From Acidimicrobiaceae bacterium (GTDB taxonomy: Bacteria; Actinomycetota; Acidimicrobiia; Acidimicrobiales; RAAP-2), in contig DAHUYA010000137.1 in NCBI GenBank assembly GCA_027315445.1, forward strand, positions 1 to 48,937: DNA of 48,937 nt. The letters are read 5' to 3'. The position numbers were made by a program, and so were the translations under genes. The notes under the pieces were generated by a model. That model searched no databases, was not told the DNA's origin, and saw only the letters and a program-made list of their open reading frames with translations. Shown here piece by piece: positions 1 through 48,937 of the stretch; positions within the stretch are counted from its first letter, which is position 1; every line of letters begins with the position of its first letter.

Positions 1-1295
1 CGGGCGACGAGGAGGGCCGGCTGCTGGTCGGCGGACGGCCCGCGACCGAGGGGAACCGCGACGCGGGCCTCGTGTTCCAGGACCCGTCCTCCTATCTGGT
101 GATGGGCCGGATAGGTGACGAGGTCGCCTTCGGCCTCGAGAACCGGGCCGTGCCGCCGGGGGAGATCTGGCCCCGGGTGACCTCCGCACTGTCCGCGGTC
201 GGGCTCCCCTATCCGCTGCAGCACCCGACCGACCGACTGTCGGGAGGTGAGCAGCAGCGTCTGGCCATCGCCGATGTCCTCGCGGTGGCGCCCCGGCTCT
301 GGCTGCTCGACGAGCCGACCGCCAACCTCGATCCCGACGGGGCGGCGCTGGTCCGGACCACCCTGCGGCGGATCCTCGCCGACTCCGGGTCGACCCTGTT
401 GCTGGTCGAGCACCGGGTCGGTCCGCTGCTCGACATGATCGACCGGGTGGTGGTGCTCGAGCCGGGCGGGGGGGTCGTGGTCGAGGGCCCGCCGGCCGAG
501 GTGTTCGCCACCCGGGGGGAGGCGTTGCGGGCGGCCGGGGTGTGGGTGCCCGGTCCCCCGCCGGCCCGGCTCGCCCCCCGCCGGGCGGCCGGGGCCCCGG
601 TCGTGGCGGCCGAGAAGCTGACCGTGGAGTACCCGGGCGCCGAGCAGGCGGCCCTGGCCGGTGTCGACGTGGCCGCCCACGCCGGCCAGGCGCTCGCGGT
701 GACCGGCTCCAACGGCTCGGGGAAGACCACCTTGGGGCTCGCCCTGGCGTCGCTCCTCCGCCCCACCTCGGGCACCGTCCGCTTCCTGGCCGGCGGACCC
801 GGGGGGGAGTTCGGGCGCTGGCGCCCGCGGACGCTGGTGCGATGGGTGGGGACGGTGTTCCAAGAGCCCGAGCACCAGTTCGTCGCGGCCACGGTCGCCG
901 ACGAGCTGGCGGTCGGTCCCCGGCGGGTCGGAATGAGCGCCGAACAGGCCCGGCGCCGCGTGGACGAGCTGCTCGAGCGCCTGGGGCTGACCCCGTTGGC
1001 CCACGCCAACCCCTTCACCCTGTCGGGCGGCGAGAAGCGTCGGCTCTCCGTCGCCACCGCACTGGCGACCGACCCGGCTTTGCTGGTGCTCGACGAGCCG
1101 ACCTTCGGCCAGGACGCCCGCACCTGGGAGGAGATGGCAGCGCTGCTGGCCGAGCAGCGCGACGGCGGGCGGGCGGTGGTGATGGCGACCCACGACCACG
1201 AGCTGGTCGAGGTGGTCGCCGACCGCACGGTCCACCTCGAGGGTGGCCGACTGGTCGACTGCCGCGACCCCCACTCGACGGCGGTCGGGCGGTGA
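1..1295 (+). CDS. ECF-type ABC transporter ATP-binding protein with two ATPase domains (5' end outside window)
   Basis: Open frame continues to the window edge; two LSGGE signature motifs and two LLDEP/LVLDEP Walker B motifs; second Walker A GSNGSGKTT. Confidence 0.9.
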   Translation, partial: GDEEGRLLVGGRPATEGNRDAGLVFQDPSSYLVMGRIGDEVAFGLENRAVPPGEIWPRVTSALSAVGLPYPLQHPTDRLSGGEQQRLAIADVLAVAPRLWLLDEPTANLDPDGAALVRTTLRRILADSGSTLLLVEHRVGPLLDMIDRVVVLEPGGGVVVEGPPAEVFATRGEALRAAGVWVPGPPPARLAPRRAAGAPVVAAEKLTVEYPGAEQAALAGVDVAAHAGQALAVTGSNGSGKTTLGLALASLLRPTSGTVRFLAGGPGGEFGRWRPRTLVRWVGTVFQEPEHQFVAATVADELAVGPRRVGMSAEQARRRVDELLERLGLTPLAHANPFTLSGGEKRRLSVATALATDPALLVLDEPTFGQDARTWEEMAALLAEQRDGGRAVVMATHDHELVEVVADRTVHLEGGRLVDCRDPHSTAVGR

Positions 1296-2038
1296 CGGCA
1301 TTCGCGGCCCCGGCGGTCACCGGGGGCCTCTCACGCTTCAACCCCGCGGCCAAGCTGGCGGTGGCGGCGGTGGTCATGGTCGGCCTGCTCGTGACCGCGG
1401 ACCTGGTCACCGCGTCGGTGGTGCTCGGGGTGGAGCTCATGGTGCTGCCCCTCGCCGGGGTGCCGTTGCGCACCTTCGTCGCCCGGGCCTGGCCGCTGCC
1501 CTTGGCCGCGGTCGGGGTCGCCGCCGCCAACCTGGTCGCCTCGAGCGCCGCCCCCACCCTGACGGCCGCCCTCTCGGTGCGACTGATGGCCATCGCCCTC
1601 CCCGGGGTGCTGGTCTTCGCCTCCACCGACCCGGTGGACCTGGCCGACTCCCTGGTGCAGCAGCTCCGGGTGCCGGCCCGCTTCGCCTACGGCGCCCTGG
1701 CGGCCTTCCGCCTCCTGCCCCTCCTTCGCCAGGAGTGGCTCACCATCCGCCGGGCCCGACGCGCTCGGGGCATCGACGCCGGCCGCTCCCCGCTCGGCGC
1801 CACCGTGCTGTTCGGCTCGGCCGTCTATGCCCTGCTGGTGGCGGCCATCCGCCGCGGCACTCGGCTCGCTCTGGCCATGGACAGCCGAGGGTTCGACACC
1901 CGCTCGCCACGGACCGCCGCCCGGCGCCAGGTGGTCGGTCGGGCCGACGGGGCACTGGTGGCCGTGGCGGTCCTGGTGGTCGGCGGGGCCAACGCCCTCG
2001 CGGTGCTGGTCGGCACGTGGCACCCCCTCCTCGGGTGA
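1292..2038 (+). CDS. ECF transporter transmembrane T component
   Basis: GTGA overlap with upstream ATPase; hydrophobic segments; RRARRARG and MDSRGFD motifs typical of EcfT/CbiQ. Confidence 0.85.
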   Translation: MTAFAAPAVTGGLSRFNPAAKLAVAAVVMVGLLVTADLVTASVVLGVELMVLPLAGVPLRTFVARAWPLPLAAVGVAAANLVASSAAPTLTAALSVRLMAIALPGVLVFASTDPVDLADSLVQQLRVPARFAYGALAAFRLLPLLRQEWLTIRRARRARGIDAGRSPLGATVLFGSAVYALLVAAIRRGTRLALAMDSRGFDTRSPRTAARRQVVGRADGALVAVAVLVVGGANALAVLVGTWHPLLG

Positions 2039-2113
2039 ACCGGGCCATCGGGCCCCGATAGCCTCGCGCAGCGCGCCGGCCGAGGGCGGCCGTGGACACG
2101 GAAGGGGTGGCAG

Positions 2114-3274
2114 GTGGGGGTGACCGCCGAGGAGGTCCAACAGCTGGTCGACGGCCTTCTCGCCGAAGGTCGCGAGCTCGACGCGACGGCGTTCCTCGGG
2201 CTGCAGTTCGACCGGGGTCTCGCCCGGGTCGACCTCCCGCCGGGCCACGGCGGGCTCGACGCCGACCCGGCCCGACAGGAGGTGGTCGACAGCGCACTGC
2301 AGGCAGCCGGCCGGCGCTACTCGTGGACCAGGAACCCGATGGGCATCGGCATGTGCGGCCCCACCATCGCCGTCTGGGGGACCGAGGAGCAGAAGGTGCG
2401 CTACCTCCGGCCGATCTACACGGCCGAGGAGCTCTGGTGCCAGCTGTTCAGCGAGCCGGGTGCAGGCTCCGATGTGGCCGGCCTGGCCACCAGGGCGGTC
2501 CGCGACGGCGACCACTGGGTGGTGAACGGCCAGAAGGTGTGGACCTCGCTCGCCCACCTCTCGTCCTGGGGGTTGCTGCTGGCCCGGACCGACCCGGACG
2601 CTCCCAAGCACCGGGGGTTGACGGCGTTCATCGTGGACATGCGCTCCCCCGGCGTCGAAGTGCGGCCACTGCGCCAGATGTCGGGCGCCAGCGCGTTCAA
2701 CGAGGTCTACTTCACCGACGCGCACGTCCCCGACGCAGCACGCGTCGGCCCGGTCGGCGAGGGCTGGCGGGTCGCCCACACGACCCTGATGAACGAGCGG
2801 GTGTCGATCGGCGGGGCGGTCGCGCCCCGGGGCTCGGGCCCCATCGGGGCTGCGGTCGCCGCTTGGCGGGCGAGCACGTCGCGCCGGCCTGCGCACCGGG
2901 AGTCCCTCCTCCGTCTGTGGGTCGAGGCGGAGGTGCTCCGGCTCGGGAACCTTCGGGCGCAGGCGCTGCGCGAGAAGGGCACACCCGGACCGGAGGGTTC
3001 GGTGCTGAAACTCGGCTCGGCGCTCCTGATGCAGCGGATCACGGACCTCACGGTCGACCTGCAAGGCCCGGCGGGGATGCTGGTCGCCGGGTACGACGGC
3101 GTCGGCGAATCCAGCGACGACCCCGGCCTGGCGCTGCTCGGCGCCCAGAGCTCCACCATCGCCGGCGGCACGTCGGAGATCATGCGCACCAGCCTCGGTG
3201 AGCGGGTCCTCGGGCTGCCCCGGGAACCGGGGCTCGACCCGGCCACCCCCTGGAGCCAGATCCCGCGCAGCTGA
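2114..3274 (+). CDS. Acyl-CoA dehydrogenase family protein
   Basis: CQLFSEPGAGSDVAGLATRAVRDGDHWVVNGQKVWTS and GGTSEIMRTSLGERVLGLPRE motifs. Confidence 0.93.
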   Translation: MGVTAEEVQQLVDGLLAEGRELDATAFLGLQFDRGLARVDLPPGHGGLDADPARQEVVDSALQAAGRRYSWTRNPMGIGMCGPTIAVWGTEEQKVRYLRPIYTAEELWCQLFSEPGAGSDVAGLATRAVRDGDHWVVNGQKVWTSLAHLSSWGLLLARTDPDAPKHRGLTAFIVDMRSPGVEVRPLRQMSGASAFNEVYFTDAHVPDAARVGPVGEGWRVAHTTLMNERVSIGGAVAPRGSGPIGAAVAAWRASTSRRPAHRESLLRLWVEAEVLRLGNLRAQALREKGTPGPEGSVLKLGSALLMQRITDLTVDLQGPAGMLVAGYDGVGESSDDPGLALLGAQSSTIAGGTSEIMRTSLGERVLGLPREPGLDPATPWSQIPRS

Positions 3275-3318
3275 GGGCTCAGCGGGCGCCGGCGGCTCGC
3301 GAACCGTACGATGGGCCG

Positions 3319-3543
3319 GTGTTCGAACGGTACGACCGGGTCGTCGAATGCGCGGAGGGGCACCTGTTCACCAGCATCGTGATTCCCGGCGCCTCCCTGA
3401 AGTCGGTCCGCCTCGGCGACAGGCGCTGGCAGCGGTGCCCAGTCGGGAAACACCGGGCGACCGTGCAACGGGTGGACGAGTCGACGCTCGACCCCGGGCG
3501 ACTGGCAGCCGCCCGGGCCGTCCACGACATCGGGATCCCGTGA
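3319..3543 (+). CDS. Small conserved-looking hypothetical protein
   Basis: 74 aa; TACGAT hexamer ends exactly 6 nt before GTG start (leaderless pattern). Confidence 0.65.
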   Translation: MFERYDRVVECAEGHLFTSIVIPGASLKSVRLGDRRWQRCPVGKHRATVQRVDESTLDPGRLAAARAVHDIGIP

Positions 3544-3598
3544 CCGGTCGCCGCCTCCGTGCGGATCCGACCCGGGCTCCGGAGGGGGCGGGTCGCCG

Positions 3599-4495
3599 GT
3601 GATCGAGCGGGCCCCGTTCGGGCGAACCGGACACCCGAGCAGCCGGGTCATCTTCGGCGCCGCCGCCTTCGCCCGGATCGCCCAGGAACGGGCGGACGAG
3701 GTCCTCCCGGTGCTCGACGCGTTCGGCGTCAACCACCTCGACACCGCCGCCGACTACGGCGACGCCGAGCTTCGCCTGGCGCCGTGGCTCACCGGCAGGC
3801 GGGACGACTTCTTCGTGGCGACCAAGACCGGCGAGCGCACCGGTCCGGGGGCCCGGGCGGCGCTCGAGCGATCGCTCGAGCGCCTCGGCGTGGAAGAGGT
3901 CGACCTCATCCAGCTGCACAACCGGGTCGAGGAGGACGAGTGGGCGAGCGCCCCCGGTCCGGGCGGGGCGGTGGAGGCCCTGGTCCGTGCCCGGGACGAG
4001 GGCCTGACCCGGTTCATCGGGGTCACCGGACACGGCCTGCGGATCGCCGCGATGCACCGTCGGAGCCTCGAGCGGTTCGACTTCGACTCGGTGCTGCTGC
4101 CCTACAACCACTCGCTGCTGACCGACGACCTCTACCGGAGCGAGGTGGAGGCGCTGCTGGCGACCTGCGAGGTCCGCGGGGTGGCCGTGCAGACCATCAA
4201 GGCCGTGGCCCGCCGGCGCTGGCCCGCAGGCTACGAGGGCCCCCGCTTCAGCTGGTACGAGCCGCTCCCCCTGGGCGAGGAGCTGGCGCGGGCGGTCCGG
4301 TTCGTCCTCGGCCGGCCCGGCCCCTTCCTCAACAGTTCGAGCGACCTCCGGCTGCTCCGACCGATCCTCGAGGCGGCCGCCGGGCTCGGGGGATCCGCAG
4401 GGCCCGGGATCCCCGACGACGCCGTGCTGCGCCGCGACACCGAGGCGCTCGGTATCGAACCGCTCTTCGACCGGGCCCGCCTCGAGCGCATCTGA
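3599..4495 (+). CDS. Aldo/keto reductase family protein
   Basis: NHLDTAADYGDAE, VATKTGERT, VDLIQLHN motifs. Confidence 0.92.
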   Translation: MIERAPFGRTGHPSSRVIFGAAAFARIAQERADEVLPVLDAFGVNHLDTAADYGDAELRLAPWLTGRRDDFFVATKTGERTGPGARAALERSLERLGVEEVDLIQLHNRVEEDEWASAPGPGGAVEALVRARDEGLTRFIGVTGHGLRIAAMHRRSLERFDFDSVLLPYNHSLLTDDLYRSEVEALLATCEVRGVAVQTIKAVARRRWPAGYEGPRFSWYEPLPLGEELARAVRFVLGRPGPFLNSSSDLRLLRPILEAAAGLGGSAGPGIPDDAVLRRDTEALGIEPLFDRARLERI

Positions 4496-4630
4496 AGGAT
4501 CGGCACGGCCCTCCCCCGCGACCCGGCCCGCGATCCTTCGGGCTCCCCGGTTCGGCGGAGCGACCTCCACGGACCCGACCATGCTCGGCGCGAGGGGTCA
4601 CCACGACCAGGGACCGGGAACATCTCGACC

Positions 4631-4928
4631 GTCCCCGGTGTTGAACAAATTGGGAAACCCCAGCGAGGTTCCCCAAAGGAGGTGGCAAGGGCATGGTGAG
4701 CCAGTTCTGAGAACCTCCGACCGGGGATCCGGTATCGAGAGGTGCTCCCAAGGCGGGAGGGAGCAGGGCGCAACTAGAGTTGGCGAGCAGCTCGGACAGA
4801 GTTCGGCCCGAGCGTCGCAGCGGAGATTCATCCCGTAAGTGCAGCTACGTAACTCTTGAGTCGGGTTCTCGGGGACAACTGAACAGAGAGCGCTCGGTCG
4901 CCTGCCGGAAGCGGGCCCGGGCGCTTTT
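4631..4928 (+). ncRNA. Candidate structured non-coding RNA (family not identified)
   Basis: No convincing ORF; at least six hairpins (4650-4676, 4678-4718, 4720-4733, 4744-4764, 4771-4782, 4790-4813); possible closing helix GTCCCCG 4631-4637 / CGGGGAC 4870-4876; terminator at 3' end. Confidence 0.55.
4890..4928 (+). terminator. Rho-independent terminator
   Basis: GCGCTCGG ... CCGGGCGC stem (one G-U) followed by TTTT. Confidence 0.6.
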
Positions 4929-4983
4929 CGCGTGTGGGGTTCTCGCGCGCCGGCACCGGCCGGATCAGGTTTCCGGGGCGGGT

Positions 4984-5013
4984 GCCCCACGGGGCCCGAG
5001 AGCCCCGTGGGGC
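4984..5013. terminator. Perfect inverted repeat, likely terminator downstream of hsp20
   Basis: GCCCCACGGGGC-CCGAGA-GCCCCGTGGGGC, 12 bp perfect arms, just past the hsp20 stop. Confidence 0.6.
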
Positions 5014-5019
5014 CGGCCC

Positions 5020-5439
5020 TCAGTGGTGGCTGACCGGGATCTTCGTTGCCGTGGGCTCCGGCTCGGTCGGCCAGGGGACCCGCACCTCGAGGATGCCGTC
5101 CTTGTAGTCCGCCTGGACCGCGTCCTTGTCGACACCCGCCGGTAGCGTGAGCTCGCGGGTGAACTCCCCGTAGCGGAACTCCGAGCGCACCGCGCCCTTT
5201 CCCTTCTGCTCGCTGCGCTCCTCTCGCTTGGCCGAGATGTGCAACATGCCGTCGCTCACCGACACCTCGACGTCCTTGTCGGGGTCGATCCCGGGTATCT
5301 CGGCCCGCACCACGAGGGTGCCGTTCTCCTGTACCTCCTCGACCCGGAGCCAACCCGGCGCCTCCGTCTCGCGCTCGATCCACCGGCGCCACTGCCCCGG
5401 CCAGTCGAGCCCGAACCGCTCCCACCTGGTCAATGCCAT
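5020..5439 (-). CDS. Hsp20/alpha-crystallin family small heat shock protein
   Basis: ACD-type sequence VRAEIPGIDPDKDVEVSVSDGMLHISAKRE and YGEFTRELTLPAGVDKDAVQADYKDGILEVRVP; SD GGAGG before ATG. Confidence 0.93.
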   Translation of the reverse strand: MALTRWERFGLDWPGQWRRWIERETEAPGWLRVEEVQENGTLVVRAEIPGIDPDKDVEVSVSDGMLHISAKREERSEQKGKGAVRSEFRYGEFTRELTLPAGVDKDAVQADYKDGILEVRVPWPTEPEPTATKIPVSHH

Positions 5440-5631
5440 GGCCGTTCCTCCTTCTTGCCCTTCGTGCCCTTCGTGCGACCGGGACGCCCGGTGCGTCCCG
5501 CCGTTCCGGTGCCCCGCAATCCCCCGGCGTACCGCGACGGCAACACCTTCGGCCGCCGTCGACGGCTCACCCGCCGGGCGCGCGAACGGAGTCGCAGTTC
5601 CAGTGTGCGGCCGGGGCAGCGCGACGGGGAA

Positions 5632-5645
5632 GGGACCAACGTCCC
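5632..5645. promoter_or_regulatory. DosR/DevR-box-like palindrome GGGACCAACGTCCC
   Basis: Matches GGGAC-N4-GTCCC core of TTSGGGACTWWAGTCCCSAA; lies between divergent hsp20 and usp. Confidence 0.5.
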
Positions 5646-5710
5646 AAGGTCGACATCCCGAGCCGACCGGGCGCACCCGCGCCCGAGGACATGGCTCCGA
5701 TCGGAAGGCC

Positions 5711-5773
5711 GCCGTGCCCGGTGGGGTACCGCCGTGCCCGGTGGGGTACCGCCGCCGTGCCCGGTGGGGTACC
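5711..5773. repeat. 20-bp tandem repeat x3 (GCCGTGCCCGGTGGGGTACC)
   Basis: Copies at 5711-5730, 5731-5750, 5754-5773. Confidence 0.95.
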
Positions 5774-5780
5774 GCCGCCG

Positions 5781-5794
5781 ATGACCAACGGCCC
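5781..5794 (+). promoter_or_regulatory. Degenerate DosR-box-like site ATGACCAACGGCCC
   Basis: Same spacing as the other boxes, about 90 bp upstream of usp. Confidence 0.35.
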
Positions 5795-5882
5795 TACCAG
5801 GGAAATGCGCGGTCGGCGCATGCTGCTGTTGCCACAAGAGCCAGGAGGCTCGGAAGGGAAGGCGCAGGAGAGGAGCGGGCGA

Positions 5883-6421
5883 TGGACGGAGCCACCAGGA
5901 CACGCCGCCAGGCCGTCGGTGGGGGACGCGCCGGTGCCCCGGCAAAGGCGTCCGGACGCGCTGCCAGCGTGCGGCCCGCCGCCCGACGGGTACCCCGGGG
6001 GCGCGCACCGGCCGAGCACCGGATCGTGGTCGGTGTCGACGGGTCGGAGGGCAGCACCCGGGCACTCGAGTGGGCCGCCGCCGAGGCGACGAGGGCGGGC
6101 GCCGCCCTCGAGGTCCACACGGCCTACGGCCCCGGGGGCGTCCTGGCCACGCCGGCCACCACCGAGCGGACCATGCGACGGCTCGTCGACCAGTCGGTGG
6201 ACCACGTGCACCAGGTGGCGCCGGGCGTGGAGGCGGTGGGCGTCACCCATGAGGGCTCGCCGGTCACCGCCCTGATCGAAGCCAGCCTTGGCGCCGACCT
6301 GCTGGTGGTGGGCTCCCGCGGGCGCGGTGGCTTCACCGGCCTCCTGCTCGGATCGGTCAGCCAGCAGTGCGCGGTGCACGCCCACTGCCCCGTGGTGATC
6401 GTCCGACCGAAGGATCAATAG
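5883..6421 (+). CDS. Universal stress protein family protein
   Basis: RIVVGVDGSEGSTRALEWAAAEA and DLLVVGSRGRGGFTGLLLGSVSQQCAVHAHCPVVIVR (ATP-binding USP). Confidence 0.93.
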
Positions 6422-7296
6422 ACCCAGACGACCGTGCCGATCGGCGCCAGGTCGGCCGCCCATATCCAGTCGATCGCCTCGTTGCTCACCCGCACACAGC
6501 CGTGGGAGACCGGCGTCGGCGGGACATAGGAGTCACCGTGGATGGCGAAACCGGCGTCGAAGTACTTGGGCCGCCAGAGCTCACCCAGTGAATCGACCAC
6601 CAGCCCCTCGACCTGGCGGAAGATCCGGAACATCCCGGTCGGGGTGTCGGCCACCGCCGTGACCCCGCCGTCGGAGTAGGTGTAGCCGCCCCCGGTCGAG
6701 GTGTTGAGGGCCCACTGCAGCGCGCCGTCGTCTACGAACATGAGCAGGCCGAGCTTCAGGTCGACCTCGACCATCGGCCCGGTGCCGCTCCTCGGGTGCG
6801 GCTCGGGACCCGCCGCCAGGGCCGCCCGGGTGGCCGGGCCCACCACGCCGTCGGGGGTGATCCCCGCCACCTTCTGCAGCGCGTAGACCGCCTGCTCGGT
6901 GCTGTCGCCGAAGGAGCCGTCCGGCGTGCCCAGCCAGTAGTGCAGGGCGCGCAACCGCTCCTGCAGGGCGAGCACCGCCGGCCCGCTGGCCCCCTGTTCG
7001 AGCAGCGGCGCCGGGTTGGTGGTGGTCGTGGTCGTGCCGGGGGACGCGCTGGTCGTCGGGCCGGTCGTGCCGGGGGACGCGCTGCTCGTCGTCCTCGGGG
7101 GGGAGGCGGTGCCGGGCGTCCCGGTGGTGGCCCCGGCCGCTCCGGTGGGACGGGACGTCGGCCCCCCGGTGGTGCCGCAAGCCGCGACCACGCCCAGCAT
7201 CCCGGCCAGCAGTCCGGCGATCAGGAGAGCCCTCGGACCGGCCCGGAGACGGGGCCGACCGGACGCTGTTCTCCTCCCGAGGACTCGCCCGACCAT
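6415..7296 (-). CDS. L,D-transpeptidase lipoprotein with peptidoglycan-binding domain
   Basis: Lipobox VVAACG, PG-binding repeat, YkuD motif HGDSYVPPTPVSHGCVRVSN. Confidence 0.92.
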   Translation of the reverse strand: MVGRVLGRRTASGRPRLRAGPRALLIAGLLAGMLGVVAACGTTGGPTSRPTGAAGATTGTPGTASPPRTTSSASPGTTGPTTSASPGTTTTTTNPAPLLEQGASGPAVLALQERLRALHYWLGTPDGSFGDSTEQAVYALQKVAGITPDGVVGPATRAALAAGPEPHPRSGTGPMVEVDLKLGLLMFVDDGALQWALNTSTGGGYTYSDGGVTAVADTPTGMFRIFRQVEGLVVDSLGELWRPKYFDAGFAIHGDSYVPPTPVSHGCVRVSNEAIDWIWAADLAPIGTVVWVY

Positions 7297-7436
7297 GGGT
7301 CGACCATGCGCCCCCCGCCACGCGGCGGGCAGGGGACAACGTCACCGCACGTGCCGGCGAACGACTCCGGCGTGGCGGTCGCCCCCAGCCTCCTTCCCCG
7401 TCGGCACATGCCCGAACGGAGGGAGCGGGGCAGACG

Positions 7437-7450
7437 GGGACTTTGTGCCC
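7437..7450 (+). promoter_or_regulatory. DosR-box-like site GGGACTTTGTGCCC(TGG)
   Basis: Half-sites and spacing match; about 66 bp upstream of ATG 7517. Confidence 0.5.
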
Positions 7451-7516
7451 TGGGCGGTCGCCCGACCCGGGCGCAGAGTTGCCGGCGGGCCGACGGCCAA
7501 CGAGGAGGAGGCGCCG

Positions 7517-8005
7517 ATGACCCTCGAGCTCAGCACGGTGCCGATCGAGAAGCCCGACGACCTCAATGTGATCATCGGACAGGCGCACTTCATCAAGGCG
7601 GTGGAGGACCTGCACGAACGGCTGGCCGAGTCGAGCCCCCACCTCCGGTTCGGGCTCGCCTTCTGCGAGGCGTCCGGCCCGTGCCTCATCCGTCGTTCCG
7701 GGAACGACCCCGAGCTGGTGGCCCTGGCCGCCCGCAACGCGGAGTCCATCGGCTGCGGGCACTCGTTCATCGTCTTCATCCGGGACGGGTTCCCCGTCAA
7801 CGTCCTCAACGCCATCAAGGAGGTCTCGGAGGTCTGCACGGTGCACTGCGCCACCGCCAACCCGGTCGAGGTGGTGGTGGGCCAGAGCGACCTGGGCCGG
7901 GGGGTGCTCGGGGTCGTGGACGGACTGCCGCCGGCCGGCTTCGAGACCCCAGCGGACGAAGCGGCGCGCAAGCAGCTCCTGCGCCAGCTCGGCTACAAGC
8001 TCTGA
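7517..8005 (+). CDS. Adenosine-specific kinase family protein
   Basis: HLRFGLAFCEASGPCLIRRSGND, GCGHSFIVFIRDGFPVNVLNAIK, TVHCATANPVEVVV characteristic of the family; SD GGAGGAGG. Confidence 0.85.
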   Translation: MTLELSTVPIEKPDDLNVIIGQAHFIKAVEDLHERLAESSPHLRFGLAFCEASGPCLIRRSGNDPELVALAARNAESIGCGHSFIVFIRDGFPVNVLNAIKEVSEVCTVHCATANPVEVVVGQSDLGRGVLGVVDGLPPAGFETPADEAARKQLLRQLGYKL

Positions 8006-8016
8006 GGCCGGCGGCA

Positions 8017-8646
8017 ATGGTCGGCGATCGCTCGGTGCGGGCAGGGACGGGCGTCGATCGCCCGACCGGTCAGGGCCCCCTCCCCGAGCCCCCGTTCCCC
8101 CCCGGGCCCTCGCCCCTCCCCCCGGAACCCGGGCCGCCCCCCCCGCCGGAGCCCCCCGAGCCTCCGTGGCCGCCGGAACCGCATCCTTGGCCGCCCGAGC
8201 CGCCGTCCCCGCCGGAGCCGCCCGAGCTCGAGCCGTCGGGGCACCGTCTCGACCGCAGGCCCGACCACTGGGTCATCGAGGCCTGGGGCCCGGACCGTCC
8301 TGCCTGCGTCACCGAGGCGCTGCAGGCGCTGATCGAGGGCTTCGCCCACGTCGACGACCCGCCGGCCACGGCCGCCCTTCCGATCGCCTCGGCGGACGGC
8401 GGGAACGAGGACGCACTGGCCAGCCTGATCGAGGAGGTCGTCCAACGGCTCGAGGTCTTCTCGGTCGTGCCGGTGCGCTTCCACCTGGCCGAGACCGCGG
8501 ACGGAGGTTTGGCGGGCGACATGGAGGTCGTGCCGGCCAGCCGGGCGACGCTGTTCGGGCACCCACCCGCCGCCCTCCCGCCTCGCGAGCTGTCCGTCCG
8601 GAAATCGGGGCAGCGTTGGTGGTGCCACCTCCGCATCGACGCCTGA
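8017..8646 (+). CDS. Archease-like (SHS2) domain protein with proline-rich N-terminal extension
   Basis: C-terminal ~130 aa resembles archease; N-terminal PEPPFPPGPSPLPPEPGPPPPPEPPEPPWPPEP... run. Confidence 0.65.
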   Translation: MVGDRSVRAGTGVDRPTGQGPLPEPPFPPGPSPLPPEPGPPPPPEPPEPPWPPEPHPWPPEPPSPPEPPELEPSGHRLDRRPDHWVIEAWGPDRPACVTEALQALIEGFAHVDDPPATAALPIASADGGNEDALASLIEEVVQRLEVFSVVPVRFHLAETADGGLAGDMEVVPASRATLFGHPPAALPPRELSVRKSGQRWWCHLRIDA

Positions 8647-8652
8647 ACAGCG

Positions 8653-8708
8653 TCGGCGCCCCAGCCTCGGCGCCCCAACCTCGGCGCCCCAGGGTCAGCG
8701 CCCCAGGG
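8653..8708. repeat. 14-bp tandem repeat x4 (TCGGCGCCCCARSS)
   Basis: Copies start at 8653, 8667, 8681, 8695, immediately after the archease stop. Confidence 0.9.
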
Positions 8709-8721
8709 CCCCAACGCGCAA

Positions 8722-8735
8722 GGGCCGTTGTGCCC
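8722..8735 (+). promoter_or_regulatory. DosR-box-like site GGGCCGTTGTGCCC(TGG)
   Basis: Shares TTGTGCCCTGG with the 7437 site; about 35 bp upstream of GTG 8771. Confidence 0.42.
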
Positions 8736-8770
8736 TGGCGCCCGGGGGGCGCCCGTCGCACGCTGTCCCC

Positions 8771-9598
8771 GTGGGTCCGCCAGGCGGTCACGCGGTCGAA
8801 GAGCCCCGGGGCACCGCCGGGGGAGGCGGCGGGCGCGGCGGTCGGACAAGACCCTCGGGCGTGCCGGTGGGGAGGATCGTGGGGGTGGAGATCCGCCTCC
8901 ACTGGACCTTCCTCGCCCTGCTGCTCGTGGTCGTGGCGGCCAACGCTGGCGCCGGGGCCAAGGTCGTCTCCGGTGCGCTGCTCTGGGTGGTGGCGGTCTT
9001 CGGCTCGGTCCTGCTGCACGAGGCGGCCCACTGCGTGGTGGCCCGGCGCCGGGGGGCGGTGGTCGACGGGATCCTGCTCACCCCGGTGGCCGGCCTGTCG
9101 AGGATGCACGACCTGCCCGACACCCCGCGCGACGAGCTGGCCGTGGCGATCGCCGGACCGCTGGTCAACTTCGTGCTGGCCACCCTGGTGGCGGTGGCCG
9201 GCCTGGCCGCGGGGGTGTCGCTCTGGCCACCGACGCTCTTCGCCGGCGGCTGGATCGCCCGCATGCTGTGGATGAACGTGCTCCTCGGCGGGTTCAACCT
9301 CCTCCCAGCCCTGCCCATGGACGGGGGCTGGGTGCTCCGCAGCATCCTCGAGCGACGCCGCGACCGCCGAGCGGCCGCCGCGGCGGCGGCGGAGGTGTCG
9401 CGGGTCGTGGCGGTGGTGATGATCGCCGCCGGGATCCTCTACGACTTCTGGCTGGTCGTCCTCGGCCTGCTCGTCCTGGCGGTGGCGTCGGCGGGCGAGC
9501 AGCCACCCGACGAGCGCCCACCCGACCGGGCGCCGGACCCGGAGGCGGAGGCGGACCGGACGGCTCCCCCGGGGGCACCCCGCGGCGCACGGCGATGA
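8771..9598 (+). CDS. M50-family site-2-type metalloprotease
   Basis: LLHEAAHCVVARRRG (HExxH) and GGFNLLPALPMDGGWVLRS motifs; multiple TM segments. Confidence 0.9.
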   Translation: MGPPGGHAVEEPRGTAGGGGGRGGRTRPSGVPVGRIVGVEIRLHWTFLALLLVVVAANAGAGAKVVSGALLWVVAVFGSVLLHEAAHCVVARRRGAVVDGILLTPVAGLSRMHDLPDTPRDELAVAIAGPLVNFVLATLVAVAGLAAGVSLWPPTLFAGGWIARMLWMNVLLGGFNLLPALPMDGGWVLRSILERRRDRRAAAAAAAEVSRVVAVVMIAAGILYDFWLVVLGLLVLAVASAGEQPPDERPPDRAPDPEAEADRTAPPGAPRGARR

Positions 9599-11232
9599 GC
9601 GACCGCCGGGACCCCGGACCCGGGCCCTCCTCCGCCGCACCCACGGGGACGATGGTCGGGCGAATGCCGGCCGGCACCTCCGGAGCCCTCCGCCACCACC
9701 GCTGGGCGATCCTCGCGGTGCTGTGCATCAGCCTGCTGATCGTCAGCCTCGACAACACCATCCTCAACGTGGCGCTGCCCTCGATCGTGCGGGACATGCA
9801 CGCCACCTCGAGCCAGCTGCAGTGGATGGTCGACGCCTACGCAGTGGTGTTCGCCGGCCTCCTGCTCGTCGCCGGGAGCCTGGGCGATCGCCTCGGTCGC
9901 AAGTGGATCTTCCTGGCCGGTCTGGCCGTCTTCGCCGCCGGCTCGAGTGCCTCCGCCTTCTCCGGCTCACCGGGCCACCTGATCGCGGCCCGGGCCTTCA
10001 TGGGCATCGGCGCCGCCGGCATCATGCCTTCGACCCTCTCCATCCTCACCAACGTGTTCACCGACGACCTCGAGCGCGCCCGGGCCATCGGCATCTGGTC
10101 GGGGACGACCGGCCTCGGGGTGGCGGTCGGCCCGGTGGTCGGCGGCTGGCTGCTGGCCCATTACTGGTGGGGATCGGTCTTCCTGGTGAACGTGCCGATC
10201 GCCCTGGTCGGACTGTTGGCCACCGCCCTGCTGATCCCCAACTCGCGCAACCCGACCGCCCAGCCGGCCGACCCGGTGGGCGCCGTCGGGTCGATCGCCG
10301 GCATGGGCCTGCTGCTCTGGGGGATCATCGAGGCCCCCCAGCGGTCCTGGACCTCACCCGTGGTGCTGGGCTCGATCGCCGCCGCCCTCGCCATCCTGGC
10401 GGCGTTCGTGCTGTGGGAACGCCGGTCGTCCCACCCGATGCTCAACTTGTCCTTCTTCGAGAGCCGTCGCTTCACGGTGGCCATCACCGCCATGGGGCTG
10501 GTCATCTTCGCCCTCATGGGCGCGCTGTTCCTCCTCTCCCAGTACCTCCAGTTCTCGCTCGGCTACAGCGCCTTCCAGACCGGCATCCGGATCGCGCCCA
10601 TCGCCGCCGTGCTGCTGGTGGCGGCCCCGCTGTCGATGCTCCTGGTGCGGCTGGTGGGCTCCAAGCCGGTGGTCTTCGCCGGCATGGGCCTGATCAGCGT
10701 CGGGCTGTTCCTGCTGATGCGGACGACCGTGCACGGCAGCTACCTCGATGCCCTGCCCCCCCTCTTCCTCCTCGGGGCCGGCTCCGGCCTGGCTTTCGCC
10801 CCGTGCACCGATTCCGTGATGGGCTCCCTGCCCCTCGACCAGGCCGGCGTCGGCTCGGCCACCAACAGCGCAGCCCTCCAGACGGGCGGAGCCCTCGGGG
10901 TCGGGGTGCTCGGGAGCCTGCTCAACACCCGCTACCAGGACCACCTCCTCCCGGTGCTCGCCCACTACCCGGTGCCGAAGTCGATCGAGCAGCTCATCAT
11001 CGGGTCCCTCGGCGATGCCCTGGCGGTGGCGGCACACGTCGGCGGGCGACTCGGGGAGGGCCTCGCCGCCTACGCCCGTCAGGCGTTCATCGACGGCCTC
11101 GACCTGGCGGTGGTGGTGGGGGGCGTGGTGGTGGCCGTGGCCGCCGTGGCGGTGCTGTGGCTGCTGCCCAACCGGGCCGATGCCCGCCGACCGCCGGTCG
11201 GATCGGAGCCAGAGCAGAGGGAGGAACGATGA
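9595..11232 (+). CDS. MFS (DHA2-type) transporter
   Basis: SLDNTILNVALPSIVRDM..LQWMVDAYAVVFAGLLLVAGSLGDRLGRK; ATGA overlap with the protease gene. Confidence 0.93.
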   Translation: MSDRRDPGPGPSSAAPTGTMVGRMPAGTSGALRHHRWAILAVLCISLLIVSLDNTILNVALPSIVRDMHATSSQLQWMVDAYAVVFAGLLLVAGSLGDRLGRKWIFLAGLAVFAAGSSASAFSGSPGHLIAARAFMGIGAAGIMPSTLSILTNVFTDDLERARAIGIWSGTTGLGVAVGPVVGGWLLAHYWWGSVFLVNVPIALVGLLATALLIPNSRNPTAQPADPVGAVGSIAGMGLLLWGIIEAPQRSWTSPVVLGSIAAALAILAAFVLWERRSSHPMLNLSFFESRRFTVAITAMGLVIFALMGALFLLSQYLQFSLGYSAFQTGIRIAPIAAVLLVAAPLSMLLVRLVGSKPVVFAGMGLISVGLFLLMRTTVHGSYLDALPPLFLLGAGSGLAFAPCTDSVMGSLPLDQAGVGSATNSAALQTGGALGVGVLGSLLNTRYQDHLLPVLAHYPVPKSIEQLIIGSLGDALAVAAHVGGRLGEGLAAYARQAFIDGLDLAVVVGGVVVAVAAVAVLWLLPNRADARRPPVGSEPEQREER

Positions 11233-11447
11233 GCACTCGCGACCGTCACCAGGACGAGCAGGACCAGTCGCTCGACGTGTGCGAACGCTGCGGGGCGACC
11301 GAGCACGTCCACCGGGGGCTCTGCCGTCGGTGCCACGAGCTGCTGGTGGGCGAGGGGCGGCGCATCGCCGCCGAGCGGCCCCGGCCACCCCACCAGCCCG
11401 AACCCCAGCCGCCCCGCCAGCCGCCCTGGCGCCGCCGCGGCGCCTGA
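11229..11447 (+). CDS. Small zinc-ribbon-like protein
   Basis: CERCGATEHVHRGLCRRC; ATGA overlap with MFS gene. Confidence 0.6.
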   Translation: MSTRDRHQDEQDQSLDVCERCGATEHVHRGLCRRCHELLVGEGRRIAAERPRPPHQPEPQPPRQPPWRRRGA

Positions 11448-11461
11448 GAGGCGCCCGAGCT

Positions 11462-11508
11462 GCGCCCGAGCACTGGCGCGACCGCGGCGCCCGGGCACTG
11501 GCGCGACC
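11462..11508. repeat. 25-bp period direct repeat x2 (GCGCCCGRGCACTGGCGCGACC)
   Basis: Copies at 11462-11483 and 11487-11508, one mismatch. Confidence 0.9.
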
Positions 11509-11519
11509 TCCCGTCACTC

Positions 11520-11533
11520 AGGACGTTCGGCCC
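11520..11533 (+). promoter_or_regulatory. DosR-box-like site AGGACGTTCGGCCC(TAC)
   Basis: About 36 bp upstream of the PEP synthase GTG start; same spacing as other boxes. Confidence 0.42.
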
Positions 11534-11569
11534 TACCCCGCCGGCCGGGCCGGCGAGCACCATCGAGGG

Positions 11570-14028
<2,459 letters not shown>

Positions 14029-14029
<1 letters not shown>

Positions 14030-15696
14030 TGGCCGGCGCCCGGCGGGCCGCCATGGGCCCGAAGCCGGCCGACATGGCCCGGGTGCTCGACCTGACCCAC
14101 GAGCCGGGCACCGGGCCGGTCCGCGATCGCCGGCCGGTGTACGTGGACCTGCTGCCGCCGTGCAACGAGGCGTGCCCGGCCGGTGAGAACGTACAGGCGT
14201 GGCTCGACGCCGCCCAGGACGGCCGGGACCTCGATGCGTGGTCGCTGCTGGTGGCCGACAACCCGCTGCCGGCGGTGCACGGGCGGGTCTGTTACCACCC
14301 CTGCGAGGAGAGCTGCAACCGCGAGCAGCTCGACGAGGCGGTGCGCATCCACGCCGTCGAGCGGTACCTCGGGGACCTCGCCCTCGAGCGGGGATGGCCG
14401 CTGCCCGCCCCACGCGCCGACAGCGGCCGCCGGGTGCTGGTCGTCGGCGCCGGGCCCAGTGGCCTGTCGGCCGCCTACCACCTGCGCGCCCGCGGCCACG
14501 GGGTGGAGGTGCACGAGGCCGGCCCGGTGGCCGGCGGGATGATGCACTTCGGGATCCCCGCCTACCGGCTCCCCCGCGACGTGCTCGGCCCCGAGGTGGA
14601 CCGGCTCCTGGCCACCGGGGTCCGGCTGGTCACCGACCACGAGGTGGAGGACCTGCTGGGCGAGCAGGCGGAGGGTGGGTTCGACGCGGTGTTCGTCGCC
14701 GTCGGGGCGGCGATCGGCAAGCACGTCGACATCCCGGCGCGCGACGCCGGCCGGGTGCTCGACGCCATCACCCTCCTCCACGACGTCGAGACCGGGGAGC
14801 CGCCCCGCCTCGGGCGCCGGGTGGTGGTCTACGGCGGGGGGGACACCGCCATGGACGCCGCCCGCACCGCCCGGCGCCTGGGCGCCGACGAGGCGCTCGT
14901 GGTGTACCGACGCGACCAGGCCCACATGCCGGCTCACCCGGCCGAGACGGCGGAGGCGCTCTCGGAGGGGGTGAAGATCCGCTGGCTCCGCACCGTCGCC
15001 GGCATCACCGGCGACGAGCTGACCATCGAGGAGATGGTGCTCGACGAGCACGGCTGGCCCCAGCCCACCGGGCGGACCGAGACGCTGCGCTCCGACGCCC
15101 TGGTGCTGGCGCTCGGCCAGGACACCGACAGCGCCTTCCTCCGGCAGGTGGAGGGGGTGACCTTTCGGGCCGACGGCACGGTGCTCGTGGGGCCCGACAT
15201 GATGACCGGCCGTCCGGGGATCTTCGCCGGCGGCGACATGGTGCCGACGGAACGCACGGTGACGGTGGCGGTCGGCCATGGCAAGCGCGCCGCCCGGCAC
15301 ATCGACGCCTGGCTGGCGGGCCGCCGCTACGAGCCGGCGCCCAAGCACCCGGGCGTCCGCTTCGAGCAGTTGCATCTCCCCGTCTACAGCGACGTCGAGC
15401 CGGCGAGCCAGCCCGGGCTCGACCCCGAACGGCGGCAGCACACCTTCGAGGAGGTCTACGGCGGGCTCCGCCCCGAGGACGCCCGGCGCGAGGCCCGGCG
15501 CTGCCTGTCGTGCGGGAACTGCTTCGAGTGCGACAGCTGCTACGCGGCCTGCCCCGAGGACGCCATCGTCAAGCTCGGTCCCGGAGGGCGCTACCGGGTC
15601 GACCTCGACCGCTGCACGGGCTGCGCGGTCTGCGTCGAGCAATGCCCCTGCCACGCCCTCGAGATGGAGACCGAGCCCGCCGCCGGGGGGAGCTGA
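14029..15696 (+). CDS. GltD-like NAD(P)/FAD-dependent oxidoreductase with C-terminal ferredoxin-type 4Fe-4S domain
   Basis: CNEACPAGENVQAW, VLVVGAGPSGLSAAYHL, GGGDTAMDAARTARRLGA; C-terminal CLSCGNCFECDSCYAACPEDAIV / CTGCAVCVEQCPCHALEM. Confidence 0.9.
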
Positions 15697-15697
15697 C

Positions 15698-18600
15698 GTG
15701 GACGGGCGACGGGCCACCATGGACGGCAACACGGCGGCCGCCCACGTCGCCTACCGGCTCAACGAGGTCTGCGCCATCTACCCGATCACGCCCTCCTCCC
15801 CCATGGCGGAGCTGGCCGACGAGTGGTCGGCCCAGGGGCTGCCGAACGTCTACGGCACCGTGCCGGTGGTCCAGGAGATGCAGAGCGAGGGCGGCGCCGC
15901 CGGCACCCTCCACGGCGCGCTGCAGGCCGGGGCGCTCGCCACCACCTTCACGGCCTCGCAGGGACTCCTGCTGATGCTGCCGAACATGTTCAAGGTGGCG
16001 GGCGAGCTCACCCCGGCCGTGGTGCACGTGGCCGCCCGCGCCGTGGCCACCCAGGCGCTGTCGATCTTCGGCGACCACTCCGACGTGATGGCGGCCAGAG
16101 GGACCGGCTTCGCCCAACTGTGCTCGGGCTCGGTGCAGGAGGCCCACGACGGCGCCCTGCTGGCCCAGGCGGCCAGCCTGCGCACCCGGGTGCCCTTCAT
16201 CCACTTCTTCGACGGGTTCCGAACCTCCCACGAGCTGAACACGCTCACCCTGCTCGCCGATGACCACCTGCGCGCCCTGGTGCCCGAGGAACTGGTGCGG
16301 GCGCATCGCCGACGGGCGCTCGACCCCGACCACCCCTTCGTGCGGGGCACCGCCCACAACCCGGACACCTTCTTCCAGGCCCGCGAAGCCGCCAACCCCT
16401 ACCACCGGGCGGTCCCCGGGGTGCTCGAGGGAGTCATGGACGAGCTGGCGCGTGCCACCGGCCGGCGCTACTCCCTCTTCGAGTACGAGGGGGACCCCGA
16501 CGCCACCCGGGTGGTGGTGCTGCTGGGCTCGGGGGCCGAGGCCGCCCGCGAGGCGGCGGCGGCGCTGCGGGCCGGGGGCGAGAAGGTGGGAGTGGTGCAG
16601 GTGCGGCTCTTCCGGCCTTTCTCGGGCGAGCACCTGGTGGCCGCGGTGCCGCCCACCTGCCGGGCCGTCGGGGTGCTCGACCGCACCAAGGAGCCGGGCG
16701 CCATCGGGGAGCCGCTCTACCTCGACGTGGTGGCCGCCTTCGCCCGGGCGGCGGCCGACGGCCGTCGCCCGGCGATGCCCCTGGTGGTCGGCGGCCGCTA
16801 CGGCCTCGGCTCCAAGGAGTTCACCCCGTCGCACGCCGCCGCCGTGTTCGACGCCCTGGCGCGGGCACAGCCACCCCACGGGTTCACGGTGGGCATCACC
16901 GACGACGTCAGCGGCACCAGCCTCGAGCCCTGCCCCGTCCGCCGGCCGGCGGGCGATGAAACGGTCGAGGCGGTGTTCTTCGGGCTGGGTGCCGACGGCA
17001 CGGTGGGGGCCAACAAGAACAGCGTCAAGATCCTCGCCGAGGAAGCGGGGCGCTTCGCCCAGGGCTATTTCGTCTACGACTCCCACAAGTCGGGGGCCCA
17101 GACCGCGTCGCACCTCCGCTTCGGCCCCGAGCCGATCCACCGCCCCTACCTGATCGACGCCGCCGACTTCGTGGCCGTCCACTGGACGCCCTTCCTCGAG
17201 CGCCAGGACCTGCTGGCGACGGCGGCCCCCGGCGCCACCGTGCTGCTCAACTCCCCCCACGGCGCCGACGAGACGTGGGCGCACCTTCCGGCCACCGCCA
17301 GGGCGCAGATCACGACCAAGCAGCTCCGCTGCTTCGTGGTCGACGCCTCGGGGGTCGCCCGGCGGGCCGGCCTCGGCAACCGGACCAACACCGTGCTGCA
17401 GACCTGCTTCTTCGCCCTGTCGAAGGTGCTGCCGACCGAGGAGGCGGTCGCCCGCATCAAGACGTCGATCCGCCGGACCTACGTCGACCGTGGGGACGAG
17501 GTGCTGCGCCAGAACTTCGAGGCGGTGGACGCCGCCCTGGCCCACCTCCATCCGGTGAGCGTGCCGGCGGAGCCGCCCGGGGCGGCGGGACCGCCCGAGC
17601 CGAAGCCGGCCGCGTCGGCGGTGCCCGATGACGCACCGCCCTTCGTACGCCGGGTGACCGCGGCCCTGCTGGCCGGCGAGGGCGACCGGCTCCCGGTGAG
17701 CGCCCTGCCCGCCGACGGGACCTACCCCTCGGGCACCTCCGTCTGGGAGAAGCGGGGCATCGCCGAGCTGGTCCCGGTCTGGGACCCCGACCTGTGCGTC
17801 CAGTGCGGCCGGTGCAGCTTCGTCTGCCCGCACAGCGTGATCCGGGCCCGGTACTACGACCAGGGCGCACTGGCCGGCGCGCCCGAAGGCTTCCCCTCGG
17901 CGGCGGTCAACGCCCGGGGGTTCCCCGACGTGCGCTTCACCCTGCAGTCCTCGGTGGAGGACTGCACTGGCTGCGGCCTCTGCGTGGAGGCCTGCCCGGT
18001 CACCAGCCCGAGCGAGCCGGGCCGGCGGGCGATCGACCTCGGGCCCAAGGCGCCGCGCCTCGACCGGGAGCGGGCCAACCTCGACTTCTTCGGTCGCCTG
18101 GCGGTGAACGACCGGTCGAGGGTCGACTTCGGGCAGGTGCGGGGGGTGCAGTTCCTCGAGCCGCTCTTCGAGTTCCCCGGCGCCTGCGAGGGCTGCGGGG
18201 AGACGCCCTACCTGAAGGTCCTCTCCCAGCTGTTCGGAGACCGGATGCTGGTGGCCAACGCCACCGGATGCTCCTCCATCTACGGCGGCAATCTCCCAGT
18301 GACCCCCTGGTCGGTCGACCGCGAGGGGCGCGGACCGGCCTGGTCCAACTCCCTGTTCGAGGACGACGCCGAGTTCGGCCTGGGCTTCCGGCTCGCCATC
18401 GACCAGCACCTCGAGCTGGCCCGCCGGCTGCTGCGCCGGCTGGCACCACAGATCGGCCCGGCGCTGGCGTCGGCGCTCCTCGAGGCCCCCCAGCAGACCG
18501 AGTCCGAGATCCGCGCCCAGCGGCGGCGCGTGGACGAGCTGCGCTCCGTGCTCGAGCGCCTCCAAGGAGACGACCCGCTGGTCGGCCGCCTGGCCTCGGT

Positions 18601-19315
18601 CGCCCATCATCTGGTTCGGCGCAGCGTCTGGCTCGTCGGCGGCGACGGCTGGGCCTACGACATCGGCTACGGCGGCCTCGACCACGTGCTGGCCGGCGGC
18701 CGCGACGTCAACGTGCTGGTGCTCGACACCGAGGTGTACTCCAACACCGGGGGCCAGGCCTCCAAGGCGACCCCGCTCGGGGCGGTGGCGAAGTTCGCCG
18801 CCGCCGGCAAGCGGGTGCCCCGCAAGGACCTGGCGCTGCAGGCCATGTCCTACGGCGACGTCTACGTCGCGCAGGTGGCCATGGGGGCCAACCCCCAGCA
18901 GACGCTGTTGGCGCTCCGCGAGGCCGAGGCCTACCCCGGGACGTCGCTGGTGCTCGCCTACTGCCACTGCATCGCCCACGGGATCGACATGCGCCAGGGG
19001 CTCCGCCAGCAGCAGCTGGCGGTCTCGAGCGGCTACTGGCCGCTGCTGCGCTACAACCCGGCCATGGAGCGGGCGGGCCGGAACCCGTTCCGGCTCGACT
19101 CCCCGAGACCCTCGGCGCGCTTCGACGAGTACGCCAGGGGGGAGCTGCGCTACCGGACCCTGGCCAACACCCGGCCGCTCGAGGCCGAGCGGCTGGCAGC
19201 AGCCGCCCAGCAGGCGGTCACCGACAAGTACCGCTACTACGAGGCGCTGGCCGGCCTGCCGCCGACAGCCGGGCGCGGCGGGGAGCACGAAGGGGAGGAG
19301 GCACCCGATGATTGA
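15698..19315 (+). CDS. nifJ: Pyruvate:ferredoxin (flavodoxin) oxidoreductase, single-chain
   Basis: NEVCAIYPITPSSPMAELADEWSAQG, two 4Fe-4S clusters (CVQCGRCSFVCPH; CTGCGLCVEACPV), TPP domain with GGDGWAYDIGYGGLDHVLA, TEVYSNTGGQ. Confidence 0.96.
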   Translation: MDGRRATMDGNTAAAHVAYRLNEVCAIYPITPSSPMAELADEWSAQGLPNVYGTVPVVQEMQSEGGAAGTLHGALQAGALATTFTASQGLLLMLPNMFKVAGELTPAVVHVAARAVATQALSIFGDHSDVMAARGTGFAQLCSGSVQEAHDGALLAQAASLRTRVPFIHFFDGFRTSHELNTLTLLADDHLRALVPEELVRAHRRRALDPDHPFVRGTAHNPDTFFQAREAANPYHRAVPGVLEGVMDELARATGRRYSLFEYEGDPDATRVVVLLGSGAEAAREAAAALRAGGEKVGVVQVRLFRPFSGEHLVAAVPPTCRAVGVLDRTKEPGAIGEPLYLDVVAAFARAAADGRRPAMPLVVGGRYGLGSKEFTPSHAAAVFDALARAQPPHGFTVGITDDVSGTSLEPCPVRRPAGDETVEAVFFGLGADGTVGANKNSVKILAEEAGRFAQGYFVYDSHKSGAQTASHLRFGPEPIHRPYLIDAADFVAVHWTPFLERQDLLATAAPGATVLLNSPHGADETWAHLPATARAQITTKQLRCFVVDASGVARRAGLGNRTNTVLQTCFFALSKVLPTEEAVARIKTSIRRTYVDRGDEVLRQNFEAVDAALAHLHPVSVPAEPPGAAGPPEPKPAASAVPDDAPPFVRRVTAALLAGEGDRLPVSALPADGTYPSGTSVWEKRGIAELVPVWDPDLCVQCGRCSFVCPHSVIRARYYDQGALAGAPEGFPSAAVNARGFPDVRFTLQSSVEDCTGCGLCVEACPVTSPSEPGRRAIDLGPKAPRLDRERANLDFFGRLAVNDRSRVDFGQVRGVQFLEPLFEFPGACEGCGETPYLKVLSQLFGDRMLVANATGCSSIYGGNLPVTPWSVDREGRGPAWSNSLFEDDAEFGLGFRLAIDQHLELARRLLRRLAPQIGPALASALLEAPQQTESEIRAQRRRVDELRSVLERLQGDDPLVGRLASVAHHLVRRSVWLVGGDGWAYDIGYGGLDHVLAGGRDVNVLVLDTEVYSNTGGQASKATPLGAVAKFAAAGKRVPRKDLALQAMSYGDVYVAQVAMGANPQQTLLALREAEAYPGTSLVLAYCHCIAHGIDMRQGLRQQQLAVSSGYWPLLRYNPAMERAGRNPFRLDSPRPSARFDEYARGELRYRTLANTRPLEAERLAAAAQQAVTDKYRYYEALAGLPPTAGRGGEHEGEEAPDD

Positions 19316-20321
19316 CCTGACCACTCGCTACCTCGGGCTCGAGCTGTCCAGCCCGCTGGTCGCCTCGGCGTCCCCCCTCAACGCCGAGATCGACAACCTC
19401 CGCCGGCTCGCCGATGCCGGAGCGGCGGCGGTCGTCCTCCCCTCCTTGTTCGAGGAGCAGATCGACGCCGAGGCCCGTTGGACCGAGGCGATCCGGGTGG
19501 CGGGGACCGAGAGCTACGCCGAGGCTCTCACTTACTTCCCGCGCACCAGCGTCGAGCCTGGGGGCAGCCGTCGATACCTCGCCTTCGTCGAGCAGGCGGT
19601 GGCAGCGGTGGAGATGCCGGTGATCGGAAGCCTCAACGGGACCACTCCCGAGGGTTGGGTCGCCTACGCCCGCCAGATCGAGCAGGCCGGCGCGGCCGCC
19701 CTCGAGCTGAACCTCTACCTGCTCGCCACCGACCTCTCGATGGACGGCCGGTCGGTCGAGCGCCGCTACCTCGAGATCCTCGACGCCGTCCGGGGGGAGG
19801 TCACCATCCCGCTGGCGGTGAAGCTGGGCCCCTACTTCAGCGCCCCCGGGCACATGGCCCTGGAGCTGGCCCGACACGGTGCCGACGGCCTGGTCCTCTT
19901 CAACCGCTTCTACCAGCCCGACGTGGACACGCTCACCCTGTCGCTGCGCAACGACCTCCAGCTCAGCCAGCCCTCCGAGATCCGGCTGCCCCTGCTGTGG
20001 ATCGGCGTGCTCGCCGGCCGGACCGCCGCCTCGCTCGCCGCCAGCACCGGGGTGGCGGGTGCCGAGGAGGTGGTCAAGTACCTGCTGGTCGGAGCGGACG
20101 TGGTGATGACCACCTCCGCCCTGCTCCGCCACGGGCCGGACCACATGGCGGTGCTGCTGCGCGGGCTGCGGGCCTGGCTGTCGGCCCGCGGGTTCTCGTC
20201 GCTCGAGGCGGTGCGCGGTCTGCTCAGCCACCGCCTGCTCGCCGCCAACGGCGCCTTCGAACGGGCCAACTACATGGAGATCCTGGGCAACTACCCCAAC
20301 CGGGCCACCCGGCTCGGCTGA
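19308..20321 (+). CDS. Dihydroorotate dehydrogenase-like protein
   Basis: LTTRYLGLELSSPLVASASPL..., VKLGPYFSAPGHMALELARHGADGLVLFNRFYQPD; overlaps nifJ stop. Confidence 0.88.
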   Translation: MIDLTTRYLGLELSSPLVASASPLNAEIDNLRRLADAGAAAVVLPSLFEEQIDAEARWTEAIRVAGTESYAEALTYFPRTSVEPGGSRRYLAFVEQAVAAVEMPVIGSLNGTTPEGWVAYARQIEQAGAAALELNLYLLATDLSMDGRSVERRYLEILDAVRGEVTIPLAVKLGPYFSAPGHMALELARHGADGLVLFNRFYQPDVDTLTLSLRNDLQLSQPSEIRLPLLWIGVLAGRTAASLAASTGVAGAEEVVKYLLVGADVVMTTSALLRHGPDHMAVLLRGLRAWLSARGFSSLEAVRGLLSHRLLAANGAFERANYMEILGNYPNRATRLG

Positions 20322-20385
20322 GCGCCGGCAGCGGAGGCGCCAGCAGCACCGCGGAGTCGAGCACCGGTGGCGGTCCGGCGCCACA

Positions 20386-20859
20386 TCAGTCGTCAGCCGT
20401 TGGAGGCGCCGGCGGCCCCGAGACGACGGGCTCCACCCGAACGGAGACCTCGATGCCCCGGCGCACGCTCTCGGTGACCACGCAGTAGTCCTCGAACAAC
20501 TCGACGCATCGCCCGAAGCGCCCTTCGCCCGCCGCGTCGAGGCTCGGTCGCAGGACGACGTCGATCGATCCGATGCGGCGCCGGCCCTCGGGGTTGCGGA
20601 CGGAGGTGACCTCGACCTCGGCGTGCAGGTCCTCCACGTCGAGATGCGCTCGCTGCAGGCAGAAGAGGAGGCTCGCGCTCAGGCAATTGCCCACCGCGGC
20701 GGCCAGGACCGCCGAGGCGTTGGGCCCGCTCGCCTCGCCCAGGGGGGGCGGCTCGTCGAGGTGCAGCGGCTCCATGCCCTCGCCGAAGTCCGCTCGGAAC
20801 CGATAGCCGGTCTCGAGGGAGAGCTGAACCCGCTTCTTCCCGTCCTCCTCTGTCACCAT
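20386..20859 (-). CDS. OsmC family protein
   Basis: GPNASAVLAAAVGNCLSASLLFCLQRA ... VEVTSVRNPEGRRRIGSIDVVLRP ... FEDYCVVTESVRRGI. Confidence 0.88.
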   Translation of the reverse strand: MVTEEDGKKRVQLSLETGYRFRADFGEGMEPLHLDEPPPLGEASGPNASAVLAAAVGNCLSASLLFCLQRAHLDVEDLHAEVEVTSVRNPEGRRRIGSIDVVLRPSLDAAGEGRFGRCVELFEDYCVVTESVRRGIEVSVRVEPVVSGPPAPPTADD

Positions 20860-20913
20860 CCCATGGTATCGGCGGCCCCCCCGGGCCGCCCCGGGCCGGC
20901 CGGCCGGTCCGGC

Positions 20914-21687
20914 CTACTCGAAACGGGCCAGGCGCTCCCAGCCGGGGGGCGGGGGCGCCAGCCGCCAGAACTGCTCGGGCACGTGGTGGGCGCGCCGTTC
21001 GCGAAGCACGTGCTGGTGCTCGAGCGGCGGGATCTGGCTGCGGTAGGCGTAGATCGCCTTCCACTTGCGCTCCTCGTCCACCCCGTGGGGCACGATGGCC
21101 GGGGTCGGCCAGCGCAGGGCGCGCAGCAGGGTGCCCACCCGCCACGCCAGCAGCCCTGGGATGTGCTTGTAGCCCTGGTCCTCGTAGCAGAACCATGCCA
21201 GGTCCCCCATCCGCTCGCGGACCAGCAACCCGGCCTCGTGGGCGACCACGTGGTCAGGGTTGCCAAGACCCATCGGCAGGAAGACGGCAGTCGCACCCGC
21301 TCCCCGGAGCGCCGACTCGAGCGCCGGCGCGACGTCGTCCGGCGTGGGGCGGTCGGCGGGCGCCAGGTACTGGTGATCGCTGAAATCGAGCCACACCGCC
21401 TCGGCGCCGAGGACGGCCATGGCGTGGAGGTCCTCCTGGCGGCGGACCGCCACCACGTCGTCGCCCGGCCCGAACCCCCCGGCGGCGTCCCATTCGCTCG
21501 GGACCGGGGGGTAGGCCGGCGGTCGGCCGGCGAACACGGTGAGCACGGCGGTGCCGGGATGGCTGGCGATCACGTGCCCGGCCCCCATGGCGGCGTCGTC
21601 GAAGTGGGGCGAGACCACGACGATCCTCGCAAGCTCCCCGGGCTCCACGAGGCCCCAGTTCCACTGCGACCCGCCGTCCCCCGTCAC
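20914..21687 (-). CDS. PIG-L family deacetylase
   Basis: VVSPHFDDAAMGAGHVIA ... VFLPMGLGNPDHVVAHEA; GTGA overlap with SDR. Confidence 0.87.
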   Translation of the reverse strand: MTGDGGSQWNWGLVEPGELARIVVVSPHFDDAAMGAGHVIASHPGTAVLTVFAGRPPAYPPVPSEWDAAGGFGPGDDVVAVRRQEDLHAMAVLGAEAVWLDFSDHQYLAPADRPTPDDVAPALESALRGAGATAVFLPMGLGNPDHVVAHEAGLLVRERMGDLAWFCYEDQGYKHIPGLLAWRVGTLLRALRWPTPAIVPHGVDEERKWKAIYAYRSQIPPLEHQHVLRERRAHHVPEQFWRLAPPPPGWERLARFE

Positions 21688-22487
21688 CCCGATCCGCTCC
21701 CCTCCTGCTGCTGGCGCACCCAGGCGGCCGCTCCCGCCAGGAAAGCCCCGAGGTCGTTGGCCTTGCCGACGACCACGTCGGCGAACCAGCCGGGCACGTA
21801 CACCTCGAGGGCGTCCTCGGACAGGGCGCCCATGATCTGGGCCACCGCCTCGTCCACCGTCAGTGCCTCGACCGCGCCCAGCAGCGGGTCGTTGTCGGGC
21901 AGGGTGAAGAGCTCGGTGTCCACCACCCCGGGGTAGACGACCATGCTGCGCACCCCGGTGCCCCAGAGGTCGAGCGCCAGGGTCTCGGAGAAGGTGGCCA
22001 GGGCCGACTTGGAGGCGCTGTAGGCGGCCTCCCCGGGCGAGCTCAGATGGGCGGCCACCGACGAGACGTTCACCACTCGACCCTCCCCCCGCTCGAGCAT
22101 CTGGGGCAGGAGGGCCAGGGTGAGGTGGACCGGGGCGGTGTAGTTGATCCGCATCACCGCATCGACGGTCTCGGCATCGAGGCGGGTGACGTGGCGGCGC
22201 TTGGGGATGCCGGCGTTGTTCACCAGCACGTCCACGCCGCCGAACGCCTCGGTCACCTCGGTGGCCAGCCGCTCGGGTGCACCGGTCGCGGCCAGGTCGA
22301 CCACCCACATGGCCGACTCGGGGGTGTGCGCACGGCATCGCTCGAGCACCGCTTCGAGCCGGTCGCGGCGCCGGCCGCAGATCCCCACCACGGCGCCGTC
22401 CCGGGCCATAGCCTCCGCCAGCCCGGCCCCGATCCCCGACGAGCCCCCGGTGACCAACACCCGTTTGCCTGTCACGTCGTAGGCCAT
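21684..22487 (-). CDS. SDR family oxidoreductase
   Basis: VLVTGGSSGIGAGLA, NNAG, YSASKSAL. Confidence 0.92.
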   Translation of the reverse strand: MAYDVTGKRVLVTGGSSGIGAGLAEAMARDGAVVGICGRRRDRLEAVLERCRAHTPESAMWVVDLAATGAPERLATEVTEAFGGVDVLVNNAGIPKRRHVTRLDAETVDAVMRINYTAPVHLTLALLPQMLERGEGRVVNVSSVAAHLSSPGEAAYSASKSALATFSETLALDLWGTGVRSMVVYPGVVDTELFTLPDNDPLLGAVEALTVDEAVAQIMGALSEDALEVYVPGWFADVVVGKANDLGAFLAGAAAWVRQQQEGSGSG

Positions 22488-22607
22488 GCGCCGCCCCCGG
22501 AGATCGCTCGGGCGAATGTAGCCCGTCCCATCTCCCATCGCGTCGTGGCGATCGTGTAGAACAGTGCGCCGTTCGATCGCAGCCCGCAGGCCGAGGAGGG
22601 AACCTAC

Positions 22608-23042
22608 GTGAACAAGTCCGAGTTGATCAGCGCCGTCGCCGCCCACACCTCAGTCAGCCCCAAAGTGGTCGCGACCGTGTTGAACGGCACGGAGGACGTG
22701 GTGACCGCTCGGGTGCGGCAGGGGGAGAAGGTCATCATCTCCGGCTTCGTGTCCTTCGAGCGGGTCGACCGCAAGGCCCGCACCGCCCGCAATCCGCGGA
22801 CCGGCGAGGAGATCAAGGTGAAGGCCTCCAAGGCCCCCCGGGTGTCGGCCGGCGCCTCGCTGAAGAAGGTCGTGGCCGGCAAGGCCCCGGCCCCCAAGGT
22901 GGCCGCCAACGGCGCCGGTCGGGTCGCCAAGGCGCCGGCCAAGGCGCCGGCCAAGGCGTCGAGCGCCGTCAAGAGCGCCGCCCGGGCGGGCAAGAAGGCC
23001 GCCACGCCCGCTCGCACGACGAGGCCTCGGGCCGGCCGCTGA
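22608..23042 (+). CDS. hup: HU family DNA-binding protein with Lys/Ala/Pro-rich C-terminal tail
   Basis: MNKSELISAVAAHTSVSPKVVATVLNG..., ARTARNPRTGEEIKVKASKAPRVSAG; AKAPAKAPAKA tail. Confidence 0.93.
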   Translation: MNKSELISAVAAHTSVSPKVVATVLNGTEDVVTARVRQGEKVIISGFVSFERVDRKARTARNPRTGEEIKVKASKAPRVSAGASLKKVVAGKAPAPKVAANGAGRVAKAPAKAPAKASSAVKSAARAGKKAATPARTTRPRAGR

Positions 23043-23057
23043 ACCCGGAGGCCGGGG

Positions 23058-23723
23058 TCAGCGGCCGATCAGCCTCTTCGGGTCGAAGGGGGCGAACTCC
23101 CCCTCGGCCTCCACGGTCGTCTCGCCGTCCTGCACCAGCCGGCCGGCGGTGAGCACGCGGCGCCCCCGGTGCTCGGCCACCCAACCCTCGTAGACCGCCT
23201 CCTTGGCCAGCAAGGTCGGGCGCCGGTAGTGCACGGTGAGCCGGACGGTCGGCCCGGCCACCCCCTCGATCCGGTTGGCGGCGGTCAGCACCATGTCGAA
23301 GGCGGCGGCGATGGCCGCCCCGTGGACCCAACCAGGGGCGCCCTCGAAGCACCGACCGTAACGGGCCCGGCCGACGGCGGTTCTGCCCGCGGATTCGAGG
23401 ATCACCGGTGGGGCCACCGGGTTGAAGGCCCCGACGACCGGGTCGAACGGCATGGCGTGGTGGAGCGTGCTGGCGTCCGCCGACTCGGGATCCTCCTGCG
23501 GGCGCCCCGGGAACTTGGGGGGCGGGGCGGTCGGGACCCGGGCGGCGAGCCGGTCGGCGACCCGTTCGAGCGCCCCCGCCGCCTCCTCCAGCTCCCCGGC
23601 GGGGGCGCCGGTGGTGACCGCCAATTCGGCCAGCCGCCGGACCACCTCGCTCAGCCTGCCGAGCGATCGTTCACGGCCCCGCACCGCCGGGTGGGGGTTC
23701 GGTTGGCGGTTCAGGTCGGTCAT
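23058..23723 (-). CDS. PaaI-type thioesterase (hotdog fold)
   Basis: [42 protein letters not shown]. Confidence 0.8.
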
Positions 23724-23911
23724 GGACACCTCCACTGCCGGGCGGCCGGTCCCGGCGGCGGGTCATGGTACAGGCGCCACGCGGGACCCACCCCCGGCGT
23801 CGTGCCCGCGGCGCGCCACCCCGCCACCTATCCTGGGACCGCCCCGCACGGACCGCCCGCCCCGCCGTGCCGCACCGGACGCGCCGGCACCCAGCACGAG
23901 AAGGAGCACCC

Positions 23912-25363
23912 ATGACCACCACCCCAGACCGGCTGCCGTTCAAGGTGGCGGACCTGTCGCTGGCCGAGTTCGGCCGTCGCGAGATCGAGTTGGCCGAGCA
24001 CGAGATGCCCGGGCTGATGGCCATGCGGGCCGAGTTGACCGCCTCTCAGCCACTCGCCGGCGCCCGGATCTCGGGATCGCTGCACATGACCGTGCAGACG
24101 GCGGTGCTGATCGAGACGCTGGTGGCGCTGGGGGCACGGGTCCGCTGGGCGAGCTGCAACATCTTCTCCACCCAGGACCACGCCGCGGCCGCCGTGGCGG
24201 TCGGCCCGCACGGGTCGGCCGTGCAGCCCCAGGGCGTACCGGTCTACGCCTGGAAGGGCGAGACGCTCGAGGAGTACTGGTGGTGCACCGAGCAGGCGCT
24301 GTGCTGGCCCGGGGAGGGCGGACCGACGATGATCCTCGACGACGGCGGCGACGCCACGCTGCTGGTCCACAAGGGGGTCGAAGTCGAGAAGGCCGGGGCG
24401 GCGCCCGACCCGGCGACCGCCGGCTCCGAGGAGATGGCGGTGGTGTACGAACTGCTCGGTCGGAGCCTGCGCGAAGACCCTCGCCGGTTCACCACCATGG
24501 CCAACGGCATCATGGGCGTCACCGAGGAGACGACCACCGGGGTGCACCGGTTGTACGAGATGCAGCGCAACGAGGAGCTGCTGTTCCCGGCCATCAACGT
24601 CAACGACTCGGTCACCAAGTCCAAGTTCGACAACAAGTACGGGTGCCGTCACTCCCTGATCGACGGCATCAACCGGGCCACCGACGTGCTCATCGGCGGC
24701 AAGATGGCGGTGGTCTGCGGCTTCGGCGACGTGGGCAAGGGCTGCGCCGAGTCGCTCCGGGGCCAAGGGGCGCGGGTGGTGGTCACGGAGATCGACCCCA
24801 TCTGCGCCCTGCAGGCGGCCATGGAGGGCTTCGAGGTCCGCCGGCTCGACGACGTGGTCGGGGAGGCCGACATCTTCGTGACCGCCACCGGTAACAAGGA
24901 CATCCTCACCGCCGCCCACATGGCGAAGATGAAGCACCAGGCCATCGTGGGCAACATCGGGCACTTCGACAACGAGATCGACATGGCCGGACTGTCCCGG
25001 ATCCCCGGCGTCGAGCGGGTCAACATCAAGGCACAGGTCGACAAGTGGGTCTTCCCCGACGGGCACGCCGTGATCGTCCTGTCGGAGGGCCGTCTGCTCA
25101 ACCTGGGGAACGCCACCGGCCATCCCAGCTTCGTGATGTCCAACTCCTTCACCAACCAGACGATGGCCCAGCTCGAGCTCTACACCCGGTCGGCCCACTA
25201 CGACACCAAGGTGTACGTGCTGCCCAAGCACCTCGACGAGAAGGTGGCCCGACTGCATCTCGACGCGCTCGGGGTGCAGCTGACGATACTCACCCCCGAG
25301 CAGGCGGCCTACATCGGCGTGCCGGTGGAGGGCCCCTACAAGCCGGACACCTACCGGTACTGA
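23912..25363 (+). CDS. ahcY: Adenosylhomocysteinase
   Basis: [81 protein letters not shown] end. Confidence 0.97.
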
Positions 25364-25370
25364 TCCGGTT

Positions 25371-25445
25371 CGGGCACCGGACCAGCGGGCACCGGACCGG
25401 CGGGCACCGGACCGGCGGGCACCGGACCGGCGGGCACCGGAACTG
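25371..25445. repeat. 15-bp tandem repeat x5 (CGGGCACCGGACCGG)
   Basis: Five contiguous copies starting 8 bp after the ahcY stop. Confidence 0.97.
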
Positions 25446-25461
25446 CCGAAAGGAGGCGCCG

Positions 25462-26319
25462 ATGCGGGTCGCGGTCCTCGGCATGGGCAACATGGGCCGG
25501 GCGCTGGCCCGGCGGGTGCTCGAGGCCGGTCACGAGGTCCGGTTGTGGAACCGGACCCCCGGGCGGGCCGGGGAGGTGCTCGAGGCCGGGGGCCTCGAGG
25601 TGGACAGCCCCGGGGCGGCGGCCGAGGGGGCCGACGTGGTGTTGGTGTCGCTCCGCGACGACCGGGCGGTGCGCGACGCGGTCCTCGCCTCGGACCTGCC
25701 GGACCGCCTCGGTGACGCGACGCTCGTGGACACGAGCACCGTCTCCCCCGAGACCAGCCGGGCGGAGGCCGAGGCGATGCCCGGCCGCCGCATGGTGGCC
25801 GCGCCGGTGCTCGGCGCCCCGGCGGCCGTCCGGTCGGGTCGGGCAACTTACGTGCTCGGCGGGCCGAGGGCGCTGGTGGACGCGCTCGAGCCGCTGTGGT
25901 CGGCGCTGGGCGACCGCCGCCGCTGGTGGTCGGAGGACCCCGGGGTGGCGACCTCGCTGAAGCTGCTCAGCAACTTCCTGCTGATGGGCGGGCTCGCCCT
26001 CTTGGCGGAGGCGGTGGCCACCGGGCAGGGGGTCGGTCTCGACCGAGGGCTCCTGCGCGACTTCCTCCAGGACAGCCCCATGGTGCCGGTCGGGCTCGAG
26101 AACCGGGTCGACGACCTGCTCGACGGGGACCACGACGGGTGGTTCGCGGCGCGCCTGGGCGCCAAGGACGTCGGGCTGGTGCGCCGGCTGGCGGCGACGG
26201 TCGGCCTGCAGCTCCCCTTGGCCGAGCTGGTCGAGCAGCGCTACCAGGCGCTGGAGGGGCTCGGCCTGGGCGCCGCCGACATCGGCGCCGTCGTCGAGCT
26301 GCTCCGCCGGCCCGGCTGA
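25462..26319 (+). CDS. NAD(P)-dependent oxidoreductase, 3-hydroxyisobutyrate dehydrogenase family
   Basis: VAVLGMGNMGRALARRVLEAGHEVRLWNRTPGR; SD AGGAGG. Confidence 0.9.
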   Translation: MRVAVLGMGNMGRALARRVLEAGHEVRLWNRTPGRAGEVLEAGGLEVDSPGAAAEGADVVLVSLRDDRAVRDAVLASDLPDRLGDATLVDTSTVSPETSRAEAEAMPGRRMVAAPVLGAPAAVRSGRATYVLGGPRALVDALEPLWSALGDRRRWWSEDPGVATSLKLLSNFLLMGGLALLAEAVATGQGVGLDRGLLRDFLQDSPMVPVGLENRVDDLLDGDHDGWFAARLGAKDVGLVRRLAATVGLQLPLAELVEQRYQALEGLGLGAADIGAVVELLRRPG

Positions 26320-26394
26320 ACGGCGACGGAGCACCACGCCGGCGCGACCCACCCCGCCGGCGAGCCGGGACCACCGGCGACTCGGCCGGTCGCC

Positions 26395-27216
26395 TCAGCG
26401 GAGGCCGGCGAACAGGTCGTCTTCGGGAAGCGGGCCCCCTGTCCGGTCGGGACCCCGCACGTACCACTCCACCCCGAGGGCCTCTGCGAACAGCTCCTGT
26501 CCGAGGCCGAGCAGGAAGGCGTTGTCGAGCTGGGTGGCGTGGGCCGCCAGCGCCTCGTACTTGACCGCGGCGGACGCCCGGCAGTCGAGGGTGGTGGTGA
26601 CCAGGTGGTCCTCGGTCCCGAAGGCCGGCGACGCCAGCCAGTCCGGGAGCGCCAGCCCGGCCGCGTCCGCCAGCTCGGCCGCCATGGCCAGGTGGGAGCG
26701 GGGGACGGCGACGAAGTAGGTCTTGTCGACCACCCCCGTCCGCTCGACCGCCGCCATGGTCGCCCGGTGGGCCTGGACGTGGTCGGGATGCCCGTAGAAA
26801 CCGTCGCGGTCGTAGGTGACCACCACCTGCGGGCGGTGGCGCTCGAGCAGGGCAGCCAACCGCTCGGCCGCCTCGGCCACCGGCGTCGCCGCGAACGCAC
26901 CCGGGGCACGGTTCTCCGCCCATCCGACCATCCCCGAGTCGCGGTAACCGAGCAGCTCGAGCTCGGCAACCCCGAGGAGCCGGCAGCTGGCCTCGAGCTC
27001 GAGCCGTCGGGTCGTGGCCACCGTCGCCGGGTCGTGGCCCGCCGTGTGGACCGGGACCCCACCCGGCCCGTAGCCCAGCTCGCCGCCGGTGCAGGTGACC
27101 AGGACCGTCCGGACCCCCTCGGCCGCGTAGCGGGCCAGGGCCCCGCCGGTGAACAGCGCCTCGTCGTCCGGGTGGGCGTGGACCGCCAGAAGGGTCAGCC
27201 CACGGGGCCCGGCCAC
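26395..27216 (-). CDS. PIG-L family deacetylase (MshB/Mca-like)
   Basis: LLAVHAHPDDEALFTGGALARYAAEGVRTVLVTCTGGELG ... YGHPDHVQAHRA. Confidence 0.9.
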   Translation of the reverse strand: MAGPRGLTLLAVHAHPDDEALFTGGALARYAAEGVRTVLVTCTGGELGYGPGGVPVHTAGHDPATVATTRRLELEASCRLLGVAELELLGYRDSGMVGWAENRAPGAFAATPVAEAAERLAALLERHRPQVVVTYDRDGFYGHPDHVQAHRATMAAVERTGVVDKTYFVAVPRSHLAMAAELADAAGLALPDWLASPAFGTEDHLVTTTLDCRASAAVKYEALAAHATQLDNAFLLGLGQELFAEALGVEWYVRGPDRTGGPLPEDDLFAGLR

Positions 27217-27226
27217 CAGCCCTGCC

Positions 27227-28120
27227 TCAACGCTGCAGGTCCAGCACGGCCCGGGCGAGCTCCTCGAGCTCCGCCCGGGGGTCGGCCGGCGGCTCCACCG
27301 GCCGGACCACGAACTTGGAGAAGCCGACCGCCACGAACTCCTCGAGGGTGCGGCGGAGGGCCGGGAGGCCGACCGGCACCACCTGGGCGAGCTCTTCGAC
27401 CGGTCGGCGGACCACCGATGCCATGGCCCGCTGCCGGGACGGCTCGAGCGGCGTCCGTGCATAGCCGATGCTCACCCCGAAGTGCTCCGGGCTGATGCTG
27501 CGGCCGGCGGCGGCCGCGGCCGCGTCCACCACCGCCTTCCCGGCCACCGCCTCGGCCGGCGTGCAACCCGACGGCAGCCACCCGTCGGCCAGACGCCCGC
27601 AGCGCTCGAGGGCGGCCGGCACCCGTCCCCCGAGCCAGACGTCGAAGGGTTCCTGGGCCGGCCGCGACGAGATGGCGACCCCCTCGAACCGCCCCGCCGG
27701 GCCGTCGTGGTCCACCACCTCTCCGGACCAGAGGGCCCGCAGGAGCGGGAGCATCTCCTCGATCCGGGACCCACGCTCGGCCACCGGCACGCCGATCGCC
27801 TCGCGCTCGGGCGGGCGGGTCAGCCCCGGCACGAAGGTGACCAGCAGCCGCCCACCGGTCGCCACGTCGAGATCGGCCAGCTGCTTGGCCAGCCGGACCG
27901 GGTGGCGGCCGGCGAGGAGCATGGTCGTGCCGAGCTTGAGCCGGGGCACCCGCGCGCCCACCCAGGCCAGGCCGACCAGCGGGTCGAGCGTGGCGGCGGT
28001 CAGCACCTCGGGGAGCCAGAGCGAGTCGAAGCCCAGCGCCTCGAGCTGCTCGGCCAGCGCCGCCAGGGCTGCCGGATCGCCCGACGGCAGGCCGGCGCCC
28101 ACCCCGACGCGGACCTTCAC
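27227..28120 (-). CDS. LLM class flavin-dependent oxidoreductase
   Basis: GFDSLWLPEVLTAATLDPLVGLAWVGARVPRLKLGTTMLLAGRHPVRLAKQLADLD. Confidence 0.9.
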   Translation of the reverse strand: MKVRVGVGAGLPSGDPAALAALAEQLEALGFDSLWLPEVLTAATLDPLVGLAWVGARVPRLKLGTTMLLAGRHPVRLAKQLADLDVATGGRLLVTFVPGLTRPPEREAIGVPVAERGSRIEEMLPLLRALWSGEVVDHDGPAGRFEGVAISSRPAQEPFDVWLGGRVPAALERCGRLADGWLPSGCTPAEAVAGKAVVDAAAAAAGRSISPEHFGVSIGYARTPLEPSRQRAMASVVRRPVEELAQVVPVGLPALRRTLEEFVAVGFSKFVVRPVEPPADPRAELEELARAVLDLQR

Positions 28121-28136
28121 GGGGCCACCGGGGGGC

Positions 28137-29162
<1,026 letters not shown>

Positions 29163-29337
29163 GGCGTTGCGGATGCTACCAATGATGGGTTTCGTGCCCA
29201 CCTGCGCATCCACGGACCGAACCCGGCGGCGACATGGGTTGCGAGGACACCTGCGACGAGCTGCGGCTGTCGGGAGCGGCTCGGCAGGTTGGCTCCACGG
29301 GCGAGGCACGCCCCGTTCCGGACGGGCGCGAGCAGGC

Positions 29338-29530
29338 CTGCAGCACGGCGACGTCCACGTTGCGGCCGCACTCGACCCGGTCGGGCAGCTGCTGGCCACG
29401 GCGTCGAGGTGGTGGAGGTCGGCCGCCCCGACCGCCAGGCCCGGCGCCTGCACGGCAAGTCCAAGCGCGAGGTCCTGCGCATCTTGAAACGCTACGTGGC
29501 CCGCCAGGCCTACCGGCGCCTTCGGCCAGC
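29338..29530 (+). pseudogene. Degenerate IS110-family transposase remnant
   Basis: Fragments in different frames: DVHVAAALDPVGQLLAT (N-terminal-like), VEVVEVGRPDRQARRLHGKS (middle-like), KREVLRILKRYVARQAYRRL (C-terminal-like). Confidence 0.55.
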
Positions 29531-29711
29531 GCGAGATCGCCGGGCACCGGACCTGGCCCCGATGCCACCTGTCGCCCACAGGGCTGACTTTCTGCCAATC
29601 TGCCGATCCGGTGCCCCGGCCCCCCTCGGGAACGTGGCCTCATGAGAGCCTGTCTCCGTCTGGACGACCCGTCATTGGTCTGCCCGATCCCGGCCTGGGG
29701 GCTTGACGACG

Positions 29712-30407
29712 TCAGTAGGAGCGTCGGCACCCGGTCGGTGTCCCGACCGACAACAGGAGGTCGACCGCCCCGACGCAGCTCTCCACCACGGCATCGGGCC
29801 GGAACCCCGGCTCCTCCCAGGCCCGCCCGCGGTGCACCCACACGGTGCCCAGGCCGGCGCCGCGCCCGCCACCGATGTCGGGCACCGGTGCGTCCCCGAC
29901 CATCCAGCGCCACCCGTCCCCACCATCCCCGGTCCCCGCTCCCAGGCGGCGCAACGCCTCTTCGAAGATGCGCCGGTCCGGCTTCGCCACTCCCAGCTCC
30001 TCGGAGATGCAGACCTCGTCGACCAGCCCGGCCAGCCCGGCCCGCTCGAGCTTCTCCCGCTGGGTCGGAGGCCCGTTGGTGACCAGGCCTATCCGCCAGC
30101 CGGCCCCCCGGAGCCGGACGAGCGCCGCCTGCACTGCCGGCTCCGGACGGAAGCAGTCGGGGTAGGAGACGCGGTACTCGGCCATCAGCTGGTCGACGCG
30201 CGCCGCCAGCCCGAAGCGACGGCGGACCGCTTCGAACACCCGCTCCCGGGGGGCGAACCCGTCGTCGTCCACCTGGCAGAGGAAGGCGAGTCCGGTCCGT
30301 CCGAGCCCGTGGGCCTCGGCGAAGGACCCCGCCCAGGCCCGGAACGCCCCCTGGCGGTCGACCAAGGTGTTGTCGAGGTCGAACAGGGCCACCGGGCAGA
30401 CGTGCAC
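29712..30407 (-). CDS. HAD family hydrolase
   Basis: VALFDLDNTLVDR, IGLVTNGPPTQREKLERAGL, GVAKPDRRIFEEALRRLG, WMVGDAPVPDIGGGRGAGL. Confidence 0.92.
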   Translation of the reverse strand: MHVCPVALFDLDNTLVDRQGAFRAWAGSFAEAHGLGRTGLAFLCQVDDDGFAPRERVFEAVRRRFGLAARVDQLMAEYRVSYPDCFRPEPAVQAALVRLRGAGWRIGLVTNGPPTQREKLERAGLAGLVDEVCISEELGVAKPDRRIFEEALRRLGAGTGDGGDGWRWMVGDAPVPDIGGGRGAGLGTVWVHRGRAWEEPGFRPDAVVESCVGAVDLLLSVGTPTGCRRSY

Positions 30408-30459
30408 ACCCCCCAGTATGGGCTCGCCCGGGCGGACCCGGCGGTAGGCTCCGGCGCCG

Positions 30460-30894
30460 ATGGATGAGGTCGCCGGGCCGGGCACCGAGGTCGATCACGA
30501 CGCTCTCCATCAGCGGACGGTGGCCTCGCTGCTCGGCATCGAGGTGCGCGAGGCGACCCCCGATCGGGTGGTCATGGCGGTCCCGGTCACCTGGAAGGTC
30601 CACCAGCCCTACGGTCTCCTCCACGGCGGGGTGTCGGCCCTGGTGGCCGAGTCGGCGGCCAGCTACGGGGGCTCCCTGTCGGTGCCCGAGGGCAAGAGCG
30701 TGGTGGGGGTGGAGCTGAACGCCAGCCACCTCCGCCCGATGCGCGAGGGCACCCTGGTGGCGGTGGCAACCCCGGTGCGCAAGGGCCGCACGCTGCAGGT
30801 CTGGGAGGTGACGCTCACCGACGACGAAGGTCGGGGCGTGTGCCGCGCCCGCTGCACCCTGGCGGTGGTCGACCTCGATCGTCCCGCCGACTGA
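30460..30894 (+). CDS. PaaI family thioesterase
   Basis: QPYGLLHGGVSALVAESAASYGG; VGVELNASHLRPMREGTLVA. Confidence 0.9.
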   Translation: MDEVAGPGTEVDHDALHQRTVASLLGIEVREATPDRVVMAVPVTWKVHQPYGLLHGGVSALVAESAASYGGSLSVPEGKSVVGVELNASHLRPMREGTLVAVATPVRKGRTLQVWEVTLTDDEGRGVCRARCTLAVVDLDRPAD

Positions 30895-30979
30895 CCCGCC
30901 CGCGCCCCCTCGGGCCGACGCCCAGCGGCCGGTGCGAGGGGCGCGCCGGTCGGGGACCACCGGGCCCAACGTGACGTAC

Positions 30980-30994
30980 GGCGGTCGTACCGCC
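30980..30994. promoter_or_regulatory. Operator-like palindrome GGCGGT-CGT-ACCGCC abutting -10-like TAGGAT
   Basis: 6-bp perfect arms, directly followed by TAGGAT (30995-31000), 6 nt before GTG 31007. Confidence 0.45.
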
Positions 30995-31006
30995 TAGGAT
31001 GACGGG

Positions 31007-32095
31007 GTGCCCGTGGTGCGACCCACTGGCCTGATGGGTCCGCTCGGGCTCCTCATGCCGATCGCCCCGCCCGGTAACTCCCCTGCTCATATGGGTAGTA
31101 CCTCCTATCTTACCCCGAGTACTACATCCGGTAGTACCATCGAGCCCGTCACCGGCCTGGCGGCTTCGGTGGCGAGCCGCTTCGCCGAGGCGGAGGCGGC
31201 CGGGGCGGCCGGGCTCTGGGTGGTCGACCACCTGTTCTGGTGCATCCCGATGCTCGACTGCCTGAGCACGCTGGCCGTGGCCGCCACCGCCACCCGCCGG
31301 GCCCTCCTCGGCACCTGCGTCCTGCAGCTGCCGATGCGCCGGCCGTCGGCCGTGGCCAAGCAGGTGGCCACCCTCCAGCTGCTCAGCGGCGGCCGGTTCG
31401 TGCTCGGGGTGGGCGCGGGGAGCCACCCCGGGGAGTACTCGGCGGCCGGCGTCGAGTACGGAACGCGGGGCAGGGCGCTCGACGGGGCGCTCGACCAGCT
31501 CCGGCGGTGCTGGGCCGGCACCGCAGGCGACGGGGACCGCTACCGGCAGGAGCCGGTGCCCGAGCCGGTGCCGGTGTGGGTGGGCGGGTCGAGCCCGGCG
31601 GCCCTCGAGCGGGCCGCCCTCCGGGGTGACGGCTGGGTGCCGTTGTTCCTCGGGCCGGACGACTACCGGACAGGACTGGCCCGGCTCCGGCAGCTCGCGA
31701 CGCGCGCCGGGCGTGACGCCGACCGGCTGGCGGCGTCGGTGGTGGTGCCGGTGTCGCTCGGAGCCCGCACCGATGTCGCCGCCGAGCGGGGCACCCGCTG
31801 GCTCGGCGCCCTCTACGGGCTGCCGCCGCATGCCTTCGCTCGCCACCTCGTGGCCGGCGATGCCCGCCGGTGCGCCGAGCACCTCCGCCGCTACCGGGAC
31901 GCCGGCGCCGAGCACCTGGTGGTCATGGTGGCCGACCAGCGCGCGGTCGAGCAGTTCGCCGAGGTGGCGGCCGCCCTGACCGACACCTTCTCGGACGCCG
32001 GCCTCTCGGACGCCGGCCTCTCGGACGATCGCCTCTCCCCCCGACGCCATTCCCCCGACGCCCCCCGGCCCGAACCCCTGGAGGTACCTGCGTGA
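31007..32095 (+). CDS. LLM class flavin-dependent oxidoreductase
   Basis: AAGAAGLWVVDHLFW, LGTCVLQLPMRRPSAVAKQVATLQLLSGGRFVLGVGAG, VWVGGSSPAALERAALRGDGWVP. Confidence 0.85.
   Translation: MPVVRPTGLMGPLGLLMPIAPPGNSPAHMGSTSYLTPSTTSGSTIEPVTGLAASVASRFAEAEAAGAAGLWVVDHLFWCIPMLDCLSTLAVAATATRRALLGTCVLQLPMRRPSAVAKQVATLQLLSGGRFVLGVGAGSHPGEYSAAGVEYGTRGRALDGALDQLRRCWAGTAGDGDRYRQEPVPEPVPVWVGGSSPAALERAALRGDGWVPLFLGPDDYRTGLARLRQLATRAGRDADRLAASVVVPVSLGARTDVAAERGTRWLGALYGLPPHAFARHLVAGDARRCAEHLRRYRDAGAEHLVVMVADQRAVEQFAEVAAALTDTFSDAGLSDAGLSDDRLSPRRHSPDAPRPEPLEVPA
31991..32035. repeat. 15-bp tandem repeat x3 in the CDS 3' end (TCGGACGCCGGCCTC; SDAGL)
   Basis: Two perfect and one diverged copy. Confidence 0.9.
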
Positions 32096-33276
32096 GCACA
32101 GAACCGGTCGCCATCCTCGGGACGGGGATGACCGACATGAGCCGCCGTGACCTCTCACCCGATGCCATGGCCTTCCAGGCGGTCCACGAGGCGATCGCCG
32201 ACGCCGGCCTGCACCCCGGCGAGCTCGGGCTGGTGCTGGCGAGCAACGCCATGGGAGGCAGGCTCAGCGACCAGGGCTGCGTCCGGGCCCAGGCCTGGCT
32301 GCGCAAGGCGGGGCTGGGCGACGTGCCCATGGTCAATGTGGACAACTCCTGCGCCGGCGGCACGGCCGCTCTCCACCTCGGGGTGCTGGCCGCCCGGACC
32401 AGCGACCGACCGGTACTGGTGGTCGGCACCGAGAAGATGTGGACCGGGGACCGGGCGGCCACCCTGGCGGGGATCGAGGACGGCCTTCCCGCCGACTACC
32501 GGGCCGACATGCACGCCCGGTTCCGGGCGCAGGAGAACCCGGCCGGGAGCATCCTGATGGGCCTCAACGACTTCTGGGCCCGCCAGTACATGACCGAGCG
32601 GGGTGGCACGCTCGAGCAGGTCGCCGCCACGGTGGTCAAGGCCAGGGCCAACGCCGCCCGGAACCCTCTCGCCCAGGTGCAGCAGGAGATCACCGCCGAG
32701 GAGGTGCTGGCCGCCCCGCAGGTGGCCGGGGTGCTGACCCGCCTCATGTGCTCCTCGTTCACCGACGGGTCGGCCGCCGTGGTGCTGACCGGTGGGCCGG
32801 CCCCCCGGGGCGCCCCCCGTATCATCGGCTCGATGGCACGGTCGGGCAACGGCGAGATGGACTACCACGACCGGCTCGATGTGACCGCCCGGGCCGCCTG
32901 GGAGGACTTCGGCTTCGGGCCCGGGGACGTGGACCTAGTCGAGCTGCACGACGCCACCGCCCCCGAGGAGCTCTACGCCCTCGAGTCGCTCGGGTTCTTC
33001 GAGCGCGGCACGGCTGGCCCGGCCACCTTGGCCGGGGACACCGCCATCGGCGGCCGGGGACCCACCGTCAACCCGAGCGGCGGCCTCGTGGGCCGAGGCC
33101 ACCCCCTGGGGGCCACCGGCATCGCCCAGGTGGTCGAGCTGGCCTGCCAGCTGCGGGGCCGGGCCGGCGAACGCCAGGTGCCGGCCGGCCGCCTCGGGGT
33201 GGCGGTCAACACCGGTGGGGTCATCGAGGGGGACGCCGGGTACGTCGGCATCCACGCCGTGGCGGCCGGAGTCTGA
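32092..33276 (+). CDS. Thiolase family protein
   Basis: VDNSCAGGTAALHLGVLAA, VNPSGGLVGRGHPLGATGIAQVVEL. Confidence 0.92.
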   Translation: MSTEPVAILGTGMTDMSRRDLSPDAMAFQAVHEAIADAGLHPGELGLVLASNAMGGRLSDQGCVRAQAWLRKAGLGDVPMVNVDNSCAGGTAALHLGVLAARTSDRPVLVVGTEKMWTGDRAATLAGIEDGLPADYRADMHARFRAQENPAGSILMGLNDFWARQYMTERGGTLEQVAATVVKARANAARNPLAQVQQEITAEEVLAAPQVAGVLTRLMCSSFTDGSAAVVLTGGPAPRGAPRIIGSMARSGNGEMDYHDRLDVTARAAWEDFGFGPGDVDLVELHDATAPEELYALESLGFFERGTAGPATLAGDTAIGGRGPTVNPSGGLVGRGHPLGATGIAQVVELACQLRGRAGERQVPAGRLGVAVNTGGVIEGDAGYVGIHAVAAGV

Positions 33277-33278
33277 GC

Positions 33279-34205
33279 GTGCGCGGCATCAGGGTCACCG
33301 GCTGGGGGATCTCGGTCCCCGACAAGGTGGTGACCAACGACGACCTCTCGGTCCGGCTCGACACGAGCGATGCCTGGATCACCGAGCGCACCGGCATCCG
33401 GGAGCGGCGGATCGGCGGCAAGACCTCCGAGATGGCCATCGAGGCCGGGCGGCAGGCCGTCGATCGGGCCGGGCTGGCGCCTTCGGACATCGACCTGGTG
33501 GTCTTGGCCACCACCACCCCCGACGCACTCGTCCCCGGGACGGCGTGCACGGTCCAGGCGGCCCTGGGGACCTCCGGCGGCGCCATGGACCTCAACGCCG
33601 CCTGCTCGGGCTTCGTGTACGGGTTGGTGGTGTCGGCCGGGCTGATCGCCACCGGCGCGGGGCGCACCCTGCTGATCGGGGCCGACGCGCTGAGCCGCAT
33701 CACCGACTGGGACGACCGCAAGATGGCGGTGCTGGTGGGCGACGGCGGCGGCGCGGTGGTGCTCGAGCCTGTGGAGGGCCCGGGTGACCTGCTCAGCTGG
33801 AACCTCAACGCCGACGGGAGCCTGCGCCACCTCCTCACCTGTGACCACGGCGGCTACCTCGACATGGACGGCAAGGAGGTGTTCCGCCGGGCGGTGCGGG
33901 TGGTGGTGGAGTCGGCGCAGCGGGCGATCGGCGACGCCGGGCTCGAGGTCGACGACATCGACCTGCTGGTGCCGCACCAGGCCAACCTCCGCATCATCCA
34001 GGCCGCATGCCAGCGCCTGGGCATCCCCGAGTCGCGGACCTCGGTGGTGATCGACCGCTACGGCAACACCTCGTCCGGCTCGATCCCCCTGGCGCTCGAG
34101 GACGCCCTGCGCCGCGGGCGGGTCCGCACCGGGGACCGGCTCCTCCTCAGCGGGTTCGGCGGTGGCATGACCTGGGCCAGCGCCGTCCTCCGCTGGGGCG
34201 CCTGA
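33279..34205 (+). CDS. Beta-ketoacyl-ACP synthase III family protein
   Basis: DLNAACSGFVYGL (Cys), PHQANLRIIQ (His), YGNTSSGSIPLAL (Asn) catalytic motifs. Confidence 0.95.
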   Translation: MRGIRVTGWGISVPDKVVTNDDLSVRLDTSDAWITERTGIRERRIGGKTSEMAIEAGRQAVDRAGLAPSDIDLVVLATTTPDALVPGTACTVQAALGTSGGAMDLNAACSGFVYGLVVSAGLIATGAGRTLLIGADALSRITDWDDRKMAVLVGDGGGAVVLEPVEGPGDLLSWNLNADGSLRHLLTCDHGGYLDMDGKEVFRRAVRVVVESAQRAIGDAGLEVDDIDLLVPHQANLRIIQAACQRLGIPESRTSVVIDRYGNTSSGSIPLALEDALRRGRVRTGDRLLLSGFGGGMTWASAVLRWGA

Positions 34206-35092
34206 TGGGCGGGGCCGGGGCCCTGCTGGTGATCCTGGCCGCCGGGCGGGCGACCCGCTACGGCGGCTGCAAGCCCCTGGCCCCGGTGGGGCCCGCCGGC
34301 GAGGCGGTGCTCGACCTGCTGGCCAGTGACGCCCTGGCGGCCGGCTTCGCCACGTTGGTGGTGGTGATCGGCCCGGGCACCGGACCCGCCATCCGCTACC
34401 ACGTCACCCGGACCTGGCCCTCCGCCGTCGACGTCCGTTTCGCCCTGCAGGAAGTGCCGCTGGGGACGGTCCACGCAGTGCTGGCCGCCCGGGACGAGCT
34501 GCCCCGGGACGCCAGCTTCGGGGTGGCCAACGCCGACGACCTCTACGGCGAGGGCGCGCTGCGCCTCCTGGCCGACCACCTCTCGGGCGACGACCCGGCC
34601 AACGCACTGGTCGGGTTCCGCCTGCGCGACGCCGTCATCGGCGACGCGCCGGTCACCCGCGGGATCTGCACGGTGGACCCCGACGGCCTGCTCCGCGGGA
34701 TCGACGAGCGACGCAAGGTGATGCCGGCCGGCGGCGGGCGTTACGAGTCGGACGACGGGCGCCAGCCGCGTGAGCTCGATCCCGAGGCGGTGGTCTCGAT
34801 GAACCTGTGGGGCTTCCGGCCGGCCATGCGGGTGGTGCTCGAGGCGGCCATGGCCGAGGAGGCCCATGCCTCCGAGGAATCGGAGGTGCTGCTCCCCGAG
34901 GTCGTCGACCGCGTCCTCACCGGGAGGCTCCCGGCCGGTGCGGCGCCCCCGGCGCCGTTCCGGGTGCTGGCGGCAGGCGGCCGCTGCGTCGGCGTCACCC
35001 ATCCCGACGACCTGGCGCTGGTGCAGGCCGACCTGGCCGGGCAGGTGGGTCGCGGGGAGCGACCGGCGCAGCTGTGGGCGGCCGCCGGCTGA
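34205..35092 (+). CDS. NTP transferase domain (sugar nucleotidyltransferase-like) protein
   Basis: LVILAAGRATRYGGCKPLAPVGPAGEAVLDLL; VANADDLYGEGAL; TGATG overlap with KAS III. Confidence 0.82.
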   Translation: MGGAGALLVILAAGRATRYGGCKPLAPVGPAGEAVLDLLASDALAAGFATLVVVIGPGTGPAIRYHVTRTWPSAVDVRFALQEVPLGTVHAVLAARDELPRDASFGVANADDLYGEGALRLLADHLSGDDPANALVGFRLRDAVIGDAPVTRGICTVDPDGLLRGIDERRKVMPAGGGRYESDDGRQPRELDPEAVVSMNLWGFRPAMRVVLEAAMAEEAHASEESEVLLPEVVDRVLTGRLPAGAAPPAPFRVLAAGGRCVGVTHPDDLALVQADLAGQVGRGERPAQLWAAAG

Positions 35093-35111
35093 GCCGGCTC
35101 CTGTCCCCCGG

Positions 35112-35202
35112 ACGCACCCGCCGGCGCATACGGGCGCACCCGCCGGCATACACGCACGCCATGCACCCACGCACCCGCCGGCACATACGGGCGCACCGCC
35201 GG
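35112..35202. repeat. Degenerate repeats of ACGCACCCGCCGGCRCATACGGGCGC
   Basis: Three to four imperfect copies after the nucleotidyltransferase stop. Confidence 0.75.
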
Positions 35203-35228
35203 GCCGACGAACCCCGGACGCGACGCAG

Positions 35229-35621
35229 CCCCGAGTAACCGTCCGGCTTGCGCCGTCCAGCTCCTCGGGGCCACGCCCGGCGACCCGCTGCCACCTGCGG
35301 CCGGGGCCGTGTCGGACAACCCCGGCCCGGGGCCGGGACCGGAGGCTCCAGGGAAGCCACCCGGCCCGTTCCACGAGCCACCAGCGTTCAGGCACTTCCT
35401 CCGCCCCCGGCAGGCGCACCTTTCGGCGCTCCTGCCCTCCTTTGGTCGGCCTTTCGGCCTTCCATCAGGTCACGCCGGCCCCCTTTCGGGGACCTTCGTG
35501 TCGACTTCCGGTTCGCCTTTCAGCGTCCCTTCCGTCTTCTGGCGGGTTTCCGCAACCCGAACTGTCGATAGGGTGCGCCGCGCGAAGCCCGAGGTCAATG
35601 GGTATTTCCGAAATCCATACC
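35229..35621 (-). ncRNA. Candidate structured RNA (ribozyme/retroelement RNA-like)
   Basis: Minus strand carries GAAA-loop hairpins (35411-35434, 35448-35459, 35477-35494), others at 35514-35525, 35544-35558, 35601-35621, and a long GCAA-capped hairpin at 35229-35270. Confidence 0.42.
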
Positions 35622-35793
35622 TTTCCCCCACCTTTCACCGAACCATCCCCAGTCCGGGCACCTTCATCCCCAATCGAGGCCCGAGATGTCCCCAGGGAAT
35701 CCCCAGAATCGGATCTGGTGCTGAGGCAGGTGATCGGACGGAGCCCCCAATCTGCCCAATCTGGATGTGGAAGCGACTGGCGGAGTATTCGCC

Positions 35794-36267
35794 TCAGATC
35801 GCCGAGAGGGCCGCCTCCGCCTCGCTGGCGTCGTCGTAGGGCTGGATCTCGGTGATGCGCCCATTGCGAACCCGGTAGAGGTGCAGGACCTCGCCGCGCC
35901 CGACGTGCGCGGAGGAATCCGGCCAGTGGATACGGAGATGGCACAGGATCCCGGCGGGGCCCGTCTTGAGGTCCGCCACTTCCCCTCCGACTCCTTCCGC
36001 CAGCAGGCGCTGGAACGTCGCCACGACCTCGCCGCGGCTTCGGCACTTGTTCGGAGCGATGTCGTCTCCCCAGCGGGCGTCCTCGGCGAGGAGTGCTCCG
36101 AACCTCGCAATGTCCCGTGCCTCGAAGGCCGTACGAATCTCCGTCGCCATCTCGTCGAGCGCCGCGCGTGTCGGAAGGGCGCGGCAGCAGCACTTCGGGC
36201 TGCCGCACGTCGAGACGCGAACGCCACGATCCACGAGGCATCCGCAGCCCGCGCAGGTCATGGCCAT
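35794..36267 (-). CDS. NTF2-like (SnoaL-type) protein with Cys-rich N-terminus
   Basis: CAGCGCLVDRGVRVSTCGSPKCCCR then NTF2-like ATEIRTAFEARDIARFGALLAEDARW... Confidence 0.7.
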   Translation of the reverse strand: MAMTCAGCGCLVDRGVRVSTCGSPKCCCRALPTRAALDEMATEIRTAFEARDIARFGALLAEDARWGDDIAPNKCRSRGEVVATFQRLLAEGVGGEVADLKTGPAGILCHLRIHWPDSSAHVGRGEVLHLYRVRNGRITEIQPYDDASEAEAALSAI

Positions 36268-36465
36268 CGGCCAACTGTAGGTCGCGGGCGAAGCTGGTGA
36301 ACCACCGGTGGCCCAAGACCGCTCATCGGCGTTCTCGCATCCCCTCGAGGAACCGTCCCCGGGCGGCGTCCCCCCAGCGGCGGCACCTCGGAGATCCGAC
36401 CGGTCCGAGCGAGAGCAGCCGACCCACCCACGGAGGCTCCGTGAGCCGAATCGCCACCCGAAGGG

Positions 36466-37293
36466 CTACAGCGGGGTGACGTAGGCGGCGTGGATGCCCC
36501 CGTCCACCAGGAACGTGCTCGCGGTGATGAAGGAGGCGTCGTCGGAGGCGAGGAAGGCGGCGGCGGCGGCGATCTCCGCCGGCTCGGCGAAGCGTCCCAT
36601 GGGCACGTGCACCAGACGGCGGGCGGCACGCTCGGGGTCGGCGGCGAACAGCCGGTGCAGCAGCGGGGTGTTCACCGGCCCCGGGCACAGGGCGTTGACC
36701 CGGACCCCCTGCCGGGCGAACTGCACCCCGAGCTCGCGCGAGAGGGCGAGCACGCCGCCCTTGGAGGCGGTGTACGAGATCTGGCTGGTGGCCGCCCCCA
36801 TCACCGCCACGAACGACGCGGTGTTGACCACCGAACCCCCGCCCCGTTCGAGCAGGTGCGGGATCCCGTGCTTGCAGCACAGGTAGACGGAGGTGAGGTT
36901 GACCTCCTGCACCCGCCGCCAGGCCTCGAGCCCGGTCTCGAGGATCGAGTCGTCCTCGGGCGGCGAGATGCCGGCGTTGTTGCAGCAGACGTCCAGCCCG
37001 CCGTACTCGGCCACCGCGGCGGCGTACATCGCCTGCACCGCCTCGGGGTCGGTCACATCGGCCGCCACGAACAGGCCGCCCACCTCCTCGGCCGCCGCCG
37101 CCCCCTCCTCGGAGAGGTCGGCCACCACCACCCGGGCACCCTCGGCGGCGAACCGTCGCACCATCGCCCGGCCGATGCCGCTGGCCCCGCCGGTCACGAC
37201 CGCGACCTTGTCGTGCAGCCGGCCGCCCGGCGGGGGGCCGGGCGCGGCGGGACCACCCCCCACCGGCCCTGCCACCCCCTCTTCCCCCGTCAC
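36466..37293 (-). CDS. SDR family oxidoreductase
   Basis: VAVVTGGASGIGRAMVRRFAAEGARVVVADL, NNAG, YTASKGGV. Confidence 0.93.
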   Translation of the reverse strand: MTGEEGVAGPVGGGPAAPGPPPGGRLHDKVAVVTGGASGIGRAMVRRFAAEGARVVVADLSEEGAAAAEEVGGLFVAADVTDPEAVQAMYAAAVAEYGGLDVCCNNAGISPPEDDSILETGLEAWRRVQEVNLTSVYLCCKHGIPHLLERGGGSVVNTASFVAVMGAATSQISYTASKGGVLALSRELGVQFARQGVRVNALCPGPVNTPLLHRLFAADPERAARRLVHVPMGRFAEPAEIAAAAAFLASDDASFITASTFLVDGGIHAAYVTPL

Positions 37294-37314
37294 GCCGCCC
37301 CTCCCCCGGCCGGC

Positions 37315-37557
37315 TCACTCGGTGGCGATGAAGACGTTCTTCCCGTCGCAGCAGCCCTCGAGCGCGTCCGGGCCGAGCTCCCGCCCGAGCCCTGACTGCT
37401 CGAGGCCTCCGAAGGGCGTCCGGTAGCGGACCGACGAGTCGGGGTTGCCCGACAGGTTGCCGGTCCCCACCGCCCGGGCCACCCGCAGGGCCCGCCCGAC
37501 GTCCCCGCAGGAGACCTGGCCGCAGACCTCGCAGGTGCTCGTGCCGTGGGTCGCCAT
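37315..37557 (-). pseudogene. C-terminal fragment of an aldehyde dehydrogenase
   Basis: GRALRVARAVGTGNLSGNPDSSVRYRTPFGGLEQSGLGRELGPDALEGCCDGKNVFIATE equals the ALDH C-terminus; no upstream ALDH sequence. Confidence 0.7.
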
Positions 37558-37643
37558 CAGGGGCCATCCTGGCACGCTCGACCCTCCTCCGAGCCCGGCC
37601 GGCCCGACGGGCCCCCACCCCGGTTGGTTAGGGTGCGAGGCCG

Positions 37644-39323
37644 ATGCCCGAGCCGCCCGCCCCACCGCCCGCCCCACCGGCCGAGTTCACCCTCGTGGGG
37701 GTCTTCGAGGCGCTGGCCGGCGCCCTGGGCGACCAGCCGTGCCTGCGCTGGCGTGACCGCTGCCTCAGCTACGCCGTGATGGCCGAGCGGGCCAGACGGA
37801 TGGCCTCCTTCCTGCACGATCGGGGGCTCGGCTGCCGGGCCGAGCGCCAGGCCCTGGCCAACCACGAGTCCGGGCAGGACCACCTGGGCCTCGCCCTCTA
37901 CAACGGCAACGAGTACCTCGAGGCCATGCTGGGCGCCTCCGGCGCCCGGGTGGCCCCGTTCAACGTCAACTACCGCTACACCGGCGAGGAGCTCGCCTAC
38001 CTGCTGGCCGACGCCGGGGCACGGGGCCTCGTCTACCACGCCTCGCTGGCGCCGGTGGTGGCCGAGGTGCTGCCGGGGCTGCCGGCGATCGAGCTGCTCG
38101 TGCAGGTGCCCGACGAATCGGGGCACCCGCTGCTGCCCGGCGCCGTCGCCTACGAGGAGGCGCTGGCCGCCGGCTCCCCCGCGGGCCCGCCGGTGGAGTC
38201 CTCCCCCGACGACCTCTACGTGCTCTACACCGGCGGGACCACGGGCATGCCCAAGGGTGTGCTCTGGCGCCAGCACGACATCTTCATGGCCGCCATGGGG
38301 GGCCGCCGGATGGTCGACTGGTCGGAGCTCACCTCCTACGAGGAGCTCGTGGCCCAGGCCACCGCCGCTCCGGGGGCCGTCCTGGGACTGCTGCCCCCGC
38401 TGATGCACGGGGCCGCCCAGTGGGCGGCCTTCATGGTCATGACGATGGGGGCGACCATCGTGCTCCCCGACGATACCCGCCGCCTCGACCCGGCCGACGT
38501 GTGGCGGACGGTGGAACGCCACCGGGTGAACACGGTGACGGTGGTGGGCGACGCCATGGCGCGGCCGCTGGCCGAGGAGCTGGGCCGCCATCACTACGAC
38601 ACCTCGTCGCTGCTGGCCATCGGCAACGGCGGGGCCCCGCTCACGCCGGCTGCCCGGCAGCTGCTGCTCGGCCGGCTCCCGAACCTGATCATCAGCGACA
38701 CCGCCGGCTCGTCGGAGGCGGGCGCCCAGATGCAGACCGCCGGCGGCGGAGCCGACGGCGTCGGAACCTTCACCCCCGGCCCGGGCGCGGTGGTGGTCAG
38801 CGAGGACCTGCGCCAGGTGCTGGCCCCCGACCACGAGGGCATCGGCTGGCTGGCCCAACGGGGGTGGGTGCCCCTGGGTTACCTGGGCGACGCCGAGAAG
38901 ACCGCCCGCACCTTCCCGGTGATCGACGGTGTCCGCCACGCCGTGCCCGGGGACCGGGCCCGCCACCTGGGCGACGGGCGGATCGAGCTGCTCGGCCGCG
39001 ATTCGGTGACCGTCAACTCCGGCGGCGAGAAGATCTTCGTCGAGGAGGTCGAACGGGCGATCGCCGGGCACCCGGCGGTGGCCGACGTCGTGGTGGCCGG
39101 CCGGCCGAGCGAGCGCTGGGGGCAGGAGGTGGTGGCGGTGGTGCAGCTGGCTCCGGGCGCACAGGCCGAGGCTTCGGACATCGTCGCCCACGCCGCCGGG
39201 CACGTCGCCCGCTACAAGCTGCCCAAGGAGGTGGTCTTCGTCCCGCTGGTCCAGCGGTCTCCCTCGGGGAAGGCGGACTACCGCTGGGCCCGCGAGCAGG
39301 CGCTGGCCACCGTGAAGGGATGA
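37644..39323 (+). CDS. Acyl-CoA synthetase (AMP-dependent ligase)
   Basis: VLYTGGTTGMPKGVLW, LGRDSVTVNSGGEKIFVEEVERAI. Confidence 0.94.
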   Translation: MPEPPAPPPAPPAEFTLVGVFEALAGALGDQPCLRWRDRCLSYAVMAERARRMASFLHDRGLGCRAERQALANHESGQDHLGLALYNGNEYLEAMLGASGARVAPFNVNYRYTGEELAYLLADAGARGLVYHASLAPVVAEVLPGLPAIELLVQVPDESGHPLLPGAVAYEEALAAGSPAGPPVESSPDDLYVLYTGGTTGMPKGVLWRQHDIFMAAMGGRRMVDWSELTSYEELVAQATAAPGAVLGLLPPLMHGAAQWAAFMVMTMGATIVLPDDTRRLDPADVWRTVERHRVNTVTVVGDAMARPLAEELGRHHYDTSSLLAIGNGGAPLTPAARQLLLGRLPNLIISDTAGSSEAGAQMQTAGGGADGVGTFTPGPGAVVVSEDLRQVLAPDHEGIGWLAQRGWVPLGYLGDAEKTARTFPVIDGVRHAVPGDRARHLGDGRIELLGRDSVTVNSGGEKIFVEEVERAIAGHPAVADVVVAGRPSERWGQEVVAVVQLAPGAQAEASDIVAHAAGHVARYKLPKEVVFVPLVQRSPSGKADYRWAREQALATVKG

Positions 39324-39330
39324 GCAGGGG

Positions 39331-39927
39331 TTGAGCAGGCCCGAGCCTGCCGATGACGGCCGGCGGCGCTGCGACTGGGCCCGGGGCGAATGGCTGGTCC
39401 CGTACCACGACACCGAGTGGGGGGTGGCGGTCCACGACGACCGCCGCCACTTCGAGTACATGACCCTCGAGGCCGCCCAGGCCGGGCTCAGCTGGCTGAC
39501 CGTGCTGAAGCGCCGCGCCGGCTACCGCCGGGCGTTCGCCGGCTTCGACCCCCGGCGGGTGGCCCGCTTCACGCCGGCCGAGGTGGCGACGCTGCTCGAG
39601 GACCCCAGGATCATCCGCAACCGCGCCAAGGTGGAGGCCACAGTGGCCAACGCCGCCGCCTTCCTGGCCGTGCAGGAGGACCGGGGCAGCTTCGACGCCT
39701 ACCTCTGGGACTTCGTCGACCACGCGCCGGTGCGCAACCGCTGGCACACGGTGGACCAGGTGCCGGCCAGCAGCCCGGTGGCCGAGGCGCTCAGCGCCGA
39801 CCTGCGCCGTCGCGGGTTCCGGTTCGTCGGGCCCACCATCTGTTACGCTCACCTGCAGGCGGCCGGGGTGGTGCTCGACCACTTGACGACCTGCTTTCGT
39901 CACCGCGAGCTCGACCCGGGGGGGTAG
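39331..39927 (+). CDS. tag: DNA-3-methyladenine glycosylase I
   Basis: YHDTEWGVAVHDDRRHFEYMTLEAAQAGLSWLTVLKRR; RFVGPTICYAHLQAAGVVLDH. Confidence 0.93.
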   Translation: MSRPEPADDGRRRCDWARGEWLVPYHDTEWGVAVHDDRRHFEYMTLEAAQAGLSWLTVLKRRAGYRRAFAGFDPRRVARFTPAEVATLLEDPRIIRNRAKVEATVANAAAFLAVQEDRGSFDAYLWDFVDHAPVRNRWHTVDQVPASSPVAEALSADLRRRGFRFVGPTICYAHLQAAGVVLDHLTTCFRHRELDPGG

Positions 39928-40000
39928 CCGGCGAGGAGCGGGTTTGCACTCCCGGCGGCGCTCGGGACGCCGGTGGACGGTGAGCACGCAGCGCTCCGGC

Positions 40001-40050
40001 GGCCAGTACGAGACTGGCCAGCACGAGACTGGCCAGCACGAGACTGGCCA
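40001..40050. repeat. 15-bp tandem repeat x3 (GGCCAGCACGAGACT)
   Basis: Copies at 40001, 40016, 40031 plus partial. Confidence 0.95.
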
Positions 40051-40206
40051 GCCCGGTCCGTGGTCGCCCTCGGCAACAGCCGTTTTCGCTCTGGTGCGCC
40101 TCCCCGGGACGATCGCTATTTCCCCTTGGCCGGGTGGCCCGCGGCAGCTCCATATACCGACGTCGGAGTGCCGCCATCGAACGCCGGCGGTACACTCCCG
40201 AAAGGA

Positions 40207-42132
40207 TTGACGATCTCGGGTGCGGGTACATTGAACGACCAGGGGACCCCGAACCGGGGATCCGGCGGCGACGCCACCACTCTCACGCCCCACTCGCTGG
40301 GCGACGTCCTGGCGCTCATGCCCGACGCGGCCGTCGTGGTCGACGGTGACGGCTCCATCGTCTCCGCCAACCCGCATGCCGGATCCCTGTTCGGGTACCA
40401 GGTCGACGAACTGGTCGGGCGGCCGGTCGAGGTGCTCGTCCCCGAGCGCTTCCGCCACGGCCACCGTTCCGAGAGAGCCGCCTTCGAGGAGGCGCCCCAG
40501 TCACGCCCCATGGGTCTCGGCCTCGAGCTGTTCGGCCGGCGCAGGGACGGCACCGAATTCCCGGTCGACATCAGCCTGGCACCCGTCGGGAGCTCGGACC
40601 GGTCGCTGGTGGTGGCGGCCGTCCGTGACGCCACCGAGCGCAAGGCCGCCGCCGCCGCCCAGGCCCAGCTGGCGGCCATCGTGCAGTCCACTCAGGACGG
40701 CATCGTCTCGATGTCCGCCCAGGGCGTGCTCACCAGCTGGAACACCGGAGCCGAACGCCTCTTCGGCTACTCCCCGGCCCAGGTGATCGGGCGCCACATC
40801 AGCATGCTGGTCCCCGACGAGGAATCGCCGGTGCTCGAGGAGATGCTCGACGCCATTCGCCGGGGAGAGGGCCTCGACCCCCGGGACACGGTGTGGCTGA
40901 CCAGCGACCTGAAGCCACTCGACGTCGCCATCTCGATCTCGCCACTCGAGCACGTCGACACCGGTGGGTCGGCGGGACCGGGTTTCTCCCTCCTGGTGCG
41001 CGACGTGACCCAGCGCAAGTCGGACGAACGGCGGCTCCGCCGCCAGGAGCGTTGGCAGGCGGCCACCGCCGAGATCCGCCTCGGACTCCTGTCCGGGACG
41101 CCGGTCGACGAGTCGCTCGGCCTGGTCTGCCGGGCGGCGGCCGACGTGGCCGAGGTCGGCCAGGTGGTCATCTTCGAGATCGCCGACGACACCGCCTCGT
41201 TGCTCGCCCAGGCGCACGGCGAGTCCCGGCTCCGACCGGTGCTGCACCCGGTGCCGGCCCCCATGGCCGCCGCCCTGGCCGGTGGATCGAGCCAGACGGT
41301 CCCGCTGATGCCCGGCGCCGACGAGGTGCTGACAAGGCTGCTCGGCCTGGGCGGGCAGCCGGGGTGGATGGCCGCGGTCCCGATGCCGCTCGGGGAGCGG
41401 CGATCGGGGGTGTTGGTGGCGGCGACCGAAGAGGCGGTCGGCGAGGAGGCGCTCGACATCCTCGAGAGCCTGGCCGCCCAGGCCACGCTGGCGCTGGCCC
41501 TGTCGGACGTGCGGGCCGAACGCGACCGACTCCTCATCTCCACCGATCGTGAGCGGATCGCCCGCGACCTCCACGACCTGGTCATCCAGCGGCTGTTCGG
41601 CGCCGGCCTCCGGCTCCAGAGCACGGTCACGCTGATCGGCAACCCGGCAGTCGCCGAGCGGGTCACCTCGGCGATCGAGGACCTCGACACCACCATCCGC
41701 GAGATCCGTGGGGCGATCTTCGCCCTCAACTCGCCCGATCTCGGCTCGAGCCTGGCCGACCGGGTGCGTCAGCTCGTCGGGACGATGGCCGAGTCACTCG
41801 GGTTCCGTCCCTCTCTCGACCTCGGCGACCTGGGGGGGGAGGGCATCGACGAGCATCTCGAGTCCGAGCTGCTGGCGGTGCTGCGCGAAGCGCTCTCCAA
41901 CGTGGCGCGCCACGCCCGGGCCAACTCGGTGTCGGTGGGGGTCGTGACCGACGCCGATCAGTTGGTACTGACGGTGCTGGACGACGGGGTGGGCATCGGC
42001 GAGGCCCAGCGGCGGAGCGGACTGGCGAACGCCCGGGCCCGGGCCCAGTTGCTGGGCGGGGACCTCGAGATCTCCACACCGCGTGAGGGCGGCACCCGGT
42101 TCGAATGGCGGGTGTCGTTCGGGACGCCCTGA
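40207..42132 (+). CDS. PAS-domain sensor histidine kinase (NarL/DevS-type HisKA_3)
   Basis: Two PAS domains, GAF-like region, RERIARDLHDLVIQRLFGAGLRLQ phosphoacceptor, ATPase VLREALSNVARHARA; start uncertain (TTG). Confidence 0.88.
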   Translation: MTISGAGTLNDQGTPNRGSGGDATTLTPHSLGDVLALMPDAAVVVDGDGSIVSANPHAGSLFGYQVDELVGRPVEVLVPERFRHGHRSERAAFEEAPQSRPMGLGLELFGRRRDGTEFPVDISLAPVGSSDRSLVVAAVRDATERKAAAAAQAQLAAIVQSTQDGIVSMSAQGVLTSWNTGAERLFGYSPAQVIGRHISMLVPDEESPVLEEMLDAIRRGEGLDPRDTVWLTSDLKPLDVAISISPLEHVDTGGSAGPGFSLLVRDVTQRKSDERRLRRQERWQAATAEIRLGLLSGTPVDESLGLVCRAAADVAEVGQVVIFEIADDTASLLAQAHGESRLRPVLHPVPAPMAAALAGGSSQTVPLMPGADEVLTRLLGLGGQPGWMAAVPMPLGERRSGVLVAATEEAVGEEALDILESLAAQATLALALSDVRAERDRLLISTDRERIARDLHDLVIQRLFGAGLRLQSTVTLIGNPAVAERVTSAIEDLDTTIREIRGAIFALNSPDLGSSLADRVRQLVGTMAESLGFRPSLDLGDLGGEGIDEHLESELLAVLREALSNVARHARANSVSVGVVTDADQLVLTVLDDGVGIGEAQRRSGLANARARAQLLGGDLEISTPREGGTRFEWRVSFGTP

Positions 42133-42151
42133 AGGCGGCGGGGACGGCGTC

Positions 42152-42168
42152 CCAGGGCACAAAGTCAC
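42152..42168 (-). promoter_or_regulatory. DosR-box-like site, reverse complement GTGACTTTGTGCCCTGG
   Basis: 16/17 identical to the 7437-7453 site; upstream of PPOX-like/USP genes. Confidence 0.5.
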
Positions 42169-42199
42169 ATCGTGGTCGGGCCGACCGGCGACCCCCCGA

Positions 42200-42213
42200 G
42201 GGACCTTCGACAC
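42200..42213 (+). promoter_or_regulatory. DosR-box-like site GGGACCTTCGACAC
   Basis: About 36 bp upstream of ATG 42249. Confidence 0.38.
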
Positions 42214-42248
42214 TGTTCGGTACAGGCCGATCCGCCGACGATGTGGGT

Positions 42249-42935
42249 ATGTGGGTCGACGACCGTGGCTCGGAGGTGCTCGGGCTCCTCGAGTGCCGCC
42301 GGTTGCTGGCCCTCGGGGCGAAGGAGGGTCGTCACGGCCACGTGGGCCTGCCCGACGAGGCAGGACCGGTCGTGCTGCCGGTCAACTACAACATGCACGG
42401 GCCCGATGTCGTGCTGCTCATCGGCGACGGCCTGTTCACGCGGTTGGCAGGGTCGCACATCTCCTTCCAAGTCGACGGCGTCTCACCCCCCCGCCCGTTC
42501 TTGGGGGAAGCCGACCGGCAGCACTGGAGCGTGCTGGTGCGGGGGCTGGCCATCGAGGAGACGCCGGCGGCCGTCGAAGGCCACCTTCCGGCGCCCGAGG
42601 TGCTCACCCCGGGTGATCGGGTGGTCCGCATCCGGGCGGACACGGTGAGCGGACGGCGCTTCTGGGTGACGGCGACCGTCGCTGCCGCCGCAGAGGGCGA
42701 GGACCCCGCCGTCGTCGGCGGGGGGCGACCCGGGGCCCGACCATCCGGACACGCCCGGAGGCGAGGTGCTGCCCTTCCCGGGCCGCCCGAGCTAGGGCAG
42801 GCACCGGCGGCGTCCGGCCCGGGACCGGACCGTCGTGACCCCGGCGCCGTGGAGGGGTCGCGGCCACACTGGAGGTACGACCGATCCAGAGGGAGGGAAG
42901 GTGGGGACGATGGCCAAGCAGGGGGCAGCCGGTGA
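42249..42935 (+). CDS. Pyridoxamine 5'-phosphate oxidase-like FMN-binding protein with atypical C-terminal tail
   Basis: VGLPDEAGPVVLPVNYNMHGPDVVLLIGDG...LAGSHISFQVDGV; low-complexity tail overlaps next gene. Confidence 0.72.
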   Translation: MWVDDRGSEVLGLLECRRLLALGAKEGRHGHVGLPDEAGPVVLPVNYNMHGPDVVLLIGDGLFTRLAGSHISFQVDGVSPPRPFLGEADRQHWSVLVRGLAIEETPAAVEGHLPAPEVLTPGDRVVRIRADTVSGRRFWVTATVAAAAEGEDPAVVGGGRPGARPSGHARRRGAALPGPPELGQAPAASGPGPDRRDPGAVEGSRPHWRYDRSRGREGGDDGQAGGSR

Positions 42936-43380
42936 GCCCGGGCGGGAGGCAGAGGGGGAGCACCGGATCGTGGTGGGTGTCGACGGATCGCCGTCGTCCA
43001 GGTCCGCTCTGGCCTGGGCCGCCCGTCAGGCAGCCATGACCGGCGCCGCGCTCGAGGTGGTGGGTGCGTGGGGCTACCCCGTCTATTTCGGCACCACCCC
43101 GGTCTGGCCGAGCGACTTCGACCCTCAGGCGGTCGCCGAGGGCAGCATCCGCCAGGCGGTCGAGGAGGTCCTGGGCACCCACCCCGCTCTGGTGGTCCGC
43201 ACCACCGTTCGTGAGGCGGACGCGTCGATCGCCCTGCTCGAAGCCTCCGAGGGCGCCGACCTGCTGGTCCTCGGGAGCCGGGGGCACGGGGCGTTCACCG
43301 GGATGCTGCTCGGGTCGGTGAGCCAGCACTGCGTGACCCACGCCCACTGCCCGGTGGTCGTGATGCGCGACACCCACTGA
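42910..43380 (+). CDS. Universal stress protein family protein
   Basis: HRIVVGVDGSPSSRSALAWAARQA; GADLLVLGSRGHGAFTGMLLGSVSQHCVTHAHCPVVVMR. Confidence 0.93.
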   Translation: MAKQGAAGEPGREAEGEHRIVVGVDGSPSSRSALAWAARQAAMTGAALEVVGAWGYPVYFGTTPVWPSDFDPQAVAEGSIRQAVEEVLGTHPALVVRTTVREADASIALLEASEGADLLVLGSRGHGAFTGMLLGSVSQHCVTHAHCPVVVMRDTH

Positions 43381-43436
43381 GATCGGCACCCGGGCGGTCG
43401 GCGCCTCCTGCGGGACCATCTGCCCGGCGCCTTGGC

Positions 43437-43475
43437 CGGTCAGCGGGTACCGGTCAGCGGGTACCGGTCAGCGTC
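43437..43475. repeat. 14-bp tandem repeat ~2.7 copies (CCGGTCAGCGGGTA) spanning the amidohydrolase stop codon
   Basis: Copies at 43437, 43451, partial at 43465. Confidence 0.9.
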
Positions 43476-44734
43476 CCGAGGTCGGCGGCCAGATTGGCGT
43501 GCTGGGCCGCCGGACGGCGGCTCGTGGCGCGGATCGAGACGTCGTGGCCGGCGGCGCGGCGGCGCAGGGCGTCGACCGTGCACTCCGCCTTCGGGATGAC
43601 CGAAAAGGGGTCGTAGCTGAAGACCCGCATGGCGTTCCGATGGGTGACCTTCTCGATCTCGTCCTGCGGCAGCCCGCCGATGTACTTCCAGAGCTGCTCG
43701 GGGGCGTGGGGCCAGGTGGTGTCGGAGTGCGGGTAGTCGCACTCCCAGGTGACCATGTCCATGTTGAGGAACTCGTGGCTGGCCACACCGAAGGCGTCGT
43801 CGATGAAGCAGGTGATGACGTGCTCGTTGAACACCTCGCTGGGCAGCCGGTCACCGAAGTCCTGCCCCGTCCAGCGGTGGTGCTTCTCGTAGTTGTAATC
43901 GACCCGCTCGAGGAAGTACGGGATCCAGCCGATGCCGCCCTCGGAGAGTGCCACCTTGAGGTCGGGGAACTTCCGCAGCACCGGCGACCAGATCAGGTCG
44001 GCCGCCGCCTTCACGATGTTGATCGGCGTGACGGTGATGAGCACGTCGATGGGCGCGTCGGGTGAGGTGATGGTGAGCTCGGAGGAGGAGCCGATGTGCA
44101 TGCACACCACCACGTTCTCGTCCGAGCAGGCGGTCCAGAAGGGGTCCCAGTGCTCCGAGTGGATGCTCGGCCATCCCAGCTTCGACGGGTTCTCCGAGAA
44201 GGTGACCGCGTGGGCCCCCTTGGCCGCCGTCCGGCGGACCTCCGCCGCCAGCACCTCGGGGTCCCAGATCGCCGGCAGGGAGCACGGGATGAACCGGCCC
44301 GGGTGGGAGCCGCACCACTCGTCGATGTGCCAGTCGTTGTAGGCCCGCACCATGGCGAGGGCCACGTCCTTGTCCTCGGTCCGGGCGAAGAGCTGACCGC
44401 AGAACTGCGGGAACGACGGGAAGCAGAGCGAACCGAGGACGCCGTTGGCGTCCATGTCCTTGACCCGCTCGTGGATGTCGTAGCAGCCGGGGCGGATCTC
44501 GTCGAAGGACGTCGGCTCCATGCCGTACTCCTCGGGCGGGCGGCCGGCCACCGCGGTGAGGGCGATGTTGCCGATCTCGGACCCCTCGTAGGTCCAGGCG
44601 CTGGTCCCGTCGGCCCGGGTGATGAACTTGGGTGCGAGGTCGACGTACTTGGCCGGCAGCCGGCCCTCGAACACGTTGGGCGGCTCGACCACGTGATCGT
44701 CGACGCTCACCAGGATCAGGTCGCCCACATCCAC
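43454..44734 (-). CDS. Amidohydrolase family protein (amidohydrolase_2)
   Basis: SVDDHVVEPPNVFEGRLP, MHIGSSS, ALSEGGIGWIPYFLERVDY, WECDYPHSDTTWPHA. Confidence 0.93.
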   Translation of the reverse strand: MDVGDLILVSVDDHVVEPPNVFEGRLPAKYVDLAPKFITRADGTSAWTYEGSEIGNIALTAVAGRPPEEYGMEPTSFDEIRPGCYDIHERVKDMDANGVLGSLCFPSFPQFCGQLFARTEDKDVALAMVRAYNDWHIDEWCGSHPGRFIPCSLPAIWDPEVLAAEVRRTAAKGAHAVTFSENPSKLGWPSIHSEHWDPFWTACSDENVVVCMHIGSSSELTITSPDAPIDVLITVTPINIVKAAADLIWSPVLRKFPDLKVALSEGGIGWIPYFLERVDYNYEKHHRWTGQDFGDRLPSEVFNEHVITCFIDDAFGVASHEFLNMDMVTWECDYPHSDTTWPHAPEQLWKYIGGLPQDEIEKVTHRNAMRVFSYDPFSVIPKAECTVDALRRRAAGHDVSIRATSRRPAAQHANLAADLGTLTGTR

Positions 44735-44875
44735 CGTACGAACCCCCTTGCCGTGCGCCGGGTCTCCACCGTCCCGCCCCACAGGGGCGGGGCGCCGGTC
44801 TGCCGGCTGCCATCTCCGCCCCAGCGTAGCCCCGACCGGCTAGCACCCGGCGGCCGACCACCTACCATGGTCGCC

Positions 44876-45322
44876 ATGAGCCTCGAGGGTGAGTACGAGC
44901 CGAGCGCCTGGGACTGGGTTCGCCAGCAGGTGGCGACCTACGAGGCGTCCGGCGGCACGGAGGGGACGACGCTGCTCGACACCGGGCTGCCGGTGGTGGT
45001 CGTGACCATGCAGGGCCGGAAGAGCGGCAAGATCCGCAAGGCACCGGTCATGCGGGTCGAGCAGGGCGGGCAGTACGCCATCGTCGCCTCGAAGGGCGGC
45101 GATCCCCATCACCCGTCGTGGTACCTGAACCTGAGGGACGACCCCGAGCACGTCCGGCTGCAGGACGGCCCCCAGGTCCTCGACGTCGCCGTACGCGAGC
45201 TCGAGGGCGAGGAGCGCCGCGAGTGGTGGGACCGGGCGGTGGCCGCCTACCCGCCCTACGCCGAGTACCAGGCGGCAACCGATCGCCGCATCCCGGTGCT
45301 GCTGGCCAGTCCCCGAAGTTGA
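44876..45322 (+). CDS. Nitroreductase/deazaflavin (F420)-dependent oxidoreductase family
   Basis: LPVVVVTMQGRKSGKIRKAPVMRVEQGGQYAIVASKGGDPHHPSWYLNLRDDPEH. Confidence 0.92.
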   Translation: MSLEGEYEPSAWDWVRQQVATYEASGGTEGTTLLDTGLPVVVVTMQGRKSGKIRKAPVMRVEQGGQYAIVASKGGDPHHPSWYLNLRDDPEHVRLQDGPQVLDVAVRELEGEERREWWDRAVAAYPPYAEYQAATDRRIPVLLASPRS

Positions 45323-45365
45323 GCGGCCGCCGCCCTTCCCGGTCGCGCCGAGGCGGGAGCGGCCG

Positions 45366-45650
45366 GTGCCCGAAACGCCCGTGGGGCCGGTGCCCATGAC
45401 CATCGAGCAGATGGTCGACCGGCTGGCGGCGGCCCGGCGACCGGGCGTGCCGGTGTCCCTCGACGACCGCCGGTGGGCGAGGAGCACCCTCGAGCAGCTC
45501 GGGATCAGCGGCCTCCTCCGGTCCCTGGAGCTCGCCGAGCGGGTACTGCGTTTCGGGGACGGGTTCCACCCGGTGGCCCGCTTCTTCGTGGACGGGAGCG
45601 ACGAGCAGGCCTACGTCCGGGAGCTGATGGGCCGATCGGCCCCGAGCTGA
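45366..45650 (+). CDS. Hypothetical protein
   Basis: 94-aa ORF filling the gap between two coding genes. Confidence 0.45.
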   Translation: MPETPVGPVPMTIEQMVDRLAAARRPGVPVSLDDRRWARSTLEQLGISGLLRSLELAERVLRFGDGFHPVARFFVDGSDEQAYVRELMGRSAPS

Positions 45651-45709
45651 CCCCGGGCGGCGGCGGTTCGCCCGACGGTGGGCGCGGGCCGCGGTGCTAC
45701 TTTCCGGCG

Positions 45710-46453
45710 GTGGGTGCGCGGCGATTCACCGGGAAGTCGGTGATCGTCACCGGTGCGGGGAACGGCATCGGGCTGGCCTACGCCGAGGCGTTCACCGCCG
45801 AGGGCGCCTCGGTGACCATCGCCGACATCGACCTCGGCGCCGCCCGATCGGCCACGGAGCGTCTCGACGGCTCCTTGGCAGTCGCGGTCGACGTCGCGGT
45901 CGAAGCCGAGGTCGCGGCCATGGTCGACGCCGTCGTCGATCGTTTCGGCGGCGTCGACGTGCTCGTGAACAATGCCGGCCTCCACATGGGGTCGTACAAC
46001 CTCACGAGCACCCTCCCACTCGGGGAATGGCGCCGGCTCTTCGACGTCAACCTGTTCGGCTGCATGCTCTGCGCCCGCCACTGCCGACCGTCCATGGTCG
46101 AACGGGGCGGCGGGGTGATCCTCAACCAGTCGTCGAACTCCTCCTACCTCGGCATCGGGGCGTACAGCATCTCGAAGCTCGCGCTGAACGGCCTCACCCT
46201 CTCACTGGCCCAGGAGTACGCCCCCGACAACATCCGCGTCGTCGGGATCGCCCCGGGGATGGTCGCCTCGGACGCCGTGCTGGCCCGGCTCGAGGACGTC
46301 CACAAGCAAGCCGTCCTCGGCGGGCAGCTGGTCGAACGTTGGGGGCAGGCCGAGGACCTGACCGGCATGGCGCTCCTGCTCTGCTCCGATCAAGCGTCGT
46401 TCGTCACCGGGCAGACGGTGACCGTCGACGGCGGGTTCCTCAAGCGCCTCTGA
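45710..46453 (+). CDS. SDR family oxidoreductase
   Basis: VIVTGAGNGIGLAYAEAFTAEGASVTIADID, NNAG, YSISKLAL; TACTTT 6 nt before GTG. Confidence 0.92.
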   Translation: MGARRFTGKSVIVTGAGNGIGLAYAEAFTAEGASVTIADIDLGAARSATERLDGSLAVAVDVAVEAEVAAMVDAVVDRFGGVDVLVNNAGLHMGSYNLTSTLPLGEWRRLFDVNLFGCMLCARHCRPSMVERGGGVILNQSSNSSYLGIGAYSISKLALNGLTLSLAQEYAPDNIRVVGIAPGMVASDAVLARLEDVHKQAVLGGQLVERWGQAEDLTGMALLLCSDQASFVTGQTVTVDGGFLKRL

Positions 46454-46500
46454 CCGGGGGTGCCGCCACCCGATCCGACCGGGGGTGCCGCCACCCGATC
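46451..46500. repeat. 25-bp tandem repeat x2 (GACCGGGGGTGCCGCCACCCGATC) with internal hairpin
   Basis: Copies 46451-46475 and 46476-46500 differ at one base; GGGTG/CACCC arms. Confidence 0.95.
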
Positions 46501-46608
46501 GCGGCCCGGCGCGCTCCGAGGCCCTCGCCGTCGGCAACCCGTACCATGTCCGGACAACCGGCGAACCCTGGGAAAGTCCCATCGGGGCACCGGACCTGGG
46601 AGGGCACC

Positions 46609-47028
46609 ATGCTGAGAGGTTTCAAGAACTTCCTCATGCAGGGCGAGCTGGTGGTCATCGCGGTCGGCTTGGTGGTGGCACTGGCGTTCAGCACGCTGAT
46701 CAAGGCGTTCACCGACAGCGTCATCACCCCGCTGGTCAACGCCGCGGCCGGGGGTGGCGCGAAGGGACAGGGCCTCGGCTGGACGATCAACAATCAACGC
46801 ATCGACCTCGGTGCGTTGATCTCGGCCGTCGTCTACTTCCTCATCTTCATGGCCGTCATCTACTTCGCCATCGTCGTGCCCTACCGCGCCTACATGGCCC
46901 GCCGGGGGAAGACCGTGTTCGGCGAGCCGGCACCCACCCGGACCTGCCCGTCCTGCCTGTCGAGCGACATCCCGCCGGCGGCCACCAAGTGCAAGTACTG
47001 CGCCAGCGAACTGACTCCGACGGGCTGA
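46609..47028 (+). CDS. mscL: Large-conductance mechanosensitive channel with C-terminal zinc ribbon
   Basis: GFKNFLMQGELVVIAVGLVVALAFSTLIKAFTDSVITPLV; C-terminal CPSC...CKYC. Confidence 0.93.
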   Translation: MLRGFKNFLMQGELVVIAVGLVVALAFSTLIKAFTDSVITPLVNAAAGGGAKGQGLGWTINNQRIDLGALISAVVYFLIFMAVIYFAIVVPYRAYMARRGKTVFGEPAPTRTCPSCLSSDIPPAATKCKYCASELTPTG

Positions 47029-47116
47029 CCGGCTGACTCGGTCGGGGCCCGACCGGCATGCCCGACCCGCAGCCCTTCCGACCCGCAGCAGGGGGGCAGG
47101 CGGCCGGCGGCCTGCT

Positions 47117-48331
47117 TCAGTCGGTGGGTCCGTGCCCCGGGCGATCCCCGGGCGCGACGAGCACGCAGTGGGTCCCTCGATAGATGGTGGGCACGCACTT
47201 GTTGCAGTGGATGCACAGCGACTCCGCGCGGTCGCCGTCCCGCCATCGCCGGACCAGCCCCGGCTCTCGCAGCAGGGCACGGGCCATGGCGACCAGCTCG
47301 AAGCCCTCCCCCATGGCCCGCCCGACGGTGTCGAGCCGGTTCACCCCGCCGAGGAGGACCAGCGGCATCGACAGCGCCCGGCGGAACTGGCGGGCGAGCG
47401 GCAGGAAGTAGGCCTCCTCGAAGGGGTAGGTCGGGAACAAACGGTGGCCCACCACCCGGAAGACCGCGCGGACCGGCGGCGGGAACGCCCTGGCCATCTC
47501 TTCCACCGGGGCGTCCCCCCGGAAGAGGTACATCGGGTTCCGCAACGAGCTCCCCCCGGACAGCACCAGGGCGTCGAGATGCCCGTCGGCCTCGAGCAAC
47601 TTCGCCACCTCGACGCTCTCGTCGATCCAGAGCCCGCCCCGGAAGCCGTCGGCCATGTTGAGCTTGGCCAGCACCGCCATCGAGCCACCCACGGCCGATC
47701 GGACGGCCCCGGCCACCTGCCGGGCGAAGGCGGCGCGGTTGACGATGCTGCCACCCCACCGGTCCTGGCGGTGGTTGAGTGCGGGGCTGAGGAACGCGCT
47801 CACCAGGTAGCTGTGGCCGAAGTGCAGCTCCACCGCGTCGAAACCGGCCTCGGCCAGCACGAGGGCCCCCCGGGCGAAGTCGGCCGTGATGCGGGCGATG
47901 TCGTCCTCGGTGACCGCCCGGGTGAAGCGCATCGCCGCCGGGGCGAACTGCCGGGACGGAGCCAGCGACGGACGGCCGCGCACGGCGCCGACCGGGCCGG
48001 CGTGACCGATCTGTCCGGACACGGCCGCGCCCTCGGCGTGGACGGCCTCGGCCAGGCGGCGGAGGCCCGGCACGGCCTCGGGCCGGAGGACGATCTCGTT
48101 GGGCGCGCCCTGGCCGTCAGGGGAGACGGCCAGGTAGGCCAGCGTGGTCATCCCCACCCCACCGGCGGCCACGGCCCGGTGGAAGGACACGAGGCGGTCG
48201 GTCACCAGGTTGCCGGCGGCCATGCCCTCGAAGGTGGCGGCCTTCACCAGGTGGTTCCGCAGCCTGAGCGAGCCGAGCCGGGCCGCTGAGAAAGGGTCGG
48301 CAGCCGTGGGGTCGGCGGTCTCCTGCGGCAC
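47117..48331 (-). CDS. NADH:flavin oxidoreductase / old yellow enzyme family
   Basis: LRLRNHLVKAATFEGMA, SGQIGHAG, HFGHSYLVSAFLSPALNHRQDRWGGSIVNRAAFA, CIHCNKC; TACGGT 6 nt before GTG. Confidence 0.92.
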   Translation of the reverse strand: MPQETADPTAADPFSAARLGSLRLRNHLVKAATFEGMAAGNLVTDRLVSFHRAVAAGGVGMTTLAYLAVSPDGQGAPNEIVLRPEAVPGLRRLAEAVHAEGAAVSGQIGHAGPVGAVRGRPSLAPSRQFAPAAMRFTRAVTEDDIARITADFARGALVLAEAGFDAVELHFGHSYLVSAFLSPALNHRQDRWGGSIVNRAAFARQVAGAVRSAVGGSMAVLAKLNMADGFRGGLWIDESVEVAKLLEADGHLDALVLSGGSSLRNPMYLFRGDAPVEEMARAFPPPVRAVFRVVGHRLFPTYPFEEAYFLPLARQFRRALSMPLVLLGGVNRLDTVGRAMGEGFELVAMARALLREPGLVRRWRDGDRAESLCIHCNKCVPTIYRGTHCVLVAPGDRPGHGPTD

Positions 48332-48345
48332 GCGCACACCGTAGG

Positions 48346-48937
48346 TCAACCTGCCCGCTCGCTCGGGCGGTGCCTCCGAGCGGGCGACGTCGCCCCCGCC
48401 GGCAGACGGGTCAGTGCGTGGATCGTGCTGGCCACGTCCCGGCCGGCACGGACGAGCGCCAACCGGACCGGTTCTGACCAGGGGGCGTTGCGGGTGCCGG
48501 TCGGCTCGCCGAGGTCCCGGGCCAGCAGCCGGCTGCACCGCACGAGAGCGGCCAGCCGCGCCCCCACCGACGGCCACCGCGAGGCACCGGCCGGCACCGT
48601 CGAGGGGAAGGCCAGGAGGGCCGCCATCTGGCTGTCGAATTGCCCGGGACCGGGGTTCCGCCGAAACCTCGGGAAGTCGGGGCTCGAAGGCGGCGTAGGG
48701 CGGCAGGTGGCCACCTGATGGGCCGCCCCCTCCACCCCGGCCATGCCCGCGGCCTCCCGGGCGCAGCCGAGTACGTCGAGGACGGCACTGACCTTGGCCA
48801 TCACCCGGTCCAACCCGTCCAGCGCCCGGCGGAGGCCCGCCACCCCGGCGGAGGTGGGCCGGGGCAGGACGGCGCCGCGCGCCCCGGTCGCGCTGCCGTG
48901 CGCCGCGCTGCCGTGCGCCGCGCTGCCGTGCGCCGCG
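48346..48937 (-). CDS. Hypothetical protein with AAHGS pentapeptide repeats (5' end outside window)
   Basis: Frame stays open past the annotated GTG to the window edge, reading ...AAHGSAAHGSAAHGSATGARG... Confidence 0.45.
   Translation of the reverse strand, partial: AAHGSAAHGSAAHGSATGARGAVLPRPTSAGVAGLRRALDGLDRVMAKVSAVLDVLGCAREAAGMAGVEGAAHQVATCRPTPPSSPDFPRFRRNPGPGQFDSQMAALLAFPSTVPAGASRWPSVGARLAALVRCSRLLARDLGEPTGTRNAPWSEPVRLALVRAGRDVASTIHALTRLPAGATSPARRHRPSERAG
48886..48937. repeat. 15-bp tandem repeat ~3.5 copies (CGCCGCGCTGCCGTG)
   Basis: Perfect copies running off the window end. Confidence 0.95.

Follow-up and report, generated by a model that had tools for sequence, protein, structure and literature searches.

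A candidate stress-regulon small RNA with a SigH/SigR-type promoter in an Acidimicrobiaceae bacterium

What is encoded in the gap between an aldo/keto reductase (AKR) gene and hsp20 in an Acidimicrobiaceae genome? The window, by which we mean the whole 48,937-nt stretch of DNA that was analyzed (contig C215), belongs to a 2.89-Mb genome of 218 contigs estimated to be 81% complete, and the nearest relatives of its Hsp20 are mostly from Acidimicrobiales. A preliminary description, made from the letters alone, placed in this gap an unassigned multi-hairpin RNA with its own terminator and suggested, from the neighboring stress genes, a link to dormancy. Here we report that the + strand very probably carries a genuine RNA gene with its own transcription (~4648-4928), and that its ~280-nt product is probably stand-alone and non-coding. 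The case rises above chance because of a promoter, a terminator and relatives in other genera; the helices by themselves are weak evidence.

Results

The intergenic region and its promoter

All the segments quoted in the preliminary description were found where it had placed them, and the gap is indeed lower in GC (0.63 vs 0.73 for the whole window). It also lacks a credible ORF: the GC of the longest open frame is flat across codon positions (0.63/0.61/0.68), whereas that of the AKR gene is clearly coding-like (0.78/0.51/0.94). The same frame had no match by tblastn, which leaves a protein-coding fragment unsupported, and conserved coding capacity, named beforehand as evidence against an RNA, was not seen, as the three homologous RNAs described below share no frame.

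No sigma-70-type promoter was found within 4400-5100. The + strand carries a putative SigH/SigR-type promoter (Table 1), in which GGAACA-N17-GTT at 4617-4642 agrees with GGAAYR-N17,18-GTT, the criterion for promoters of the SigH/SigR regulon. The relevant sections of the published work give GGAAYR-N17-GTT, from 5'-RACE and ChIP-Seq and with 17 as the commonest spacing, as the SigH consensus of M. tuberculosis (PMC4803200), and GGAAT-N18-19-GTT as the SigR consensus of S. coelicolor (PMC9205884). The predicted promoter of the window is thus an exact match to the experimentally derived SigH consensus. The strict pattern GGGAAYA-N16,17-GTT has a single match in the window, where 0.05 are expected, and eight genome-wide, vs three for the reversed control; for the relaxed pattern the genome-wide counts are 52 and 18. 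Placed 6-10 nt past the GTT, the 5' end of the RNA would fall at the base of hairpin 1 (4648-4652).

Table 1. Features of the locus, and SigH-type promoters found elsewhere in the genome
Feature	Position	Strand	Remarks
Aldo/keto reductase gene (AKR, PF00248)	3599-4495	+	Upstream of the RNA and outside it
Putative SigH/SigR-type promoter	4616-4642	+	-35 GGGAACA 4616-4622, 17 nt, -10 GTT 4640-4642
Proposed RNA, ~280 nt	4648-4928	+	Promoter, terminator, relatives L186 and L187; predicted start
Hairpin 1, TTGGG.AACC/GGTT.CCCAA	4650-4676	+
SD-like box AAAGGAGGTG	4675-4684	+	Directly 3' of hairpin 1; 10-nt perfect complement of the canonical 16S rRNA 3' tail
Hairpin 2, GGAGGT/ACCTCC	4678-4718	+	Sequesters the SD-like box in the predicted fold
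Five-codon frame ATGGTGAGCCAGTTCTGA (MVSQF)	4693-4710	+	Ends just before ACCTCC; probably incidental
Multibranched core	4721-4872	+	Closed by 12+7 bp (4721-4732/4861-4872; 4735-4741/4853-4859); MFE and centroid agree
Tail box ACAACTGAACA	4875-4885	+	Consensus ACAAyyGAA; largely unpaired; precedes the terminator
Intrinsic terminator hairpin	4886-4928	+	TTTT 4925-4928; z -2.9 for the piece
hsp20 (PF00011)	5020-5439	-	Convergent, downstream of the RNA
hsp20 near-match SigH promoter	from 5507	-	GGAACG-N16-GTC; tentative
SigH-type promoter before lon	L174, C91:7820-7846		Relaxed match
SigH-type promoter before trxA	L167, C58:11355-11380		Strict match; 75 nt before the gene
SigH-type promoter before zinc-type dehydrogenase	L090, C157:287-311		Strict match; just before the gene

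Other elements were noticed around hsp20. An exact palindrome-like box, GGGACCAACGTCCC (5632-5645), lies between hsp20 and the Usp gene and resembles a DosR/DevR-type site; taken as a whole, the loose DosR/DevR-type pattern shows no enrichment in the window. A tandem repeat of 3.3 copies of a 20-23-nt unit, GCCGTGCCCGGTGGGGTACC, stands upstream of the Usp gene (5708-5780). At 5522-5617, a short way upstream of the hsp20 promoter region, ARAGORN called a + strand tRNA-Asp(gtc) of 96 nt, probably falsely, since Rfam gives no support. In a Streptosporangiaceae bin, a ~105-nt element downstream of hsp20 (L021, 2252-2358) has GCGGGAGGGACC/GGTCCCTCCCGC as its closing pair, with a T-rich stretch after it; it has no Rfam match and is dissimilar to the window RNA.

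Predicted folding

The predicted fold keeps part of the helix series of the preliminary description. The helices at 4650-4676, 4678-4718 and 4744-4764 are used, and the terminator with its T-tract was confirmed (Table 1). ACCGG/CCGGT and GCTCGG/CCGAGC instead give way to other pairings, among them the long-range 12+7 bp stem that joins 4721-4741 to 4853-4872, the core being predicted to hold a hairpin at 4743-4765 and others. Of CAACT/AGTTG, at most CAAC/GTTG is possible, because the full pairing would leave a 2-nt loop. The helix GTCCCCG/CGGGGAC, which had been proposed to close the domain, is excluded because its left arm (4631-4637) lies inside the promoter spacer and so would not be transcribed. 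Folding from 4648 gives an ensemble diversity of 29, and adding 4631-4647 raises it to 58, a less defined ensemble. Both GTCCCCG/CGGGGAC and the alternative pairing GAGAACC/GGTTCTC were rejected on frequency as well: dividing the squared length by 2 x 4^7 suggests, roughly, that chance alone would supply about two 7-mer complements of this kind in an RNA this long.

By fold stability alone, the window RNA does not stand out (z -1.9 to -2.4; 8.6% of 244 same-length windows of the contig fold equally well), and folding distinguishes neither strand. The tail box has a mean unpaired probability of 0.72, and of 0.61 and 0.51 in the two relatives, vs 0.35-0.38 overall.

Database searches and relatives in other genera

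The preliminary description could not match the RNA to RNase P, tmRNA, SRP or a known riboswitch, and this held: a search of the window against Rfam 15 gave no match at or above the gathering cut-off. At E <= 10, the interval 4560-4960 gave just noise on the opposite strand and no raiA match. Thus raiA, 6S, tmRNA, RNase P and group II intron are all candidates without Rfam support. A full raiA RNA (RF03072, 139 bits) does occur elsewhere in the genome, upstream of a secA-like start (G000 C125:10359-10610, - strand; L085 2360-2611). Searching 150 genomes of the family by blastn returned chance matches inside coding genes only, blastn and tblastn against plasmids and phages gave no real match, and exact patterns had no match in viral contigs. 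A single-sequence covariance model (R1) recovered itself alone above noise, both in the genomes searched (172 of the family, 397 of the order and 397 of the phylum) and in 80 sources covering the window, hsp20 and raiA loci.

Relatives were found by architecture. We searched the 172 family genomes for the strict promoter with GGAGGTG 18-48 nt downstream, and five genomes matched: that of the window, L183, L184, L186 and L187. The match at L183 lies inside a coding repeat, and that at L184 precedes a sigma-70 family gene. The remaining two, L186 (genus g5) and L187 (genus g8), are from other genera of the same family. Their N17 promoter was demanded by the search pattern, as was GGAGGTG within their SD-like boxes of 9 and 8 nt. 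The features they have in common without any demand of the search are a 5' hairpin, the ACAAyyGAA box, a terminator helix and the length. Beyond the pattern they bear ACAATTGAAGTAAAGCG or ACAACCGAAGTAAAGCG, plus a hairpin between promoter and box; their tail boxes are ACAATTGAAGTAAAG and ACAACCGAAGTAAAG, with ACAAyyGAA absent from the search pattern, and their terminators end in TTTTCGCG or CTTTCGCG. The promoter-to-tail distance is 249 nt in L186, 224 nt in L187 and 258 nt in the window. At the site of hairpin 1, L187 has a strong hairpin of 7 bp, the only one of the relatives' to be stabler than its own shuffles, and that of L186 is bulged and weak. Neither L186 nor L187 has a relevant Rfam match.

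Global alignment z-scores are 9.5 (window-L186), 6.0 (window-L187) and 8.6 (L186-L187), values reached by 0 of 400 dinucleotide shuffles. When everything up to the SD box is left out they remain at 6.3, 3.6 and 6.3, and five control segments behind SigH-like motifs gave -0.6 to 1.9. The tail and terminator score 6.9 and 5.9 for the window against L186 and L187, and 17 locally for L186-L187. The core sequence appears weakly conserved, at 3.7 for window-L186 and 0.06 for window-L187, where it is mostly not alignable. Fold z-scores of the three RNAs are -2.6, -3.4 and -2.6. In the three-sequence alignment, the terminator keeps most of its 17 pairs despite substitutions, which affect both partners in 3 pairs and a single partner in several more; the other helices were not used because the automatic alignment misplaces the 5' part of L187. 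Homologs were thus missed by blastn and found by architecture, and it is the terminator helix that carries compensatory changes.

The flanking genes differ. L186 has an ArsP-type permease with YHS domains upstream on the same strand and a convergent DUF4333 protein gene downstream, and L187 has a convergent MFS transporter gene downstream. The proximity of hsp20 is incidental because the neighbors are not common to the three loci; a synteny check at hsp20 relatives found the RNA absent, and no such RNA lies downstream of AKR orthologs in six family genomes. Among the 171 other family genomes, relatives were seen in 2, which points to a patchy distribution or to fast evolution. Three of 172 genomes is a lower bound, as the search would miss members that lack the SD heptamer or have a looser promoter. 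Scanning ~1.7 of the 2.4 Mb of G007, from the same genus as L187, gave no further copy, with a single weak match inside a coding gene.

A probable SigH/SigR-like regulon in the genome

The genome encodes a SigH_actino homolog (232.5 bits, E 4e-69) that is probably, not certainly, SigH/SigR because its score is under the curated cut-off of TIGR02947 (251.6). The ORF following it is RsrA-like, with a zf-HC2 domain and HLDRCGPC (HxxxCxxC). trxA and lon are SigR/SigH-type targets. SigH-type promoters precede genes that we named trxA and lon by reading their translations, as well as a zinc-type dehydrogenase gene (Table 1), and these promoters would outline the SigH/SigR regulon of the lineage. In the related genus of L184 (G045:C1:177677-177740), a SigH-type promoter stands ahead of the sigma-70 family gene, which suggests a sigma cascade.

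Discussion

A probable small RNA of the stress regulon

We regard it as likely, with some reserve, that the locus is an independent trans-acting small-RNA gene of the SigH/SigR regulon, the thiol-oxidative and heat stress response. This reading is supported in the sequence by the promoter, the terminator, the relatives, the lack of a shared reading frame and the convergent downstream gene; what we infer is that the RNA is induced, is stable and acts in trans, as well as where it makes contact and with which targets. Having its own promoter and terminator and a non-leader position, the RNA has, as far as sequence evidence goes, what defines a small RNA. Stress would inactivate the RsrA-like anti-sigma factor and release the SigH-like factor, which would transcribe the RNA from the promoter at 4616-4642 until transcription ended at the hairpin finishing at 4928. 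The product is predicted to fold into a 5' hairpin, a hairpin hiding the SD-like box, the multibranched core, an exposed ACAAyyGAA and the terminator. By analogy with the enterobacterial sigma-E small RNAs, it would most likely pair in trans with mRNAs, and the exposed tail box is the favored candidate contact site because no other unpaired stretch is as well conserved. For nine gene starts, among them those of sigH, trxA and hsp20, the duplex energies were no better than those of shuffles.

The central proposal of the preliminary description, a structured RNA that belongs to no assigned family, ends in a terminator and is linked to stress, is upheld by the promoter, the terminator and the negative Rfam search. 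Its appeal to dormancy, drawn from the neighbors, is not, as the relatives adjoin the ArsP-type permease and DUF4333 genes or the MFS gene, not hsp20. The conserved stress link is, by sequence comparison, the SigH/SigR-type promoter, not the position.

Competing explanations

The SD-like box could start a tiny peptide, which would make the transcript a small mRNA or a dual-function RNA. AAAGGAGGTG is a 10-nt perfect SD with an ATG 8 nt on; it is present in a single copy in the 49-kb window, is the only site in the genome with an ATG 4-10 nt on, and was obtained with an ATG in range in 0 of 3000 shuffles, and L187 has GGAGGTGCCATG and a 22-codon frame. However, the three RNAs have no peptide in common (MVSQF, without a counterpart in the relatives; MARPNISKGASRGWSSEPTSLP; none in SD range in L186), the codon-position GC is not coding-like, and the box is mostly paired in all three predicted ensembles (mean unpaired 0.25, 0.28 and 0.13), so we consider a coding role unlikely. 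The box might instead bind the 16S 3' tail with no reading frame at all, hairpin 2 being opened by stress and the 30S subunit then occupied. The SigH-type promoter and the absence of a shared ORF favor this, as does complementarity reaching 3, 2 and 1 nt past the imposed heptamer in the three RNAs. This extension is a hint of selection, not proof of it, as it comes from three sequences and a biased search: conservation of the box is biased because the GGAGGTG heptamer belonged to the search pattern, and hairpin 2 is stable in the window. We judge a ribosome-directed role quite unlikely, and it would be something of a long shot that the family, with its near-perfect, hairpin-hidden SD and no conserved frame, binds 30S subunits once heat or oxidative stress exposes the SD, and so damps translation.

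Promoter, SD, small frame and terminator also resemble a 5' leader or attenuator, possibly a decayed one whose gene vanished, but the RNA is not placed as a leader because the downstream gene is convergent at all three loci and none thus has a gene to control; this reading is very unlikely. We give an equally slim chance to a 3' UTR of hsp20 with terminators on the - strand, the + strand helices being mirror images. The 4650-4676 inverted repeat is readable as a - strand terminator and the - strand folds equally well by z, but the SigH promoter is on the + strand, as is the T-run of the 4886-4928 hairpin, and the tail and terminator recur, similarly spaced, at loci lacking hsp20. Helices arising by chance in GC-rich intergenic DNA, with no RNA at all, would suit a fold matched by 8.6% of windows, and are nonetheless highly improbable given homologs with z of 6-9.5 and a tail and terminator shared in other genera and contexts.

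Significance and comparison with known systems

The small RNA favored here appears to form a new family by Rfam 15 and the literature found, of a known kind, a small RNA driven by a stress sigma factor. Enterobacterial examples are classic, whereas for the actinobacterial SigH/SigR response no conserved sigma-driven small RNA was found in the literature searched. A family recognizable by promoter, hairpin, SD-like box, tail box and terminator offers a handle on post-transcriptional control in this response. Such RNAs change too quickly to be picked up by blastn or by a covariance model built from one sequence, and promoter anchoring finds them.

The sigma-E-dependent small RNAs MicA and RybB are much shorter than ~280 nt. 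Like them (PMC1804206), the window RNA would be an independent, terminator-ended intergenic RNA under an ECF-type stress sigma factor; unlike them, it is ~280 nt, predicted to be multibranched, actinobacterial and linked to a SigH/SigR-like sigma factor. It resembles raiA RNA (RF03072) in length, structure and presence in the same genome, but has no raiA score, and this genome carries its raiA on contig C125. The 6S and Ms1-like RNAs are of similar size and abundant in stress or stationary phase; the window RNA differs in being predicted to be multibranched, not a single long hairpin with an open bubble. The SigH/SigR regulon targets described in the relevant sections of two reports are protein genes and one antisense transcript (PMC4803200, PMC9205884). 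With the SigH/SigR regulon of Mycobacterium and Streptomyces the genome shares the promoter consensus, a probable sigma/anti-sigma pair and the motif at trxA and lon.
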